Below are positions 1 through 64,000 of a DNA stretch of 64,000 nucleotides, in pieces. The notes beneath the pieces were generated by a model that was not told the origin of the DNA, ran no database searches, and was given only the letters and a program-made list of their open reading frames with translations. This DNA is from Sanyastnella coralliicola (GTDB lineage Bacteria; Bacteroidota; Bacteroidia; Flavobacteriales_D; Sanyastnellaceae): the NCBI RefSeq assembly GCF_030845195.1, contig NZ_CP132543.1:3737501-3801500 (forward strand). Direction: 5' to 3'. Within the stretch, counting starts at the first letter, position 1. Each line of letters starts with the position of its first letter. The translations under genes and the position numbers were made by a program.

Positions 1-1
1 A

Positions 2-202
2 GACTTCTTGTACATCCAAGTGGATGCTGGCTGGACATACGACATGAGCCTCTTCGATGCCTCAGGTCGACTTGTGGCACAGCAAGCGAACGTGTCAGAC
101 TCACTCTTCGAGTTGGATTGTACGCAGCTTGGAACAGGTACTTACAAGTTGATTCTTCAGCAAGGTCAACACCGTGTGACGAAGACCATCATCATTGAAT
201 AA
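2..202 (+). CDS. 3' end of a T9SS-secreted protein (C-terminal sorting domain only)
   Basis: The reading frame is open from the left edge, so the start lies outside the window. The visible 66 residues are a type A T9SS sorting domain: beta-strand pattern, LFDASGRLV core, GTGTYKLIL and a final TKTIIIE. The sequence closely matches the last 65 residues of the next gene (338-4090), for example YIQVDAGWTYDMSLFDASGR against YIQVEAGWTYEMNLFDASGR. The two genes are therefore probably tandem paralogues. Such domains direct export across the outer membrane and are cleaved at the surface. A strong terminator follows at 239-267. Confidence 0.8.
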   Translation, partial: DFLYIQVDAGWTYDMSLFDASGRLVAQQANVSDSLFELDCTQLGTGTYKLILQQGQHRVTKTIIIE

Positions 203-238
203 GCTTCGGTACAGAAGACTAAATAGAAAATGAGGTAA

Positions 239-267
239 AGGGGCAGTGAAAACTGCCCCTTCTTTTT
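239..267 (+). terminator. Rho-independent terminator after the partial T9SS gene
   Basis: A perfect 9-bp stem, AGGGGCAGT against ACTGCCCCT, encloses a GAAA loop and is followed by TCTTTTT. It lies 37 bases after the stop codon and separates the upstream gene from the one starting at 338. Confidence 0.88.
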
Positions 268-278
268 GCTGGAATTGG

Positions 279-305
279 TTGATATGTAGGCTTTTTCCTA
301 ATTTG
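279..305 (+). promoter_or_regulatory. Possible Bacteroidota-type promoter for the 338-4090 gene
   Basis: TTG at 279-281, a 17-base spacer and TAATTTG at 299-305 resemble the family consensus TTG-N17..23-TAnnTTTG, but one base is missing inside the -7 box. It would give a leader of about 25 bases. This is pattern matching only. Confidence 0.35.
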
Positions 306-337
306 TTTTCCTAACTATTGAATAAAACACCTTATCT

Positions 338-3300
338 ATGAAAAGACTCTCTACGCTATTGCTGGTATTGTGCTTCGCGATACCAGGATTTTCTCAATCT
401 ATTGAATCAATTGTTGCCAATTCGGGTGCTCCAGGTGAAACCTTAGAAGTGACCATAACGGGTATTGGAACCAATTTCCCAGATTATCTGTTTGCAAGCG
501 AATCAGGGTTGTGGGCAGGTATAGGACAAACAAGTTCTACATCTTGGCCGATTTCAAATCTGGAATACATCTCTGAGACAGTAGCTACAGGAACCCTTGA
601 AATACCTGCTGATGCCGAGCAAGGGGTCTATGACCTTCATGTCGCATACACGGGTTACGTAAACGGTGGTTGGCCATGGGAAGACGAATGGGGACCTTGG
701 GAAGAACTTGAATTATCGGAGAGTTTCTGTATTGGATGCGAGAATCTAGGATGTTCGGACCCTGATGCAAATAACTATGACCCAGAGGCTGAATGGAACA
801 ACGGCACCTGCGAGTACAACATCCAAGGTTATGTTTGGTATGATGACAATGAAAATGGATTATACACTGCGGGAGAGCAATTTTTGTCTTTCCAGAACGT
901 GATTCTTAACCCGGGGAACATTACAGCTATTACCAATGATGAAGGGCAGTATATATTCCAAGGAGTTACGCCGGGTAATTATACCGTGGAAGTTGTGACA
1001 ACGGAACTCTTCCCGTTTTATACACTTCCTTCGAATCCAGTAAACGTCTTTGTAAGTCCTAGTGGAAATGTCCCTGATGTTAACCTCGGACTCAGCGATG
1101 ACTTACCTCAGTTTGCGATTTGTGTTGATTTCTACCCTCCAGGAGTGGGCTACCCTTGTAACGATTGGGTGAACCACAATATCTGCTTTCGAAATATGGG
1201 TAACCAAACCATTGATGGTTACGTCGCGGTTGACATTAACCCGTTGATCCAAGACTACATGGAGGTGACGCCGATTGATTCCGTCGTTGGTAACACTGTG
1301 TATATGGGGTTTGAGGACCTAGCTCCAGGGCACATGTTCCTTTACGACATTGAATTCCTGACTCCGTCTGTTGATTTTATCGGGGAGTTTATTACTTCAA
1401 CGGCCACAGCAGTAGGGTTTTTCCAAGGAGCACAAGTGGCCATGGGTGTAGAAGAGTTAACCGTTGAAATGACCTGCGCGTATGATCCAAACGACAAACA
1501 GGTCTTCCCGAACGGATATGCTGAGCCACATTACGTGCTTCCAGAAACCGAACTGGAATACCTCGTGCGTTTCCAGAATACGGGGAATGCTCCGGCTACG
1601 AACGTGACCATTACCGACACGATTTCTGAATACCTGGATCTTACCACCTTCCAGCTGATGGCGAATTCGCATTCAGTGATGGTGCAAATTGATCCGACAA
1701 CGCGTCAAGTTGACTTCGTCTTTGAAAACATCATGCTTCCAGACAGCAACTGCTGTGAGCCGGAAAGCCATGGACTAGTTTCCTACACCATTCTTCCTTT
1801 CGCTGGACTGGAGCCAGAAACGGAGATTAACAACACCGCTTATATCTTCTTTGACAATAACCCGCCAATCGTGACCAACACAACATGGACGACGATCTAT
1901 GACTGTAACAACGGGCTCGCTTCATTCGAAATGTCGGCTGAAGCAGCTTGTGAAGGTGTACCGATTGACTTCTTGAACGAACAAGAATATGTCGAAGAAT
2001 ACCTCTGGAGTATTGACGGTGAAAACATGGGTATAGAAGACTTAGTGTCGCTCACGCTCGAACCAGGTGAATACGAGATAGATCATACGGCAACGAACCC
2101 ACTCTGTACTGCTACGCAATCGGAGACAGTAGAAGTCTATGAAACGCCTGAGGCTAATGCCGGAGTCGATCAAGAAATCTGTGCCGGATCAACAACAGAG
2201 CTCGAGGCTTCTGGAGGATTCCTATATGACTGGGATGGACTAGGACAAGGAGCGACTCAAGAAGTATCACCAGAAGAAACCACCACCTACACCGTAACCG
2301 TGGTTTCAATGGATGGCTGTTCAGACACCGATGAAGTTGAGGTGGCAATTGTTGAAGGCCCTGAGGCCGACGCAGGTCTTGACCAAGAAATCTGTGAAGG
2401 CGAAAGTGCAGACTTAAGTGCTTCAGGTGGTAACGCATACGATTGGACAGACCTTGGAGAAGGAGCTGATCAGACCGTAAGCCCGACAGAAACTACGGTT
2501 TACGTCGTGACTGTCACTGGAGGTAACGGATGTAGTAGCACTGATGAAGTAGAGGTGCTTGTGAATCCAGCACCTTTAGCGAATGCCGGTGACGACGATG
2601 CCATTTGTATTGGCGAGTCGATCGAGCTGACTGCTTCTGGTGGTGAGAGCTACAATTGGGAAACACTAGGAGAAGGAGCAACCCAAGAGGTATCTCCGGA
2701 AGAAACGACAACGTACGTAGTGACTGTGCTAGGTTCCAATGGATGTAGCGCTTCAGATATGGTTGAAATTATTGTCAACGAGTTACCGCACATTGAAGCA
2801 GGAGCTGACGTTGATATTTGCCCTGGAGACATGGTTGATTTGACCGCTACTGGAGGAGAAACCTATGTATGGCTTAACGAAGGAGAAGGTGCCGTGATTC
2901 AGGTACTTCCAGAAGAAACCACAACGTACGTTGTGACAGGGACTGACGCTAACGGTTGTACAAATACTGACGCTATTGAGGTAGTTGTGAATTCATTACC
3001 TGAAGCAGACGCGGGCGAAGACCAAACAATCTGTGCTGGTGAGACCATCGAACTCACCGCTTCAGGTGGGGTAGAATACGTTTGGGTTGACGTAGCCGAA
3101 GGAGCAACTGTAGAGGTTTCTCCAACGGAAACGACGACTTACGTTGTTTCGGTATTCAGCGCAGAAGGTTGTTCAGACTTTGATCTCGTTGATGTTATCG
3201 TGAATGCTCTTCCTGAGGCTAACGCCGGAATGGATCAGGTGATTTGTGTCGGAGAAACCGCAAACTTGATGGCTTCTGGAGGTGATTCTTATGACTGGAC

Positions 3301-4090
3301 AGACCTTGGAGAAGGCGCTGGACAAGATGTTTCACCTGAAGAGACAACCACTTACGTCGTAACCGTTACCAATGGTGAAGGTTGTTCAGATACGGATGAG
3401 GTTGAAGTCTTGGTGAATCCGCTTCCTGAGGCTAACGCCGGAATGGATCAAGCCATTTGTGAAGGAGAAACCGCAAACTTGATGGCTTCTGGAGGTGAAT
3501 CTTACGAATGGGAAAACCTCGGCTCAGGCGCTGGTCAAGAGGTGACTCCAGATGAAACCACAGTGTACGTTGTGACGGTAGAAGACGCCAACGGATGTTC
3601 TGATTCGGATGAAGTTGAAGTAACAGTAAACCCACTGCCTACTGCTGAAATCACTGAAAATGGCCCTGAACTCACAGCATCAGCCGGAGATTCATACCAG
3701 TGGTACATCAACGGAACACCAATCGATGGTGCTACTGATCAAAGCTACACAGCAGAAACAACAGGAAACTACTCTGTTGAGGTGACAAACATCTACGGAT
3801 GTTCTACCATTTCAGAAGAAATGGATGTGATCATCATTTCAGTTGAAGAGCAAGAAGTAGCCATCTTGACTTACCCGAACCCTACGCATGACATCCTCTA
3901 CATCCAAGTGGAAGCAGGATGGACCTATGAGATGAACTTGTTTGACGCTAGCGGACGAATCGTAGCGCAGCAATCAAACATCGTTGATTCACTCTACGAA
4001 TTGGATTGTACGCAGTTCGGAACGGGAACCTACAAATTGGTACTCCGCAATGGAGACCAACGAATTACGAAAACGATCATTGTGAAGTAA
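338..4090 (+). CDS. Large T9SS-secreted multi-module surface protein
   Basis: 1250 residues. A signal peptide (MKRLSTLLLVLCFAIPGFSQ) is followed by an immunoglobulin-like start and a Cys-containing linker (residues about 135-160). Next comes an SdrD-B/CNA-B-like beta domain (about 163-255, starting GYVWYDDNENGLYTAGE) and a DUF11-like 'conserved repeat' domain (about 405-520, with EYLVRFQNTGNAPATNVTI). Seven modules of about 72 residues each follow (see 2143-3640), then a degenerate eighth and a type A T9SS sorting domain ending in TKTIIVK. The architecture suggests a filamentous adhesin or matrix protein, but the ligand is unknown. ATG at 338 is chosen because it precedes a complete signal peptide. 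A terminator at 4112 follows. Confidence 0.85.
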   Translation: MKRLSTLLLVLCFAIPGFSQSIESIVANSGAPGETLEVTITGIGTNFPDYLFASESGLWAGIGQTSSTSWPISNLEYISETVATGTLEIPADAEQGVYDLHVAYTGYVNGGWPWEDEWGPWEELELSESFCIGCENLGCSDPDANNYDPEAEWNNGTCEYNIQGYVWYDDNENGLYTAGEQFLSFQNVILNPGNITAITNDEGQYIFQGVTPGNYTVEVVTTELFPFYTLPSNPVNVFVSPSGNVPDVNLGLSDDLPQFAICVDFYPPGVGYPCNDWVNHNICFRNMGNQTIDGYVAVDINPLIQDYMEVTPIDSVVGNTVYMGFEDLAPGHMFLYDIEFLTPSVDFIGEFITSTATAVGFFQGAQVAMGVEELTVEMTCAYDPNDKQVFPNGYAEPHYVLPETELEYLVRFQNTGNAPATNVTITDTISEYLDLTTFQLMANSHSVMVQIDPTTRQVDFVFENIMLPDSNCCEPESHGLVSYTILPFAGLEPETEINNTAYIFFDNNPPIVTNTTWTTIYDCNNGLASFEMSAEAACEGVPIDFLNEQEYVEEYLWSIDGENMGIEDLVSLTLEPGEYEIDHTATNPLCTATQSETVEVYETPEANAGVDQEICAGSTTELEASGGFLYDWDGLGQGATQEVSPEETTTYTVTVVSMDGCSDTDEVEVAIVEGPEADAGLDQEICEGESADLSASGGNAYDWTDLGEGADQTVSPTETTVYVVTVTGGNGCSSTDEVEVLVNPAPLANAGDDDAICIGESIELTASGGESYNWETLGEGATQEVSPEETTTYVVTVLGSNGCSASDMVEIIVNELPHIEAGADVDICPGDMVDLTATGGETYVWLNEGEGAVIQVLPEETTTYVVTGTDANGCTNTDAIEVVVNSLPEADAGEDQTICAGETIELTASGGVEYVWVDVAEGATVEVSPTETTTYVVSVFSAEGCSDFDLVDVIVNALPEANAGMDQVICVGETANLMASGGDSYDWTDLGEGAGQDVSPEETTTYVVTVTNGEGCSDTDEVEVLVNPLPEANAGMDQAICEGETANLMASGGESYEWENLGSGAGQEVTPDETTVYVVTVEDANGCSDSDEVEVTVNPLPTAEITENGPELTASAGDSYQWYINGTPIDGATDQSYTAETTGNYSVEVTNIYGCSTISEEMDVIIISVEEQEVAILTYPNPTHDILYIQVEAGWTYEMNLFDASGRIVAQQSNIVDSLYELDCTQFGTGTYKLVLRNGDQRITKTIIVK
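2143..3640 (+). repeat. Seven tandem ~216-bp coding repeats (plus a degenerate eighth)
   Basis: Within the 338-4090 gene the protein pattern (L)PEANAGxDQxICxGExxxLxASGG, then a W-containing strand, then SPEETTTYVVTV and GCSDTDEVEV, recurs seven times. The units are about 72 residues long and have diverged from each other. An eighth unit keeps only the LTASAGDSYQWY part and leads into the sorting domain. These look like PKD/Ig-type beta-sandwich modules. Modules six and seven are the most alike, which suggests recent duplication. Confidence 0.85.
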
Positions 4091-4111
4091 TCTACTTCCG
4101 ATTCAAATAGA

Positions 4112-4140
4112 AAAGTCCCGCGACCGCGGGACTTTCTTTT
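4112..4140. terminator. Terminator between convergent genes
   Basis: An 11-bp stem, AAAGTCCCGCG (4112-4122) against CGCGGGACTTT (4125-4135), is followed by TCTTTTTG on the plus strand. It terminates the 338-4090 gene. The minus-strand gene ends at 4145, and the same hairpin could serve it, although the tract on that side is only CTTTT. Confidence 0.85.
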
Positions 4141-4144
4141 TGCT

Positions 4145-6127
4145 CTAATTTCTAAAACGGTCCTTCTTTCGGAGATGCTCAATGAAGTCTTCATTCGCAT
4201 TGGCTGCATCTCGGAAGGTGTCGATTAAGTAGTCTGTTCGAATCAAAAGCGAATCCATCATGTGATGACTGATGGCTGGGTATTCTTCCTCTTGCATTTG
4301 AGCGAATTTGCGCTTCAGAATCGCCAAGGCAAAAGGCTCGTAGGTAGGAGGTAAGAGGTGATCATTCTTCGCAGGACAGGTTAAGATGGTCTCATAAGCC
4401 TCTTCATTGCGCCCAAGGTTGTAGTATACGGCACTCAGATTGCAAATAATCTGCGTGTAACGTGGAGAAAGCACAAGTCCCTCCTTGTATACTCTAATAG
4501 CGTTTTCATTGTCACCTATTTGCACATAAGCGCTTCCCAAGTTGTTCAGGGTGCGGATGTGGTACGGATTGAATTCAAGGCCTCTTTCAAAGGCTTCAAT
4601 CGCTTCTTCTGGTTTCCCTTGCTCATATAGACCAACACCAGCGTACCAGGGAATTGGAGTCGAGGCATTGTCAATATTGAAGTACTTATTCGTCGCTAGT
4701 TCAGCTGCTTTGACTACACCGCGGTTGTTTTTCTTAGCGTCTTGGCGATACACTTCTGCGGTGAGGGCCTCTCCTTCAATTCGCTTCCAAGACACCCACG
4801 CAGTATAAGCACTTCCCAAAGTGACGAGCGCCATCAAGCTCATCATCACTGCCTTTGGAAGGCTGATCATTCGCTTCGTTGATTCGGATTCAACGATTCC
4901 GTAGGCCATGATGAGCACTAAGAGGACTTGAAGCAGAATGCGTTCCTTCGGAAAGGAAAAAGAAGCGATGACCAAGTAGCCAGTCAAGGCAAAGATCCAT
5001 CCCAACATTCGGCGGTCGCCAGTGGTGAAGTAGCCTTTGATCATGAAGCCCAGCGTCAACAAGAACAGCGCTAAAAAGGCCATGTAGCCACCTAATCCAG
5101 TCTCTGACAATACCCAGAGGAAATCATTGTGAGGACGCTGGGCAAATCGCAGCCCTTGTTGACCTTCTTCGCTAACATGTCCGTAAGTAGGCAAGAGGAT
5201 CTTCCATGAGGCTAAGCCTTTTCCTTGCCACGGCGATTCTTCGATCATTCGCGACGTATGGTACCACATGTGAATCCGCTTGTTCACGGATGACTGAGCC
5301 ATGTCATTAATCTTGTCGGCACGGAGCTCAGTAGAAGCACTTTCAAGGCCAATTCGGATGACCCCAGGGTTGATGGCGACAGGAATCACCAACACTGCCC
5401 AAATCAGAACTAAGCCCCATTTAAAGTGCTTCTGCAACACGTGAAAATTCTTCCTTCGAATGAGAAAACATAGACCAGCCACGACAAGACCGAGCAACAT
5501 CCCTAATTGCACGCTTCGGGTTTGAATGAGCATCGCCATCGCTACGGCTAGCACCATATAGGTTACGAGTAAACGCTTCCGCGCTAGCGAAATGCCGCGT
5601 AATAGCCAGAAAGCAAAAGGTAGGCTCAAGAAGAGGTAAGAAGAAAAGAGGTTTCTGTTCGCCATTGAACCACTGATTCTTCCACGTCTGAACAGGGGCC
5701 TATCAGGATCAAGACGCCATTGGACCAGGTCTTTGATTCCCCAGATCAACATGATGATTCCGCCAAGAACCAGGCACCATGCCACCCATTTTCGCGCTTC
5801 TTTTACCTCAGCAAGTATCATTACGGAGACGGTCCAGAACAGGAAGATTAAGCCCACTCTTAGGAAGTCAAAAAGACCCTCGGCTGCGTTCACTGAATGA
5901 GTAAAAGCGATTCCCGAAAAGAGCACGTAGGCGGCCCAAGTGCTGGCTACCGGCCAATGCAATTGCAAGGCTTTCTTCTGCATTGCTAAGCTAAGCGCAG
6001 TAAGTAAGAGCGCAATCGACAGGAACATCGTTCGCGGGGCCAACACCGGGTCAATGATGCTGGTTGAAAACGTGACCGTTAATAGCAATGGAATGGCAGC
6101 AAGCAGTATAGCCGGTAGTTTCTGCAT
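4145..6127 (-). CDS. O-antigen ligase/polymerase family membrane protein with C-terminal TPRs
   Basis: 660 residues. The first about 420 are hydrophobic, with roughly 11-12 membrane segments. They carry the Wzy_C (O-antigen ligase) signature RPHNDFLWVLSETGLGGY in a periplasmic loop and the N-terminal part RISGSMANRNLFSSYLFLSL. From about residue 470 the chain is soluble, with TPR units (GVGLYEQGKPEEAIEAFERG, NNLGSAYVQIGDNENAIRVY). WaaL-type enzymes join polysaccharide to lipid A or polymerise repeat units; TPR-tailed forms are common in Bacteroidota and may instead glycosylate proteins. The substrate cannot be read from sequence. It stands alone, with no other glycan genes adjacent. It contains a copy of the TTCCGCGCTAGCGAA motif at 5577. 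Confidence 0.82.
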   Translation of the reverse strand: MQKLPAILLAAIPLLLTVTFSTSIIDPVLAPRTMFLSIALLLTALSLAMQKKALQLHWPVASTWAAYVLFSGIAFTHSVNAAEGLFDFLRVGLIFLFWTVSVMILAEVKEARKWVAWCLVLGGIIMLIWGIKDLVQWRLDPDRPLFRRGRISGSMANRNLFSSYLFLSLPFAFWLLRGISLARKRLLVTYMVLAVAMAMLIQTRSVQLGMLLGLVVAGLCFLIRRKNFHVLQKHFKWGLVLIWAVLVIPVAINPGVIRIGLESASTELRADKINDMAQSSVNKRIHMWYHTSRMIEESPWQGKGLASWKILLPTYGHVSEEGQQGLRFAQRPHNDFLWVLSETGLGGYMAFLALFLLTLGFMIKGYFTTGDRRMLGWIFALTGYLVIASFSFPKERILLQVLLVLIMAYGIVESESTKRMISLPKAVMMSLMALVTLGSAYTAWVSWKRIEGEALTAEVYRQDAKKNNRGVVKAAELATNKYFNIDNASTPIPWYAGVGLYEQGKPEEAIEAFERGLEFNPYHIRTLNNLGSAYVQIGDNENAIRVYKEGLVLSPRYTQIICNLSAVYYNLGRNEEAYETILTCPAKNDHLLPPTYEPFALAILKRKFAQMQEEEYPAISHHMMDSLLIRTDYLIDTFRDAANANEDFIEHLRKKDRFRN

Positions 6128-6131
6128 GCAC

Positions 6132-6139
6132 CGAAGATA
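6132..6139 (-). promoter_or_regulatory. Putative -7 element TATCTTCG immediately before the O-antigen ligase start
   Basis: On the minus strand TATCTTCG ends four bases before the ATG at 6127, so transcription would begin at or next to the start codon. The same arrangement is seen at 8957 and 12539. It matches the TAnnTTTG -7 consensus with one change. Confidence 0.35.
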
Positions 6140-6140
6140 A

Positions 6141-6217
6141 GGGAAGAAAAGAGGAAGAATGAGAAAAAGAGGAAGAATGAGAATTCGTTAGGGATGCGCA
6201 TGCGCATCCTTTTTTTG
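6141..6217. repeat. GA-rich degenerate tandem tract plus perfect 18-bp palindrome
   Basis: Units of GAGGAAGAATGAGAA occur twice (6151-6185). They are followed by the perfect palindrome GGATGCGCATGCGCATCC (6192-6209) and then eight T's (6210-6217). The palindrome with its T-run is shaped like a plus-strand terminator, yet no plus-strand gene ends here. A near copy of tract and palindrome lies inside the coding region at 27929-27991. Confidence 0.75.
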
Positions 6218-6223
6218 TCACCC

Positions 6224-7300
6224 CTACCTCACCACAAACCGCTCTACCGTGGTCACACCATCAATAGTCGCTTCAAGAAGGTAATTCCCTGTTGGGAGAT
6301 CGAACCCTGCGAAAGAGACTTTGTGGTTGGCAGCAGGCATGGCTTCATCGAGAAGAATTGCGGCCACTTTTCCGTTCATATCGATCACTTGAAGCTGGCA
6401 ATTTGCTGCTTTATCGAGTTCAAATTGAATGTACGAAGCTTCAGAGACCGGGTTCGGGTAGATGGTCAATGCGCGTGCAGCCTCTTCTTCCGAAATACCC
6501 ACGGGGTCACCGAAGTACAAGTAAGTGATGGTGTTGTTACCTGAGTTGGCAATAGCCAGAGTGTCAGTCTGCACCGCGTAGCTGATGTCTGCGGGTTGTG
6601 AAAGTCCAGAGGTGGTTACGGTTTCTTGAACCGTAAAATCGTTTGCAAGCAGCGTGATACGGGTTGGAGACCAGCTTGAGATGTAGAAATTTCCGTCTTC
6701 ATCGTGATCAATACCATCAATTTGGTTGAGTCCGGTATCAGTGATTTCAGCCGTGCTGTAGTCAGCAAGATCAACGGTGCGCACACCGCCACCTGACCAG
6801 CATACGTACACCAAGCGGTTGTTCGCTTCGTCATATGTGATACCGTTGGGAGTGCAGCTCGTGTTGGTAACCACTTCATTGATAACGAGGTTGCTATCAT
6901 CAGTCACGTCGATCTCGTAGATCGAATTCGCACCGAAATCAGTTACCCAGATACGGTTATTCGCAGGGTCAGAAGCCATTCCGTTGAGGAAGTCACTGCC
7001 TGAAATGGTCGTCGACCCGAGTTCTGCTTCCGTGCTTAGGTCGTGCACCTTGATGGATTGCGTAAAACCACCAGAAATGGTGTAGAGTTTATTGCCAATT
7101 ACCTCCATTCCATAGTCTGCATCTTCGTCTCCGAAAAATGAGAGTTCATCAGAACCACTGGCCTGTTGAAGGATCGAACTTCCGTTGGAAATGATGTATC
7201 GGTTCTGGGTGGGGTCGTATTCAACCGCTTCGGTTCCTGTGATATTCTGAGCGCTTGCGGCAACAGAGATAAAGAGGAGTAGGAATGTAAAAAGTCTCAT
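6224..7300 (-). CDS. Secreted SMP-30/NHL-like beta-propeller protein with T9SS sorting domain
   Basis: 358 residues from the ATG at 7300, which starts a clean signal peptide (MRLFTFLLLFISVAASAQ). An upstream in-frame start would add eight residues in front of it and is less likely. The body shows propeller-type repeats (VTDFGANSIYEIDV, NRLVYVCWSGGGVRTVDL, IDGIDHDEDGNFYISSW) of the SMP-30/gluconolactonase or NHL class. The last 80 residues are a type A T9SS sorting domain (LTIYPNPVSEASYIQFEL, LPTGNYLLEATIDG, ending ERFVVR). Its role at the cell surface is unknown. No recognisable terminator follows in its direction. Confidence 0.78.
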   Translation of the reverse strand: MRLFTFLLLFISVAASAQNITGTEAVEYDPTQNRYIISNGSSILQQASGSDELSFFGDEDADYGMEVIGNKLYTISGGFTQSIKVHDLSTEAELGSTTISGSDFLNGMASDPANNRIWVTDFGANSIYEIDVTDDSNLVINEVVTNTSCTPNGITYDEANNRLVYVCWSGGGVRTVDLADYSTAEITDTGLNQIDGIDHDEDGNFYISSWSPTRITLLANDFTVQETVTTSGLSQPADISYAVQTDTLAIANSGNNTITYLYFGDPVGISEEEAARALTIYPNPVSEASYIQFELDKAANCQLQVIDMNGKVAAILLDEAMPAANHKVSFAGFDLPTGNYLLEATIDGVTTVERFVVR

Positions 7301-7390
7301 GGCTCGTATGGTGTTGGGCCGCAAGGTATCTTTTTACTTCTGCCTGAACAGCGGAAGAAAGGTTAAAATGGAAGGAAGAATTGGAATCAA

Positions 7391-7420
7391 AAAGAAAAGC
7401 GCCTCTTCTGCAAGAGACGC
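7391..7420 (-). terminator. Terminator of the SRPBCC gene
   Basis: Read on the minus strand, GCGTCTCTT (7420-7412) pairs with AAGAGGCGC (7407-7399) with one G-U pair and a short loop. TTTTCTTT follows. It lies 30 bases beyond the stop at 7451. Confidence 0.75.
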
Positions 7421-7450
7421 CTTCCATCATTCGGAATCAACTCAATTCAC

Positions 7451-8044
7451 TTATGCGGCTTCTTTCTTTTTCTTTTTATCGAGCTCGGCCATGCGTTCGC
7501 GCTTTGCTTCTGATACTTCACCTGTCTCTGCATAAACTTTAGCGTCGTTCAAAACCGTCTCAAGGGTTGTTTTCATTTTCTTCTCCATCATACCATTCAT
7601 CATGGCTCCCATGAGTCCTTTTGATCGGAATTCCGCCTTCATAACCAGCTTACAACTGTGGTCGTCAATTGGAACAACGGTCCACTGGTTCACTGCTTTG
7701 GTGACAAACCCGGGCATGCCTTCTTTCACAGCATAAGCCAATTTCATCTCTGGAATACTGTAGTAAGTCAACTCTTCGCTGATTTTGCTGAAGCCTTTGA
7801 CATTCACATCACAGAAGCGCTCGTGACAAACAGCACCGTCGAAATCTGAGTTTCCTGCCCCTTCTGCGTGATCTACGTTTGAAGACCATTTGTATACGTC
7901 AACGAATCCTGGTCCAACCATCTCCCAAAGTTCCGCTGCTGAAACGTTGATGGTGATTTCCTTTTGTACATCAAATCCTTTCTCTGCCATGGTATTAATA
8001 CTAAAAGTGAATAATGCGATTGCTGTAAGAACTAAGTGTCTCAT
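7451..8044 (-). CDS. Exported SRPBCC (START-like) domain protein
   Basis: 197 residues from the ATG at 8044, giving a signal peptide (MRHLVLTAIALFTFSINTMA). An earlier in-frame start at 8086 would place 14 polar residues in front and is rejected. The body fits the polyketide cyclase/START-like fold: ITINVSAAELWEMVGPGF at the beginning, the WTVVPIDDHSCKLVMKAEF strand and a long C-terminal helix with many Lys/Met. Such proteins bind hydrophobic ligands, but no ligand can be inferred. It lies 68 bases downstream of an AraC regulator on the same strand, so the two may be co-transcribed. The tail DKKKKKEAA is highly basic. Confidence 0.7.
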   Translation of the reverse strand: MRHLVLTAIALFTFSINTMAEKGFDVQKEITINVSAAELWEMVGPGFVDVYKWSSNVDHAEGAGNSDFDGAVCHERFCDVNVKGFSKISEELTYYSIPEMKLAYAVKEGMPGFVTKAVNQWTVVPIDDHSCKLVMKAEFRSKGLMGAMMNGMMEKKMKTTLETVLNDAKVYAETGEVSEAKRERMAELDKKKKKEAA

Positions 8045-8112
8045 AACTTGAAGTTTTTCGTTGACACAAAGTTCCTGCAACAACAAGGCAAAGCGTTTCC
8101 ATTAAAGGTCAA

Positions 8113-8952
8113 TCACTTTCCAATCTGGGCCATTCGGTATTTTGATGGCGACATTCCGTATTTGTCTGAGAATGACGCAGAGAATGTGGTGATGTCTTGG
8201 AATCCGCAATCATACGCTATCGCGGAAACGGGATCATTTTTACAGAGCAGTTCAGAAGCTGCTCGAGCCAATCGTTTGTTCTTGATGTAACGCGCCGGAG
8301 TATCTTCAAAGACCTTCTTGAATTCCCGCTTGAAGGAAGACACACTCATGTTACAGATGAAGGCGAGTTGATCTACACTCAAATTGTTGTAGAGATTGCG
8401 GTGAATCGCTTCCTTGAAGGCGACGTTCACCGGTGCGAATATCTCTGATAGAAGCTTGCGAACGTCCTGATGTGACTCAGACTTCAACAAGATGAGCATG
8501 AGCTCTTTGATCTTGAGTATCCCCAGCTCTTCATCCAATGAAGCTGGATTTTCGAAGTAGATGGCCAAGTTGGTCATGTACTGTTCCACAAGCTCGTTGG
8601 CGATGAGTTTTTTGGGCACAGGGATGCCGTCGTCTTTTAAAAATGAAGGAACCTCATTCTTGTAGATTTCCTTCAGCAGGTCAGGATAGAGGTATACCGC
8701 GATGGCTTCACACTCTTCGTTTGAGCTGCTCGAAACATACTCTTGAATGTAGCTGCCACAATTCTTCAGAATCGCGTCTTTATCGCTGATCTTATGTACC
8801 CCTCGGCGGTCATAACTGATCAAACTCCCTTGCACCATGTAGAAGAAGCAAGCGAAGTCTTTAATATCGCCTTGCATGATAAATGGCGTTCGGAATCGTG
8901 CCTTTTGAAACAAAGGCATCCCCTTAAACTCAATAACCTTACTATCTACCAT
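8113..8952 (-). CDS. AraC-family transcriptional regulator
   Basis: 279 residues from the ATG at 8952 (MVDSKVIEFKGMPLFQKARF). A longer frame extends to 9093, but its extra 47 residues are encoded by a GA-rich repeat and read as a Ser/His/Asn low-complexity run, so they are not believed. The N-terminal sensor domain resembles ExsA-like/cupin regulators. The C-terminal about 100 residues form two helix-turn-helix units (VDQLAFICNMSVSSFKREFK and AIAYDCGFQDITTFSASFSD), followed by the AraC signature KYGMSPSKYR. It probably controls the SRPBCC gene just downstream. A TTCCGCGATAGCGTA motif lies in its second HTH at 8213-8227. Confidence 0.85.
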   Translation of the reverse strand: MVDSKVIEFKGMPLFQKARFRTPFIMQGDIKDFACFFYMVQGSLISYDRRGVHKISDKDAILKNCGSYIQEYVSSSSNEECEAIAVYLYPDLLKEIYKNEVPSFLKDDGIPVPKKLIANELVEQYMTNLAIYFENPASLDEELGILKIKELMLILLKSESHQDVRKLLSEIFAPVNVAFKEAIHRNLYNNLSVDQLAFICNMSVSSFKREFKKVFEDTPARYIKNKRLARAASELLCKNDPVSAIAYDCGFQDITTFSASFSDKYGMSPSKYRMAQIGK

Positions 8953-8956
8953 GCTT

Positions 8957-8964
8957 CGAAAATA
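8957..8964 (-). promoter_or_regulatory. Putative -7 element TATTTTCG directly before the AraC gene start
   Basis: TATTTTCG on the minus strand ends four bases before the ATG at 8952, the same spacing as at 6132 and 12539. It supports the 8952 start and suggests a leaderless mRNA. No convincing -33 box was found. Confidence 0.35.
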
Positions 8965-9000
8965 GTGGAGCTTTAAGATGATGACTTTCTGAAAAAGGTC

Positions 9001-9085
9001 AAAAGAGGAAGAATTAGAATTAGAATGAGAATGAGAATGAGAATGAGAATTGGAGAGAGAATGAAAGGGTGAGATAGAATGAAAG
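9001..9085. repeat. GA-rich degenerate tandem tract
   Basis: GAGGAAGAATTAGAATTAGAA is followed by four GAATGA units and then variants (GGAGAGAGAATGAAAGG, GAATGAAAGAAGG). The tract abuts the hairpin at 9086-9107. The beginning resembles the tracts at 6151 and, in reverse, at 27951-27991. Unit number may vary by slippage. Confidence 0.75.
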
Positions 9086-9107
9086 AAGGACACCTTGTGG
9101 TGCCCTT
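9080..9107 (-). terminator. Terminator of the hybrid sensor kinase
   Basis: On the minus strand AAGGGCACC (9107-9099) pairs with GGTGTCCTT (9094-9086) with one G-U pair and a four-base loop. CTTTC follows. It starts a few bases after the stop at 9112. The stem resembles the other hairpins with GGGCAC/GTGCCC arms in this window. Confidence 0.7.
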
Positions 9108-9111
9108 TGAA

Positions 9112-12100
9112 TTAGCTTTTGCTTTGCGCGAGTGCTTGGAGTAGCTCTTGCGGACGGAAGGGTTTCGTGACGAAGTTGTCCATTCCGGCGGCCATTACTT
9201 TTTCGCGTGACTGGGTGAGCGCTGAGGCGGTCAACGCGATGATTGGAGTGTATGCTCCGCTCAATCGTTCTCGATTTCGGATCGTTTGAGTGGCGGTGAC
9301 ACCATCCATGATAGGCATTTGAAGATCCATTAGGATCACGTCAAACTGTTGCTCCATGTGGAGATCAACGGCCTCTTGACCGTTTCGTGCGATGGTGAAT
9401 TCTACATTCCACAACTTCAAGAAGCTGCTGGCTACCATGATATTCATCTCGTTGTCTTCTGCTACGAGAACTCGAAGTCCTTGAAGAATCTCTTTGGCGT
9501 TTCCTTGTGGTCCCGTTTCGAAGATCTTTCCATCCTGAATATCCATCCAAAGTTCGAAGAAGAAAGTCGTTCCTTCACCCGGAGTACTCTTGAGTTGTAT
9601 TTGGCTACCCATAATTTCAAGTAGACTCTTTACAATGGTCAATCCAAGTCCGGTTCCACCAAATTCGCGGGTAGTGGAAGAGTTCGCTTGCGTAAACGAC
9701 TTGAAGATGTCTTGTTGCTTCTCGAGCGGGATCCCGATTCCGGTATCTTTCACTGAAACTCGAATGTGCGCTTTATCATTTTCTCTAGCGAGGAATTCGA
9801 AATGACAGTCAACAGAACCTTTGCTCGTAAACTTGATAGCGTTGCTCATAAGATTGACCATGATTTGGCTCAATCTCGTTGAGTCACCGATCACGAGTTC
9901 AGGAATTCGCTCATCGATGGTGTAGTTCAGACCAATGTCCTTCTGACGCGCTCGGGTGTCCATTCCCGTATGGAGGTTTCGCATGAATTGACGGAGGCCG
10001 AACACACGACGTTCCAACTCCAATTTTCCAGATTCAATCTTGTTGAAGTCTAGGATGTCATTCAAAATCTCGAGGAGGTTGTTCGCAGAGAAACGTAACG
10101 ACTCCATTTTGTGTCGCTGATCTTCATTCAGTTCTTCTTCGAGCATCAAGTGGGCAATACCAATCACCGCATTCATTGGTGTTCGAATTTCGTGCGACAT
10201 GGTACTCAAGAATTCACTTTTAGCATGCGCCGAAGCCAAGGCTTCTTCTTTTGCATTCTCGAGTTCAGAAGTACGCTCAGCGACCATCAGTTGAAGGCGT
10301 AGCTCCTTTTCCCGCGCACGTCGTTTTTCAGAACGAACCAAGTAAGTGAACAAAGCCAACATCAACAAGACACAAATCTCGATGAACACGGCTGTTTTAT
10401 ACCATATGGTTGTGCTTTGTATCGAAAGTAGACAAGGTTCAGACCAGAGGTAGTTTCCGTTCTTTCGCGCTTGAATTTCAAATTCATGAGGTCCCTCAGT
10501 CAAGTTGTTTAGGAGGAAACCATAACCGAGATCAGGAGTCTTCCATTCTTCAGTGCCTGCTACTCTCCATCGGTAGCTGATTTGGTCAACAGGGAACTCA
10601 GATGTAGTGAAATCAACACGAACAAGATCATCACTGTAAACCGTTACGGTAGGCTTGATTTCAGCAGTGGCACCATTCACAGATAAGCCAGTTAGCACTG
10701 GACTGCTCGTTTTCTGTGGAGGAGTGTCTTCAGCAAGATGAGCAAGACCGTTGGCGGTACCAATCCAAAGCTCATTCCCGAAGGCTTCAAGTCCACGGTA
10801 ACTCAGTGTTTTTGTCGGCAATCCTTGACGAGAGTCGAAGATGTTAAATCCGTTAGCATCGTATCGAACGAGCCCTGCACTCAGGCCAAACCACACCGCC
10901 TCATTGGTGGTTGAAATGGCTTTGATGTCTTCATTCGTCAGTAGACCTAGATCGACCTTTTCAAAGTTTAGCCCGTCAAATGTGTAAAGTCCAAAATCAG
11001 TCGCGAGGTAAGACAGAGAATCGGTAAATGCGATGTCGTTTACTCCGAGGTTGTTATTGTAGTCGAAACTCATTCCAACCGTGAGGTTGATGAAACGATT
11101 CAACGCCGGTTCATACTTGTAGAGGAAGCTGGCATCGCCTTCTCCACAAGCGTAAATCTCACCTTGGTCGTTTTGTCGAATAGAAGTGACTGGACTAATA
11201 ATGCCATTCCCAGAGTTAAAGACAGAAAGTCTTCCTTCTGGATTTTCTTTGATCAGCTCTTCACGATGACTCTGGGTGTACCAGACGTTCTTTTCTTTGT
11301 CAACCATCATGAAGAAGACACTACCTCCGCGATTCGACCAGTCGTGAACGAGCTTGATTTCGCCTTCATTATAATCATATACATACCCTGAAGCATCAGA
11401 GAAGCGAAGCGTTCCGCCGAAGGCGACTACTTGAATAATGATATCATCGTGCTGGTAGATGATCTCACCTTTATGCTCTTCATTGAATTGAATCAGCTCA
11501 TGCTCATGCGCAATCACATTGCCCTCAGGAAGAAACGCAAGGTCTTGAGTGTAGCCAGGGTTCAGCGGGCTGGCAATGGCGCTAAAAGTTTGTTTCTCAC
11601 AGAAGATCATTCCGTTGTCTGAGCTGATCCAGAAACTGTCACCGTCGCGATGAATGTGGTTGATTGAACCCACACCGCCGTTATTAATGGTGATTGCCGA
11701 GACATTTCCTTCCGCATCGAGTTGATACATCCCATTACGCCAAGTGGCGATGAGAATTTCATTCGGATCACTGTTGTCGATCCAACTAATATTGTTGACG
11801 TCGCGATTGAAATCTAGCGTTTTACGCGCTGGGTCGAAGTAGACCAATCCGTCATCAGTACCAAGTAAGATGTACTGGTTGTCAAGGCGAACAGCCGTGT
11901 TAATTCGAGTGAGTTTATGGTCTAGTTCAAGAGCGATAAAGTCATCATGTATTTCATCATACCTCAACATGGTTCCCGCGTGTGTGAAAGCGTAGAGGTG
12001 TCCGTTCATTTCAGCAAAACTCACAGCGCGTTGGAAGCAATCTGGGGAGTTTGTTTTGCCGAGGTAGTACACCCGCCATGTTCCGTTTGAAATGCGCCCT

Positions 12101-12534
12101 ACTCCAAAATCGTCTCCTACCCATAGATCACCAGTACTCGCTTCGTACATGGATTTTGGGAAGGTTGTAGCCCCATCACTAAACTCTGTTACCCCATTGA
12201 TCAACTTGTTGATCGTGACCTCCGTTTGGGTATAATCTGCTTTGAAAATTCCGGCATCGCAAGAGATATAGACTTCACCGTTGGAGCTTTGATGGATCCA
12301 CTTCAAATAAGGGGTTCCGAACTCTTCAGCGAAGTTGCTGAACGAGGTTCCGTTAAATCGGGTCAGGCCGCCATCAGTGGCTGCCCATACGAATCCAAGC
12401 GAATCGATGACGGTGCACTTAACCAACTCGTTCTCGAGTCCGTCTTTATTATTCAAGACGTGTGCGGCGTACTGAGCGTTTGTTTGAAGGGAGGCGCTCA
12501 GCAATGCTAGAAGTATTAGGAGGGAATGCTTCAT
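9112..12534 (-). CDS. Hybrid two-component sensor kinase with Reg_prop propeller sensor and receiver
   Basis: 1140 residues. A signal peptide (MKHSLLILLALLSASLQTNA) precedes a periplasmic sensor of two seven-bladed propellers (Reg_prop repeats such as LNNKDGLENELVKC, GFVWAATDGGLTRFNG, NELWIGTANGLAHL). Then come a Y_Y_Y domain (about 620-710) and one membrane helix (about 720-740). The kinase core has the phospho-acceptor His in STMSHEIRTPMNAVIG (near 780), an N box (MVNLMSNAIKFTSKG) and G boxes (KDTGIGIPLEKQ, FGGTGLGLTIV). A receiver domain follows, with Asp in VILMDLQMPIMDG (near 1068) and KPF near the end. Unlike classical Bacteroidota hybrid systems, there is no AraC-type DNA-binding domain after the receiver, so a separate output protein is expected; the neighbouring AraC gene lacks a receiver. 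Confidence 0.88.
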   Translation of the reverse strand: MKHSLLILLALLSASLQTNAQYAAHVLNNKDGLENELVKCTVIDSLGFVWAATDGGLTRFNGTSFSNFAEEFGTPYLKWIHQSSNGEVYISCDAGIFKADYTQTEVTINKLINGVTEFSDGATTFPKSMYEASTGDLWVGDDFGVGRISNGTWRVYYLGKTNSPDCFQRAVSFAEMNGHLYAFTHAGTMLRYDEIHDDFIALELDHKLTRINTAVRLDNQYILLGTDDGLVYFDPARKTLDFNRDVNNISWIDNSDPNEILIATWRNGMYQLDAEGNVSAITINNGGVGSINHIHRDGDSFWISSDNGMIFCEKQTFSAIASPLNPGYTQDLAFLPEGNVIAHEHELIQFNEEHKGEIIYQHDDIIIQVVAFGGTLRFSDASGYVYDYNEGEIKLVHDWSNRGGSVFFMMVDKEKNVWYTQSHREELIKENPEGRLSVFNSGNGIISPVTSIRQNDQGEIYACGEGDASFLYKYEPALNRFINLTVGMSFDYNNNLGVNDIAFTDSLSYLATDFGLYTFDGLNFEKVDLGLLTNEDIKAISTTNEAVWFGLSAGLVRYDANGFNIFDSRQGLPTKTLSYRGLEAFGNELWIGTANGLAHLAEDTPPQKTSSPVLTGLSVNGATAEIKPTVTVYSDDLVRVDFTTSEFPVDQISYRWRVAGTEEWKTPDLGYGFLLNNLTEGPHEFEIQARKNGNYLWSEPCLLSIQSTTIWYKTAVFIEICVLLMLALFTYLVRSEKRRAREKELRLQLMVAERTSELENAKEEALASAHAKSEFLSTMSHEIRTPMNAVIGIAHLMLEEELNEDQRHKMESLRFSANNLLEILNDILDFNKIESGKLELERRVFGLRQFMRNLHTGMDTRARQKDIGLNYTIDERIPELVIGDSTRLSQIMVNLMSNAIKFTSKGSVDCHFEFLARENDKAHIRVSVKDTGIGIPLEKQQDIFKSFTQANSSTTREFGGTGLGLTIVKSLLEIMGSQIQLKSTPGEGTTFFFELWMDIQDGKIFETGPQGNAKEILQGLRVLVAEDNEMNIMVASSFLKLWNVEFTIARNGQEAVDLHMEQQFDVILMDLQMPIMDGVTATQTIRNRERLSGAYTPIIALTASALTQSREKVMAAGMDNFVTKPFRPQELLQALAQSKS

Positions 12535-12538
12535 GCTC

Positions 12539-12546
12539 CGAAACTA
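12539..12546 (-). promoter_or_regulatory. Putative promoter for the hybrid kinase (TAGTTTCG)
   Basis: TAGTTTCG on the minus strand ends four bases before the ATG at 12534, and a TTTC element lies 19 bases upstream of it. The arrangement matches those at 6132 and 8957 and implies a leaderless or nearly leaderless transcript. Confidence 0.4.
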
Positions 12547-12610
12547 GACAAGACTGTTAATAGCTGAAATAAGACAGCAGCGGAGCTTTCTGTAGGACTT
12601 TCCCGACAAA

Positions 12611-12637
12611 GAAAAAGCAGACCCTAGGGCCTGCTTC
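12611..12637 (-). terminator. Terminator of the M43 protease gene
   Basis: AAGCAG...CTGCTT arms with an inner CCCTAGGG palindrome (12615-12636) are followed on the minus strand by TTTTTC. It lies 30 bases after the stop codon at 12667. Confidence 0.8.
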
Positions 12638-12666
12638 TTCTCTTTAGGTTTAAAGTTGCTTCCTCT

Positions 12667-15054
12667 CTATCGGAAGATGACAAAGCGTTTCGTTGATTTA
12701 CCGTCTGCCGCTACTAGGTGAAGTAGGTAGGTTCCGGAATCAAGATCGGTTGTGTTCAGTTTGACAAGTTGTTGTCCTGCCGTACGTTCGAACGTTGTAT
12801 TGCGAACGATTCGTCCTTGCATATCAGTAACCATCAACGTGAACTCAGCATCGGTAGTTAAGTCGAAGCTTACGTTCAAGGCCTGATCTGTAGGGTTAGG
12901 GTAGAGATTTAGGTTCGTGAATAAATCTGGAACAGCTGTCACGGCCGGAGTAATATCTGCCGGTAAATTGGCAACATCCTGTCCGTCTAGTCTTCCTCCA
13001 TTTAAGCACCCAGTGATGTTTACATCATCAATGTAGATGTAATCAGAGTTGTTAGAGGCATCACAACGGAAACGGATTCTAGTGTTCGATGAGAACGGAC
13101 CGTTGATAACTACTTGGTCACCGTAGTAGCTATTGTTCTGGAAACTTGTACCTGAAGCATATGAAGCGACGGTAGAGTAGCTTGAACCTCCATTGGTTGA
13201 AATTTGTAGCCAGAAATCTTCATTGTTCTCCATGCTTCGAGCGTAGAATACGAAGTCTACAGTAAGCTCGTCGTAAGCGCTCAAATTGAGGTTGTCAGTC
13301 GTCATAACAGACGTACTGGTGTTATCGCGAAGGCGCACACAGTAAGTACCACTGAATGCGTAAGCAGCATCTCGACTGCTGCGACGACAGTCAGAACCAC
13401 CGTCATTCCAAATTCCCCAACCATTATCGAAGTTGTGGTTGTTCACGGTTACGTAGGTACAGCCACCAGTATCACATGGGGCACAAGAACCACCACAGTC
13501 AACACCCGTTTCGTCACCGTTCTGGATTCCATCGTCACATGTTGGACATGCATCGCACGAACCACCACAGTCTACGCCCGTTTCATCTCCGTTTTGTACT
13601 CCGTCGTCACAAGTTGGGCAGGCAGGACAATTGCTTCCTCCACAATCGACACCTGTTTCATCACCGTTCTGGATTCCGTCGTCACAGGTTGGTGTTGGTC
13701 CGCCACCACCAGAAGAATCAACACAGAAGTTCGTGGTTTCAGAGCCCCCGAATGACCCTCCACTTGCAAGGGTGTTTCCACCTTCGTCAGTTACTGAGTA
13801 CGATCCATTTCCGTAGCTACAGCAGATTCCGTCTCCGTAGCTATCGTTGATCGTGAAATCATAACAGCCGTCAGGAAGACATTCAGTAATCGTTACGGTT
13901 GAACCATCTGGTTGATTAGCGTATGTTCCACCTGAAGCCACTACTGAACCTCCACTTGAAATAGTCCATGAAGTTTCTTCTGGGTAGTTGTCTAGAGTAA
14001 TTGATACCGTTACTTCAGTTCCGTTACAAACACATTCAGGACAATTGCTACCACCACAATCGACACCTGTTTCGTCTCCGTTTTGGATACCGTCATCACA
14101 AGTTGGTGGTGTTGCTTCACCACAAGCTTGAGACGCTAATAGACTGGCACGGTAACCACCGCTTTCGAATAGCGCGCGCATGCGATTCTTCTGTCCTTCA
14201 GTGAAGAGGTTCATGCAGGCGTCGTCAGAGTAGTCCATGTAGTTCTGAACCATGTCAGTAGACGAACAAGAAACGTGACCAGTGGCACAACCGTAGTTTG
14301 GTGCATCTGAGGTAGGCGTATCAGAAACGAAGTCATCAACGTTACAGTTTCCATCACCCCAGATGTGGCGAAGGTTCAACCAGTGTCCTACTTCGTGTGT
14401 AGCTGTACGACCCAAATCAAAAGGAGCCGTAGCCGTTCCAATCGTACCAAAGTACTGGTAATCCATTACTACCCCGTCTGTAGCAGCGCTACCTCCTGGG
14501 AACTGTGCATATCCGAGGATACCACCGCTGATATCACATACCCACATGTTCAGGTATTGATCAGCTGGCCAAGCATCCTTTCCACCGTTCGCAGTGAATT
14601 TCATTTGGTCATTCGTACCAAAAGCAGTGACAGAAGTAGATGTGCGTGTGATGCCATTGGTTGGGTTACCGTTTGGATCAGTTGACGCCATACAGAATTC
14701 AATCTCTGTGTCTGAAGCTTGTGACCATGTGTTGTCTGCATCATTATTTGTACGACGGAAGTCATCGTTCAACACAGTGATTTGAGACATGATTTGGGCA
14801 TCGGAAATGTTTTCTGTGCTGTTGTTATATACAACGTGTACAACAACGGGGATGGTAACTACGCCATTCACGGCGCGAGTGCCCGCCTCATCAAGCTCTT
14901 CCAGGTGGCGTTCAATCGCCTCCATCTTAGCTTCTCGTTTAGGATCTTCTTGGATTTGGCTCTCGAGGTATTCCATCGAGCCACAATTTCTCTGCGCGTG
15001 CAGAGCACCCACTGCCAGAACGGCAAGCAGGAGCGCAAGCATCTTTGCTCTCAT
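12667..15054 (-). CDS. M43 (cytophagalysin/pappalysin) zinc metalloprotease, T9SS-secreted
   Basis: 795 residues. A signal peptide (MRAKMLALLLAVLAVGALHA) and a pro-region precede the catalytic domain. That domain has the zinc motif HEVGHWLNLRH (third His ten residues after the first) and a Met-turn region NYMDYSDDACMNLF, both typical of family M43B. Then come a Cys-rich repeat, a GEVT-like beta domain (CYDFTINDSYGDGICC), three more Cys-rich repeats, a jelly-roll/MAM-like domain (about 545-680) and a type A T9SS sorting domain ending in KRFVIFR. It is predicted to be an extracellular protease. It stands alone between a terminator at 12611 and a 309-base upstream gap. Confidence 0.88.
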   Translation of the reverse strand: MRAKMLALLLAVLAVGALHAQRNCGSMEYLESQIQEDPKREAKMEAIERHLEELDEAGTRAVNGVVTIPVVVHVVYNNSTENISDAQIMSQITVLNDDFRRTNNDADNTWSQASDTEIEFCMASTDPNGNPTNGITRTSTSVTAFGTNDQMKFTANGGKDAWPADQYLNMWVCDISGGILGYAQFPGGSAATDGVVMDYQYFGTIGTATAPFDLGRTATHEVGHWLNLRHIWGDGNCNVDDFVSDTPTSDAPNYGCATGHVSCSSTDMVQNYMDYSDDACMNLFTEGQKNRMRALFESGGYRASLLASQACGEATPPTCDDGIQNGDETGVDCGGSNCPECVCNGTEVTVSITLDNYPEETSWTISSGGSVVASGGTYANQPDGSTVTITECLPDGCYDFTINDSYGDGICCSYGNGSYSVTDEGGNTLASGGSFGGSETTNFCVDSSGGGGPTPTCDDGIQNGDETGVDCGGSNCPACPTCDDGVQNGDETGVDCGGSCDACPTCDDGIQNGDETGVDCGGSCAPCDTGGCTYVTVNNHNFDNGWGIWNDGGSDCRRSSRDAAYAFSGTYCVRLRDNTSTSVMTTDNLNLSAYDELTVDFVFYARSMENNEDFWLQISTNGGSSYSTVASYASGTSFQNNSYYGDQVVINGPFSSNTRIRFRCDASNNSDYIYIDDVNITGCLNGGRLDGQDVANLPADITPAVTAVPDLFTNLNLYPNPTDQALNVSFDLTTDAEFTLMVTDMQGRIVRNTTFERTAGQQLVKLNTTDLDSGTYLLHLVAADGKSTKRFVIFR
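13481..14105 (-). repeat. Four Cys-rich coding repeats in the M43 protease
   Basis: Four copies of CDDGIQNGDETGVDCGG followed by a Cys-x-x-Cys-like tail lie at about 14040-14105, 13624-13692, 13544-13622 and 13481-13545. Three are contiguous and one is separated by a beta domain. The nucleotide sequences are also similar, which points to recent duplication. The Asp/Cys pattern suggests metal binding or disulfide-locked spacers. Confidence 0.8.
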
Positions 15055-15363
15055 AATCTGATTTTAGAAAGTTTTACTTAAGGTTTGTTCTCAACAACGG
15101 ACATGAAGCTAGGGTTTTTCAAACGGGAATACAAGAATTGACAGGCTTGTGTCACAAACTTTACCGTATGCAAAACATAGTATTACGAGCATACTAAACC
15201 CGTGTCAAACACACACTATGTCCGGTTTACCTCACGAATCACCGAAACTGTTGGAGGTTGAGCTATTCCAAAGGTGGGAATAGAATAAACGAAAATTGCT
15301 CCTTAATGGAATACAATAATGGAGCCTTCTGTGAATTTAGGGGATAAGCTGGATCAGCTCTGC
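15055..15363. other. 309-base intergenic region between ftsX and the M43 gene
   Basis: This should hold the M43 promoter (minus strand). I see TTTG-like and TA-rich words but no convincing TTG-N17..23-TAnnTTTG match. At the ftsX end an inverted repeat, GATCAGCT (15352-15359) with AGCTGATC (about 15371-15378), overlaps the stop codon but has no T-run. I recognise nothing else here. Confidence 0.4.
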
Positions 15364-16236
15364 TCAGTACAGCTGATCTTGTTTCAAGCGGATGTATTTA
15401 TTCACCGCGAAGTAGGTGGAGATCCAGGCGATCAGAATACCTAAGGCAACCACGATTCCGAAGAGCTGCGCAAAAGTCATGATCTCCAACGAGTCAAGCA
15501 GCCCGCTGTTCATTCGACGGAAAAGGGCCAGCAAAGAAACGATCATTCCAAAGGCCAAGAGGCCGCTTAGAATACCGAACCAAATACCTTTCAGCATAAA
15601 GGGTCTGCGGATGAAGCCACGCGTAGCGCCTACAAGTTGCATACTCTTAATGATAAACCTTCGGGAGAAGATGGAGAGGCGAATCGTATTATTAATCAAG
15701 GCGATGGCGATCAAGAGTAGCAATGACGCCAAGATGATCAACGGCAGACTCAGTTTACGGATGTTCTCTTCAAGTCTTCCAAGGAGCACTTTTTGATATT
15801 CTACTTCGGTGACTCCGTCTATCGACGAAATTCGAGATGAGATCCACTCGAGGCTATCTAGCGAAGCATAGGCAGGGTCTAACTGCATGTCAATACTCGG
15901 GGGAACCGGGAGATAACCAAGGAAGTCAACGAACTCTTCTCCGAGTTCGTCTTCCATTTCTTCACTGGCTTGTTGAGCAGTGATGTATTTCGTTTCGCGA
16001 CTGTAGGCTTCAGCCTCCAGTTCTTTCTTAATGCGTGAAATGCTCGCTTCGTCAAGCTCCTTGTCGAGGAAAACTTGCACCATCACCTGTTCCCGAAGTT
16101 GTTGCTGCCATTGTTTTCCAAAGAGGAACAACAAACTCAGCAAGCCCAACATAGTCAAGGTCAACGTCATTCCCACGATAGTGGAAAGCGAAGTACTCCA
16201 ATTGGAACGAGTGGTCTTAAAGGGCGAGCGCGACAT
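15364..16236 (-). CDS. ftsX: Cell division protein FtsX (ABC transporter permease)
   Basis: 290 residues, usual for FtsX. A cytoplasmic N-terminus, TM1 (about 20-40), an extracytoplasmic domain (40-165), and TM2-4 (about 170-195, 220-245, 255-280). The family features are MVQVFLDKELDEASISRIKKELEA early in the loop, the VEYQKVLLGRLEENIRKL stretch before TM2 and KSMQLVGATRGFIRRPFMLKG between TM2 and TM3. FtsEX relays ATP hydrolysis at the septum to peptidoglycan hydrolases through EnvC-type activators. An EnvC-like protein is encoded at 34846-36081 in this window. ftsE is not adjacent, which is common in Bacteroidota. Confidence 0.92.
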   Translation of the reverse strand: MSRSPFKTTRSNWSTSLSTIVGMTLTLTMLGLLSLLFLFGKQWQQQLREQVMVQVFLDKELDEASISRIKKELEAEAYSRETKYITAQQASEEMEDELGEEFVDFLGYLPVPPSIDMQLDPAYASLDSLEWISSRISSIDGVTEVEYQKVLLGRLEENIRKLSLPLIILASLLLLIAIALINNTIRLSIFSRRFIIKSMQLVGATRGFIRRPFMLKGIWFGILSGLLAFGMIVSLLALFRRMNSGLLDSLEIMTFAQLFGIVVALGILIAWISTYFAVNKYIRLKQDQLY

Positions 16237-16328
16237 ACTGCTGAATTCAGATTCAATATTCCTTAATCCAGTAATAAAACGCTAGTAGGTGCCGATGAAG
16301 TATTCAACGATACACCATGAACAACCTT

Positions 16329-17162
16329 CTATTCCTGAATCACGGTCGACTTTGTGCTCACTCCGGCAGCGCCGAAATAGCCTAAGGCACCATTTGAAAG
16401 GTTCGTTTCTACATTGGCTGGAGGCGCATCAAACAGGCCGCCATTCCATTCCGTTTCGTTCATGATACCGATGAAGATGTTGTACGCATCTTCTCCAATA
16501 TTGAACTGCTCGATGTATACTGTATCCCCTACAGTTGCCTCGTCTTCAATGTCCAGGTAATCCACCTCTACATCTTCAACGTATACGCCGTCGTAGAACT
16601 GATCATCAATGAAAGTAAGCTCACGCAACGTGTCGCGCACTGACTCTCCGTTCACATAGGTTCTCCACATGTAGTAGTCACCTGTTCCTGGAAGTTCTTG
16701 AGTCCAGATACGAACACTGTAGTATTCGTCTCCTGGGAAACCAAATTCTTCTTCAGGATCCAGCACACGGACATGAAGCGAATCAATAGGTGCCACCGGA
16801 CGCATGTAGCTGCTCGCTTCGTAGAGCTCATCGTTGTGATCGATTTGCAGCGTGTAGGTGGTTCCCGGAGTACCTGCTACTACTGGAGTGTGGTAGATCC
16901 CTGGAGATTCTTCTGTTAGATCGATCGTCGTTTCGCCATCCGTGATGCTCAAAACGGCTCCTTCTACTGGAGGTGCAGCTTCATTGAAGAAGTAGCTTGT
17001 GGTCCATGTTAGGCGGATTTCATGTTGCTTTTCTTCATCGGTAAACCAACCGTCAACCACGATGCGTTGTCCGTCTTGGTCATTGAGGTCGAGATCGATG
17101 CGCTCAGTACAAGATGAAAGAGCGAAAAGGGCAAAAAGGATATATATGATGTGCTTATTCAT
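16329..17162 (-). CDS. DUF4249 outer-membrane lipoprotein
   Basis: 277 residues from the ATG at 17162, preferred over the start at 17171 because it leaves a 5-base gap after the TonB receptor and begins a compact lipoprotein signal (MNKHIIYILFALFALSSC). The body matches DUF4249: an early RIVVDGWFTDEEKQHEIRLT strand, GAVLSITDGETTIDL, and a late EWNGGLFDAPPANVETNLSNG segment followed by GYFGAAGVS. Family members are typically encoded right after a TonB-dependent receptor, as here, and are thought to act as its surface partner. The substrate is unknown. Confidence 0.85.
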   Translation of the reverse strand: MNKHIIYILFALFALSSCTERIDLDLNDQDGQRIVVDGWFTDEEKQHEIRLTWTTSYFFNEAAPPVEGAVLSITDGETTIDLTEESPGIYHTPVVAGTPGTTYTLQIDHNDELYEASSYMRPVAPIDSLHVRVLDPEEEFGFPGDEYYSVRIWTQELPGTGDYYMWRTYVNGESVRDTLRELTFIDDQFYDGVYVEDVEVDYLDIEDEATVGDTVYIEQFNIGEDAYNIFIGIMNETEWNGGLFDAPPANVETNLSNGALGYFGAAGVSTKSTVIQE

Positions 17163-17167
17163 GGCGA

Positions 17168-19501
17168 TCAAAATTTGAAGTTGTAGGTAACTGCAGGCAC
17201 CACTGGAAGCAGGTAAGTCTGCTCAGCGTAGGTTGTATTCGGATCGTTTTCGTCTTGAACGAAGTTGATCGAGTAAGCGTTGTGGCGGTTGTAAGCATTG
17301 TAGATGCTGAACACCCATTCACCTTTCCACTTTCTTGTTTCGTTCTTTTTCGGTGTTAACGTAGCCGAGAAGTCGAGACGGTGATAAGCTGGCATGCGCT
17401 CTCCGTTTCGGTCAGAATACACTGGAACAATCATTCCCATGTATTCGAATCGTCCGGTTGGCATCGTTACCGCGTTGCCGGTGCTGTATACCCAGTTCAT
17501 ACCGAAGCTCCATTTCTTATTGAGTTCGTAAGCCACAACGACAGAGACATCGTGTGTACGGTCGAAGTTACTTGCGTACCAATCAGACTGAATTTCTGGA
17601 ATCAATCGTTCACTACGTGCCAATGTGTAGCTCGCCAATCCAGTGATCTTTCCTGTTTGCTTGCGCACCAGGAACTCAATTCCATAAGCTCGGGATTCTC
17701 CTACGCGAAGCTCTCCTTCCAAGTAGCGGTTCAGTAACAACTGCGCGTGATTCGCGAAGTCGATCGTATTTTGCATTTGCTTGTAATAAGCTTCTACCGA
17801 AGCCTCCAGCTTGTTGTCAAAGAAGTTGCGGAAGTAACCGATCGCGTATTGATCTGCAATCTGTGGCTTGACATTCGGGCTTGCAGAGAACCAAACATCT
17901 AGTGGAGATGAAGATGTTGAATTCGTAGCCATCTGAATGAACTGCTGTGTGCGGTTGTAGCTCGCTTTGATCGAACTACGCTCATTTAAGCGATAGTTCA
18001 CCCCTATGCGTGGTTCGAAACCACCGTAGGTTTGGTACACTTCTCCTTTACCATACACTGCAGAGTCAACGACGTTGTATTCATTGTCGAACTCGAAGAT
18101 GGTTCCTTCTCCAACGTTCTGGAAGAGCGCGTAGCGAAGTCCGTAACTCACCGTGAATTTCTCTCCGAATCGTTGTTCGTTGCTGATATATAGCGCGTAG
18201 TCTCGAGAACGTGTAATCGGCATTCTCAGTTCGCCGAGGAATGAATCTTCTCCGGTTCCGCGTGCAAACCCTGGGTCTAACTCTCGCCAGGTCACTGATC
18301 CTCCAAACTGGAGTGTGTTCTGCGGATTGATGAAGTAGTTGTAATCAACCTTCCCAGTCAAGTCTGTGATGTTCGACTCCCACAAGAAGCCAAATTCATC
18401 ACTCACCTGTTCGAGCTTGTAATCGTAATCTGAGTACGTCAGCGTCACATTACTGAAAAGCTTGCTGTTGTAAATGTGGTTCCAGCGAGCCGTTCCTGTT
18501 GAGTTGCCCCATCCAAAGCTGAACTGATCCCCAAAGCCAAAGACGTCACGTCCGTTGTATCCACTCAAGTAGAGACGGTTGTTTTCGTTGACCTTGTAGT
18601 TGGCTTTTAAGTTGAGGTCATAGAAGTAGAGCTTCGTCTGACGCGTAGTAGGGTCACTGCTCGCCAGCAAGAAGATGTCTGCATAGGAACGTCGTCCGGC
18701 AAGTAGAATGGAACCTCGATCTTTCACGATTGGTCCTTCCACTGTGAGTCGTGAAGAAACGCTTCCGATTCCACCTTCGGCATGCCATGTTTTGTTGTTT
18801 CCATCCTTCATTCGAATGTCAAGAACGGACGCCAAACGACCTCCATAACGTGAAGGAATGCCTCCTTTGTAGAGCTGCATCTCTTTGATGGCATTGCTGT
18901 TGAATACCGAGAAAAACCCAAGAAGGTGAGAGGCGTTATATACCGGAGATTCATCTAGAAGGATGAGGTTCTGATCCACAGATCCACCGCGAACGTGGAA
19001 ACCAGATGAACCTTCACCTGCTGCTTGTACCCCAGGAAGCAATTGAATCGCCTTGATGACATCAACTTCTCCCATGAAGGCTGGGATCTTCTTGACCATC
19101 TCCATTTGCATGTTGACGGTTGACATGTTGACTGAGCCTACGTTTTCTTCCGCAGTGCTTTCTCCTTCGATCACGGCTTCGTTCACCAAGATGCCCTGAG
19201 GCGACAATCGAAAATCTTGACGAGTATCGCTGTCGAGCGTGACCACTTGTTCCGTAGGTTCATACCCAATGAAGGAAACCTTCAACGTGTATGTTCCTGG
19301 GTCGAGAGTGATGGAGTAGAATCCGTAAATGTTGGTAGCTGTTCCGAGCGAGAGCTCTTTGACAAATACAGTAGCCCCGATCAATGTTTCCCCGTTCGAT
19401 TCATCGGAGATCTCACCACTGATCGTGATCTTGTCCTGCGCAGAGAGAACACTCGGTATAAAACAGAATGCAAGTAGCAGAACCTTCAGGTAAGAAGACA
19501 T
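17168..19501 (-). CDS. TonB-dependent receptor with carboxypeptidase-regulatory-like N-domain
   Basis: 777 residues. A signal peptide (MSSYLKVLLLAFCFIPSVLSAQ) and a CarboxypepD_reg-like domain (about 25-110: ISGEISDESNGETLIGATVF) precede the plug (about 120-225: IPAFMGEVDVIKAIQLLPGV, GSVDQNLILLDESPVYN). A 22-strand barrel follows, ending in VPAVTYNFKF with a terminal Phe. It pairs with the DUF4249 lipoprotein five bases downstream. This TonB/DUF4249 unit differs from SusC/SusD because no SusD-type gene is present. It imports an unknown ligand across the outer membrane. Confidence 0.92.
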   Translation of the reverse strand: MSSYLKVLLLAFCFIPSVLSAQDKITISGEISDESNGETLIGATVFVKELSLGTATNIYGFYSITLDPGTYTLKVSFIGYEPTEQVVTLDSDTRQDFRLSPQGILVNEAVIEGESTAEENVGSVNMSTVNMQMEMVKKIPAFMGEVDVIKAIQLLPGVQAAGEGSSGFHVRGGSVDQNLILLDESPVYNASHLLGFFSVFNSNAIKEMQLYKGGIPSRYGGRLASVLDIRMKDGNNKTWHAEGGIGSVSSRLTVEGPIVKDRGSILLAGRRSYADIFLLASSDPTTRQTKLYFYDLNLKANYKVNENNRLYLSGYNGRDVFGFGDQFSFGWGNSTGTARWNHIYNSKLFSNVTLTYSDYDYKLEQVSDEFGFLWESNITDLTGKVDYNYFINPQNTLQFGGSVTWRELDPGFARGTGEDSFLGELRMPITRSRDYALYISNEQRFGEKFTVSYGLRYALFQNVGEGTIFEFDNEYNVVDSAVYGKGEVYQTYGGFEPRIGVNYRLNERSSIKASYNRTQQFIQMATNSTSSSPLDVWFSASPNVKPQIADQYAIGYFRNFFDNKLEASVEAYYKQMQNTIDFANHAQLLLNRYLEGELRVGESRAYGIEFLVRKQTGKITGLASYTLARSERLIPEIQSDWYASNFDRTHDVSVVVAYELNKKWSFGMNWVYSTGNAVTMPTGRFEYMGMIVPVYSDRNGERMPAYHRLDFSATLTPKKNETRKWKGEWVFSIYNAYNRHNAYSINFVQDENDPNTTYAEQTYLLPVVPAVTYNFKF

Positions 19502-19605
19502 AGGTGCAGTTTGATGTGGTTTTGTTCAAAGGACAACAACTTCTCAAGAAGTTGCATCTGTCCGTAAAGCAGTCGAACAAGCGCATCAAAATGTTACAGT
19601 TTTCG

Positions 19606-19638
19606 CCAAAGATTTTTGAGCCTTGTTCTGGTTGCAAA
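19606..19638 (-). promoter_or_regulatory. Possible promoter for the TonB receptor/DUF4249 operon
   Basis: On the minus strand TTTG (19638-19635) is followed after 20-21 bases by AATCTTTG (19613-19606), matching TTTG-N-TAnnTTTG except for one base. It predicts a leader of about 100 bases before the ATG at 19501. Confidence 0.4.
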
Positions 19639-19656
19639 TCTGAAACGAAAACGCAC

Positions 19657-19680
19657 GATAATAAGGGGCATTATGCCCTA
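19657..19680 (-). terminator. Probable terminator of the FKBP gene
   Basis: GGGCA/TGCCC arms (19666-19678) surround a three-base loop and are followed on the minus strand by CTTATTAT. The hairpin with its flanking TAGGGC/GCCCCTTA resembles the REP-like hairpins at 29839-30238. Confidence 0.5.
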
Positions 19681-19708
19681 CGGAGATAAATGATGGACGA
19701 ACGGTGTG

Positions 19709-20191
19709 TTACTCGTGGATTCTTGACCACTCTTCTTCTGATGGCTCGCGTACTTCAAGCACCTCTCCATCGAAGTAAAGATCCACTCCAGCAAGCGGGT
19801 GATTCAAGTCGACAACAACCGTATTCTCGTTGTTCTCAGCGATTACCGCAAGGATCTCATTTCCATCTTCATCTTGCAATGGAACCACTTCCCCTTCTGC
19901 GATCAATTCTTCGTCTAATTCGCCGTCAACAACGAACATTGACTTCTCCATTTCAACAAAGGCGTCTTCCTGCTCTGGTCCGTACGCATCCTCAGCTTTG
20001 ATCAATACAGAGAACGCCTTACCAGCTTCCATGCCTTTCAACGTCTCCTCGAACTTATCGAGCATGGCTTCGTGACCATAGATGAATTCAAACGGCTCCT
20101 CAGCCGTCGTTTCTTCAATCAATTCACCATCAGGACCATCAGTGTACAAGCTGTAGTCCATTGAAACGAGTTTTCCTTTTTCAATCTTCAT
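19709..20191 (-). CDS. FKBP-type peptidyl-prolyl isomerase, SlyD-like
   Basis: 160 residues. The order is typical of SlyD: a split FKBP fold with LVSMDYSLYTDGPDGELIEE, then FEFIYGHEAMLDKFEETLKGMEAG, then an inserted-flap chaperone domain (residues about 65-120), then the closing strand VVDLNHPLAGVDLYFDGEVLEV. It is expected to be a cytoplasmic prolyl isomerase and folding helper. The His-rich metal-binding tail of E. coli SlyD is absent; the end is acidic (EPSEEEWSRIHE). Confidence 0.9.
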   Translation of the reverse strand: MKIEKGKLVSMDYSLYTDGPDGELIEETTAEEPFEFIYGHEAMLDKFEETLKGMEAGKAFSVLIKAEDAYGPEQEDAFVEMEKSMFVVDGELDEELIAEGEVVPLQDEDGNEILAVIAENNENTVVVDLNHPLAGVDLYFDGEVLEVREPSEEEWSRIHE

Positions 20192-20251
20192 GACGAAAGG
20201 GGTTAGATGAGATTTGGGTGTAAAGGAAATTCCTTTTTCGACGATAACCTA

Positions 20252-20290
20252 GAAGGGGAATCGATAATCGATAAACTATAATCTATAACT
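20252..20290. repeat. AT-rich degenerate tract, left flank of the DUF2199 gene
   Basis: Units such as ATCGATAATCGATAA and CTATAATCTATAACT occur here. The 21 bases at 20270-20290 match 21273-21293 in 19 positions and in the same orientation, on the far side of the gene. Related words, inverted, lie at 21309-21343 and 30341-30376. Confidence 0.7.
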
Positions 20291-20319
20291 CTTTGGTAGC
20301 GGGATTATGGAGGTCACTA

Positions 20320-21171
20320 TTACCCAATGTTTTTCATCATTTCGTCAATTCTCTTTTTCGCTTCTTTTTGTGAAATTCCATCGTAGTAATCTCTTACAAA
20401 TGGATGGTCAAAATTCTGATGAGGAAAAATTTCAGGTCGACCATTCCCTTTCTTGGTCATGACATCACAGGGAATTGACATAGTGTCTCCATATTCTGGA
20501 ATGTTGTTGCATAACCAGCCAAAATACCCAGTTTCGTGGTCCTCGTTATCGAAATTTGATTCGTAGTCTAAGTAACTTTTTTCGCTTAACGATACCCAAA
20601 GTCCGTAGTCTAGGTTTTGGCAATTGTCGTTCACTTTTTGTGTGAGTGTGACCCTTATAAAGCGGTCAACTTGGCCATCGTGATGAATTTCACAAAAGTC
20701 AGAGTTCAGTGTTCCGTGTTCAGACTTTTCTTGTTCGGAAAGGCAGTCATAGTTCGCAGGCGACTTGAAGGCTAATGATGGCCAGTCTGAATGAGCTATT
20801 CCGCACTCGGTGCAATGAAAGTGGTTTTCTTTTTCAGCTTTGCTGAACAGTATTGTCTCGTTTCTTTCGAAAGGCGGTTGAGCTATGATTCCTTTCCAAT
20901 TCTCTTCTATTTCAGGGAGTTCGCTCATTAATGCGGTTACAAATAATCTCCATCCACTAAAGCTCTCCGTGAGAATTGCGGATTTACTTTGCGCTTCGAT
21001 TTTTAGACAAATTTCATCTAGGGTCAATAGATCAATCTTGAATCCCGTTAGACAAGTGATTTCACTCCAATCGAATTGGGTGACAAGTCCATTATGATTG
21101 ATGACAAAACCGTTATCGGTTAATTCAACCGTTTTAATCTGAGTTTTCTTCTTCCATTTATTCCAGAACAT
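20320..21171 (-). CDS. DUF2199 domain protein with an extra N-terminal domain
   Basis: 283 residues. The C-terminal about 170 match DUF2199: FHCTECGIAHSDWPSLAF with the CxxC, LNSDFCEIHHDGQVDRFIR, DYGLWVSLSEKSY, GYFGWLCNNIPEYGDT and FDHPFVRDYYDGIS. The N-terminal 110 residues are a separate domain (VELTDNGFVINHNGLVTQFDWSEI, FSGWRLFVTALMSELP) that I do not recognise. No signal peptide, so cytoplasmic. Its function is unknown. Base composition is visibly more AT-rich than that of its neighbours, and the gene is bracketed by matching repeat tracts (20252-20290 and 21268-21343), so it may have been acquired. Confidence 0.75.
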   Translation of the reverse strand: MFWNKWKKKTQIKTVELTDNGFVINHNGLVTQFDWSEITCLTGFKIDLLTLDEICLKIEAQSKSAILTESFSGWRLFVTALMSELPEIEENWKGIIAQPPFERNETILFSKAEKENHFHCTECGIAHSDWPSLAFKSPANYDCLSEQEKSEHGTLNSDFCEIHHDGQVDRFIRVTLTQKVNDNCQNLDYGLWVSLSEKSYLDYESNFDNEDHETGYFGWLCNNIPEYGDTMSIPCDVMTKKGNGRPEIFPHQNFDHPFVRDYYDGISQKEAKKRIDEMMKNIG

Positions 21172-21219
21172 TTCTGTTGATATTCAAATGTTAAGCAACT
21201 GAATTTTTAGCTCTGGTTA

Positions 21220-21343
21220 TGGGTTGCCTAATACAACCCAGCCTTCGTTAGGCTTTGACTACGCTGAGAACGGATAACCAATAATCTATAACTGAAACAT
21301 CATCAGTGGTTATAGGTTATAGTTTATCAGTTATAGTTTAAGC
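21220..21343. repeat. Hairpins plus AT-rich degenerate tract, right flank of the DUF2199 gene
   Basis: A hairpin TGGGTTG/CAACCCA with a 7-base loop (21220-21240) comes first, followed by a small AGCCT/AGGCT hairpin. The tract 21268-21343 (GGATAACCAATAATCTATAACT and, inverted, GGTTATAGGTTATAGTTTATC) then matches the left flank at 20270-20290. Confidence 0.7.
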
Positions 21344-21347
21344 TTGC

Positions 21348-22112
21348 TTAAGATACAGCGACAGCGTAGTATTCCGCTACGCGATCCCAGTTAATCACTT
21401 CCATAAACGCATTGATGTAGTCTCCGCGTTTGTTCTGGTAGTTTAGGTAGTAGGCGTGTTCCCAAACATCGATGCCTAGGATTGGCATTCCTGTTTGTTC
21501 TACCACCTTATTCATGAGTGGGTTGTCTTGATTCGCTGTTGACATGACGAACAACTTCTTGTCTTCACCAACACATAGCCATGCCCATCCGCTTCCGAAG
21601 CGAGACTTGGCAGCGCTGAAGAAAGACTCTTTGAAAGCATCGTATGAACCTAGATCACGATCGATGGCTGCAGCAAGGTCACCTGAAGGAGCGTTGGCGC
21701 CTCCTGGCTCCATGACCTTCCAGAACATGCTGTGGTTGAAGTGACCTCCGCCATTGTTGCGAACACCGGTTTGATCAAGAGATACATTTTCGAGGATGCC
21801 TGCGATATCCATGCCTTCGAAACCAGGGGTTTCAGCTAGTGCGGCGTTCAGTTTGCGAACATAGCCAGCGTGGTGCTTGCCATGGTGAATCTCCATGGTC
21901 ATGGCGTCAATTGAAGGAGCCAATGCATCAAAGGCATACCCTAGTTCCGGAAGGGTGAATTCTTTCATTGGAGGGGGAGGTGGTGGTACATCTCCTTCAG
22001 AGGCGTTACCGCCTTTTTTATTGGTTTCTCCAGGGCTACAAGCAAAGAATGGAGCGACAACAACGCCGGCTCCCATGATGCCAGTCAAACGCAGAAATTC
22101 ACGCTTTTTCAT
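21348..22112 (-). CDS. Fe/Mn superoxide dismutase, exported as a lipoprotein
   Basis: 254 residues from the ATG at 22112. The longer frame to 22226 is rejected because its first 38 residues come from a GC-rich repeat. The N-terminus [25 protein letters not shown] looks like a lipoprotein signal with a Tat-like KREFLRL start and a FFAC lipobox. A Gly/Pro-rich linker with six prolines follows. The mature domain keeps the SOD ligands: His in [10 protein letters not shown], His in [11 protein letters not shown], and Asp and His in [13 protein letters not shown]. It should detoxify superoxide outside the cytoplasm. Most family members are cytosolic. Confidence 0.9.
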
Positions 22113-22142
22113 CGGTTCTAGGGTTTTGGTATCTAGGTAACA

Positions 22143-22150
22143 CGAATGTA
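22143..22150 (-). promoter_or_regulatory. Weak -7-like element for the superoxide dismutase gene
   Basis: TACATTCG on the minus strand, 30 bases before the ATG at 22112, matches TAnnTTTG with one change. No -33 element is evident, so this is tentative. Confidence 0.25.
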
Positions 22151-22166
22151 GGGAATTGGTTCGATT

Positions 22167-22312
22167 TAGGCCGGCATCCGGCGTCCGGCGTCTGGCGTCT
22201 GTTTTGGGCTCGGTCTTTTGGAGCATGTATGTTCTACAGGGTTAATCCACGTACGCCCGATTCCGGTTAACCCTCGGATGCCGGACGCCGGACGCCGGAA
22301 GTTGATGCCGGA
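22167..22312. repeat. GC-rich quasi-palindrome between divergent genes
   Basis: The left arm (22169-22200) contains repeated GGCATCC/GGCGTCC/GGCGTCT units. The right arm (22275-22312) contains the inverted set GGATGCC/GGACGCC/GGACGCC and GATGCCGG. An inner pair, GGGTTAA (22239-22245) and TTAACCC (22267-22273), is nested inside. The whole lies in the 317-base gap between sod (minus) and the AsmA-like gene (plus). Confidence 0.75.
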
Positions 22313-22429
22313 ATAAAACAACAACCTCCCCCTGGTCACCGTTAAATAAACACCGCCTTGTTCAGAGCTTCTTCCTACCGGGTATACGTCCAAGGTGTTT
22401 TGGCCTACTTTATGCAGTTCTATTGACGC

Positions 22430-25144
22430 ATGCGGAAGCTCATTAAAATAGCCCTCAGAATATTCGCGGTGTTCGTCGTGGCGATCGTCGCTTTGCTTAC
22501 GTGGGCCTACGTGAACGAAGATGAGTTGGAGCAGGAAGCCGTGCAGGCCTTGGAGGCAGGGTTGCTCACAGATATGAGCGTTCAAGAGATAGATCTCTCC
22601 GTAATTCGACGTTTTCCGAATATTTCACTGGCATGCTCCGATGTTTTCTTGACCGATACCTTCGGTGAGGGAGATACACTACTTTGGGCTGAAGAAGTCA
22701 GCTTTGAACTCGGACTATTTTCCGCATTAAGCGGGAATTATAGCTTTCAACAAGTCAGAATCTCTGACGGCGGAATGCATCTCACACGAGATGAAAAAGG
22801 AAGAGACAATTACCATTTCTGGAAGGCTTCAGAATCTACGGATAGCACCAATGCTACCCTCGATATCAGTAAGGTGAAACTCCACAACATCCACTTCAGA
22901 ATGGTGGATGATTACTCCAAAGTGTACGTGGAAACGCTGCACTTGGCGGCGAATGTAGATGGCGTCATCCAAGGCGATACCGTGAAGTTAGCAGGAGACC
23001 TTCAAACCCCACATGCCTACGTGGATGTGGAAGGTAAGAACTGGGTGCCGGGTATCGATGTGAGCGGACAACTCGAGACTGTTCTCGCGATTGAAGCCCA
23101 AGATTATCAGTTTACCAACGTTGATCTTCAGGTGGCCGACTTTGACATTGAAGGTGACGCCAGGTTCCACATCAACGACCTAGGTGTTTTGTGTGATATG
23201 GAAGCAGATTTGGAACGCGTTGACCTCACTCGTTTGCGTGCGCTCTTGCCTCCTGCAGAAGCTCGGGTGCTGAATGAATATCAAGCCCAAGGAATGGCTC
23301 GCGGACATCTTTCTTTAGCAGGCCTGGCCGGCCGGAATCAGATTCCTGCATGGTCTTTTAATGGCGAGTTAAAGAACGGCTTGCTTACGGAACAAGAGCA
23401 GAAGATCGAACTTGACGACATCCGCTCGCAATTCAAAGTTTCCGGTGGAGCGGAGAATGCTGGTGTCTTAGAAATTGCAGCCTTCAAAGCATCGCTTGAA
23501 GGTGGGAAAATCAGCTTGAACGGGAAGCTCAACGACTTCGAAACCCCAGTGGTGTTGGCAGACATTGATGCCTCGTTTGATCTAGGAGACCTCCAACGCT
23601 TTCTGCAATTAGACTCTATTGGTGCCCTTACGGGCGAATTGGAGTTGGAGGCGCGTTTCTCAGGAAGCATTCCAATGCGTTCCGCCAATGGCGGGAATGA
23701 AATAGACCCCGCGGCCTTGAGAAGTGCAAAGTTGAATGGGAAACTTGAACTTGACGACGTCGGCATCGCACTCCACGAATTGCCTCGTCCGCTTGAGCGA
23801 ATTAACGGTGAATTCGAACTGGAAGGTGAGGTTGGCCGGATCAAAGAAGCCCAAGTCTCTATTGGCGATACCGATTTAGAACTCACCGGAGAAATGCGAA
23901 ACCTCTTGCCTTGGTTGGTTGCCAAAGGAGAAGTGTTAGACATTCAGGCACGTTGCGAAAGTGATGCCTTTGATTTGGCTTCATTCCTGACAGACGATGC
24001 CACAAGCGAAGAAGCGGCCAGCGAATACGAAGTGTTCCTACCGGAGGATCTGCGCGTCACGGTGGATGTTGAGTTTGATCATTTTACTTTCCGCGAGTTC
24101 ATTGCCCATGATGTGAAGGGCGAAGCAAGTTTGAGTTCGAAAGGAATCTTCTTTGACCCCTTGCATTTGAATACAGCCGATGGCGAGCTAGATCTTCAAG
24201 TGAGTTTGACGCCGAATCAATCGGGTTACTCTATTGTCGCTAACGCGGGAATGAAACAAATGGACGTTAAAGAGCTGTTCTTGGAGTTTGAGCAGTTCGG
24301 TCAAGACTTTATCACTTCCAATAATGTTCGAGGTGATTGTACTGCGACTGCGACATTCCGAGCGTATGCGAGTAAGTCATTAGAAATAGACGCTCAGAGC
24401 ATTGAAAGCAATATTGACCTCAAGGTAGAGAACGGAGAGTTGATCGGCTTGAAAAGCATGAAGGCCATCAGTGATTTCATGCGGGAGAATAAGCTGATCA
24501 ATCCATTCGTGCGCGCAGATGAGTTGGAAGAGAAAATGGAGCACATCCGGTTCGCGACCTTGGAGAATCAAATTCGAATCGACAACGGGAAAATCTACTT
24601 CCCTACGATGGATATCAAGTCGAGCGCCATGGATATCACCATTAGCGGAACCCACTGGTTTGACCAGAAGATCGATTATAGCTTGGCGTTGTATCTACGC
24701 GACATTCTTATCCAAAAGAATCAGACAGAGTTTGGAGTGGTTGAAGATGACGGACTAGGAAACCGTTTCTTCTTATCGATGACAGGAACTACGGACGACC
24801 CGAGTTTCGGATATGATCGACTGGCGCGGAAAGAACAGCGCAAAGAAGAACGGAGACAAGAACGCGAAGACTTTAAAGATGTGTTACGTGAAGAATTGGG
24901 CATCTTCAAAGGTTCAGCTGACACCACTAAAAAGGCAGAGAAGAAGCCGGAGCCTAGCGGTAGCACCATCACTGTGCATTGGGGCGATGAAGGGGAAGAG
25001 AAGTCGAGTTCTTCGAAGGAATCAACCTCAAGTGGTTCTTCAGACGATGGAAAGAAGAAAAAGAAGAGATGGCGTTTGTTGAACGACGATGACGAAGAGG
25101 AGACAGAAGACGCCCCTGATATTGACGACGACGACGATTACTAA
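22430..25144 (+). CDS. AsmA-family membrane-anchored protein
   Basis: 904 residues. One N-terminal membrane helix (about 5-27: IALRIFAVFVVAIVALLTWAY) is followed by a long beta-rich periplasmic part of the AsmA type (VQEIDLSVIRRFPNISLACSDVFLTD near 45-70; TATFRAYASKSLEIDAQSIE near 640; a closing MDIKSSAMDITISGTHWFDQ around 730). The last 110 residues are charged and low-complexity, ending in runs of Asp/Glu. AsmA/TamB relatives help move lipids or assemble the outer membrane. The stop overlaps the next start by one base (TAATG), so translation of the methyltransferase is probably coupled. Confidence 0.82.
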   Translation: MRKLIKIALRIFAVFVVAIVALLTWAYVNEDELEQEAVQALEAGLLTDMSVQEIDLSVIRRFPNISLACSDVFLTDTFGEGDTLLWAEEVSFELGLFSALSGNYSFQQVRISDGGMHLTRDEKGRDNYHFWKASESTDSTNATLDISKVKLHNIHFRMVDDYSKVYVETLHLAANVDGVIQGDTVKLAGDLQTPHAYVDVEGKNWVPGIDVSGQLETVLAIEAQDYQFTNVDLQVADFDIEGDARFHINDLGVLCDMEADLERVDLTRLRALLPPAEARVLNEYQAQGMARGHLSLAGLAGRNQIPAWSFNGELKNGLLTEQEQKIELDDIRSQFKVSGGAENAGVLEIAAFKASLEGGKISLNGKLNDFETPVVLADIDASFDLGDLQRFLQLDSIGALTGELELEARFSGSIPMRSANGGNEIDPAALRSAKLNGKLELDDVGIALHELPRPLERINGEFELEGEVGRIKEAQVSIGDTDLELTGEMRNLLPWLVAKGEVLDIQARCESDAFDLASFLTDDATSEEAASEYEVFLPEDLRVTVDVEFDHFTFREFIAHDVKGEASLSSKGIFFDPLHLNTADGELDLQVSLTPNQSGYSIVANAGMKQMDVKELFLEFEQFGQDFITSNNVRGDCTATATFRAYASKSLEIDAQSIESNIDLKVENGELIGLKSMKAISDFMRENKLINPFVRADELEEKMEHIRFATLENQIRIDNGKIYFPTMDIKSSAMDITISGTHWFDQKIDYSLALYLRDILIQKNQTEFGVVEDDGLGNRFFLSMTGTTDDPSFGYDRLARKEQRKEERRQEREDFKDVLREELGIFKGSADTTKKAEKKPEPSGSTITVHWGDEGEEKSSSSKESTSSGSSDDGKKKKKRWRLLNDDDEEETEDAPDIDDDDDY

Positions 25145-26466
25145 TGGATCATTCGTTACCTACCGACTTCGTTTCACGCCTTGAACGACAGTTTCCTGAC
25201 CATGCAGCTCAGATCATTGAAGCCATGCATGGCGTTCCGCGAACAGCGATAAACTACAACACCCAAAAGCCAACAAATCAACGAATTGGGAAGCCATTGA
25301 CTTGGAACCCTCATGGGAGGTTTGTGGATGCTGAGAAGCAATTTGCCTTGGACCCACTGTGGCATGCAGGCGCGTATTATGTGATGGAGCCTGGTTCACA
25401 GAGCTTGGCGAGTATGCTCTCGTTGTTGTCAATGGAAGAAGGAGCTTGGCGAGTGCTCGATTTATGCGCCGCACCAGGAGGGAAGACGACCGTGATTTTG
25501 AACCACTTGAATGACCAAAGCTTGTTGGTGTCGAATGAAATTCACCGGCAGCGCTCTCAAATTCTACTCGAGAACAGCATTAAGTGGGGTCGGTCAAATC
25601 ACTTGGTCTCGAACGCTAGTCCGGATGACCTCACGAATTCCGGAGCTTCCTTTGATTTGATCGTCATTGATGCACCTTGCGGAGGTGAAGGCATGTTCCG
25701 GAAAGACCACAATGCTCGCGCTGAATGGTCAGAGGACAATGTGGCCATGTGCGCTGCTAGACAAGAAGATATTCTCGATGCCGCGAAGCAGTTATTGGCT
25801 CCTGACGGTGTGATTATTTATAGCACCTGTACACTGGCTAGCGCCGAAAATGACAACCAGTTGAAGCGCCTATTAGACTCAGGAGAATTCGAGCTCTTGG
25901 AAGGTTGGGATCAACTCTCATTTGCTGAAGCCGGAGCCCTTCAAACGGAATGTGGGTGGCAATTCGCACCGGGATTGACAGAGAGCGAAGGCCTTTTCAT
26001 CTCCGCCATCCAACTCAAAAAAGGAGGGAAACAAGAACGTCCGGCAAAGGAACGGTATCAACGCTGGAAAGGTGAGAATACCTGGTTCGATCACTTGGAT
26101 TCGTCTCACGTTTTTGATGTCAAAGGAAACCCGCGATTCATTGAAGAAGACGTGTTGTTGACCTTGGAACAACTTCAAGGCGCGAAGATTCCGGTGTTGA
26201 AGGCAGGCATTGGTCTGGCCCGCGCAAAAGGAAAGCATCTTGTTCCTGATCATGAATTGGCGATGTGGTCACAGCAGCAAAAAGAGGCCATCGAACTGGA
26301 TGAAACTGCTGCTTTAGACTACCTCCGTGCCCAAAGCGGGAGAGCGGCTTATCCTAAGGGCTGGCAGCTCGTAAGTTTTGAAGGGATGAACCTCGGTTGG
26401 ATGAAGAGTGTAGGCGACCGATGGAACAATCACTACCCTGAGAAATGGAAACTTCGCCTGCGATAG
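25144..26466 (+). CDS. RsmF-like rRNA (cytosine-C5) methyltransferase
   Basis: 440 residues, close to the RsmF/YebU length. A short N-terminal domain leads into the SAM-binding core with motif I LDLCAAPGGKTT (near 105), motif IV DAPCGGEGMFRKD (near 180, catalytic-loop Cys) and motif VI YSTCTLASAEND (near 225, nucleophile Cys). The C-terminus has the RsmF-type PUA-like part (GIGLARAKGKHLVPDHELAMW). It would methylate cytosine in 16S rRNA, but the exact position cannot be told from sequence. A strong terminator at 26598 ends the two-gene unit. Confidence 0.9.
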   Translation: MDHSLPTDFVSRLERQFPDHAAQIIEAMHGVPRTAINYNTQKPTNQRIGKPLTWNPHGRFVDAEKQFALDPLWHAGAYYVMEPGSQSLASMLSLLSMEEGAWRVLDLCAAPGGKTTVILNHLNDQSLLVSNEIHRQRSQILLENSIKWGRSNHLVSNASPDDLTNSGASFDLIVIDAPCGGEGMFRKDHNARAEWSEDNVAMCAARQEDILDAAKQLLAPDGVIIYSTCTLASAENDNQLKRLLDSGEFELLEGWDQLSFAEAGALQTECGWQFAPGLTESEGLFISAIQLKKGGKQERPAKERYQRWKGENTWFDHLDSSHVFDVKGNPRFIEEDVLLTLEQLQGAKIPVLKAGIGLARAKGKHLVPDHELAMWSQQQKEAIELDETAALDYLRAQSGRAAYPKGWQLVSFEGMNLGWMKSVGDRWNNHYPEKWKLRLR

Positions 26467-26498
26467 GCACATCTACAAAGTAATCACCGACACAGGTA

Positions 26499-26565
26499 AA
26501 ACGCTTGTCAGACAGGCGTTTAGACCGCTTACATTCGTTGCGAACAGTGCGCACCGAACGCGGTG
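26499..26565. repeat. Two small hairpins after the methyltransferase gene
   Basis: AAACGC...GCGTTT with an inner TTGTC/GACAG pairing forms a 10-bp stem at 26499-26521. CACCG/CGGTG with an AACG loop follows at 26552-26565. Neither has a T-run, and the real terminator is further on at 26598. They resemble the REP-like hairpins elsewhere. Confidence 0.55.
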
Positions 26566-26597
26566 TGTTGGTTCTGGTAACTGTTAGAGGTAATAGA

Positions 26598-26627
26598 AAA
26601 GCGGCGGGTCTACTCGCTGCTTTTTTT
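26598..26627 (+). terminator. Terminator of the AsmA/RsmF operon
   Basis: An 11-bp stem, AAAGCGGCGGG against CTCGCTGCTTT (two G-U pairs), has a TCTA loop and a run of seven T's. It ends 11 bases before the GTG of the next gene. Confidence 0.88.
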
Positions 26628-26638
26628 ACTTTGGCGGG

Positions 26639-27178
26639 GTGAGATTGCTTCTTGACATATTTGTCTTTTTGGTATCCCCAGATCGAGTAGCTGACCAACG
26701 ATCCCAATCAGGCTGGAGCAAGCTGGAAGGACTCACCCTATTGATCATAGGCCTGTTGCTCACGGGTTTGCTTTATTCTAGCCGGTCTTCATTCGAATAT
26801 GCCCTTGAAAGAGAACAGTACTTCCGAATCGTCGGATCACTATTTGGTGTCGTCTTTCGTGCGTTGACCTGCGGCATCATGATCTACTTGGCTTCTCAAC
26901 GTTTTTACCCCAAGCAATGGAAGCTGTGGGATGTCCTAATGCTTTCGATGCACAGTATGATGATCTACTTCGTGAGTGCGGCACTCTTAGCCTTGTTGCC
27001 GGATGAGGTAGTGATTCCTTATAATTGGTTCATCACTTGGGTTTGGTCAGCGCTTCTATTCACGAGAGGGATTCAGATTTTCTACACCACTACTTTTTGG
27101 CGCGCCTTATTTCTCGTGCTATTTGCTAAAATCTTCAACTGGGCCTTGCTTGCCCCCTTTTTCGGATTGGAGATCTAA
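26639..27178 (+). CDS. Small polytopic membrane protein of unknown function
   Basis: 179 residues with about four to five hydrophobic helices (approximately 30-50, 63-85, 93-120, 128-145, 155-178), containing LTLLIIGLLLTGLLYSS and MLSMHSMMIYFVSAALLALL. The start is GTG at 26639, just after a terminator; no ATG gives the same N-terminal part. The overall pattern is reminiscent of Yip1/DUF3667-type membrane proteins, but I do not assign a family. The stop overlaps the convergent TPR gene by four bases. Confidence 0.7.
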   Translation: MRLLLDIFVFLVSPDRVADQRSQSGWSKLEGLTLLIIGLLLTGLLYSSRSSFEYALEREQYFRIVGSLFGVVFRALTCGIMIYLASQRFYPKQWKLWDVLMLSMHSMMIYFVSAALLALLPDEVVIPYNWFITWVWSALLFTRGIQIFYTTTFWRALFLVLFAKIFNWALLAPFFGLEI

Positions 27179-28314
27179 TCTTCGAGTACTTCAGACGCTC
27201 GTTTAGCGTAGAAGCCATTTTTCGCGATGATTTCTTGGAGGAGAGTTTCGGCTTGTTCGGCTTCACCCATTTCTTTCCACGCTAGCGCAAGGTAGAACTC
27301 ACTCTCTTCTCGGAATGTGTTGATTGCGAGATCACGTGAATCATCTAAACGTTCTGCAGCCAAAGCGTAGTCTCCTTGATAGAAAGCGGTGAGACCGCCA
27401 TAGAACAGTCCGTTCGCGTCATAAGGGAAGTGCAGGAGAATCTCTTTGAACCCTCGTTCAGCCTTTGAGTAACGCTCTTCAGCAAAGCGCTCCATGGTTT
27501 GTTCGAGGTACTCGACGTAGGCTACCTGGGTGTATTGTTGACCAATCAGTGGTTCCTCTGAGGAGTCGCTGATGGCAGCATTTGTTCCAGTCAATAGCTC
27601 GCGCTTTTCCCAGCTTTCTTCTCGTTGCCCGCGGTAATCCACCACTTTGTAATTCAACAGGTGGTAAATCGCAGCTCCAGGAATCATCACATCACGTTCT
27701 TCTTCTTCGGGTGCGTCAACAGGAGAAACTTCTTCTGGCTCTTGCGGTGCCACTGGAGCAGGAGCTTCTACACGCTCTACAAAGTGCTCAACGGGAACTT
27801 CTTCCACAGCTTGAGCAGCATCGGCTACTTCGGCCATAGTCTCACGAATGGTAAAGGTCATACTACTATCGGTCTGTGATTGATCCACGACCTCAATATG
27901 ACTCTCCTCCAATTCTTCATCTGTGTAAGGATGCACATGTGCATCCCTAGCCTCTTCTTCTAATTCTAATTCTCTCTCTGACTCTTCCTCTATCAACGTT
28001 TCCACGAGGGCATCTTCCTTTTCTTCTGGAATGGCCAGCCACACACCAGCAGCCACCACCAATACAGCAGCCATACCTAACAACCAAGGCGTCAATCCGC
28101 CAGTTGGCTGTGTTGCCGAGTGGATTTGCTGCTTCAACGCGGCACTAGCTTCTGGATTGACGCCGGCGGCTTCAAATCCTTCCATAGCCTCTGCTAGGAA
28201 TGGATCTTCCATGGCCTGCATTTCTAGCGCATGCGCTTCCTCTGCACTCAGAGAGCCATTGAAATAGGTCTCCAGCAACTGTGGATCGTATGTGTTATTC
28301 GGCTTCGCCATCAT
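27175..28314 (-). CDS. Membrane anti-sigma-like protein with periplasmic TPRs
   Basis: 379 residues. The N-terminal about 70 (LLETYFNGSLSAEEAHALEM) resemble the cytoplasmic domain of anti-sigma factors without zinc ligands. One membrane helix follows (about 75-93: PWLLGMAAVLVVAAGVWLAI), then a long acidic and Pro-rich linker, then C-terminal TPR-like helices (about 270-375: ERYSKAERGFKEILLHFPYD, GDYALAAERLDDSRDLAI). The start overlaps the ECF sigma gene by 20 bases, so the two are translationally coupled, the usual sigma/anti-sigma layout. The linker includes DAHVHP plus a Glu-rich run encoded by a repeat element (27929-27991) that also occurs between genes elsewhere. Confidence 0.75.
   Translation of the reverse strand: MMAKPNNTYDPQLLETYFNGSLSAEEAHALEMQAMEDPFLAEAMEGFEAAGVNPEASAALKQQIHSATQPTGGLTPWLLGMAAVLVVAAGVWLAIPEEKEDALVETLIEEESERELELEEEARDAHVHPYTDEELEESHIEVVDQSQTDSSMTFTIRETMAEVADAAQAVEEVPVEHFVERVEAPAPVAPQEPEEVSPVDAPEEEERDVMIPGAAIYHLLNYKVVDYRGQREESWEKRELLTGTNAAISDSSEEPLIGQQYTQVAYVEYLEQTMERFAEERYSKAERGFKEILLHFPYDANGLFYGGLTAFYQGDYALAAERLDDSRDLAINTFREESEFYLALAWKEMGEAEQAETLLQEIIAKNGFYAKRASEVLED
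27929..27991. repeat. Intragenic copy of the palindrome-plus-GA-tract element
   Basis: The perfect palindrome GGATGCACATGTGCATCC (27929-27946) is followed by a CT-rich tract (27951-27991), the reverse complement of GAGGAAGAG...GAATTAGAATTAGAAG. The palindrome differs from GGATGCGCATGCGCATCC at 6192-6209 only by one symmetric base-pair change. The element is read through in frame in the anti-sigma-like gene. Confidence 0.75.
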
Positions 28315-28858
28315 TCATCATCTTTAACGACAGGTTTCGCTTGCCGTTCTGTATATGGCTCTTGACCTTCTTGAGTTCCATGTTCAGCTCATCTGAGATT
28401 TGCTGGTAACTCTTCCGTTCAAGATAAAAGGCGGTGATGCATTTTCGCTGATCGTCACTCAGCTCATTAATCACACGCTCTAATTGGTTCAGTTTCGCTT
28501 CTTTCACCAACAACTCGTGCATGTTACTTTCTGCAACGAATTGTGATTCATTCACCTCAGTCACTTCAGGCTGTTGCTTTCGAAGCTGCATGAGGCAGTG
28601 GTTTCTGGTCACCGACCATAGCCACGATTTAAAGTTTGAGATCTCCGCCTTCTTCAGTTTTTCCATCAACTGTTCGAAGATCTGCATGGTCGCGTCTTCC
28701 GCGTCTTGTTGGTTCTTTAGGTATTTGAGACAGACCCCAAGAACGAGATCTACGTAGCGCTCGTAAAGGGTGCCCACCAGCGCTTTGTCACCGCTGCGCT
28801 GATATTCGCGCACCAATGCCAAATCGTCGAGTTGCTTTTTCTTCCATCTCAATCCCAT
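28295..28858 (-). CDS. ECF-type RNA polymerase sigma factor
   Basis: 187 residues from the ATG at 28858. A GTG at 28876 is in frame but lies inside the terminator stem at 28868-28899, so it is rejected. Region 2 is YERYVDLVLGVCLKYLKNQQDAEDATMQIF with the SWLWSVTRNHCLMQLRK segment. Region 4 is LSDDQRKCITAFYLERKSYQQISDELNMELKKVKSHI, an HTH of the RpoE/SigW class. It is probably held inactive by the product of the overlapping gene 27175-28314. Confidence 0.9.
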   Translation of the reverse strand: MGLRWKKKQLDDLALVREYQRSGDKALVGTLYERYVDLVLGVCLKYLKNQQDAEDATMQIFEQLMEKLKKAEISNFKSWLWSVTRNHCLMQLRKQQPEVTEVNESQFVAESNMHELLVKEAKLNQLERVINELSDDQRKCITAFYLERKSYQQISDELNMELKKVKSHIQNGKRNLSLKMMNDGEAE

Positions 28859-28865
28859 GCCATAC

Positions 28866-28900
28866 AAGAGCCTCACCAGAGGAATTTCCGGTGAGGCTCA
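28866..28900 (-). terminator. Terminator between the plug-only gene and the ECF sigma gene
   Basis: A perfect 10-bp stem, GAGCCTCACC (28868-28877) against GGTGAGGCTC (28890-28899), is followed on the minus strand by TTGT, a weak tract. It lies ten bases after the stop at 28910 and may act as an attenuator, not a full stop, in front of the sigma gene. Confidence 0.65.
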
Positions 28901-28909
28901 AGGTAAGGT

Positions 28910-29626
28910 CTATTCTTCACTGTACAACCATTCGTTGTAGAGGTCGAAGTAATTTTTTGATTCAATCACGACAACACCACCTGTGGTATCGCCGTATTTC
29001 GCAGGAACTCCTCCAGTGTACACAGACACGGATCCAATTCCTGACGCCGGAATTCCACCGAAGTTTCCAGTGACTTTCATTCCGTCAACAAAGGTGATCA
29101 CCGTTCCAGCACGCGCTCCACGAAAGTGAAGTTCTTGTGTTGTTGGGTCAACGTATACCGCAGGTGTCATCGTTGAGATGATTCCTTTGATATCACGCTT
29201 CACCGGGCTGTGCTCCAGTTCTTCCGCACGAATGACTGCCTTTGAGACACCGTCTTTTTCGATCAAAGGAATCTTATGTTCAAGAATCTCTGCAGCACCT
29301 ACCATAATTGGATCAGCTCCCATGGAAATCTTGTCTAGAAAGGTGATTTGGTCTGGATTTACACGAACGCTAGCGATCGTGTATTCACTCAAGCCAACGA
29401 ATGTCACTTTTACCGTGTAGACACCAGCATTTAACGGCTTAATCTTGAACTTTCCGTCTAAATCTGTTGCCACGCCAAACTGGTTTTCTCCAGCTTCTGC
29501 AACCACATAGGCATTAGGCAACGGCGTACCCGTCTCATCTTTCACTGTTCCGTGGATCTCTCCCCACTGCTGTGCGCTGAGCGCTCCTGAAATCAAAAGC
29601 CCCAGCAGGATCAATAGATTTTTCAT
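28910..29626 (-). CDS. TonB receptor-like protein reduced to regulatory and plug domains
   Basis: 238 residues. A signal peptide (MKNLLILLGLLISGALSAQQ) precedes a CarboxypepD_reg-like domain (about 22-105: EIHGTVKDETGTPLPNAYVV) and a plug domain (about 120-228: EHSPVKRDIKGIISTMTPAV, GTVITFVDGMKVTGNFGGIP, VYTGGVPAKYGDTTGGVVVIES). It ends there; the barrel (normally over 500 residues) is absent, and no barrel remnant exists downstream, where a terminator and the sigma gene follow. A periplasmic role is likely, possibly signalling to the adjacent sigma/anti-sigma pair, but this is inference. Confidence 0.8.
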   Translation of the reverse strand: MKNLLILLGLLISGALSAQQWGEIHGTVKDETGTPLPNAYVVAEAGENQFGVATDLDGKFKIKPLNAGVYTVKVTFVGLSEYTIASVRVNPDQITFLDKISMGADPIMVGAAEILEHKIPLIEKDGVSKAVIRAEELEHSPVKRDIKGIISTMTPAVYVDPTTQELHFRGARAGTVITFVDGMKVTGNFGGIPASGIGSVSVYTGGVPAKYGDTTGGVVVIESKNYFDLYNEWLYSEE

Positions 29627-29758
29627 GTCAAATTAAATTATGCGTTGGATGCAGCTGCGGTTCCTCGGCGGGTTATTTGACTACTTGATGCAGGGGAGTT
29701 AACAATTCCATAACGTGGGAGGGGAATTTTCTTGAGGGGGTGTGTAACTGCATGGTAA

Positions 29759-30240
29759 ACAGGGGTATAGGTGCGGGTCTGGATGTGGAATGTGGAATGT
29801 GGAACGCGGGACGCGGGACGCGGGTTGCGGTGAGTGAGGCGCATGAGATGCGCGGCGGTTAAGGGCACGCATGCGTGCCCTTACCATATGGTCTATGTGA
29901 TGGAACGCGGAATGCGGGTTGCGGATCGCGGATCGCGATGGGTGATGGGTGATGGGTGAGGCGCAAAATTGCGCCGCTAAAGGACCAGATTCGCCTAATA
30001 GGCGAATGTAGGGGCGCATGAAATGCGTCCGTATCATACGAATGTCGTGGTTTGGCAGCCTGCGGTGGTTAAGGGCACGCATGCGTGCCCCTTGGCCTAG
30101 CTGATGGAACGTGGGCGGGGTTTATAAACGCCGTTGTTGATAGGTGCCATTTGAAACACACCTTGGGATCGGATGGATTTCATCCATCCCTACAATGATT
30201 TCTGTTAGATGAAGTATTCAAGGCGTTTTCAAACGCCTCA
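29759..30240. repeat. Cluster of REP-like hairpins and degenerate tandem tracts
   Basis: This is part of an 881-base non-coding stretch (29627-30507). Tracts: GGACGCGGGACGCGGG-type (29786-29830), GGATCGCGGATCGCG (29926-29940) and three GATGGGT units (29938-29957). Hairpins: GCGCAT/ATGCGC (29839-29853), GGGCACGCATGCGTGCCC (29863-29880 and 30073-30090), GGCGC/GCGCC (29960-29975), ATTCGCC/GGCGAAT (29989-30007), GGGCGCAT/ATGCGTCC (30012-30030), GGATGGAT/ATCCATCC (30171-30189) and AGGCGTTT/AAACGCCT (30221-30238). The word GGTTAAGGGCACGCATGCG occurs twice. No ORF in it looks protein-like. Confidence 0.8.
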
Positions 30241-30268
30241 ATCCACGCGCAAAGCAAGGTGTTCCTAT

Positions 30269-30283
30269 TTCCGCGCTAGCGAA
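30269..30283 (+). repeat. Intergenic copy of the dispersed motif TTCCGCGCTAGCGAA
   Basis: The exact 15-base sequence also occurs at 5577-5591 and 44596-44610 inside genes. Other TTCCGCGNTAGCG copies are at 39462, 41326, 46402, 52068 and 58853 (plus) and, on the minus strand, at 8213-8227, 30988-31002, 38563-38577 and 52724-52738 (ranges in plus coordinates). One-mismatch copies lie at 41254, 57995 and 60662. The arms TTC(C)GC and GCGAA could pair with one bulged C. Confidence 0.8.
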
Positions 30284-30340
30284 TATTATGCATCTACATA
30301 CATCTTCATTGAACATACCCCATACGTCGATCTCAACTCC

Positions 30341-30402
30341 AGTTATAGTTTATAGTCTATTGTTTATCGATTGCACTAGTCCCTCGTCTCTCGTCCCTCG
30401 AC
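30341..30402. repeat. AT-rich tract and CT-rich tract upstream of the SBBP gene
   Basis: AGTTATAGTTTATAGTC with TGTTTATCGATT (30341-30372) is an inverted relative of the tracts flanking the DUF2199 gene. It is followed by the degenerate units TCCCTCGTCTCTCGTCCCTC (30380-30399). Confidence 0.65.
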
Positions 30403-30507
30403 TAAGAGATAGGATTACAGCAATTGCATTAACTTATTGTCATCAAAACCCGCTCACATACAACCATTTGGTCTTCGTCCTTGTCTTATATGAACACTGC
30501 ACGGATT

Positions 30508-33500
30508 ATGAAACGATTTGCTCTACTACTTATCCTGGCTTCAATCTCGGTGTCGCTCTTTGCACACAACGGGAGAAAAGCCTTCAATTTCCGCGAAAAC
30601 CTTGGCCAATGGCACGATAACGTGAAGTATCGTGTGGCGATGGGCAACGCTACGCTCTTCCTTGAAGAGAATGCGATGACGTGGAATATCGTTCACCCTG
30701 AAGATTACGATTTGATTCATGAAAGCTCAGAATGGTCGCGCCAAGAACTGTTGGCCTGGCAACTGCGCGGACATGCCTACAAGGTGATTTTCGAGAATGG
30801 GAATACACAGAACATTGTAGGACAAGAGCAAGAAAGCACTTACTACAACTATTTCCTGGGCAATGACCAGTCGAAGTGGGCAAGTAATGTGCATGGATTC
30901 AACGCAGTGCGCTACTCTCAAATCTGGGATGGTGTGGGCATGCGTATTTACAATTCTGCAGATCAGTTGAAGTATGATTTCATCGTTAACGCTAACGCGG
31001 AAACGGATCAGGTTGTATTGCGCTATGAAGGCCTAGAAGGAATGTCGATAGTAGACGGCGTTCTTTACCTCGAAACGAGCGTAGGTCAGATTACGGAGTT
31101 GGCACCTTACGCCTACCAGATGAATGGAAACTCGATGGAAGAAGTTGCCTGTGAATACGTGCTCTCAGGTGACAAGATTAGTTTTTCATTCCCTGATGGA
31201 TACGACACTTCACGACAGTTGATCATCGACCCTATTGTCATTGCATCAACGCTTTCTGGAACGACAGGAGATAGCAACTACGGACACAGTGCCGCATATG
31301 ATATCGCCGGAAACATTTACACTGGAGCTCGCGCTTTCGGTGCTGGTTACCCTACCACTACAGGTGCGTATCAAGAAGACTTCGCTGGAGCAGGTTTCGC
31401 TGTGGATATGGCGATGTCAAAGCTAAACCCGACAGGAACTGACCTTTTATGGGCAAGCTACCTTGGAGGTACGGATACGGATTACCCACACTCGTTGATT
31501 GCTAATGATTTTGAGGAACTGTACGTGTATGGTTCTACTTCATCAAACGATTTCCCAGTTTCTGACGACGCTTACCAGCCTGATTACGGGGGAGGCACAG
31601 ATATCGTAGTCTCTCACTTCTCTGCTGATGGAACCGAATTGATCGGATCAACTTACATGGGGGGTTCAGACCAAGACGGAGTGAACTCGGCGAGTGTAAA
31701 CTATGGAGATACCTTCCGAGGTGAGATTGTGCTCAATGGCGATCAAATTCCATATGTAGCTTCCTTCTCTACATCAACCGATTTCCCAACAACCGGTGGT
31801 GTTTATCAGCCAGCCAACGCAGGCGAACAAGACGCGGTCATCTTCACGATGAACGAAGAATTGAGCTCGCTGACTTGGTCTACATACCTAGGAGGTACGG
31901 CAGCGGATACAGGCTACGGTTTGCGTGTGACAGTTGATGGAAATGTTTTCGTCGCTGGTCAAGCTGGATCAGATGATTTTCCAACAACAGCAGGCGCCTA
32001 CGAAACGACCTTCCAAGGTGGAGGAGGCGGAGGATGGGGTCCTGAAAAGGACGGATTCCTAGCACGTCTTTCTGCCAATGGAGCTGACCTTCAAGCGTGT
32101 ACATTCTACGGTACAACAGAAGAAGACCAAGCTTTCTTCGTAGACCTCAATAACGATGAAGAACCCTTCATTTACGGACAATCACAAGGAGATATACCTG
32201 TAACAGCAGATGTATATTCTGAAGAAGATGGTTCACTCTTCATCGCTAAATTCAATTACGCACTTACCGAGTTGCTCGCGGCTTCCCGTATGGCTGTATC
32301 AACCTGGGGTGGATATGCCGGGGTACCGGTAGCCTTCTTGGTTGACCGTTGTGATAATATCTACATCTCAGCCTACAGCGCTGGAGGAGACTTGTCGTTG
32401 ACTGATGATGCGGTATACGACACTGGAGGCTTCTACCTCGCTGCTTATGGTGAAGACATTTCAACCCTCGAGTTCGCGTCATACTATGGTGCAAACCACG
32501 TAGACGGAGGAACTTCCCGATTTGATAAGAACGGAATCATCTACCAAGGTGTATGTTCTGGAGGGGGCTTCCCGACAAATGCCGACGCTTACGCAACAGA
32601 CCAGTCGATTGGTTGGGATATCGGTGTATTTAAAATGGACTTCCAGGTTTCTGGGGTGAATGCTGCAATTACGGCTAGCGCCGATGCCTTGAATGGTTGT
32701 GCGCCGCATACGATCGAATTCAACAACTACTCGGTAGGTAACATCTACACATGGGATTTCGGTGACGGATCTCCTTTGAACAACGAATTTGAGCCGGAGC
32801 ACACGTACACAGAACCTGGCGTTTACGAAGTGAGTCTGATCTCTCTTGACTCATTGTCATGTAACCTCGCTGATACGGCGTACTTGGAGATCTCAATCTC
32901 AGAGCCAACAGATTTCTTGGCGGCCTTCGAAGTCCAGCTTGACTGTGAAGACCTAGGTATCGTTACAGATAATCAAACAGGAATTGAGTGGCTAGAATAC
33001 CAGTGGGACATGGGAGACGGAACCATCCTTGAAGGTTTCAATGTGGAGCACTTCTACGTTGAGGAAGGTGACTATACCATCACATTGAACGCAGTAGATA
33101 ATGGTTGTGATGCAGACGACGAAGCATCGCAAGATGTACAGATCGTTGGCAGTGTCTTAGCCAGTACCGATGCGAGTTCTTATGAAGGCTGTGGTGAGCT
33201 CACTATTGATTTTGCAAACACCAGTAACGGATTGACCTATGAATGGGATTTTGGTGATGGTTCTCCTACCACCACCGATGAAAACCCAAGTCACACCTTC
33301 CAACCAGGAGAATATACTGTGACGCTGACTGCTTTCCACCCAGAAAGCTGTAACCTTGAAGACGACACCACCCTAACGGTAGTTGTTGGACCAGATCAAG
33401 TGATTGATGCGGCATTCCAGCTCCTGCAAACAGACTGTGAGTCGTTCCTGGTCGAAGGAACAGACCAAAGTACAGGAGAGTTCCTAGCCTTCGAATGGGA

Positions 33501-34845
33501 CATGGATGACGGAACAACTTATGACACCCCAGATATCTCGCATAACTACGGGGCGATGGGTGAATACCAAGTCTCTTTGACCATTACAGACACCTTGTGT
33601 GACGCATCAGATACAGAAATACTGAACATTACGGTGCTTGATGAGGTCACGGCCATCATTGGGAACGATGACCTCGAGGGGTGTCATCCATACGTAGCCT
33701 TGTTTGAGAATAACAGTGCCGGAACGAACTTCTACTGGGACTTCGGTGACGGTTCACCTGTGATTGATTCTCAAGTGGCGGAACACGAATACGCTGAACC
33801 AGGTGTATACACCGTGACGCTCACTGTAGAAGGTGTTGGAAACTGTGGAGGAACAGATGTCACCGAAGCCATTGTAACAGTGGTGGAAACGCCGGAGATC
33901 GAAGCCTTGTTCGAAATGGAGCAAACGGGGGCATGTGAAGCCATGACGGTTGACTTCGACAACCTAAGTACAGGCGATGGCCTGGAATACGATTGGTCAG
34001 TTGATGGTACAACCTATTCGGTAGCTGAAATGGAACACATATTTAGTGGACCTGGAACCTATGATATCGTCTTGAATATCTCGGAGCCAGTGTGTGATGC
34101 CACGGATAGCTTCAGCCAAACCATTGAAGTGCTTGACGGCATTGATTTGATTGCACCTGATGACGTGTACATGTGTTACTACGAATTCACGAAAGACATC
34201 GCTATTACTGGTCCGGCGGAAGCAACATACGAGTGGAACACTGGTGAAACAGAACAAGCAATCACCATCACAGAACCAGGAATCTACACGATTACAGCTA
34301 CGCTGAACAACTGTACTGACTCCGAAGGATTGGAGGTCATCGGGGTAGAGAAATTGATCTTGCTAGACAATCCAACGGCTTGTGAAGGCATTCAGACCAT
34401 GCTCGAAATCCCTTACGACGACGGTACAAATTACCAGTGGTGTGATGGATCAGAGCTAGATTACATTTATGCTTCAGAACCAGGAGAGTACTGCTACCAG
34501 TTCACCGATATATTCGGATGTCAACAAGAAGGGCTGGTGATCCTAGATCAAGTAGATCAAGACGGAACCATCTACATTCCAAATGCGTTCACACCGAACA
34601 ACGATGGAATCAACGATATCTTCAAAGCCGAAGGGGTAGACATTCGCTCATTTGAACTAACGGTTTGGAACCGTTGGGGAGAAGAAGTGTACCGCTCAGA
34701 ATCGATCGACCAATTCTGGGATGGATCTAACCAAGGAAGCGAATACTACGTGCAAGACGGAGTCTACACTTGGCGTGTAGAATACAACAGCACATGTAGT
34801 TCTGAAAAAGTCTTGGAGACAGGTACCGTGCTCATCATGCGATGA
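30508..34845 (+). CDS. Giant SBBP/PKD surface protein with type B T9SS (CHU_C) domain
   Basis: 1445 residues from the ATG at 30508, which begins a signal peptide (MKRFALLLILASISVSLFA); a TTG at 30481 would add nine residues. The N-terminal domain (about 22-240, FNFRENLGQWHDNVKYRVAMG) is the one that precedes SBBP propellers. SBBP-like repeats follow (about 255-710: LLWASYLGGTDTDYPHSLI, SSLTWSTYLGGTAADTGYGL). Five to six PKD domains follow (YTWDFGDGSPLNNEFEPEHTY, YEWDFGDGSPTTTDENPSHTF). The end is the gliding-motility CHU_C domain (IPNAFTPNNDGINDIFKAEG, ELTVWNRWGEEVY). It is predicted to be a secreted, surface-attached adhesin or gliding-associated protein. Its stop directly abuts that of the convergent gene. 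Confidence 0.88.
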   Translation: MKRFALLLILASISVSLFAHNGRKAFNFRENLGQWHDNVKYRVAMGNATLFLEENAMTWNIVHPEDYDLIHESSEWSRQELLAWQLRGHAYKVIFENGNTQNIVGQEQESTYYNYFLGNDQSKWASNVHGFNAVRYSQIWDGVGMRIYNSADQLKYDFIVNANAETDQVVLRYEGLEGMSIVDGVLYLETSVGQITELAPYAYQMNGNSMEEVACEYVLSGDKISFSFPDGYDTSRQLIIDPIVIASTLSGTTGDSNYGHSAAYDIAGNIYTGARAFGAGYPTTTGAYQEDFAGAGFAVDMAMSKLNPTGTDLLWASYLGGTDTDYPHSLIANDFEELYVYGSTSSNDFPVSDDAYQPDYGGGTDIVVSHFSADGTELIGSTYMGGSDQDGVNSASVNYGDTFRGEIVLNGDQIPYVASFSTSTDFPTTGGVYQPANAGEQDAVIFTMNEELSSLTWSTYLGGTAADTGYGLRVTVDGNVFVAGQAGSDDFPTTAGAYETTFQGGGGGGWGPEKDGFLARLSANGADLQACTFYGTTEEDQAFFVDLNNDEEPFIYGQSQGDIPVTADVYSEEDGSLFIAKFNYALTELLAASRMAVSTWGGYAGVPVAFLVDRCDNIYISAYSAGGDLSLTDDAVYDTGGFYLAAYGEDISTLEFASYYGANHVDGGTSRFDKNGIIYQGVCSGGGFPTNADAYATDQSIGWDIGVFKMDFQVSGVNAAITASADALNGCAPHTIEFNNYSVGNIYTWDFGDGSPLNNEFEPEHTYTEPGVYEVSLISLDSLSCNLADTAYLEISISEPTDFLAAFEVQLDCEDLGIVTDNQTGIEWLEYQWDMGDGTILEGFNVEHFYVEEGDYTITLNAVDNGCDADDEASQDVQIVGSVLASTDASSYEGCGELTIDFANTSNGLTYEWDFGDGSPTTTDENPSHTFQPGEYTVTLTAFHPESCNLEDDTTLTVVVGPDQVIDAAFQLLQTDCESFLVEGTDQSTGEFLAFEWDMDDGTTYDTPDISHNYGAMGEYQVSLTITDTLCDASDTEILNITVLDEVTAIIGNDDLEGCHPYVALFENNSAGTNFYWDFGDGSPVIDSQVAEHEYAEPGVYTVTLTVEGVGNCGGTDVTEAIVTVVETPEIEALFEMEQTGACEAMTVDFDNLSTGDGLEYDWSVDGTTYSVAEMEHIFSGPGTYDIVLNISEPVCDATDSFSQTIEVLDGIDLIAPDDVYMCYYEFTKDIAITGPAEATYEWNTGETEQAITITEPGIYTITATLNNCTDSEGLEVIGVEKLILLDNPTACEGIQTMLEIPYDDGTNYQWCDGSELDYIYASEPGEYCYQFTDIFGCQQEGLVILDQVDQDGTIYIPNAFTPNNDGINDIFKAEGVDIRSFELTVWNRWGEEVYRSESIDQFWDGSNQGSEYYVQDGVYTWRVEYNSTCSSEKVLETGTVLIMR

Positions 34846-36081
34846 TCACTTACGACGGATCCAGAGTTCTGGGTTTTGAGGAGATGGACTCTTGCTGTTC
34901 ATCTTCCAAACTTCAAAGTGAGAAACAGACTTGTTATTGACCGTCAAAACGGTTCCAATGCGTTCGCCCATTTCTATTTGATCACCCTTTGAGAAGGTCA
35001 CGTTTGTGAGTCCGGTGTATACCGTTTTGTATGCACCATGGGTGATAATAACATTCTGACCGGCCCCTGGAATCGAGAACACGGATGTTACCGTACCACC
35101 GAATACCGCGAGCACACCAGAACCAGCCTCTGTGCTGATATCAATTCCGTTGTTTTCAATGGTAATTCCTGGAATAGTAGGGTGTGGTTGCGTTCCAAAA
35201 CGAGATGTAATCACCCCTCTAAGTACGGGCCAAGGAAGGTTTCCTTTGTTCTTTTCAAATTCTGCAGAGATGATTTTTCCTTCAGGAGTAAGCTCGTATT
35301 TACCGTCGTTCTTCTTTTTCTCAGCGGCCAATTCTTCTTCGATAATACGACGAATGGCTGCGTTGATGCGTTGGCGTTCTTGCTCTTGTTGCTGCTGCTT
35401 CTTTTTGAGCTTGTCCTCCTCACTCTTCAATTGGGCGATGACCTGCTCAATCTCTTGCTTATTATCACGTAAAGAGGCTGCTTCAGCGGCTTTTTCATCC
35501 AATAGCACCACTTTACTTGCTTTGTCTGCTTCGAGGCTAACAATGCGCTCCTCTAGCTTTATTTGCGTGTCTTTGATTTCGTTGGCTTGGCGCTTACGGT
35601 AGTCAGCGTATTCCTGAAGAAATTTGAATCGTTTGAAGGCCTGATTAAAGCTTGAAGCCGCGAAGATGTACATCAACTCGTCGTGGTTTTGACGGTTCTT
35701 GTACGCCTGATAGATCATAGCTGCGTACTCTTCCTTCATCACGGCGATTTTGCGCTCCAGTTCCACAATCATCTGTTCTGACGTGCTAATGTCTGAGTTG
35801 ATCGTGCGGATTTCCTTTTCGTAGCTATTGAGAAGTTGTTGACGGTAGCGGATTTGCTCCTTCAACATGCGGAGTTGTTCAAAGCTCACCTCTTGATCGG
35901 CTTTCGAGGCTTTGATCAACTTTTGAGTGTAGGCAATCTTCTTGTTGAGTTCATTACGCTGGGCTTGCAAGTCTGCTTTACTCTGGGCCAAGAGACTTCC
36001 GCCAAATGCGATAAAAAGAACCAACAGACTAAGGCGTAAGCTTGCGCTCAAAACTGTCGGGTATGTCGAATGGAAAATCAT
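34846..36081 (-). CDS. EnvC-like murein hydrolase activator (coiled coil plus degenerate LytM/M23)
   Basis: 411 residues. A signal peptide (ending AFGGSLLAQ) precedes two coiled-coil stretches (about 35-130 and 160-265; long Gln/Glu/Lys-rich helices) and a C-terminal LytM domain (about 290-405: SRFGTQPHPTIPGITIENNGIDI, VIITHGAYKTVYTGL). Two zinc positions of active M23 enzymes are changed: the first motif reads NNGID instead of HxGxD, and the HxH motif reads SHFEV. The protein is therefore probably an activator of amidases, like EnvC acting with FtsEX (ftsX is at 15364). It overlaps the DUF4292 gene by 53 bases if ATG 36081 is the start; a TTG at 36051 is an alternative. Confidence 0.85.
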   Translation of the reverse strand: MIFHSTYPTVLSASLRLSLLVLFIAFGGSLLAQSKADLQAQRNELNKKIAYTQKLIKASKADQEVSFEQLRMLKEQIRYRQQLLNSYEKEIRTINSDISTSEQMIVELERKIAVMKEEYAAMIYQAYKNRQNHDELMYIFAASSFNQAFKRFKFLQEYADYRKRQANEIKDTQIKLEERIVSLEADKASKVVLLDEKAAEAASLRDNKQEIEQVIAQLKSEEDKLKKKQQQQEQERQRINAAIRRIIEEELAAEKKKNDGKYELTPEGKIISAEFEKNKGNLPWPVLRGVITSRFGTQPHPTIPGITIENNGIDISTEAGSGVLAVFGGTVTSVFSIPGAGQNVIITHGAYKTVYTGLTNVTFSKGDQIEMGERIGTVLTVNNKSVSHFEVWKMNSKSPSPQNPELWIRRK

Positions 36082-36952
36082 ACTCCTTGTTCGTTTTCAA
36101 TCGATTGATCTCGTAATTGAACTCCGTATTCCCGTCAATGCTCCCTAAAGTCAAAATGGTCAATTCCGGATAATATTGCCCATCGTGCTCTTTATACTTC
36201 GAGTGTTCGATGGTCAATGATCGCTGGTAGTACAGGTCGTCAAACACTGTTTTTGAAAGCTGATAGGTGTACCCATCAAACCAATAACGCTTGATCATGA
36301 GGTCTTCCTCGTCGGCCTTTCGTAAGATGCGTCGGTACTTCTTATCCGTTGTCTCAATCTCCAGTGAATCGTCAGGATTGATGTCGCGTTCATCCACTCC
36401 AACCACCTTTTTGAGTTTGCGGTTGTACTTTGAAATCAAGAGATAGTCTTGCTCGTCAACTTTAGAGATAAACTTGTCTTGTTGCTCGTCTAAGTCAACG
36501 GCATTTCCGAGCAATATGCTTTGAAGCATTTCAAAGCTGATCTCGGTCTTCGTGATGTTTACGATTTCTTCGATGGAACCAACAAAGTAGTGCTTGTCGT
36601 TCGGCACTTTTGAGATGTACTTCAACGAATCTGGAGTGATCATCACACGAGCAACTTCAACACCGAGTAGCGGTGAAATACTCATCCAAATCACGCTGTC
36701 ACGACGTATGCGAATGTTCGCCTTGAAGCTTTGCTTGGTCTCGGCATCTTTCAGTTCGGCTGAGATCTTCATCCCAATCCAATCTGCATCGAATTCTGTC
36801 TTGTAGTATCTGTTCAGAATGGCGCCTGAAGAACGATTCTTCAAGGGCTTCCCTTGCGCTAACCTGCGCTCGTTCGAACATCCTGAAGCTAGTACCAATA
36901 GAAGAAGTGGTAAGATCAGGAGAAGTGGATTTCTACTGATCAGTTTCTTCAT
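36029..36952 (-). CDS. DUF4292 lipoprotein
   Basis: 307 residues. The lipoprotein signal MKKLISRNPLLLILPLLLLVLASGC leads into the DUF4292 domain: a LolB/LppX-like half-barrel with ISAELKDAETKQSFKANIRI, RRDSVIWMSISPLLGVEVARV, then PDSLKYISKVPNDKHYFVGS. These proteins are probably anchored in the outer membrane and may handle lipids. It overlaps both neighbours (20 bases with the TPR gene, 53 with the M23 gene), so the operon is tightly coupled. The gene order dut-nucleotidyltransferase-TPR-DUF4292-M23 recurs in Bacteroidota as far as I know. Confidence 0.85.
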   Translation of the reverse strand: MKKLISRNPLLLILPLLLLVLASGCSNERRLAQGKPLKNRSSGAILNRYYKTEFDADWIGMKISAELKDAETKQSFKANIRIRRDSVIWMSISPLLGVEVARVMITPDSLKYISKVPNDKHYFVGSIEEIVNITKTEISFEMLQSILLGNAVDLDEQQDKFISKVDEQDYLLISKYNRKLKKVVGVDERDINPDDSLEIETTDKKYRRILRKADEEDLMIKRYWFDGYTYQLSKTVFDDLYYQRSLTIEHSKYKEHDGQYYPELTILTLGSIDGNTEFNYEINRLKTNKEYDFPFDIPDSFERKLTP

Positions 36953-38669
36953 AGTACTGTTGATTATCTACTTTCTTCTGCAATTGAGAAGAACCCTCTC
37001 CAATCTTCAAGGCTTCTTTCCAAGCCTCAACGGCGTCGTCTTTTCGGTCAAGGTGCCACAAGACATCACCTAAGTGCTCAAACAAGGTAGCATCGAGTAC
37101 TGCACTCGCCGCCTGATTAATCCAATCAAGAGCTTCGTTGTACTTTCCTTGCTTGAATAGAATCCACCCGTAAGTGTCTTGGAACGATGGTGTGTTCGGA
37201 AGCAAGTCATTGCTTTTCTTCGAAAGCTCTGCGGCACGCTCTAGCTTAACTCCACGTACTGATAAGTAGTACGCATAGTTGTTCATGACAAATGGGTCAT
37301 CCGGTATCAGTGAAAGCGATTTTTCGAAGGCTTCGTCTGACTTCTTGAATTCTTTTGTGTTGTAGTAAGCCTCACCCAAATTCGATTGGAAGCTTGCAGC
37401 TAGTGGCACATCTTCAACAACAAACGCCTTCCCCGTAAGGAATGACGTAATCGCATCGGTATACCGGTCTGTACGGGTACGTGCAATTCCTTGCATCAAG
37501 TAGAAATTCGCTTGCGTAGGGTACAGCTCAACGGCTTCATTTGCACGCTCGAGCATGGTCATCCAATCTCCTAATGCGGCATCAATTTCTAGTAGCTGGT
37601 ACCAAATCAACGGACGTGCCTTATCGAGTTCAATAGCACGTGTGAAGTTCTGCTGAGCGCCTTCAAGGTCATTGTCTTGCATGTTGAAATCACCCGCAAT
37701 CGAATAACTGCGAGGATCTTCTGGATGCGCCTCTTGAAGAATTTCAATCAATCGATCTCCACGGCTGGCAGCCTTTGAATCCATCAATCGAAGGTTGAGG
37801 TACTTCAGGAGAATTGACACCTTCTCGTCAATATTTACTTCCGGATCTGCAAAGGCGACTTGAATCGCTTCCCATGAATCACCATCGTTGCCTTCGGCAG
37901 CATAAATGCGGCTTAATTCGAGATGGGCTAGACCGTTCGTCGGGTCTTTAGCAGTAAGCTCTTTAAGCGTTTGCTTGGCTTCATCGATGCGTCCTTGCTC
38001 AAGAAGAATACGTGCTTTCTCTGCATATACTTCCGGACCAGCATAAACGCTCATCAATGCATCCAATTCGGCGATAGCCTTTTCAGGCTCACCCATTAAA
38101 AGGAAGATACGCTGCTTTTGGAATGAGAGCTCAGGGTTTTTACCAGTCTGTCCTTCAAGCAGGTCGTAGGCCGCGATGGCATTTTTTCCGTCCTCTTCGT
38201 AGAGGTATGACGCCGCCAGGTCATAATATGAACTCAAGTCTTCCGGCTTGTTGTCGATCATCCACTTGAGCTCTTTGCGAGCGTCATCGTATTGACCAAA
38301 TTCAAGCAAGAAATCAGCGTGTAGTCTCCGGTACCAGAAGTTTTCGTCATTCAACTCAATGGCTCTGCCGATGTTGGTCATCGCTGCATCTTTGTTGTTG
38401 CGATCAAATTCAATGCGTGCAAGTTCGTAGTGCACGGCATCGTTTTCTGGTGAGTAGGTTAGCGCTTCTTCGAACATTGCATAGGCACCGTCGATGTCGC
38501 CGGTTGACTTCAATTGCTGGGCTTCGAAGAATGCTTGTTGAAAGGCAGCGGATTCTCTTTCATTCGCTAACGCGGAATCGCTTCCCTGTGTTTTGGAAGT
38601 GCTTTTTGTACCTCCACAACCTACGGCGAAGAGGGCACAAAGTGATATGATGAAAATCCTAACCTTCAA
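36933..38669 (-). CDS. TPR-repeat lipoprotein
   Basis: 578 residues. The lipoprotein signal MKVRIFIISLCALFAVGC is followed by about a dozen TPR units (AVHYELARIEFDRNNKDAAM, LSSYYDLAASYLYEEDGKNA, FVMNNYAYYLSVRGVKLERA). The start codon is TTG at 38669, directly following the TAA of the upstream gene; no ATG or GTG would preserve the signal peptide, so the start is supported by structure rather than codon. It is probably a periplasm-facing scaffold of the outer membrane. It overlaps the DUF4292 gene by 20 bases. A copy of the TTCCGCGTTAGCGAA motif is at 38563-38577. Confidence 0.85.
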   Translation of the reverse strand: MKVRIFIISLCALFAVGCGGTKSTSKTQGSDSALANERESAAFQQAFFEAQQLKSTGDIDGAYAMFEEALTYSPENDAVHYELARIEFDRNNKDAAMTNIGRAIELNDENFWYRRLHADFLLEFGQYDDARKELKWMIDNKPEDLSSYYDLAASYLYEEDGKNAIAAYDLLEGQTGKNPELSFQKQRIFLLMGEPEKAIAELDALMSVYAGPEVYAEKARILLEQGRIDEAKQTLKELTAKDPTNGLAHLELSRIYAAEGNDGDSWEAIQVAFADPEVNIDEKVSILLKYLNLRLMDSKAASRGDRLIEILQEAHPEDPRSYSIAGDFNMQDNDLEGAQQNFTRAIELDKARPLIWYQLLEIDAALGDWMTMLERANEAVELYPTQANFYLMQGIARTRTDRYTDAITSFLTGKAFVVEDVPLAASFQSNLGEAYYNTKEFKKSDEAFEKSLSLIPDDPFVMNNYAYYLSVRGVKLERAAELSKKSNDLLPNTPSFQDTYGWILFKQGKYNEALDWINQAASAVLDATLFEHLGDVLWHLDRKDDAVEAWKEALKIGEGSSQLQKKVDNQQYYEETDQ

Positions 38670-39677
38670 TTACTTTCCTTGGGTTGAGTAGTCACTGATG
38701 CTCAATTGCTCAACCTGTCCGTTGAACTCTACGAAGTTACCTAGCATAGAATTGTCAATATTGGCATTTTTAACAGTGCTCGACTCTTGAATAATACTGT
38801 TCTTCACAATGCTATTCTCGATGGTACAATTGCTTCCAATAGAAGCGTATGGTCCTACGATTGCGTTGCGAAGCGTTACGTTTTCTCCGATGTAACAAGG
38901 TTGAATGATAAGGCTATTTTCTTGGCTTAGCCCGCCATTCATCAAGTCAGCATCGTCTTTGTGATAACCCAGAATGCGTTGATTCGTTTCAACTGTTGCG
39001 TTTTTATTTCCGCAATCCATCCAGTCATCTACCTTACCAGGGACAAACTTCATGCCCTTCGTGGTCATGTTCTTCAGTACATCTGGCAACTGGTACTCAC
39101 CACCTTTGATGATGTTGTTGTCAATTAAGTACTGAAGCTCTCCTTTCAGTGTAGCGCCATCTTTGAAATAGTAGATTCCAATCATGGCGAGGTCTGAAAC
39201 GAATTCTTTCGGCTTCTCCACGAAGTCAACGATGTGCCCTTCAGCATCCATCTTCACTACTCCGAAGGCTTCTGGATTCTCGATCTGTTGAACCCAAAGA
39301 ACACCGTCTTTTGATGGGTCTAAGTTCAACTCAGCTTTCACGAGTGTATCAGCGAATGCAACGATCACTTTCCCATCGAGGGCGCTTTGTGCGCATAAAA
39401 TGGCGTGGGCAGTTCCGAGCGCTTCCTCTTGGTAGTGGATGCTTCCTTTGGCACCTAGCCCTTCCGCGATAGCGATGAGACGCTGTTCAACCTCATCACC
39501 GAAATGACCAACAACGTAGGCGATTTCTTCAATGGGCTCATCACTGATGGAAGCGAGTTCTTCTACCAATCGCTGAACGATCGGCTTTCCAGCAACAGGA
39601 ATAAGTGGTTTAGGAACGGTGAGTGTATGAGGACGCATGCGTTTCCCCATTCCGGCCATTGGCACAATGATCTTCAT
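38670..39677 (-). CDS. Sugar-phosphate nucleotidyltransferase
   Basis: 335 residues. The N-terminal nucleotide-binding signature MAGMGKRMRPHTLTVPKPLI and the following GKPIVQRLVEELA are those of glucose-1-phosphate thymidylyltransferase/mannose-1-phosphate guanylyltransferase-type enzymes. The C-terminal 70 residues (GENVTLRNAIVGPYASIGSN, NSIVKNSIIQESS) form a left-handed beta helix. It makes an NDP-sugar for LPS or glycoprotein glycans; the exact sugar and nucleotide cannot be assigned. It sits three bases after dut and ends immediately before the TPR gene. Confidence 0.88.
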   Translation of the reverse strand: MKIIVPMAGMGKRMRPHTLTVPKPLIPVAGKPIVQRLVEELASISDEPIEEIAYVVGHFGDEVEQRLIAIAEGLGAKGSIHYQEEALGTAHAILCAQSALDGKVIVAFADTLVKAELNLDPSKDGVLWVQQIENPEAFGVVKMDAEGHIVDFVEKPKEFVSDLAMIGIYYFKDGATLKGELQYLIDNNIIKGGEYQLPDVLKNMTTKGMKFVPGKVDDWMDCGNKNATVETNQRILGYHKDDADLMNGGLSQENSLIIQPCYIGENVTLRNAIVGPYASIGSNCTIENSIVKNSIIQESSTVKNANIDNSMLGNFVEFNGQVEQLSISDYSTQGK

Positions 39678-39680
39678 TCG

Positions 39681-40115
39681 TTAGTTTTTTCCAGTACTTC
39701 CGAAACCGCCTTCCCCTCTAGCTGTTTCGTTTAAGGTTGTTACTTCTGTCCATTCAGCCTGGGTCATCTTGGCAATTACCAACTGAGCCACGCGTTCGCC
39801 ATCATTGATGGTCACGGCCTCATTTGATAGGTTCACCAGAATTACTCCCACTTCTCCACGGTAATCGGCGTCAATGGTGCCGGGTGCGTTGAGAACGGTA
39901 ATCCCCTGCTTGTATGCTAATCCCGAACGCGGACGAACCTGTGCTTCGCTTCCTGGAGGGAGCGCCATGAATAATCCGGTTGGAATCAATGCTCGTTCCA
40001 GCGGCTCCAGTGTGACTGGGGCGTCAAGGTTTGCGCGCAAATCCATTCCGGCACTTTGGGGTGTTTCGTAATGGGGTAAAGCGTGCTTTGAGCGGTTGAT
40101 GACCTCTATTTTCAT
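39681..40115 (-). CDS. dut: Deoxyuridine 5'-triphosphate nucleotidohydrolase (dUTPase)
   Basis: 144 residues from the ATG at 40115. The frame continues upstream to 40349, but that stretch is antisense-like to the crotonase gene and lies beyond the promoter at 40122-40150. All five dUTPase motifs are present: [36 protein letters not shown] and the C-terminal P-loop-like [10 protein letters not shown]. It hydrolyses dUTP to dUMP and PPi, keeping uracil out of DNA and feeding dTMP synthesis. It is the first gene of the five-gene operon running to 34846. Confidence 0.96.
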
Positions 40116-40121
40116 CGTGTG

Positions 40122-40150
40122 CAAATTACGGTGGGTCAGTGCTGCATCAA
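40122..40150 (-). promoter_or_regulatory. Promoter candidate for the dut operon
   Basis: TTG (40150-40148), a 19-base spacer and TAATTTG (40128-40122) on the minus strand fit the Bacteroidota consensus well (one base short in the -7 box). It lies six bases before the dut ATG, which suggests a leaderless or nearly leaderless mRNA. Confidence 0.5.
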
Positions 40151-40159
40151 CAGACACCG

Positions 40160-40182
40160 ATGAAAGGTGTTCACGGAACACT
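40160..40182 (-). terminator. Possible terminator of the crotonase gene
   Basis: GTGTTC/GAACAC (40167-40181), with a three-base loop, is followed on the minus strand by CTTTC, seven bases after the stop at 40189. A competing hairpin ACACC/GGTGT (40155-40171) shares part of the stem. The T-run is short, so termination may be incomplete. Confidence 0.45.
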
Positions 40183-40188
40183 GTTGAT

Positions 40189-40965
40189 TTAGGCTCCTTT
40201 GAATTCTGGCTTACGTTTTTCCATGAACGCTGTGGTGCCTTCTTTGAAATCGTCGGTACCGAAACACGCTCCGAAAGCATCAATTTCTGCTTGGAATCCG
40301 CCTTCGTTCGCTTTGACTGAAGCACGCACAGCATCAAGTGCAAAACCAATGGCCGTCGGCGACTGCTTCGCCATTTTCGATGCCATTTTATTCGCTGCAG
40401 CCATCAACTCTTCTTGGGTGTAAACTGCATTTACCAAGCCCCAAGATTTCGCGTCTCCTGCGTTTGTCATGCCTGCTGTACAGATCATTTCAAGCGCTTT
40501 ACCCATGCCTACGAGGCGAGCAAGACGTTGTGTTCCTCCGTATCCTGGAATGACTCCGAGGCTTACTTCAGGAAGACCTAACATGGCATTGTCACTTGCC
40601 AAGCGAACATGTGCGCTCATCGCAAGCTCTAGTCCACCCCCGAGGGCGTAACCATTCACCGCTGCAATCACTGGCTTCGACATGTTCTCTACTTTGTTGA
40701 AGAGTTTGTTATGCCCCTCCGCGCTCAAGCGCTTGCCTTCCTCGATAGAGAAAGAGGCAAATTCTTTAATGTCTGCACCTGCTACAAATGCTTTTTCACC
40801 GCTTCCGGTGATGATGATCGCACGCACCTCACTGTTGCCATTCAAATCATCGAGTGTATCACTCAATTCTTGAATCGTTGCGGTGTTTAGTGCGTTCAGT
40901 TGTTTTGGGCGGTTGATCGTGATGGTAGCCACGTGCCCATCTATAGTGAGAAGAATGTTTTCCAT
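40189..40965 (-). CDS. Enoyl-CoA hydratase/isomerase (crotonase) family protein
   Basis: 258 residues from the ATG at 40965; an upstream TTG at 40986 lies inside the promoter (40984-40991) and is rejected. Crotonase features are [18 protein letters not shown] (oxyanion-hole segment), [20 protein letters not shown] with the GGG loop, and [20 protein letters not shown] with the catalytic Glu. It is predicted to hydrate trans-2-enoyl-CoA in fatty acid or amino acid breakdown. Close relatives also act as 3-hydroxybutyryl-CoA dehydratases. It is a single-gene unit between its own promoter and a weak terminator. Confidence 0.9.
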
Positions 40966-40983
40966 GGTCAGAATATCGTGGGT

Positions 40984-40991
40984 CAAAGGTA
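40984..40991 (-). promoter_or_regulatory. -7 element TACCTTTG of the crotonase promoter
   Basis: TACCTTTG on the minus strand is an exact TAnnTTTG match; a TTC lies 16 bases upstream in place of TTG. It predicts transcription start near 40977 and a leader of about 12 bases before the ATG at 40965. Confidence 0.5.
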
Positions 40992-41042
40992 GAAAAAGGC
41001 AGCTATTGAAGAGGTTAAAAGAACTTATCAGATCGCAAGAAA

Positions 41043-41069
41043 AAGGCCGTCCCCAACAGGAGACGGCCT
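41043..41069 (-). terminator. Terminator of the 41092-45816 T9SS gene
   Basis: On the minus strand AGGCCGTC (41069-41062) pairs with GACGGCCT (41051-41044), with further CC/GG pairs at the loop. TTTTTCTT follows. It lies 23 bases after the stop codon. Confidence 0.9.
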
Positions 41070-41091
41070 CGGTATTCTGATGAATGAAATC

Positions 41092-44000
41092 TTACTTCAC
41101 AAAGCGCAGTGTTTGTAGGCTTTGTCCGTTCGCGTTAATCTCAACGAGGTAAGTTCCATTACTTAGTTCTGATGTGCTGATCTGTGTTTGATCGGCTAGC
41201 GCCGGAATCGATGTCTGGTAAACGAGCTTACCGTCTACGCTGTACACATTGAATTCCGCGTTAGCATAGCTCTTCTGAGTTTGAACGATCACTGCATTAC
41301 CGTTGTAGAACAAGGCAACTTCCGCTTCCGCGTTAGCGACGTCAACCACTTCGTCAACAATCACTGTAGTGACATCTGCAGTTGAACACTCACCTCCGTA
41401 AGCAACTACGAGAATCTCGTACTCGCCCTCTTCCGTGAATTCCAAGTTCACCACCTCTCCAGTAGCTACCGGACCGTCAACAACTGTCCATTCTACCAAG
41501 TCAGCGTTGCTTACTTCAGCAACCAAAGTCACCTCAGCCAAACCATCAATCAACTCGGCAGTTACGACTTCGTTCGTTTCTAGCGTTACCATGTCAGTGT
41601 CGATCAACACAATCTCGTGTGTCTCATCAATACAAGCTGAGCTGATTTCAACGGTGTAAGTTCCGTTCGCCAGCTCATCAAGGATAAGCGCGTCAAGTGA
41701 AGAACCTTCAGCAAGGAAGTCTTCTCCCGTCACCGTGAATTCGAAGATGTCAGCATGATCAACATTCAACTCGATCCAACCCTGGTACCCAGCGTTACAT
41801 GCGTTTTCTTCTTTGTCGATCATTACTTCGTGAACCTGTGCTTCGTCAATGCTCACTACTGTTTCAACGGCTTCACATGCAAGGGCATCATTTGTCAATA
41901 CCACTTTGTAGTTGCCCATGCCTAGTCCGTCTAACGCTGTAGTTCCAGTGAAGTCTTCAGTAACTAGTACAAGGTTGTCTAGTTCATCGTACCATGAAGC
42001 TGTCCAGTTGCCCATGTCAGGAGTGTTCACTTCAATCATGGCATCATTTGCACCGAAACAAGTGATGTCATTCACGGTCACTGCAGCTGGAGCAGAAAGG
42101 TGAACGATGAAACGATCAGACACCATGTCTTCTTCCAAGGCTACTTCTAGCATGAGGTCTTCATTCACTACGTAAATCTCACCTGTTTCTGTGTCTTCCA
42201 ATGTCACACATGACATTGATGGAATCCCAGAAAGTTCAGTCGCCTCAAGTGTATAAGTACCTGAGTTATCAGCGCTCAATTGAAGTGGGATGCTGATACT
42301 TTCTTCTAACGAAGGAAGCGTATTCTGCCCCATGCGAACGCCATCAACGTCAAGGCTAGCAATGCTTACCCATCCGTTGTCAATTGACCCCAATTTGTAA
42401 GCGTCGAAGTCGTTCTCGTAAGCTGTAGTCGCTTCTGGAAGGAATCCGATGTACGCTGCATCCTGAGAGAATTCATTTGAAAGTGTCAGCTCGATGTAAT
42501 CAGCTGCTTCCGTCGAACGCTCGAAGGCTTGACCTGAAGAAGACTTAATCGCCTCGCTCCATTCCAAAGAAGCTCCAGCTGCGTCAGCCTTCACCCAGAA
42601 TGATTGTCCAGGAGCAATGTAACGCGGTGCTGTACCTACCTGAGTAATACCATTACGGCTTAGGTAAGAAGCGCTTTCCGCGTCGTACACGTAGTAAGTA
42701 GATACTCCAGGAGACGCATTTGCCAGCGCATCCCAATCGATTTCACTTGGGTAGCGATTGGCAACCAGGTTCCAACCATCAATGGTACCACCAACGAATG
42801 GGTTGTAAGAAATTGGCTGGCTGATATCTCCTTTCTGGATTCCTCCGGTCATGTCAAGATCTTGCGCTGCAGCAAGCATGAGGATCATGTAACCACGATC
42901 ATTCAATAGTGCTTCGCCAACACCTGTTGTTTCTTCCCATCCGTCGTTTAGACCGCCATTCACAGATTCATCATACTTCTGGATGTTGTTCTGTGGGTAA
43001 GCATCAAAATCAGAACCAGGGAAACCTGTGGTAATGATGTCATCATTCCAATCAGCGATAGTCAGTCCGGTCAATGGAGCACCAACGTTCGCCCAGCTCT
43101 GCTCACCGGCAGGGATGTGACGTTGCATTGTGATGTTTCCAGTAAGGTCTGAATCGTCATTGAACGCACCGATTGATGCTGTTCCACTCGCGTCTGAAAG
43201 AAGTGTGAATACGTTTCCGTTCACGTCAAGTGTTCCTTGGTCTGGGAAGAATACGTTGGTCATGTTGACATCAGCATTCATGGTTACTCCCGTTCCGCGG
43301 TTGTCCATACGAAGGTTGTAGAAGCTGCTAGCTCCTGTACCGTTGATGTTCTGACCTGCAGCTCCTTTCAGCGTTACGCTTCCAGTCTGAGGGTCAAAGC
43401 TTCCATCGTTTGTCCAGTCGGCATATACTTTAATATCTCCAGACGCACCGTTCAGTGTTCCGCCATTTTCTACCGTGAGGTTTCGAGCAATCACGTCATC
43501 TGTAAGGGTCACCGTGTTGGTGTTTTGAACGATGACGTTCTTGAATCGTCCGAAAACAGCTGTTGTACCAGCGCCCATTGGATCATTCAATGACCAAATC
43601 GCGTCAGTAGAGTTTCCGTTTCCTACAGAGTAGTAGTCTTCGAAACATCCGTACTGAACAACGCTGATGTCGTCAATACGACACTTGTTTATGTTTCCTA
43701 CGGTCACTTTGCAAGCGTAGCTGAAGTAATCTGCTACTACATACTGCGTATCGTTGGCTGTACCTGCAGAAGTCATGGCGTCGAATCCACCGTTCTCCTG
43801 GTACTTCAGTTCCCAGTTTCCGTTTTCATCGCGAACAACTTCGATTCCCAGTGTGATATTCGTGTTCCAATCGTAGCTAGATGTTACTACGTCGGTAAAT
43901 GCTCCGTTATCGATACGTACGAGACGAAGGTTATCTACGGCAGTGTCGAAGTTGATACCCACCGCATATCCGTCAAGTGTTGCGCTCCAAGCGTCTTCTT

Positions 44001-45816
44001 CGCTACCTACGATTACGGCCATTAGCCAGTTGTTTGAAGAGCTTTCAAACCCACCGTTCTTAATGTTGAATCGCCATGTAGTTTCTACACCACGTAGCTC
44101 AAGGTTGTCAAGTGTGTGGCTGATGTAGTCGCTCGCTGCAGCTACGTTCGTGTGACGAAGGTCAAATGAACCACCGATGGTTGCTACAGAACTGATGACA
44201 TCCCACTGGGTTGTGTTGGACCAACCGTCAGCGTTTCCGTCTTCAAAGTCTTCTGCGAACATGATTTCTTTACCACTTTCATCGTCTTCGAGGTGAAGTG
44301 TGAAGGTGTCGATCAAACCAGGCATAGCGTCGCAACCTCCAGAAACGTTCTGGATTCCGAAGATGAGGTCTTCATCTTCTTCACAGAGGTCGTTTCCATT
44401 GATCGTGATGCTTACTGTTTGTGCTGTGTTGTCTCCAGCGGCAAAGCTTAATGATTGCGTAGTGTAGTTGTCGATTCGAGTGGCATCACCACTGATCAAT
44501 ACTAGTTCGTAATCCGTTCCACAACGATCGTCTTCATCGCTGATGTTCACAGTGATGTCGTAGGTTGTGTTCACGTCTGCCTCTTCTACCGTCGCTTCCG
44601 CGCTAGCGAAAGAAACTTCTGTACCTGCGCCAAAGAGCAAGTTGTCAAAGTACAGGCGACGTGCATCACTTGGGTTGGTGATGTTTGTGCTTACTGCGAA
44701 GTAGCTGCTAGAAGTGATGTCGTTATCACGCACTGTAGCGCGTGCAGTTGAAGCATCTACATTGTCAAACCCTTGATCAGCGTAGAGCGTCCAATCACCG
44801 TCTGTGGTGCGTACTACTTTAAGTGTGTATCCGAGGTTAGCGTCAAAAGTTAGAGGGTAGGCAAGGTCAATCAATTCTGTTTCAGTCGTTCCTTCTTGTT
44901 TGAAGAGACCGAATGAATCTCCAGCAGGATCGCTTTTCCATTTGATGAAGTAGCCGTTGAAATCAAGGCTTCCGATCTGCAGATTCGCTGGGGTATTGTC
45001 ATCAGACATCAAGATCACAGCAAAGTTGTTGGTGTTACTCGGCAGCCAGTTATCACCGGTTGCTACTGAGAATTCCCAAACTCCATAGGCTTGTGTGCTC
45101 GGCAATGTCAATGCCGCGTCGCCCGTAGAGGCGTTGCTCACCAACACGTCAGCGTTACGTCCGTTGTAGTTGTTGATGTTCCCGTTGGCACCATCTCCTG
45201 AGAGTGAAGTGGCGTCAAGCACTGAGAAAGATCCGGTGTCACCAGACCAAACAGCACCATTGGTGAAGTCTCCGTCTTCGAATCCATCTTCACCCACTGT
45301 AAAGTAGGCTAAGAAGTTGTTTCCGAAGTTGCTATCAAATTTCCCTTCACCACAACCTCCAGGATCATTTTGATTACCGTCGGCAGACCAAAAGACTTCC
45401 AAAACGTAGTCTCCTTTGGTTAGTCCAGTGAGTAAGTCTACTCCAGCGGCCGTTTCTTGCCAGCGTTGGTCGCCTCCTCCGAGGTTAGATTCAAATGGTA
45501 AGTTGATGGAAGCAAAAGCACCAGGAGTTTCACACTCCTTATATACGCGGTAATGAATGGATCCTCCACAAACATTCGAACTTCCGTTCTTGAATGTCTT
45601 CAGTTCCCCTCCGTTCAACGTAAACGTGTCTCCTTGTCTAAAGAAGCCGTAGTGATAGGTGTTGTATGAAGCAGCACCATCAGCGTTAAACCCTCCTGCA
45701 CGGAAATTATTTCCGTCTCCAAAATCGATGATCGCGTAAGATTGGAAGATATCCCAATCAGCGAACGCAGAGATAGCTGGCAATAGGAATGCCAGCACAA
45801 CAATTCGTCGTAGCAT
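41092..45816 (-). CDS. Very large T9SS-secreted protein with Calx-beta and LamG-like domains
   Basis: 1574 residues. The signal peptide is MLRRIVVLAFLLPAISAFA. The N-terminal third has LamG/concanavalin-like regions (LQIGSLDFNGYFIKWKSDPA) and a Calx-beta domain (about 405-505: VSFASAEATVEEADVNTTYD, LSFAAGDNTAQTVSITINGN). A second LamG-like domain covers about 515-720. The C-terminal half (about 740-1200) is shared with the gene at 45997-50625 (IADWNDDIITTGF, LVANRYPSEIDWDALANASPG, APGQSFWVKADAAGASLEW). It ends in a type A T9SS sorting domain (VDGKLVYQT, LSNGTYLVEINANG, TLRFVK). It is predicted to be extracellular and surface-attached. It contains three copies of the TTCCGCG-TAGC motif (41254, 41326, 44596). 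Confidence 0.85.
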   Translation of the reverse strand: MLRRIVVLAFLLPAISAFADWDIFQSYAIIDFGDGNNFRAGGFNADGAASYNTYHYGFFRQGDTFTLNGGELKTFKNGSSNVCGGSIHYRVYKECETPGAFASINLPFESNLGGGDQRWQETAAGVDLLTGLTKGDYVLEVFWSADGNQNDPGGCGEGKFDSNFGNNFLAYFTVGEDGFEDGDFTNGAVWSGDTGSFSVLDATSLSGDGANGNINNYNGRNADVLVSNASTGDAALTLPSTQAYGVWEFSVATGDNWLPSNTNNFAVILMSDDNTPANLQIGSLDFNGYFIKWKSDPAGDSFGLFKQEGTTETELIDLAYPLTFDANLGYTLKVVRTTDGDWTLYADQGFDNVDASTARATVRDNDITSSSYFAVSTNITNPSDARRLYFDNLLFGAGTEVSFASAEATVEEADVNTTYDITVNISDEDDRCGTDYELVLISGDATRIDNYTTQSLSFAAGDNTAQTVSITINGNDLCEEDEDLIFGIQNVSGGCDAMPGLIDTFTLHLEDDESGKEIMFAEDFEDGNADGWSNTTQWDVISSVATIGGSFDLRHTNVAAASDYISHTLDNLELRGVETTWRFNIKNGGFESSSNNWLMAVIVGSEEDAWSATLDGYAVGINFDTAVDNLRLVRIDNGAFTDVVTSSYDWNTNITLGIEVVRDENGNWELKYQENGGFDAMTSAGTANDTQYVVADYFSYACKVTVGNINKCRIDDISVVQYGCFEDYYSVGNGNSTDAIWSLNDPMGAGTTAVFGRFKNVIVQNTNTVTLTDDVIARNLTVENGGTLNGASGDIKVYADWTNDGSFDPQTGSVTLKGAAGQNINGTGASSFYNLRMDNRGTGVTMNADVNMTNVFFPDQGTLDVNGNVFTLLSDASGTASIGAFNDDSDLTGNITMQRHIPAGEQSWANVGAPLTGLTIADWNDDIITTGFPGSDFDAYPQNNIQKYDESVNGGLNDGWEETTGVGEALLNDRGYMILMLAAAQDLDMTGGIQKGDISQPISYNPFVGGTIDGWNLVANRYPSEIDWDALANASPGVSTYYVYDAESASYLSRNGITQVGTAPRYIAPGQSFWVKADAAGASLEWSEAIKSSSGQAFERSTEAADYIELTLSNEFSQDAAYIGFLPEATTAYENDFDAYKLGSIDNGWVSIASLDVDGVRMGQNTLPSLEESISIPLQLSADNSGTYTLEATELSGIPSMSCVTLEDTETGEIYVVNEDLMLEVALEEDMVSDRFIVHLSAPAAVTVNDITCFGANDAMIEVNTPDMGNWTASWYDELDNLVLVTEDFTGTTALDGLGMGNYKVVLTNDALACEAVETVVSIDEAQVHEVMIDKEENACNAGYQGWIELNVDHADIFEFTVTGEDFLAEGSSLDALILDELANGTYTVEISSACIDETHEIVLIDTDMVTLETNEVVTAELIDGLAEVTLVAEVSNADLVEWTVVDGPVATGEVVNLEFTEEGEYEILVVAYGGECSTADVTTVIVDEVVDVANAEAEVALFYNGNAVIVQTQKSYANAEFNVYSVDGKLVYQTSIPALADQTQISTSELSNGTYLVEINANGQSLQTLRFVK

Positions 45817-45946
45817 GTTTCTTTTGGTTAGATGTAATCAGTCAATCTGTTCCGTCTCCGGAACAAACAAGCCTTACAATTTACGAAATAGTTGAGACAC
45901 AGTGTGCTTTGAACACCAGCTATTCGACAAGAGGAGGCAAAAGGGC

Positions 45947-45976
45947 AAAAAAAAGGCCCTCCATCAGGAAGGCCTT
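45947..45976 (-). terminator. Terminator of the 45997-50625 T9SS gene
   Basis: On the minus strand AAGGCCTTCC (45976-45967) pairs with GGAGGGCCTT (one G-U pair), with a short loop. A run of nine T's follows. It lies 20 bases after the stop. Confidence 0.92.
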
Positions 45977-45996
45977 CCTTGTTTAGTAGTTGAATA

Positions 45997-48900
45997 TTAC
46001 TTCACGAAACGCACCGCTTCGATCTGTATTCCATTGTTGCTGATGATCACTGTGTAGCTTCCGTGAGCTAATGTTGAGAGATCAACAGTTGATGTTCCAT
46101 TTGTCGCCCCAAGGTTGAATTGAGCTACGATTTTACCGGTAGCATCAAAGATGCTGAGGTCAGTGTATGTCGTTCCTGAAGACTGCACCTGAAGTTGCGA
46201 GCCTACCATAAAGGCTGTAATGGTTGAGTTTAGTTCTTCGATGGTGTTTCCACCAACTACGGTAATCACTGTTTGAGCGCTTTCGTAGCACACTCCATTC
46301 GATGCTTCCGCAGTCACGATGTAAGTCCCCGCTTCATAGAAGTTGAGGTCAAGCTCAACACCTTCTCCTACGTACATTCCGTCAACGTACCAGGTCACCA
46401 ATTCCGCGTTAGCGACATCAGCCTGAACCGTAGTAGTCACCACTTCTTCAACAAGATCAAGATCGATAGCAAGTGGAGTGGAGATCGAGATGGCATTTGG
46501 TTGCTCAACGTAGACCCAAGCACTCACCTGAGCACAAGCTCCGTCAGCGTCAGTGTAAACGATCTGGTAGTCTCCCTCGGCTAGGTTTTCGAAAGTCACG
46601 TTCTCTGCGATATCAGCGCTGTCAATCAAGACACCATTGAGGTTGTATACCTCCACTGTACCTGTTGAAACGAATGAGTCAACGGTGATTTGACCGTCAT
46701 TAGCGCCGTGGCAAGAGATGTTGTTCACCGCCGTTTCAATTGGCTTCGTGAGGTGAAGCATGAAACGAACACCCTCGAAGTCTTCTGCTTGTTCCCAGCT
46801 GATTTCAACGTTCTCTTCGAATGGGAAGAATTCACCTGTTTCAAGGTCTTCAATGCTCATACAAACCCCTTCAGGAATGTACTCCGCATCGATCACGCGG
46901 AAAGTGAATGAACCAGCCACTGCTTTCACATGAACTGGAATGCTTGTCACATTCTCAAGAGAGATGCGATTCACTGCCGTTAATTCACCGTCAGTTGCTA
47001 CTGCTGCGATCAATGGAGCTGAATCTGAGACAGACCCTAATACAAATGCGTCTTTACCTGGTTCGAAGTCGATAGAGGCATCTTCCTCAAGAACTACGGT
47101 CGTCACGTGCTTCAAGCCATTGCGCTCCAATTGAAGGGCAATCTTTGAAAGCCCTGGGAAATCACGCTCAAAGGCGGAACCTACGTTCGACTTAATGCTC
47201 TCTTCAAACTGTAAAGCCGCGCCAGCACCAGTAGACTGCACCCAGAACGACTGTCCGCTAGGAATGAAACCAGTAGCAGTTCCACCTACACCCACCGTGT
47301 AAGATGTGTAGACGAAGTTCTCAGCGTCAAATACGTAGTAGGTTGGAGCGATACCTGTTGACAATGCGTGTAGTGCATCGAAGTCAATCTCACTCGGGTA
47401 ACGGTTTGCTACTAGCTCCCAACCATCATTTGCAGCCACACCAGTAGAAGTGTAGTTCAAGTTCGTTGTCAAGCTTCCTTGCTGAATCGATCCCTCAACA
47501 TCAACGAGCTGAGAAAGGTTCTGCATGTAAACGAAGTATCCGCGAGTAGCGTCAAGGCCATCAGTGATGTCTGTTGCTCCTACGAAACCGTCGTTGAGCA
47601 TTCCCGCTACTGTTTCGTCGTATTGAAGAACGTTGTTGAAGAGCGTTCCATCATCGAAAGCGTAGTCAGGGAAATCTGAGTTCGTGAATCCAGTGGTGAT
47701 CAGGTCGTCATTCCAATCTGCAAGCGTCAAACCTGCAATCGGAGAACACAGATTCACCCACATCGTCTCACCGACTGGGATGTATCGTTGCGCGTTTACT
47801 GTTCCAGCGAATGAAGCAGAAGCCATGATTTCACCAACAGATCCAGTACCCATGGCGTCTGACGCGAGGGTGAGTACGTTGGCACCAGTTGTGAATGCTC
47901 CTTCTTCTGGAGAGAGCACTCCGTGAATCGATGTATTCACTCCTAGGCTAAGACCCAGTGGGTTCTTCATGGTCACATTCTCAAACGTAGTAGAGGATGT
48001 ACCACCGATAGACTGTGCAGCATCTCCTTTGAAGATGAAGGTGCTTGTTTCGGCATTCACCGTACCACCGTCGTTCGTGAAGTTACCAGCGAGCGTAGCG
48101 TTGCCCGAACCAGCGTTAACCACTCCGGCTCCGTTGGTAGCATCGACGGTTAGGTCGTTCACGGTGAAGTCAGCATCAAAGCTCACTGTCTGTCCGTTGC
48201 GAATTACCATGTTTTTGAACTTGCTGAAGGTCACTGCTTCGCCTGTTGCGCCATTCGTGTCTGTATTCCAGATAGCATCCGTTAGGTTACCAGACGCTAC
48301 CGAGTAGTAAGTTTCAGATACTCCACATTGTGACACGTTGATGTCGTCGAAGCGAATGCCTGTCGCAGCAACGGCGTCACAGTTGTACAGGATTCCGAAG
48401 TACTGTCCTTCGACAGGATTTGCACTTGCTACTGCCGGTCCGCCTGTGAGCAATAGATCTGAACCACCGTCAGTATCTACTTTCACTACCCACATTCCGT
48501 TTTCTGTGTAGTTGATTTCTACACTTACGAATCCGTTCTGTGGCCAAGGGTAAGGGTAGGTAAGGATAGTACCTGCAACGGCACCATTACTTACGTTGTA
48601 GAGTGCTAGGTTTCCTGAAGCATCTGCATTTAGGTTCGCACCGAAAGCAACTCCGTCAACTGTAGCAGAAGTAAGATCAGCTTCATTTGCCACAAGGAAT
48701 ACTGAGAAGTTGTTGTTCGCTGTAACGTCCCAAGCATCAGACATCATGTCGAAGCTCCAAGTGGTACATGCAGCATCTGCGTTCAAGCAATTCATATCAT
48801 AACTCACAGAGCTTGTGCCTGCTGCACCTGCGTGATCAAGGCTGAAAGAACCGTTGATTCCTACGAGTCCGCTAGCGGCCCAATCAGCTCCACTCGTAAT

Positions 48901-50625
48901 CACCCAATCAGTGATGTCTCCATCTTCAAAGTCATCGCTAATGAAAGAGTTTACTGTTGCTCCTACACCACAATCACCACAGTCTTGCATTGTGCTATTT
49001 ACTGCTCCTGGAGTTCCTCCAAAAGTGAAACTAGGCTGCCAGTTTGAAGCATCGCTGTTGTCAGAAGTTGGATCTACAAGCTCCACAGACACACAAGAAC
49101 CATCTGCTGTAACTGGCCATGTTGGTCCGTCATCGTAAGTAAGTTCGTCTACTGTTGCGCCTCCGTCGTTGAGTAGTTCAATGGTTTCACCACTGTTATT
49201 GATTCCTCCAGTTGTCCATTCGAACACTTGGTAACCATTACCGCTGTATGTAGCAGCGTTTACTGCAACGACGATGTATTCGCCAGCCGCAATTGTTGTT
49301 CCAGTAGGGAAAGTGAAATCAACGGCGTTAGCAAGTTGCCAATCGCCAATGTCAATTGCTGAAGCACCGAAGTTGTAGATTTCGATGAACTCGTAATCAG
49401 TGTCGTTTCCTTGCTCTGTACAAGGGTTGTAGTGGAATTCGTTGATGACTACATCGAAGACCGGGAAGGTACAGCTCGCATCATCAATGAAGGCACAAAA
49501 GTCAAAGTTCAAAGCTCCTGGGTTAGTACAACCACTTCCAGGCGTGCTGTTCGCCGCTCCTGGAGTTCCGTTTGGAGTTGGCTGTCCTTGGCAGTTGTAG
49601 CTGTGCCAGTTCGCTCCAGTATTGTTGTCTGTTCCTAGAGTAGTTAACTCAATCGAAGGACCGTACCCATCTGCTTGGAATGGCCATGGGCTGACATCAC
49701 CGTAAGTAATTTGATCAACCGTGTTTGAAGAAGCGTCTTGAATCTGAATGAGCTCGCCATCGTTGTTCAGTGCGCCGCTTGTCCATTGGAAGACTTGGTA
49801 GCCATTTCCACTGTAGGTTGCTGAATTTGCACAGACGATGATGTACTCTCCAGCTGCGATGCTTGTAGCGGCTGGGAAAGTGTAGACAATTCCTTGAGTG
49901 AAGGTGTATCCGCTCAAGTCAACAGGAGTCGCTTCGGCGTTATATAGCTCGATGAATTCGTAATCAACATCGAGGTAACCCCCGGCGTCGTCTGGATTGT
50001 AGTGAACCTCCGTGATCTGAATGTCTGCCACCACCGGCGCTACGCCGCTTTCAGTAACGACGATGTCGTCTAGTTGCAGGTACTCAGATGCCGCACCGTT
50101 GTTCATTGTCACACGAATCTGAAGGGTAGACCCCATGAGGTTCGTTGCTGTAACCGTTTCCGTTCCCCAGTCAGAGTCGTTCGGGATGTCTCCGATGAGT
50201 GTGTGGGTTGCGCTACCTAACCCATTCCAGTTGGTGATGAGTGTAGGTGTGCCGTCAAGTAGGTATTCTACATCGACAAAGTCAGAGGCTTCATGGTCAC
50301 CCACTTCGCTAATGACCATTGAAATATCTACTTCTGTGTACGATGAGATGTCAATTGACTCACTCAACCAAATACAATCACCATCCACATCGCGTGCTTC
50401 GAAGATTTCATTTTCAACATAGAACCAATCTGAGGCGTCAGCAAGATTTCCTCCCGATATGTCAACAGTGAAAGGAACTCCAGCCACATCAATCACAGGA
50501 CCAGGGCCAATAGCACCCTTACCGTTCATGCCGGTGAAGTCGAGTGTCCAGATTTGTGCAACGGAAAATTGAGAGAATAGGGTAGCAGCTACCAGTAGTA
50601 GTACCGATCTTAAGTATTTCATCAT
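45997..50625 (-). CDS. Very large T9SS-secreted protein with two lamin-tail domains
   Basis: 1542 residues. A signal peptide (LRSVLLLVAATLFSQFSVAQ) is followed by a beta-sandwich, then two lamin-tail (LTD) domains (about 195-330 and 375-515: IQITEVHYNPDDAGGYLDVD and VINEFHYNPCTEQGNDTDYE). A LamG-like domain (about 530-700) is next, then the same C-terminal half as the neighbouring gene 41092-45816 (LADWNDDLITTGF, LVANRYPSEIDFDALHALS, PSGQSFWVQSTGAGAALQF). It ends in a type A sorting domain (LSIFDATGKIVAQFN, EAVRFVK). The two genes are tandem paralogues with exchanged N-terminal modules. Extracellular; bacterial LTDs are often attached to secreted nucleases or matrix proteins, but no enzyme is seen here. 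Confidence 0.85.
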   Translation of the reverse strand: MMKYLRSVLLLVAATLFSQFSVAQIWTLDFTGMNGKGAIGPGPVIDVAGVPFTVDISGGNLADASDWFYVENEIFEARDVDGDCIWLSESIDISSYTEVDISMVISEVGDHEASDFVDVEYLLDGTPTLITNWNGLGSATHTLIGDIPNDSDWGTETVTATNLMGSTLQIRVTMNNGAASEYLQLDDIVVTESGVAPVVADIQITEVHYNPDDAGGYLDVDYEFIELYNAEATPVDLSGYTFTQGIVYTFPAATSIAAGEYIIVCANSATYSGNGYQVFQWTSGALNNDGELIQIQDASSNTVDQITYGDVSPWPFQADGYGPSIELTTLGTDNNTGANWHSYNCQGQPTPNGTPGAANSTPGSGCTNPGALNFDFCAFIDDASCTFPVFDVVINEFHYNPCTEQGNDTDYEFIEIYNFGASAIDIGDWQLANAVDFTFPTGTTIAAGEYIVVAVNAATYSGNGYQVFEWTTGGINNSGETIELLNDGGATVDELTYDDGPTWPVTADGSCVSVELVDPTSDNSDASNWQPSFTFGGTPGAVNSTMQDCGDCGVGATVNSFISDDFEDGDITDWVITSGADWAASGLVGINGSFSLDHAGAAGTSSVSYDMNCLNADAACTTWSFDMMSDAWDVTANNNFSVFLVANEADLTSATVDGVAFGANLNADASGNLALYNVSNGAVAGTILTYPYPWPQNGFVSVEINYTENGMWVVKVDTDGGSDLLLTGGPAVASANPVEGQYFGILYNCDAVAATGIRFDDINVSQCGVSETYYSVASGNLTDAIWNTDTNGATGEAVTFSKFKNMVIRNGQTVSFDADFTVNDLTVDATNGAGVVNAGSGNATLAGNFTNDGGTVNAETSTFIFKGDAAQSIGGTSSTTFENVTMKNPLGLSLGVNTSIHGVLSPEEGAFTTGANVLTLASDAMGTGSVGEIMASASFAGTVNAQRYIPVGETMWVNLCSPIAGLTLADWNDDLITTGFTNSDFPDYAFDDGTLFNNVLQYDETVAGMLNDGFVGATDITDGLDATRGYFVYMQNLSQLVDVEGSIQQGSLTTNLNYTSTGVAANDGWELVANRYPSEIDFDALHALSTGIAPTYYVFDAENFVYTSYTVGVGGTATGFIPSGQSFWVQSTGAGAALQFEESIKSNVGSAFERDFPGLSKIALQLERNGLKHVTTVVLEEDASIDFEPGKDAFVLGSVSDSAPLIAAVATDGELTAVNRISLENVTSIPVHVKAVAGSFTFRVIDAEYIPEGVCMSIEDLETGEFFPFEENVEISWEQAEDFEGVRFMLHLTKPIETAVNNISCHGANDGQITVDSFVSTGTVEVYNLNGVLIDSADIAENVTFENLAEGDYQIVYTDADGACAQVSAWVYVEQPNAISISTPLAIDLDLVEEVVTTTVQADVANAELVTWYVDGMYVGEGVELDLNFYEAGTYIVTAEASNGVCYESAQTVITVVGGNTIEELNSTITAFMVGSQLQVQSSGTTYTDLSIFDATGKIVAQFNLGATNGTSTVDLSTLAHGSYTVIISNNGIQIEAVRFVK

Positions 50626-50654
50626 CTTTGGTTATGGCGCAACAAACGCGCAGG

Positions 50655-50683
50655 CAAAAATACACGGATAAAAACCGAGCAAA
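50655..50683 (-). promoter_or_regulatory. Promoter of the lamin-tail T9SS gene
   Basis: TTTG (50683-50680), 17 bases, then TATTTTTG (50662-50655) on the minus strand: exact matches to both Bacteroidota boxes. It predicts a leader of about 22 bases before the ATG at 50625. Confidence 0.6.
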
Positions 50684-50706
50684 GGGGTAGATGCGTTAAC
50701 TAGATG

Positions 50707-52350
50707 TTAACCTTCGTTTGTGAAAACAGCGGATTCAACGAGCTTTTTTGTGTATTCCTCGGAAGGCTGAGTGAAGATCTTATGTGCGTTTCCTGATTCC
50801 ACAATTTGACCTCGCTCCATGACCAGCAAACGGTCACTCATGTAGTGCACTACGTGCAGGTCGTGTGAAATGAAGACGTAAGTAAGGCCGCGTGAAGCCT
50901 TCAATTGGTTCAATAGATTTAGTACCTGAGCCTGAACTGATACATCAAGCGCAGCAACACTCTCATCAAGTACGACAACTCTTGGATTGGTACATAAAGC
51001 ACGAGCCACTACGATACGTTGGCGTTGTCCACCGCTGAATGAATGAGGATACCGGTCAAAGTGTGAAGGATCGAGTCCGACTTCTGCCAGGATGGAACGC
51101 ACTTGATCTTGTGCTTTTTGCCTATCTGACTCTACTCCATTGACCATCATCGCCTCTACGAGCGCATTTCCCACGCTGATTCGAGGGTTCAAGCTAGAAT
51201 AAGGGTCTTGAAACACAAGTTGTACCGCCCCTGCAGAGCCTGACCATTCAATGCTCCCTTCACTGGGTTCGATCAATCCAATGATCATTCTACTGACGGT
51301 GCTTTTACCGCACCCACTTTCACCCACAATGCCGAGCGTTTCTCCTTGAAAGAGTTCGAAACTGACTCCGCGAACAGCATCGAAATGATCTGTTGCCTTA
51401 CCCAACAGGTTGCGTCTGGTGACGAATCGTTTCCAAAGATCCTTCACACGAAGGATGGGGTCTTTGGAAGGGGAAGAAGAGTAGATTTCCTTCTTCACCT
51501 CACCACCCTTGATGATTTCCTCTACTGTCTGAAGTCGCACACGCTCTCCATTCGTCGGAGGTACGCAAGCCAACAGTCCTTTAGTGTAAGCTTGTGTTGG
51601 GTTCTGCATGACCTGAGTTACCGGGCCACTCTCCAAGACTTCGCCTTTGTACATCACTGCCACTTGATCAGCCACATGGGCCACCACACCTAGATCGTGC
51701 GAGATAAAAATCATCGAAAGCTGACGAGCTTGTTGTAGACGACGAAGCAGCTCAAGAACACTCTTCTGAACGGTCACATCCAATGCCGTGGTTGGTTCAT
51801 CGGCAATGATCAGAGATGGCTCTGGAGCTAGGGCCATGGCGATCATCACACGTTGTTTTTGACCTCCACTGAGTTCATGTGGGTAGCGGTCAAACATGTC
51901 GACTGGAACAGGTAATTCTACCTCAGTAAAGAGTTCGACTGTTCGTTGACGTGCTTTCTTGGCGTCCATCCCCAGATGCTCCTTGAGCATTTCAGCGACT
52001 TGAGCTCCACAGGTCATCGAAGGGTTCAAACTGCTCATCGGTTCCTGAAAGATCATGGTGATCTCTTTTCCGCGATAGCGTTTGGCGTGTGTAAAGTTGT
52101 CTTGTAGTAAATCTTCTTGGCTAGCGCCGAATAGCGCCACCCCATGGTCAATACGTGCGATTTTCGATGGCAAAAGGCCCATGCAAGCAAGGGAAGAAAC
52201 CGTCTTTCCAGAACCGGATTCACCCACCACTCCAAGAATGCCTCCTTGGGGTACCTCAAGGGATACGCCTTTGATTACCGGATTCCATTCTTTGCCTTGG
52301 CGGAATGAAATAGAGAGGTTTTGAATGGATAGGATCGACTTATTCTGCAT
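50707..52350 (-). CDS. Duplicated ABC ATPase of the peptide/nickel (Dpp/Opp, YejF/GsiA-like) type
   Basis: 547 residues with two complete ATPase halves. The first has Walker A GESGSGKTV, signature LSGGQKQRV and Walker B LIIADEPTTALD. The second has Walker A GESGCGKST, signature FSGGQRQRI and VVLDESVAALD. The arrangement is that of fused DppD-DppF (YejF/GsiA) subunits that power oligopeptide import. No permease or binding-protein genes are adjacent, so its membrane partner must be encoded elsewhere. It overlaps the upstream lipoprotein gene by 11 bases. The second Walker B Glu is followed by Ser instead of Pro. Confidence 0.9.
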   Translation of the reverse strand: MQNKSILSIQNLSISFRQGKEWNPVIKGVSLEVPQGGILGVVGESGSGKTVSSLACMGLLPSKIARIDHGVALFGASQEDLLQDNFTHAKRYRGKEITMIFQEPMSSLNPSMTCGAQVAEMLKEHLGMDAKKARQRTVELFTEVELPVPVDMFDRYPHELSGGQKQRVMIAMALAPEPSLIIADEPTTALDVTVQKSVLELLRRLQQARQLSMIFISHDLGVVAHVADQVAVMYKGEVLESGPVTQVMQNPTQAYTKGLLACVPPTNGERVRLQTVEEIIKGGEVKKEIYSSSPSKDPILRVKDLWKRFVTRRNLLGKATDHFDAVRGVSFELFQGETLGIVGESGCGKSTVSRMIIGLIEPSEGSIEWSGSAGAVQLVFQDPYSSLNPRISVGNALVEAMMVNGVESDRQKAQDQVRSILAEVGLDPSHFDRYPHSFSGGQRQRIVVARALCTNPRVVVLDESVAALDVSVQAQVLNLLNQLKASRGLTYVFISHDLHVVHYMSDRLLVMERGQIVESGNAHKIFTQPSEEYTKKLVESAVFTNEG

Positions 52351-52846
52351 TGGTTTCTAGGAACACGACAGAAATATACGGCCTCCCCGCTTCACGTCCT
52401 TCATCGATCATCGTGATCTCGATATTCGTGCCCTTAGCGCTTCGCGCATTCCACATTGTAAAGCCATCATCCTCTGATGTCGCACCGAATCTAAGGTCAT
52501 AATGCTTTTTGAAGTCGTCGAAAAGCGAGCCGCTTACTTCTTCACTCGAAGGAAAAATATCGAGGGCAATGACGTAAAGGCCTGTCTCATCAAAGTTATA
52601 AGTGATGTCATAGAAAGTGGAGTCTTTCAAGGTGACCGGAATACGACAAGTGAGTTCGTCTGGCATGTTGTAAACCACATGTTCCGCTTCTCTATCCAGC
52701 ACATCATTCTGGCTGTCTCCAATATCGCTACCGCGGAATACGCCTTGTTCAGAAGCACCCAAAATTCCATCTAACGGATCGGGTTGAGGGGCTTCCTCAG
52801 CACATCCGAAAAAGAGAAAAGACAATATGAAGAGGTGGCGCTTCAT
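52340..52846 (-). CDS. Lipoprotein of unknown function, coupled to the ABC ATPase
   Basis: 168 residues from the ATG at 52846 (MKRHLFILSFLFFGCAEEAP, lipobox FFGC). The upstream frame extension is unsupported. The body is a single alpha/beta domain without recognised motifs (YDITYNFDETGLYVIALDIF, RFGATSEDDGFTMWNARSAK). The stop overlaps the ABC ATPase start by 11 bases, so they are translationally coupled. A role in peptide uptake is possible but speculative. One TTCCGCGGTAGCGAT motif lies at 52724-52738. Confidence 0.7.
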   Translation of the reverse strand: MKRHLFILSFLFFGCAEEAPQPDPLDGILGASEQGVFRGSDIGDSQNDVLDREAEHVVYNMPDELTCRIPVTLKDSTFYDITYNFDETGLYVIALDIFPSSEEVSGSLFDDFKKHYDLRFGATSEDDGFTMWNARSAKGTNIEITMIDEGREAGRPYISVVFLETNAE

Positions 52847-52879
52847 CACATCGGTAAAAGTACGAAATGCACCCTCCGA

Positions 52880-52910
52880 AAATGAAAAAGGCACCCGAAT
52901 GGATGCCTTT
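52880..52910 (-). terminator. Terminator of the hmgA-hppD unit
   Basis: AAAGGCA (52910-52904, minus) pairs with TGCCTTT (52893-52887) around a 10-base loop and is followed by TTCATTTT. It lies about 20 bases after the stop at 52930. Confidence 0.82.
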
Positions 52911-52929
52911 CTCTGATATTCTGTCGGAA

Positions 52930-54069
52930 TTAGAGGGTTCCTCTGCTTTCCTGTTCACGCTCGATGGCTTCAAAGAGGGCTTTGAAATTCCCTTTACCGA
53001 ACGATTGTGCTCCTTTTCGTTGAATGATCTCGAAGAACATTGTCGGACGATCCAATACTGGCTTCGTGAAAAGCTGTAGAAGGTAACCTTCGTCATCGCG
53101 GTCAATCAAGATACCAAGCTCCTGAAGTGGGGCAAGGTCTTCATCAATTTCACCAACACGATCAAGTACTGTGTCGTAATAGTTATCCGGAACGTACAGG
53201 AATTCTACTCCGCGCTCTTTCAACTGAGTCACCGTTTCGATGATGTTGTCTGTTGCTACGGCGATGTGCTGTACACCTGCTCCATTGTAGAAGTCAATGT
53301 ACTCCTCGATCTGCGACTTTTTACGTCCGTCAGCCGGCTCATTGATAGGGAACTTAATTCGTCCGTTCCCGTTACTCATCACTTTCGACATCAAGGCCGT
53401 GTACTCTGTAGAAATGTCGTTGTCATCGAAGCTGATCAACTGTGCGAAGCCCATCACTTTTGCGTAGAACTCACACCACTTGTTCATTTCGTTCCAACCC
53501 ACGTTTCCTACCATGTGGTCAATGAACTTCAGACCTACTGCACTTGGACGGTAGTCTGGGTTCCACTCCTTGTATCCAGGGAGGAAAGGACCATTGTACT
53601 CTCCACGCTCAACGAAGATGTGAACGGTTTCACCATAGGTGTGGATTCCACTCATTACGACTTTACCGTGCTCATCTTCCTGCGTCACAGGTTCCATGTA
53701 GCTTTCGCCACCGCGGCTTGTCGTTTCTTGGTAAGCTTTGGTCGCGTCATCAACCCACAGTGCTACCACCTTCACTCCGTCGCCGTGCTTGTTGATGTGC
53801 TCATTTACAGGCCCATCCTTCTCAAGAGGAGACGTCAATACGAGACGGATTTTATCTTGCTGTAGAACGTATGAAACGCGGTCTTTTACTCCGGTTTCAA
53901 GTCCTGCATACGCTAACGGTTGGAAACCCCAAGCGCTTTGGTAGTAGTGTGCCGCCTGCTTGGCGTTACCTACATAAAGTTCAACATAGTCAGTACCCAA
54001 CAACGGAAGGAAGTCATCCGCTGAGTCGACGATTTTTTCTAATTGTAGTGAGCTATTATCTGTTGCCAT
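52930..54069 (-). CDS. hppD: 4-hydroxyphenylpyruvate dioxygenase
   Basis: 379 residues, family-typical. It has two glyoxalase-fold halves. The Fe(II) ligands are visible as His185 (FIDHMVGNV), His268 (VQHIAV) and Glu347 (MFFEIIQRKG), with the C-terminal gating helix (SFGKGNFKALFEAIEREQ). It converts 4-hydroxyphenylpyruvate to homogentisate, the step before HmgA, whose gene is 18 bases upstream in the same transcript. Together they cover the central part of tyrosine/phenylalanine degradation. Confidence 0.96.
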   Translation of the reverse strand: MATDNSSLQLEKIVDSADDFLPLLGTDYVELYVGNAKQAAHYYQSAWGFQPLAYAGLETGVKDRVSYVLQQDKIRLVLTSPLEKDGPVNEHINKHGDGVKVVALWVDDATKAYQETTSRGGESYMEPVTQEDEHGKVVMSGIHTYGETVHIFVERGEYNGPFLPGYKEWNPDYRPSAVGLKFIDHMVGNVGWNEMNKWCEFYAKVMGFAQLISFDDNDISTEYTALMSKVMSNGNGRIKFPINEPADGRKKSQIEEYIDFYNGAGVQHIAVATDNIIETVTQLKERGVEFLYVPDNYYDTVLDRVGEIDEDLAPLQELGILIDRDDEGYLLQLFTKPVLDRPTMFFEIIQRKGAQSFGKGNFKALFEAIEREQESRGTL

Positions 54070-54087
54070 TTTTTCTTGTTTAAGGGA

Positions 54088-55248
54088 TCAATCGAGGATC
54101 CATGAACGATAGTAATCAGGGTTTTGAAGTTCAAGTGCTTGTTCAGTCACTTTGAGAGGTTTGAAGGTATCAACCATCACGGCGAGCTCTACGGTTTCTT
54201 TTTTACCGATGCTGCGCTCGTATGCTCCAGGGTGTGGTCCGTGAGGAATACCCGCTGGGTGCAAAGTGATCATACCCTTCTCAATGTTGTTTCGGCTCAT
54301 AAAGTCGCCGTCAACATAGTACAAGACCTCATCACTATCGATATTACTGTGATTGTAAGGTGCTGGGATCGCCTCTGGGTGGTAATCGTAGAGTCTTGGA
54401 CAGAAACTACAGATCACGAAGGCGTCTGTTTCGAAGGTTTGGTGAACCGGTGGCGGTTGGTGTACGCGTCCAGTAATCGGTTCGAAATCGTGTATAGAGA
54501 ATGCGTAAGGGAAGTTAAAACCATCCCATCCAATCACGTCAAATGGGTGCGATCCATAAACGTATGAGTGAAGCATGTTCTCTTTCTTCACTTTGATGAT
54601 GAACTCACCTTTTTCATTGTGCGTTTCCAGTTTTGAAGGCGGACGGAAGTCACGCTCGCAGAACGGCGAGTGCTCCAACAATTGTCCGAACCAGTTTCGG
54701 TAACGCTTTGGAGTGTATACCGGACGGTAAGACTCCGTAATGAAAAGGCGGTTGTTTTCGTCGTTGAATGACATTTGGTAGATCATTCCTCGCGGTACTA
54801 CGAGGTAGTCACCGTAGGCGAAATCAATGTTCCCGAGCTGCGTGCGGAGTGTCCCGCTCCCCTCGTGGACAAAGATCACCTCATCAGCATCTGCGTTTTT
54901 GTAGAAGTACTCAGTGAGCGACTTCTTCGGTGCAGCCAGAATGATCGTGCAGTCTTTATTCGTTAGCACCGGCACACGACTCTCGAGGTAGTCATCTTTG
55001 GGTGCTACGGCAAACCCATTCAGGTTTAGTGATTTCATATTTCGCTCTACAGCGATCTTCGGAGCTACGTCTACCGAAGACTGAACATCAAGAACTTGGG
55101 TTGGTGGGTGCTCATGATACATGAGGGTTGACATCCCATCGAAACCGATCGTTCCAAATAGTTGCTCGTGGTAGAGCGAACCATCAGGCTTTCTGAAGAT
55201 CGTGTGTCGCTTGTGCGGGATGTTCCCTAGTTTATGATAAAAGGGCAT
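54088..55248 (-). CDS. hmgA: Homogentisate 1,2-dioxygenase
   Basis: 386 residues, the shorter form common in Bacteroidota. A cupin-type fold carries the C-terminal metal-binding and active-site segment LHPAGIPHGPHPGAYE, the HDFEPITGRVHQPPPVHQTF loop and ENMLHSYVYGSHPFDVIGWD. It opens the ring of homogentisate to maleylacetoacetate. It is co-transcribed with hppD (18-base gap) and sits behind the LytS/LytR-type genes on the same strand, separated by 172 bases that contain a likely promoter of its own (55371-55378). Confidence 0.95.
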   Translation of the reverse strand: MPFYHKLGNIPHKRHTIFRKPDGSLYHEQLFGTIGFDGMSTLMYHEHPPTQVLDVQSSVDVAPKIAVERNMKSLNLNGFAVAPKDDYLESRVPVLTNKDCTIILAAPKKSLTEYFYKNADADEVIFVHEGSGTLRTQLGNIDFAYGDYLVVPRGMIYQMSFNDENNRLFITESYRPVYTPKRYRNWFGQLLEHSPFCERDFRPPSKLETHNEKGEFIIKVKKENMLHSYVYGSHPFDVIGWDGFNFPYAFSIHDFEPITGRVHQPPPVHQTFETDAFVICSFCPRLYDYHPEAIPAPYNHSNIDSDEVLYYVDGDFMSRNNIEKGMITLHPAGIPHGPHPGAYERSIGKKETVELAVMVDTFKPLKVTEQALELQNPDYYRSWILD

Positions 55249-55370
55249 GTGTTCGATTTTAAAATTTGACGTAAATGATCGGGTGGAATGACCTTGAGAT
55301 CACTCCGGATTGCGCTTGCGAGCGCGCTTCGGATCATTATCGAACAAGACGAGTCGTGATGACATGTCAA

Positions 55371-55378
55371 CAAAGTTA
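55371..55378 (-). promoter_or_regulatory. -7 element TAACTTTG of a probable hmgA-hppD promoter
   Basis: TAACTTTG on the minus strand is an exact TAnnTTTG match. The -33 region has only TTC at 20 bases. The predicted leader of about 115 bases contains a GC-rich hairpin (GCGCT/AGCGC around 55308-55325), which could be regulatory. Confidence 0.45.
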
Positions 55379-55420
55379 ACAAATGCCGACTGCCTTTAGA
55401 ACCCTTTTTACTGATGCTTG

Positions 55421-56149
55421 TCAGGCAAAATGTGCCAATGCTTTGATTACAGCACTGCGTTTGCGGCTAGATACCGGGATTTCTTTCTTGTCTTTAAGTA
55501 CCAAGTAGCCTCCATCTGTCTTGATGAATTCACGTACAAAAGCGAGATTGATGAGGTGCGATTGATGCACACGAAGGAATCCCGCATCTGAGAGCATTTG
55601 ATCGTACTCTTTTAAAGTTCTTGTCACTAGAATCTGCTCCCCATCAGCCATCCAGAATAGAGTGTAGGACCCAGTTGATTCACATCGCACGACTTCTTTC
55701 AGGTCAACGACCTTGATTTTTTCTTGTGAATTCAAGGCTAAACGAGTGGTCCCTCCGTCAAGGTTTGAACGAAGCACTTCGAGTTTGTGGTCTCCAGTGT
55801 TTTCTGCTTTCTCCACGGCTTCCACCAATTGATCAGGATCGATTGGCTTCAACAGGTAGTCAACCGCAGAAAAGCGGAATGCGCGAATGGCGTGCTCGTT
55901 GCTTGATGTCGTAAAGATCAACGCGAAGTTGATGTCTGGAAGAATCTCTAGCAGATCGAACCCGCTGCCGTCTTTCATTTGAATGTCAAGGAAAACCACG
56001 TCAGGATTGAGCTGGCGAATCATACGTGCGCCGTTCACTACTCCATCAGCTTCTCCGCAGACTTCAATTGTTGGACAGTAATCTTCCAAGTCTTTACGAA
56101 GTCCGATACGTGCATTCTCTACGTCGTCTATGATCAGTGCTCTCTTCAT
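55421..56149 (-). CDS. LytTR-family response regulator
   Basis: 242 residues. The receiver domain (1-120) has acidic DD at 8-9, phospho-acceptor Asp55 in VVFLDIQMKDGSG, and the conserved Lys in VDYLLKPID. The LytTR DNA-binding domain (about 140-240) has VVRCESTGSYTLFW and FLRVHQSHLINLAFVREF. It lies 81 bases after the LytS-like kinase gene and is its obvious partner. The targets are unknown; direct neighbours are a glucosaminidase and hmgA-hppD. Confidence 0.92.
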   Translation of the reverse strand: MKRALIIDDVENARIGLRKDLEDYCPTIEVCGEADGVVNGARMIRQLNPDVVFLDIQMKDGSGFDLLEILPDINFALIFTTSSNEHAIRAFRFSAVDYLLKPIDPDQLVEAVEKAENTGDHKLEVLRSNLDGGTTRLALNSQEKIKVVDLKEVVRCESTGSYTLFWMADGEQILVTRTLKEYDQMLSDAGFLRVHQSHLINLAFVREFIKTDGGYLVLKDKKEIPVSSRKRSAVIKALAHFA

Positions 56150-56230
56150 GGCTTTCTTTTTTACTTCTACGAAGGAAGCGAAATCCTTCCTCTCGGAAAG
56201 GTAAAAGGATTATCCGCGTCTTTCTCCAGA

Positions 56231-59200
56231 TTATTCGTCAGGATTTGGAATTCGAATGGTCACACGAGTTCCTGAAGCGTTGCCTTCGACGTAGAGATCT
56301 TCAAAGGAGATAAAGGTCAGTTCATTCTCTCCATTTGAAAGCATCGAAAGACGTTCTTCGGTTACAGAAAGACCCGCAGATCGATGTCCTTCCCGTTCCG
56401 CATTTCGTAGTGAAGATGCTGCGCGGCCAATGCCATTGTCTTCCACGATAATCAATAGGTCTTCGGCTTCGTTTTCTGTGACTTCGACACTCAGGTGGGC
56501 TCCTTCTCCTTTTGGAAGCAAACCGTGAATGATGCTGTTTTCTACGAAGGGTTGAATGACCAATGGAGGAACCGGCAGGTGCAAAAGATCGTCAGGCGCT
56601 TCGATTTCATAGGTGAAGGCTTCTCCATGGGTGAAGCGTTCCATATCGAGGTAATGCTCGAGGGTCTTTAATTCTTCCTCTAATGGAATCATGTCTTCCC
56701 TTGAATTCTCGAGGATTTCGCGCATTAAGCGAGAGAAGCGGGAGAGGTATAATCGAGCAGAACGGTTGTCTTCTTTTGCAATCAACCCTTGGATACTGTT
56801 CAACGAATTGAAAATGAAGTGCGGGTTCATTTGCAGACGCAGCGCTTTCTGCTCCATTTCCAAGGCATCGCGTTCCAATCGGAGACGCTCTGAGCGAATT
56901 TTTGCTCGGCGTTTGACTCCTTGAACAAAGAAGTAAAACGACAGGGAAACCAATATAAAACCACCCAACAATAGTGCTCCGAAGAACCAGCTTTTCTGCC
57001 AGAATGGACGGAGGATCTTGATGGTAATCGGCCTTCCCTCATTGCAGAAGAGCCCCTTCACACATGACTTGTAATGAAGGGTGAAATTGCCCGGGGGCAA
57101 GTTGCCAAGGGAAATCAAGGACCGGGTAGAAGGGGTGCTCCACTCATCGGTATAACCTTCAAGCCAGTAGCTAAAGGTGAGGTCATCCGGGTACTTCAAA
57201 TGGATCGCTCCTATTTCGAAACTGAGATCGTTTTGCTCATAGGTGAATACCATGGTGTCAGTAGGCTGATCCCACGCCTGCAAGTAGATGTGTTGCGGCA
57301 ATTCACGAAGGGGTTGAAGGTCAAGCTCAGGATGCTCCAAGAAAACCCTTGGTGCAATCAGGGCTTCTGTTTTTTGAAGCGGGAAATGCATACTCAAGCC
57401 ATCCACGGTTCCAAACCACATCACTCCTTGATTGTCAGAAAGAATGGCGTTCGCGCAAACTTCCAATCCATTGAAGCCTTCATCAATGTCAAATTTCTCT
57501 GTAGAGATGACCTCTCGTTCGGCATTCAAGGTCAACTGCCACGCACCATTTGCCGAGCCTAACCATAGGTTTTCGCGGCTATCAAAATCCATGGCATACA
57601 GGGCATACGGACGTTCACCAGGGATGTCTAATTGTTCAATGGCGTAGACTTCTTTGTTGAGGTCGAGTCGACTGATCTGACCATTCCCTGAACCAATCCA
57701 CAAGACCCCGTAGGAATCGATAATAATGGAACGCACCTCTTCATTCTGTAGTCCTTGGTCTTTCCCGAAGTTGAGGATGTCTCCCTTGCTTAAGATGACG
57801 CCAAAACCATGAGAGCGGGTGCTATACCAGAGTCGGTTTTGATCATCGAAAACCAAGTCTGTGATTCGGTCTTCAGACAAGCCATTTCCAGAGGTATAGA
57901 TGCGGGTGTTGATTCTCCCTTCAGGTGTGATGGGGTTGAAAATGCGGGTGATTCCACCACCTGCAGTACCGACCCAAATTGAACCATCTGGCCCTTCCGC
58001 GAAAGCGCGGACAAAAGGACTACTCAAACCATCGTCACCGTCAATAAAGAAAAGAGTGTCTGGGGTCATGACTTCAATGCCGCTTCCGTCGTATCCAGCC
58101 CATACCCAACCTCTAGAATCGGTGAAAAGTGTTTTAATTGTGCCTTGTTCAAAGGGTCCTTTAATCAGTGAATCATTTCGAAAGAGGTAGCTGCCGACAT
58201 CTCCATTAGAAAAGATAATGCCTTGATCTGGGGCCGATGTAACGGCATAGACTTGCGGTTTGCGCAATCCGGTATCGCTCGAGTAGTGTGTGAATGGGAG
58301 CGCGCTTAATCGAATGAGTCCGCTTCCGGAACTACCAATCCATATGTTCCCCCATCGGTCTTCGAGCAGGCAGCGAATATGATTGATAGGCAAGCCAGAT
58401 TGCTGGTCGTAGACCTCTTGTTCTCCCTCTCGTGTGTGAATGATGAGTCCGTCACGCTGTGTCGCCAAGAAGGTTTCTCCACGATCACTCTGCAAACCAT
58501 CCAGTACAATTCTTGGCAGCCGTCCATACGATCGGTCAGACAAGAGTTCGCCTTGATCAACGCGTAGCATTCCATTTCCGTAGGTGCATGCCTTGATGAC
58601 CTGCTCTCCATCTTCAAAAAGGGCATTGCAATAGGCAGACCCGCTGAAACTGAGTTGCGAAACTTGATGGCTCTCCTTGTTGATGTAGTAGACTCCTCCG
58701 TCACCACAGGCGTAGAGTTCTCCGCTCTGGGTAACGAGTAAATCGAAGATGGTTTCGTCCTGCAAAATCGACTCCCAACCCTCAAATGGTTGGGAGGCAT
58801 CAGGAATGAAATACAGCTCATCACCAGCCGCTACGAATAGACTTTTGTCCGATTCCGCGATAGCGTAAACCGCCTGACGCATAGGCTCATCATTACCTGT
58901 AGTAACCTCAAGGCCGTTATAGAGTGCGAGTCCGTCATCAGTACCGATGTAGAGGGTCTGATTGATTTCAGCGAGAGCGCTGATTTTGTTGCCGGGTAGA
59001 CCATGACTAGAGTTGAGGACCTCAAAGTTCCGGCCATCGAATCGAGCCAATCCGCCTCCCTGGGTTCCTACCCAAATGTATCCGCGATGATCTTCTAAAA
59101 GACAATCAACCTGCGATTGAGGAAGACCTTCTTTCAGGTTGTACACCTCTGCTTGGTACCGCTGCCCAAAGGTGGGCGCAGCAACAAGCAGAAGCATAAA

Positions 59201-59242
59201 TGCTATGAAGTGTGGAATGCGCTGGAGGTCTATGTCATGCAC
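56231..59242 (-). CDS. LytS-type sensor histidine kinase with Reg_prop propeller sensor
   Basis: 1003 residues. The start is GTG at 59242, overlapping the upstream gene's stop by eight bases; the next ATG would leave too short a signal peptide. A signal (ending VAAPTFG) precedes a periplasmic two-propeller sensor (LKEGLPQSQVDCLLEDHRGY, GNIWIGSSGSGLIRLSALPF), a Y_Y_Y domain (about 660-720), one membrane helix (about 740-765) and a His_kinase (PF06580) domain with LQMNPHFIFNSLNSIQGLIA (His near 805) and an HATPase with VEDNGIGRAAS. It signals to the LytTR regulator encoded next. It contains two copies of the dispersed motif (57995, 58853). Confidence 0.9.
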   Translation of the reverse strand: MHDIDLQRIPHFIAFMLLLVAAPTFGQRYQAEVYNLKEGLPQSQVDCLLEDHRGYIWVGTQGGGLARFDGRNFEVLNSSHGLPGNKISALAEINQTLYIGTDDGLALYNGLEVTTGNDEPMRQAVYAIAESDKSLFVAAGDELYFIPDASQPFEGWESILQDETIFDLLVTQSGELYACGDGGVYYINKESHQVSQLSFSGSAYCNALFEDGEQVIKACTYGNGMLRVDQGELLSDRSYGRLPRIVLDGLQSDRGETFLATQRDGLIIHTREGEQEVYDQQSGLPINHIRCLLEDRWGNIWIGSSGSGLIRLSALPFTHYSSDTGLRKPQVYAVTSAPDQGIIFSNGDVGSYLFRNDSLIKGPFEQGTIKTLFTDSRGWVWAGYDGSGIEVMTPDTLFFIDGDDGLSSPFVRAFAEGPDGSIWVGTAGGGITRIFNPITPEGRINTRIYTSGNGLSEDRITDLVFDDQNRLWYSTRSHGFGVILSKGDILNFGKDQGLQNEEVRSIIIDSYGVLWIGSGNGQISRLDLNKEVYAIEQLDIPGERPYALYAMDFDSRENLWLGSANGAWQLTLNAEREVISTEKFDIDEGFNGLEVCANAILSDNQGVMWFGTVDGLSMHFPLQKTEALIAPRVFLEHPELDLQPLRELPQHIYLQAWDQPTDTMVFTYEQNDLSFEIGAIHLKYPDDLTFSYWLEGYTDEWSTPSTRSLISLGNLPPGNFTLHYKSCVKGLFCNEGRPITIKILRPFWQKSWFFGALLLGGFILVSLSFYFFVQGVKRRAKIRSERLRLERDALEMEQKALRLQMNPHFIFNSLNSIQGLIAKEDNRSARLYLSRFSRLMREILENSREDMIPLEEELKTLEHYLDMERFTHGEAFTYEIEAPDDLLHLPVPPLVIQPFVENSIIHGLLPKGEGAHLSVEVTENEAEDLLIIVEDNGIGRAASSLRNAEREGHRSAGLSVTEERLSMLSNGENELTFISFEDLYVEGNASGTRVTIRIPNPDE

Positions 59243-60209
59243 GAGGGATGCGTTTTCTCAGGTACAATTTAGTGCCGGCGGGCACATCGCTTCCAGGGGC
59301 AAGACCATTCTTTTTGTAGATGTGTTTCATCTTGATCCCGTAGCGCTGAGAAATGTCTCGTAGACTTTCGCCTTCTTGTTTGACGTGGTGATCAACGCGT
59401 GCTTTAGAACGCTTAGGCTGTAAGTAAACAATTTCACCTGGAGAAGGACGTTCGTCTTTGCCAAGGTCATTGTACTTTTTAATCTGCCACGTCATCATTT
59501 CAAGCTCCGCGGCAATGCTTTCAGGTGTGTCACCTGATTTGGCCACCGTGTACTTGATCTTATTCTCGCTGAGAAGCACTTCTCGTCCGCCTCCTAGAGT
59601 AACGGAATCAAAGCCATCATTCTTATCCCAGTTATTAGAACCTGGGTTTTGCTTTGGAGAAGGCATGTCAGCCTGGGTTTGATTTCCTTCAAGGATATCA
59701 ATTCCAATGTCGTCAAATCGTGTGAGGTCGTTCTTTTCAATAATATCAATCAGAAGGTTGGCGTACTTCGGCGAAGTTGCGTAACCAGCTTTTTTCAGTC
59801 CTTTCGCCCAGCCTTTGTAGTCAGAAATCTTCAGGTCGAAAAGACTCTTGTATCTGTTCTGCAAAAGGAATTCTGAATGATCATCGTATGATTCAGTGGC
59901 GTTTTGGTAGTGGCGAAAGCACTCTCCTTTTTTGTCGTCATCGTGGTAGACTTTTTTGCCTTTCCAGCTGCTATGACATTTGATACCGAAGTGGTTATTC
60001 GCCTTACGAGCGAGTTCGCTATTTCCGTCACCACTCTCAAGAATCCCTTGCGCAAGGGTGATGCTGGCTGGAATTTGGTATTCCACCATTTGATTAATGG
60101 CTTCTTGACTCCATTGATCGATGTATTCACTACGTGAGATACGCTCTCCATCTGCGAGTGCAAGCAGGGGAAAGAGGAATACGAGTAGGTATGTGACGGA
60201 CTGTTTCAT
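59235..60209 (-). CDS. Secreted glucosaminidase with two LysM domains
   Basis: 324 residues. A signal peptide (MKQSVTYLLVFLFPLLALA) precedes a FlgJ/LytG-type glucosaminidase domain (about 25-165: ASITLAQGILESGDGNSELA with the catalytic Glu, KANNHFGIKCHSSWKGK, FRHYQNATESYDDHSEFL). Two LysM domains follow (about 210-258 and 270-320: YTVAKSGDTPESIAAELEMM, HHVKQEGESLRDISQRYGIK). It cleaves the glycan strands of peptidoglycan. It overlaps the LytS-like kinase gene by eight bases, so a wall hydrolase and its probable sensor system are co-expressed. Confidence 0.9.
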   Translation of the reverse strand: MKQSVTYLLVFLFPLLALADGERISRSEYIDQWSQEAINQMVEYQIPASITLAQGILESGDGNSELARKANNHFGIKCHSSWKGKKVYHDDDKKGECFRHYQNATESYDDHSEFLLQNRYKSLFDLKISDYKGWAKGLKKAGYATSPKYANLLIDIIEKNDLTRFDDIGIDILEGNQTQADMPSPKQNPGSNNWDKNDGFDSVTLGGGREVLLSENKIKYTVAKSGDTPESIAAELEMMTWQIKKYNDLGKDERPSPGEIVYLQPKRSKARVDHHVKQEGESLRDISQRYGIKMKHIYKKNGLAPGSDVPAGTKLYLRKRIPRA

Positions 60210-60295
60210 AACGAAGCATTTTTCACCGAATACTAAAGTAACGGCAGAAAGTGTGCCATTCGCCTGCCAAGCGACGAGCTATGAACAGCTAGATG

Positions 60296-60712
60296 TTAGT
60301 TGGAAGGGCTGAATTCCTTGACTAGCGCGGTGTCTCCTTTTTCATCAAAGAAGACCCAGTTGCCTACTTTTTGACCTTGGTCGAAGAAGGAAAGGATGTG
60401 AATATTTCCGTTCGCATGCCATGCCGTGAAATCGCCGTGTTTGAGTCCGTCCTGGTAGTAATGAACGCTCCATGGCGTGCCATTTTCATAGAAACTCTGC
60501 CACTTTCCATCGCGTTTACCGGCTTTCATGTCGCCTTTCTTGAAAATGGCTCCATTGCTGTAAAAGTGCGTTTCAGTGCGATTCAGCGAGTCAGACTCTA
60601 GGTAGCTATAGACCACTTTAGGCGAGCCGTCTCCAAAGGTTGAAATGACGTGATCAACAGGTTCCGCGCAAGCGAAAAAAAGCAAGAACAACAGCAGATA
60701 CCAGGGCTTCAT
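60296..60712 (-). CDS. MORN-repeat lipoprotein
   Basis: 138 residues. A lipoprotein signal (MKPWYLLLFLLFFAC) is followed by four to five MORN/YwqK-like units (HFYSNGAIFKKGDMKAGKRD, GKWQSFYENGTPWSVHYYQD, GLKHGDFTAWHANGNIHILS). The automatic name 'YwqK antitoxin' is often given to such proteins, but no toxin gene is present. The ATG overlaps the ispB-like stop (ATGA type, four bases). The TTCCGCGCAAGCGAA motif (60662-60676) sits at the lipobox codons. Confidence 0.8.
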   Translation of the reverse strand: MKPWYLLLFLLFFACAEPVDHVISTFGDGSPKVVYSYLESDSLNRTETHFYSNGAIFKKGDMKAGKRDGKWQSFYENGTPWSVHYYQDGLKHGDFTAWHANGNIHILSFFDQGQKVGNWVFFDEKGDTALVKEFSPSN

Positions 60713-61683
60713 TTTTTTCGATTGATCGTGTAATGTACCAATTCACGCAGGGAAGTTTTCGAATCACTTTCCGGAAATTCTTCTAAAATAGCCAGCGCTT
60801 TGTGGGTGTATTCCATCATGCGATCGTGAGCATATTTTAGTCCGTCAGTGCTCACCACATAGTCAATCACCTGTTTCACCTTCTCAGGGTTTTCGTGGTG
60901 GTTTTTAACAATATTGATCACTTTTCTGCGCTCGTTGGCTGGTGCAATATTCAGGGCACGGATCAACGGCAAGGTCATCTTGCGTTCTTTGATATCGATC
61001 CCTGTTGGCTTTCCTATGTCTTCCGGGCCTCCATAGTCGAATAGGTCATCCTTGATTTGGAATGCGATACCCACGTATTCACCGAATAGTCGAAGTTTTT
61101 CTTGGGTTTCTTTATCGCCTCCGGCGGAAGCGGCACCAGCTTCGCAGCAAGAAGCAATCAGAGAAGCGGTTTTGCGGCGAATGATTTCGAAGTACACTTC
61201 TTCATTGATATTCAGCTTACGCGCTTTTTCAATCTGAAGAAGTTCTCCTTCACTCATTTCGCGAACCGCATTGGATACGATGCGAAGGATATCGAACTCA
61301 CCATTGTCAACCGACATGAGCAAACCACGCGAAAGCAGGTAATCCCCTACCAAAACAGCGATTTTGTTCTTCCACAGGGCATTCACGGAGAAGAAGCCTC
61401 GACGTTTGTATGCGTCGTCAACGACGTCGTCGTGAACTAAAGTAGCGGTGTGAAGAAGTTCGATGAGTGAAGCTGCAGTATAGGTAGACTCTACAACCCC
61501 TCCACAAACATTGGCAGACAGAAACACGAACATTGGTCGCATCTGTTTTCCCTTGCGCTTGATAATGTAGTGTGTGATCTTATCAAGAAGTGGCGTCTCG
61601 CTTTTCATCGCTTCCTTGAAGTGCGATTCAAAACGAGCCATTTCGTTTGCGATCGGAGCTTTTATTTCTGCAACTGTGGCCAT
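60709..61683 (-). CDS. Polyprenyl (octaprenyl-type) diphosphate synthase
   Basis: 324 residues. The trans-prenyltransferase motifs are present: first Asp-rich region HDDVVDDAYKRRG, second IKDDLFDYGG, and GKQMRPMFVFLSANVCGG near the N-terminus. It elongates isoprenoid chains for the menaquinone side chain. The chain length cannot be given from sequence alone. A promoter abuts the start (61692-61724). It heads the minus-strand run with the MORN lipoprotein and glucosaminidase. Confidence 0.93.
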   Translation of the reverse strand: MATVAEIKAPIANEMARFESHFKEAMKSETPLLDKITHYIIKRKGKQMRPMFVFLSANVCGGVVESTYTAASLIELLHTATLVHDDVVDDAYKRRGFFSVNALWKNKIAVLVGDYLLSRGLLMSVDNGEFDILRIVSNAVREMSEGELLQIEKARKLNINEEVYFEIIRRKTASLIASCCEAGAASAGGDKETQEKLRLFGEYVGIAFQIKDDLFDYGGPEDIGKPTGIDIKERKMTLPLIRALNIAPANERRKVINIVKNHHENPEKVKQVIDYVVSTDGLKYAHDRMMEYTHKALAILEEFPESDSKTSLRELVHYTINRKK

Positions 61684-61691
61684 TCAGCGTC

Positions 61692-61724
61692 CAAATTTAG
61701 CGTTTTCCACATCCATGATTCCAA
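61692..61724 (-). promoter_or_regulatory. Promoter of the polyprenyl synthase gene
   Basis: TTG (61724-61722), a 22-base spacer and TAAATTTG (61699-61692, exact TAnnTTTG) on the minus strand. The -7 box ends eight bases before the ATG at 61683, predicting an almost leaderless transcript. Confidence 0.5.
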
Positions 61725-61803
61725 TTAATGTCATCTAAGATGCTTTTCTGAGCGTTTGTACCGTCGTACCTTGCGTTAATAATTGATTGCTAAGCCTTAT
61801 CTG

Positions 61804-64000
61804 ATGATACTAACAAAACTCTTGAGAAGCTGTTTCCTTGCGGTTGCAGTTTTACTTTCTTCAAGCCTCTTTGCACAGCTGTGCCAGCATCCAGGAGGTC
61901 ATACCGTACAATGCATGGGTCTGATCGGCCTTGAAGAACAGCATGATTCATTTATTGCACCCCCAGCGAGCTTCGTTCCGAACGGAGAGCGTGATGTGGT
62001 CATTTCAGTGAATTACAACGGCTTCACTCCTGAAGCACAAGCGGCATTTCAATACGCCGTTGACATTTGGTCATCGCTGTTGACGTCAAGTGTGCCAATC
62101 ATTATTGATGCAACTTGGGAAGACATTGACGGAAATACTCTTGGATTCGCAGGAGCTTCTGGTTACTTCCAGAATTTCGCCAATGCCCCTGAAGCAAATA
62201 CTTTCTACCCTTCAGCCTTGGCTGATAAGCTGGCAGGCTTCAACCTTCAAGGTGGAGCTGACATCGAAGCAAGCTTTGATAGCGGCACGAACTGGTACTT
62301 CGGAACAGACGGTAACCCCGGCTTTGGTCAGTTCGACTTCGTATCTGTGGTGCTGCACGAGCTCGGTCACGGACTTGGCGTGGTTGGTTCTGCAGGCGTT
62401 GATGGAACTACAGGGTTCTTCTTCTTCAGCAATCCTTCTATTTATGACACTTACGTGGAAAACGGATCGAACTCATCGATCTTGAATTTCCCAGACAATA
62501 GCTTCTCGCTTTACCAGCAGCTAACTTCTGATAACCTGTTCTGGAACGGACCCGCAGCAGTTGGCAACAATGGTGGTACTGACCCACAACTTTACGCTCC
62601 GAGTTCTTGGGCGCAAGGGTCAAGCTACTCACACGTTGATGAAGACTCATATCCTGCGGGGAATGCAAACTCGCTGATGACACCGTTCATTGCACCAGGT
62701 GAAGCGATCCACGATCCGGGTCCAATCATCATGGGATTGATGGAAGACATCGGTTGGACTGTAGAAGAGCCAGCACCATGTGTAGACAGCGGTTACACAT
62801 TCTCACTGACTCCTGATTGCTACGGTTCAGAAATCACTTGGGAAGTACTCAATAGTAACGGAGTTGCAGTGGCTTCTGGAGGTCCTTACGCTGATCTTCT
62901 TCCTGAGTCGATTACAACGATTGACACTGATTTATGTCTGACTTCTGGCTGTTACACATTCAATATCTATGACTCTTTTGGAGATGGATTGAATGGTTCT
63001 GCTGAAGCAGGATGTGGTGTTGACGGTGACTTCACCATGTTTGATGAAAATGGAGCTGTTGTGTTTACGATGGCTAGCTCTACCTATGGTGATCAAGACA
63101 CTTACGATTTCTGTGTAGATGACAACGGTGGCGGAGGTGACGATTGTACCAACCTAGATATGGACATCGTTGAAGGACCTTGTGCGGATAACGGCAACGG
63201 ACTTCTACCAACGATCACGTTGACAATGACTTGGAATGGCGATTGTATCGTTCAAGACTTCTGTTTCTCTACAGACGGGGTAAACTTCGATTGTTTTGAC
63301 CTCCCTGCATTGGCTGATCCAATTCTACTTGAATCTGGAGACCCATTGGATTTTGTTGACCTCGATCCGAACACGGAATACACATTCTACTATACCCTCA
63401 CTGATGGCGCTACTTCTGGGGAATATACCTTCACAACAGGTGACTGTAACAACGAAGACACCATCTGTGACTGTCTTGGTACGGAACACACCATTGGTGT
63501 ATTGACTTGGTTGGGCGATGGCTTTGAAGACGACGGAACTTACCAGTGGGAAGGTCAGCCTGTAGACTTCAACTGTGAAACTTGGGGTTACGATTGTGGT
63601 GACTTCGGAACGGTAGGCGATCCATTCGGTGTTTGTGATGGTAACCTCCCTCCGAACAACGGGTGTGGAGACCTCACTTCTTGCACTAACCTAGATATGA
63701 CGGTCATCGATACAGGATGTGCCGATAACGGATTTGGTGAGTTGCCAACGATCGATGTGCTTGTAAGCTGGAATGGAGACTGTCTAGTAGAAGACTTCTG
63801 CTTTGCCATCGATGGTGAAACATTCACTTGTTTCAACCTGCCGACGCAAGATCCACCATTGCTGATTGAATCAGGTGATGCGATTGGATTCATCAACCTT
63901 GATCCAGACACAGAGTACACATTCTACTACACGCTTTCTGATGGAACGGTTTCTGAAGAGTTCCTGTACACAAGCAGCAACTGTGACGACGAAGTATTCG
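61804..64000 (+). CDS. Secreted zinc metalloprotease with repeated Cys-rich modules (3' end outside window)
   Basis: The frame is open from the ATG at 61804 through the right edge (732 codons seen). The signal peptide MILTKLLRSCFLAVAVLLSS ends in LFAQ. The catalytic region (about 40-325) has HELGHGLGVVGSAG near residue 185: the HExxH pair is clear, but the usual third His/Asp ten residues after the first His is Gly, so the third ligand must lie elsewhere. A CSD-like module (CYTFNIYDSFGDGLNGS) follows. Next come at least two copies of a Cys-rich module (CTNLDMDIVEGPCADNG and CTNLDMTVIDTGCADNG, each ending TEYTFYYTL). A T9SS sorting domain is expected beyond the edge. Confidence 0.8.
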   Translation, partial: MILTKLLRSCFLAVAVLLSSSLFAQLCQHPGGHTVQCMGLIGLEEQHDSFIAPPASFVPNGERDVVISVNYNGFTPEAQAAFQYAVDIWSSLLTSSVPIIIDATWEDIDGNTLGFAGASGYFQNFANAPEANTFYPSALADKLAGFNLQGGADIEASFDSGTNWYFGTDGNPGFGQFDFVSVVLHELGHGLGVVGSAGVDGTTGFFFFSNPSIYDTYVENGSNSSILNFPDNSFSLYQQLTSDNLFWNGPAAVGNNGGTDPQLYAPSSWAQGSSYSHVDEDSYPAGNANSLMTPFIAPGEAIHDPGPIIMGLMEDIGWTVEEPAPCVDSGYTFSLTPDCYGSEITWEVLNSNGVAVASGGPYADLLPESITTIDTDLCLTSGCYTFNIYDSFGDGLNGSAEAGCGVDGDFTMFDENGAVVFTMASSTYGDQDTYDFCVDDNGGGGDDCTNLDMDIVEGPCADNGNGLLPTITLTMTWNGDCIVQDFCFSTDGVNFDCFDLPALADPILLESGDPLDFVDLDPNTEYTFYYTLTDGATSGEYTFTTGDCNNEDTICDCLGTEHTIGVLTWLGDGFEDDGTYQWEGQPVDFNCETWGYDCGDFGTVGDPFGVCDGNLPPNNGCGDLTSCTNLDMTVIDTGCADNGFGELPTIDVLVSWNGDCLVEDFCFAIDGETFTCFNLPTQDPPLLIESGDAIGFINLDPDTEYTFYYTLSDGTVSEEFLYTSSNCDDEVF

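Follow-up and report, generated by a model that had tools for sequence, protein, structure and literature searches.

Three adjacent genes on the minus strand of the window (the whole stretch of 64,000 nucleotides analysed, from Sanyastnella coralliicola) encode a plug-only TonB-like protein, an ECF sigma factor and an anti-sigma-like membrane protein, and lie where the earlier note had placed them (Table 1). The arrangement it had described, a plug-only gene beside an ECF sigma gene and an overlapping TPR-bearing membrane anti-sigma-like gene, was borne out by the coordinates, by Pfam and NCBIfam searches and by a structure model. The sigma and anti-sigma-like genes overlap by 20 bp. The upstream neighbour of the plug gene is a divergent ORF of 1454 aa encoding a DUF7948/PKD/CHU_C protein; downstream come the sigma and anti-sigma-like genes, and neither the neighbouring ORFs nor Pfam revealed a barrel ORF beside the plug gene. 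Across loci the order plug, sigma, anti-sigma is kept, and the outer neighbours vary.

Table 1. Features of the plug/sigma/anti-sigma locus (positions in the window)
Feature	Position	Strand	Basis
Predicted ECF-sigma promoter, TATGGAAT-N13-GCATC, ending 60 bp ahead of the plug start codon	29687..29712	-	Upstream-region alignment
Plug-only gene, 238 aa, first gene of operon	28910..29626	-	ORF, Pfam, genome comparison
Signal-peptide-like N-terminus, aa 1-19, no lipobox cysteine	29570..29626	-	By eye from sequence
CarboxypepD_reg domain, aa 24-95	29342..29557	-	Pfam; Foldseek (transthyretin-like domains, SusC NTE 9hfj)
TonB-dependent receptor Plug domain, aa 128-218	28973..29245	-	Pfam; Foldseek (FepA/PfeA/Cir)
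Conserved C-terminal tail, aa 224-238 (K-N-Y-F-D-L-Y...), helix in model	28913..28957	-	Alignments and structure model
10-bp hairpin, plug-sigma intergenic; kept in nearest relative, not a general feature	28868..28899	.	Sequence and locus comparison
ECF sigma gene, from the preferred ATG (start in the ORF list: GTG at 28876)	28295..28861	-	ORF, Pfam, NCBIfam
Anti-sigma-like membrane protein gene, 379 aa	27175..28314	-	ORF, profiles, structure model
TM-like helix of anti-sigma-like protein, aa 76-94 (inferred)	28033..28089	-	Model and sequence
TPR domain of anti-sigma-like protein, aa 266-378, presumed periplasmic	27181..27519	-	Model; Foldseek; weak Pfam

In Pfam, the plug-only protein matched CarboxypepD_reg (E = 1.9e-16) and the TonB Plug domain (PF07715; E = 5.7e-8, above the cut-off), after which 20 aa remain before the C-terminus, and no barrel family was matched at E up to 0.1. 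Together with the neighbouring ORFs, these searches confirm the barrel-less TonB-like product with its two domains. The "regulatory domain" claimed for it is present, but by Pfam it belongs to the CarboxypepD/transthyretin-like group; Fec-type transducers have an STN signalling domain instead. By both sequence and model, the Plug domain has a true plug fold. A low-confidence linker (aa 108-126) occupies the position in the structure model where a TonB box would be expected.

The sigma protein matched Sigma70_r2 and Sigma70_r4_2 in Pfam and, in NCBIfam, TIGR02937 over and TIGR02985 under the cut-off. The GTG start listed for it falls within the hairpin, and the ATG at 28861 is the better fit. 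The model of the 379-aa protein comprises N-terminal helices, the TM-like helix, a disordered stretch and the TPR helices, for which the TPR domain of YbgF (2xev) was the best Foldseek match and Pfam gave single-repeat matches below the cut-off. No FecR family was matched at E up to 0.1 in Pfam or NCBIfam, nor did either database match an anti-sigma family of any kind. Its putative role as an anti-sigma factor derives from gene order, overlap and topology: as far as sequence and model indicate, a sigma gene overlaps a downstream gene with one TM helix, which is the layout of an ECF sigma/membrane anti-sigma pair. The hairpin between the plug and sigma genes (folding energy, -25.7 kcal/mol), proposed earlier to set their ratio, does exist, but a stem of at least 8 bp occurs at its position in only 13 of the 53 loci examined; as a general ratio device it was rejected for lack of conservation.

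Among 60 genomes of the order, the short plug ORF was found in 32, the present one included, and the anti-sigma gene in 27, every one of which lies within the plug set (Fisher's test, 2.4e-12, uncorrected for kinship). Plug, sigma and anti-sigma genes occur together in 55 of 80 named loci. Linkage of the trio, set beforehand in the earlier note as a refutation test, thus proved to be conserved in both loci and genomes (27/27); the case for a functional tie between the plug and the sigma/anti-sigma pair is strong, and at the level of sequence comparison the three genes are a conserved unit. In 395 genomes of the phylum, the anti-sigma profile (five candidates scored per genome) matched 72 at E 1e-8, in full only in G000, G007 and G044, the remaining matches being partial and mostly to the N-terminal or TPR part. 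The plug profile (seven candidates scored per genome) matched 12 at E 1e-42, with the short form only in those three genomes and full-length receptors in the other nine. The family was also found outside the order in Bacteroidales MAGs. A title and abstract search of the open-licence literature returned no barrel-less plug in an ECF system.

A receptor of ~1225 aa in the same genome, the closest full-length paralogue, is 39% identical over the shared part, as would be expected if the plug-only gene were a decayed TonB-dependent receptor that had lost its barrel. This explanation was rejected, and we consider it practically excluded, by the distribution of the gene, its conserved C-terminus, its dN/dS ratio of 0.16 against the nearest relative (purifying selection; 0.06 and 0.04 in two pairs in which dS is near-saturated) and a tree in which all 32 plug-only rows share one origin (support 92/90). 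No frameshifted barrel was seen either, in line with the earlier view of the plug as no product of decay. The plug-only gene belongs to the system as an intact, inherited component and is not a broken gene.

A motif new here, TATGGAAT-N13-GCATC, lies ahead of the plug gene and is predicted to act as its promoter; the copy at this locus is the sole exact match in the window. The motif itself contains an ATG. It precedes the plug gene at 51 of 59 loci with an adjacent sigma gene, and matrix scoring of plug upstream regions was positive in 50 of 53, the matrix having been trained on such sites. The pattern outnumbers its reversed form by 26 to 8 in the same genome and by 92 to 19 over the larger set (24/27 anti-sigma-positive genomes). 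When a longer exact pattern was used, 29 sites fell in the 27 anti-sigma-positive genomes and 8 in the other 33, against 6 for its reversed form in all 60. Where the anti-sigma gene is absent, the motif is mostly absent as well: the 11 plug loci that have the motif without an adjacent sigma gene come with an anti-sigma gene elsewhere in 10 genomes, and five motif-less plug loci of one clade come with none. Exceptions are L129 (anti-sigma-like ORF elsewhere, yet a plug without the motif), L165 (motif in the genome, no anti-sigma match) and G026 (85% complete; motif and a propeller-like gene, with neither plug nor anti-sigma gene detected). DUF4139 genes were rejected as a core target, since the motif scored >8 at only 5 (G000, G003, G034, G050 and G058) of the 19 loci from genomes with a sigma or anti-sigma gene; L407 and L416 had no ORF listed, and L404, L415 and perhaps L420 were scored on an apparent neighbour ORF. 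Among loci from genomes with neither gene, 0 of 9 scored >8.

The motif also occurs upstream of one receptor each in G017 and G034 (L263, L264), which, with the fold and conserved core of a genuine plug domain, would suit a split receptor whose plug inserts in trans into, and gates, a barrel from another gene. Nevertheless, across the named loci examined the unit has no conserved barrel gene as a neighbour, and its tail is unlike the joint between plug and barrel in the full-length paralogue, so that such a receptor appears very unlikely.

The second motif-bearing gene is unlinked and encodes a secreted protein with a CarboxypepD domain and a propeller-like part. It surfaced unsought in the motif scan in five genomes. 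With start codons anchored by profile, 24 of 26 genomes positive for the anti-sigma gene had the motif ahead of this gene, versus 2 of 296 control ORFs; G005 and G032, labelled negative in that count, both hold the pair, with the motif at the propeller-like gene, and the propeller-like genes of G009 and G020 have no site above threshold. The propeller fold was guessed by eye: past the CarboxypepD part, Pfam and the PDB gave no match apart from weak PDB-profile hits. The family is also present in 15 named plug loci, and in 13 named loci the gene lies downstream of the operon. Over the 60 genomes, plug and propeller-like genes are both present in 30 and both absent in 26, with two holding only the plug and two only the propeller-like gene (G057, a partial match at E 2.9e-22, was not counted as a holder). 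Members of one genus (G021, G036) keep both genes without an anti-sigma gene in the genome, an adjacent sigma gene in the local DNA or the motif, which is missing from the propeller-like gene too.

Because the plug and propeller-like genes persist in one genus that lacks the anti-sigma gene and an adjacent sigma gene, the main role of the plug is probably that of an effector; this retention, together with the shared predicted promoter, is more in keeping with an output than with an input alone. Motif, co-occurrence and this genus make it most likely that the plug-only protein acts in the envelope as a dedicated effector, is controlled by an ECF sigma factor of its own and works together with the propeller-like protein, a reading to which we assign a probability of roughly 60%. 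The membrane protein would restrain the sigma factor until its TPR domain receives an envelope cue; the freed sigma factor would read the TATGGAAT-N13-GCATC promoter, and so regulate its own operon, and drive synthesis of the plug and propeller-like proteins, which may act jointly on the periplasmic side of the outer membrane. In that case the Plug domain would serve as a free binding module instead of a pore cork, and feedback of the plug on the anti-sigma factor would be possible and secondary.

Terminal peptides are often bound by TPRs. Contact of the plug or its tail with the TPR domain, signalling to the sigma pair, is a possible, if unlikely, alternative. It would agree with the presence of the plug in all 27 anti-sigma genomes and with the degenerate tail (SFRDAARE) of a clade lacking the anti-sigma gene, which counts as one evolutionary event; a precedent comes from PMC11637429, in which the FoxA signalling domain, after FoxA cleavage, binds and protects its anti-sigma factor. 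However, G021 and G036 keep plug and propeller-like genes without an anti-sigma gene, the tail is kept at L164 with no convincing anti-sigma match, and neither Pfam nor NCBIfam gave an STN or FecR match. Tail feedback in a soluble two-protein sensor-effector that takes the place of a receptor's barrel in a surface-signalling circuit is a still more tentative idea.

Work on plug domains deals with them as the corks of TonB-dependent pores. A conserved barrel-less plug, co-inherited and predicted to be co-regulated with a propeller-like protein, suggests a second life of this domain as a binding module. The motif opens the regulon to direct testing and would tie uncharacterised secreted families of Flavobacteriales and other Bacteroidota (CarboxypepD proteins, DUF4139) to one envelope response.

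The "Plug" protein of type 9 secretion is alike in name only; no homology to it was found, as a phmmer search of PDB sequences (E up to 1) matched 12 chains and the plug subunit of the SprA translocon (PMC7463736) was not among them. The Fec/Pup analogy drawn earlier is a loose one. As in Fec/Fox/Pup signalling, an ECF sigma factor and a membrane anti-sigma factor are encoded beside a receptor-plug gene, and a sigma-type promoter (predicted here) lies ahead of the plug-bearing gene. However, the barrel receptor of those systems is replaced by a 238-aa protein without a barrel (short form in 32/60 genomes), the STN domain by CarboxypepD_reg (no STN match in Pfam at E up to 0.1) and the FecR-like anti-sigma factor by a TPR-bearing protein with no FecR match, and the motif has a second conserved target, the gene for a propeller-like protein. 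The Dma anti-sigma factors likewise represent an ECF/anti-sigma pair of Bacteroidota with a tie to the outer envelope. Dma itself has domains that reach from the outer membrane to the cytosol (PMC13088901); in contrast, the membrane protein here ends in TPRs, with no barrel match, and the outer-membrane-type domain is encoded by a separate gene. Domain order and plug core resemble the CarboxypepD_reg and Plug N-terminus of full-length receptors, whereas the plug-only protein stops after the plug and carries a conserved tail of its own.

The plug protein has a signal-peptide-like N-terminus and ends 20 residues past its Plug domain. Its gene is followed by an ECF sigma factor gene, which has a 20-bp overlap with the gene of a 379-aa anti-sigma-like protein. 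In the model of the latter, helices at the N-terminus are followed by a single TM-like helix, a disordered stretch and a TPR domain, and the best structural match of this last domain was the TPR domain of YbgF. In the model of the plug protein (mean pLDDT 76, pTM 0.47), the CarboxypepD_reg part resembled transthyretin-like domains and the N-terminal extension of SusC, and the Plug part resembled the plug domains of FepA, PfeA and Cir. Differing 7-bp units form short arrays between the predicted plug promoter and a divergent T9SS-type cargo gene, whose protein family also adjoins the plug in genomes G001, G003, G034 and G017.

Features by position (window positions unless a fetched locus, L, is named)
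Feature	Position	Strand	Description
Plug-only gene	28910-29626	-	238 aa, CarboxypepD_reg and TonB Plug domains
Motif site	29687-29712		sole exact match within the window
7-bp units	29783-29959		short arrays
Cargo gene	30481-34845		1454 aa, DUF7948/PKD/CHU_C
Nearest full-length receptor	L093:6295-9972		1225 aa; G000 (own genome), C1 around 2979312
TonB_C protein	L308:718-1410		genome G056, motif upstream

A short plug ORF was found in 32 of the 60 genomes of the order-level set (own genome included), with an open frame of 237-303 aa among the matches listed. The anti-sigma gene was detected (E 1e-8) in 27 genomes, every one of them among these 32. Outside the 27, plug-positive genomes G005 and G032 also contained both the sigma and the anti-sigma genes and G013 the sigma gene only; in G021 and G036, of one genus, an anti-sigma match was absent genome-wide and a sigma match was absent beside the plug. 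The order in these neighbourhoods was plug, sigma, anti-sigma, with varying outer neighbours. The best 80 of 328 confirmed relatives in named genomes comprised 78 short plugs and two full-length ones; all three genes occurred at 55 of these loci and plug plus sigma at three, while 20 plugs had no sigma gene within the stretch, which in two cases was truncated by a contig edge. Going by title, most hosts were Flavobacteriales MAGs; Bacteroidales, other Bacteroidetes and the cultured species Cryomorpha ignava were also among them. The linkage of the trio, noticed earlier in the window, is thus conserved. Six loci (L128, L163, L175, L138, L142 and L169) carry plug-only genes or fragments in tandem, two or three per locus, and no adjacent sigma gene; their MAGs are titled Flavobacteriales, Crocinitomicaceae, Fluviicola or Crocinitomix, and the anti-sigma gene lies elsewhere in 6/6 genomes.

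The phylogenetic tree placed 32 plug-only rows on one side of a branch opposite 20 full-length plugs (support 92/90), and dN/dS of the plug gene against its nearest relative was 0.16. Of 79 rows, 72 kept the C-terminal tail in the loose form [TSM][KRQ]x[YF][FLM], and 31 showed exact YFDLY preceded by [TS][KRQ]x; the seven rows without the loose form were five of a motif-less clade lacking the anti-sigma gene, L100 (YFDLY, no K) and L160. Together, the single branch, the dN/dS and the conserved tail argue against simple decay of the plug gene. The nearest full-length receptor has long-frame relatives in 54/60 genomes; its gene lies upstream of those of two large proteins, the second with an end resembling, by eye, a T9SS C-terminal signal, and of a PorV-like protein.

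Regions upstream of the plug gene share a putative promoter motif, TATGGAAT-N13-GCATC, found by pattern at 51/59 loci with an adjacent sigma gene (window counted; spacer mostly 13) and at 13/20 without one. A matrix recovered it at 50/53 plug loci at the 99% level of shuffles, a count that is only descriptive, as sites of this kind had served to train the matrix. The pattern exceeded its reversed control in the own genome (26 vs 8) and in 24 of the 27 genomes positive for the anti-sigma gene (92 vs 19). When a longer exact pattern was used, these 27 genomes yielded 29 sites and the 33 others eight, and the reversed form had six across all 60. Intergenic positions ahead of an ORF accounted for 43 of the 99 distinct sites in loci fetched around motif matches, and another 46 fell within ORFs at least 150 aa long, so many sites are chance and single, non-recurrent targets are not trustworthy.

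The motif at the plug gene goes with presence of the anti-sigma gene. This gene was found elsewhere in 10 of the 11 genomes traced from motif-bearing plugs without adjacent sigma, L165 being an exception with no anti-sigma match found, and in none of the five genomes of one clade of motif-less plug loci (two of which, L146 and L151, are not independent of G021 and G036). Motif-less L164 had only a weak and partial anti-sigma match; motif-less L129, with a 434-aa anti-sigma-like ORF elsewhere, is another exception. L144 and L173, at contig ends, showed the motif and no anti-sigma match.

Five proteins from five genomes, encoded behind intergenic motif sites, matched at E 7e-60 or better a family that also occurs at named plug loci. 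They begin with a CarboxypepD domain; library searches with the remainder gave no match, and we take it by eye for a beta-propeller. The matrix, for which plug sites alone had been used in training, placed a site over threshold ahead of this unlinked propeller-like gene in 24/26 anti-sigma-positive genomes, with the first base of the site 33-47 bp upstream of the gene start. Such a site preceded 2/296 other ORFs (at least 150 aa) of plug neighbourhoods. The motif also precedes the propeller-like gene in G005 and G032, which were classed as negative in this comparison but have the sigma/anti-sigma pair, and in G026 (85% complete; plug and pair not found), and is absent there in G024, G021 and G036. 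Across the 60 genomes, 30 had both plug and propeller-like genes, two and two a single one, and 26 neither; all Fisher values are uncorrected for kinship. The family occurs at 15 of the best 80 named plug loci, of which by title six are Bacteroidales, one Marinilabiliales, one Flavobacteriales and seven others. It follows the anti-sigma gene at 13 of these loci; at L129 and L164 it adjoins a plug without sigma.

A DUF4139 protein into which a CarboxypepD domain is inserted is a further candidate target. The motif lies upstream of DUF4139/DUF4140 proteins at L335 (assigned by Pfam), L244 (by similarity to L335) and L251 (by eye). The insertion is present at L335 and L244, and L251 belongs to G041, a genome without plug-only or anti-sigma match. 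The TonB_C candidate occurs in one genome; a receptor with the motif upstream was seen in G017 and G034 (L263 and L264), with 894 aa in G034. The possible DUF4139 and TonB_C targets point to the envelope.

The plug gene comes first in the sigma operon, which is probably self-activated, and it and the propeller-like gene are the two recurrent predicted targets. We propose that both products are effectors acting on the periplasmic side of the outer membrane. One genus that lacks both the anti-sigma gene and the motif still keeps the two genes together, so what they jointly do seems independent of signalling. Decay of the tail in the clade lacking the anti-sigma gene, though one event, suggests a feedback in which the tail would contact the anti-sigma TPR domain; L164 counts against it. 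A precedent for such contact is the signalling domain of FoxA: once cleaved, it binds its anti-sigma factor and protects it (PMC11637429).

The comparison with other systems drew on PMC9249621, PMC7463736 and PMC12611786. The anti-sigma-like protein is not a Dma factor (PMC13088901), and a link of the plug-only protein to the T9SS Plug was searched for among PDB sequences and not found. SM6 is a flavobacterial ECF promoter class. The Fec/Pup likeness proposed in the earlier note holds in part: three defining features of the Fec type, the barrel, the STN domain and the FecR domain, are missing, but the plug unit would work like a relative of cell-surface signalling.
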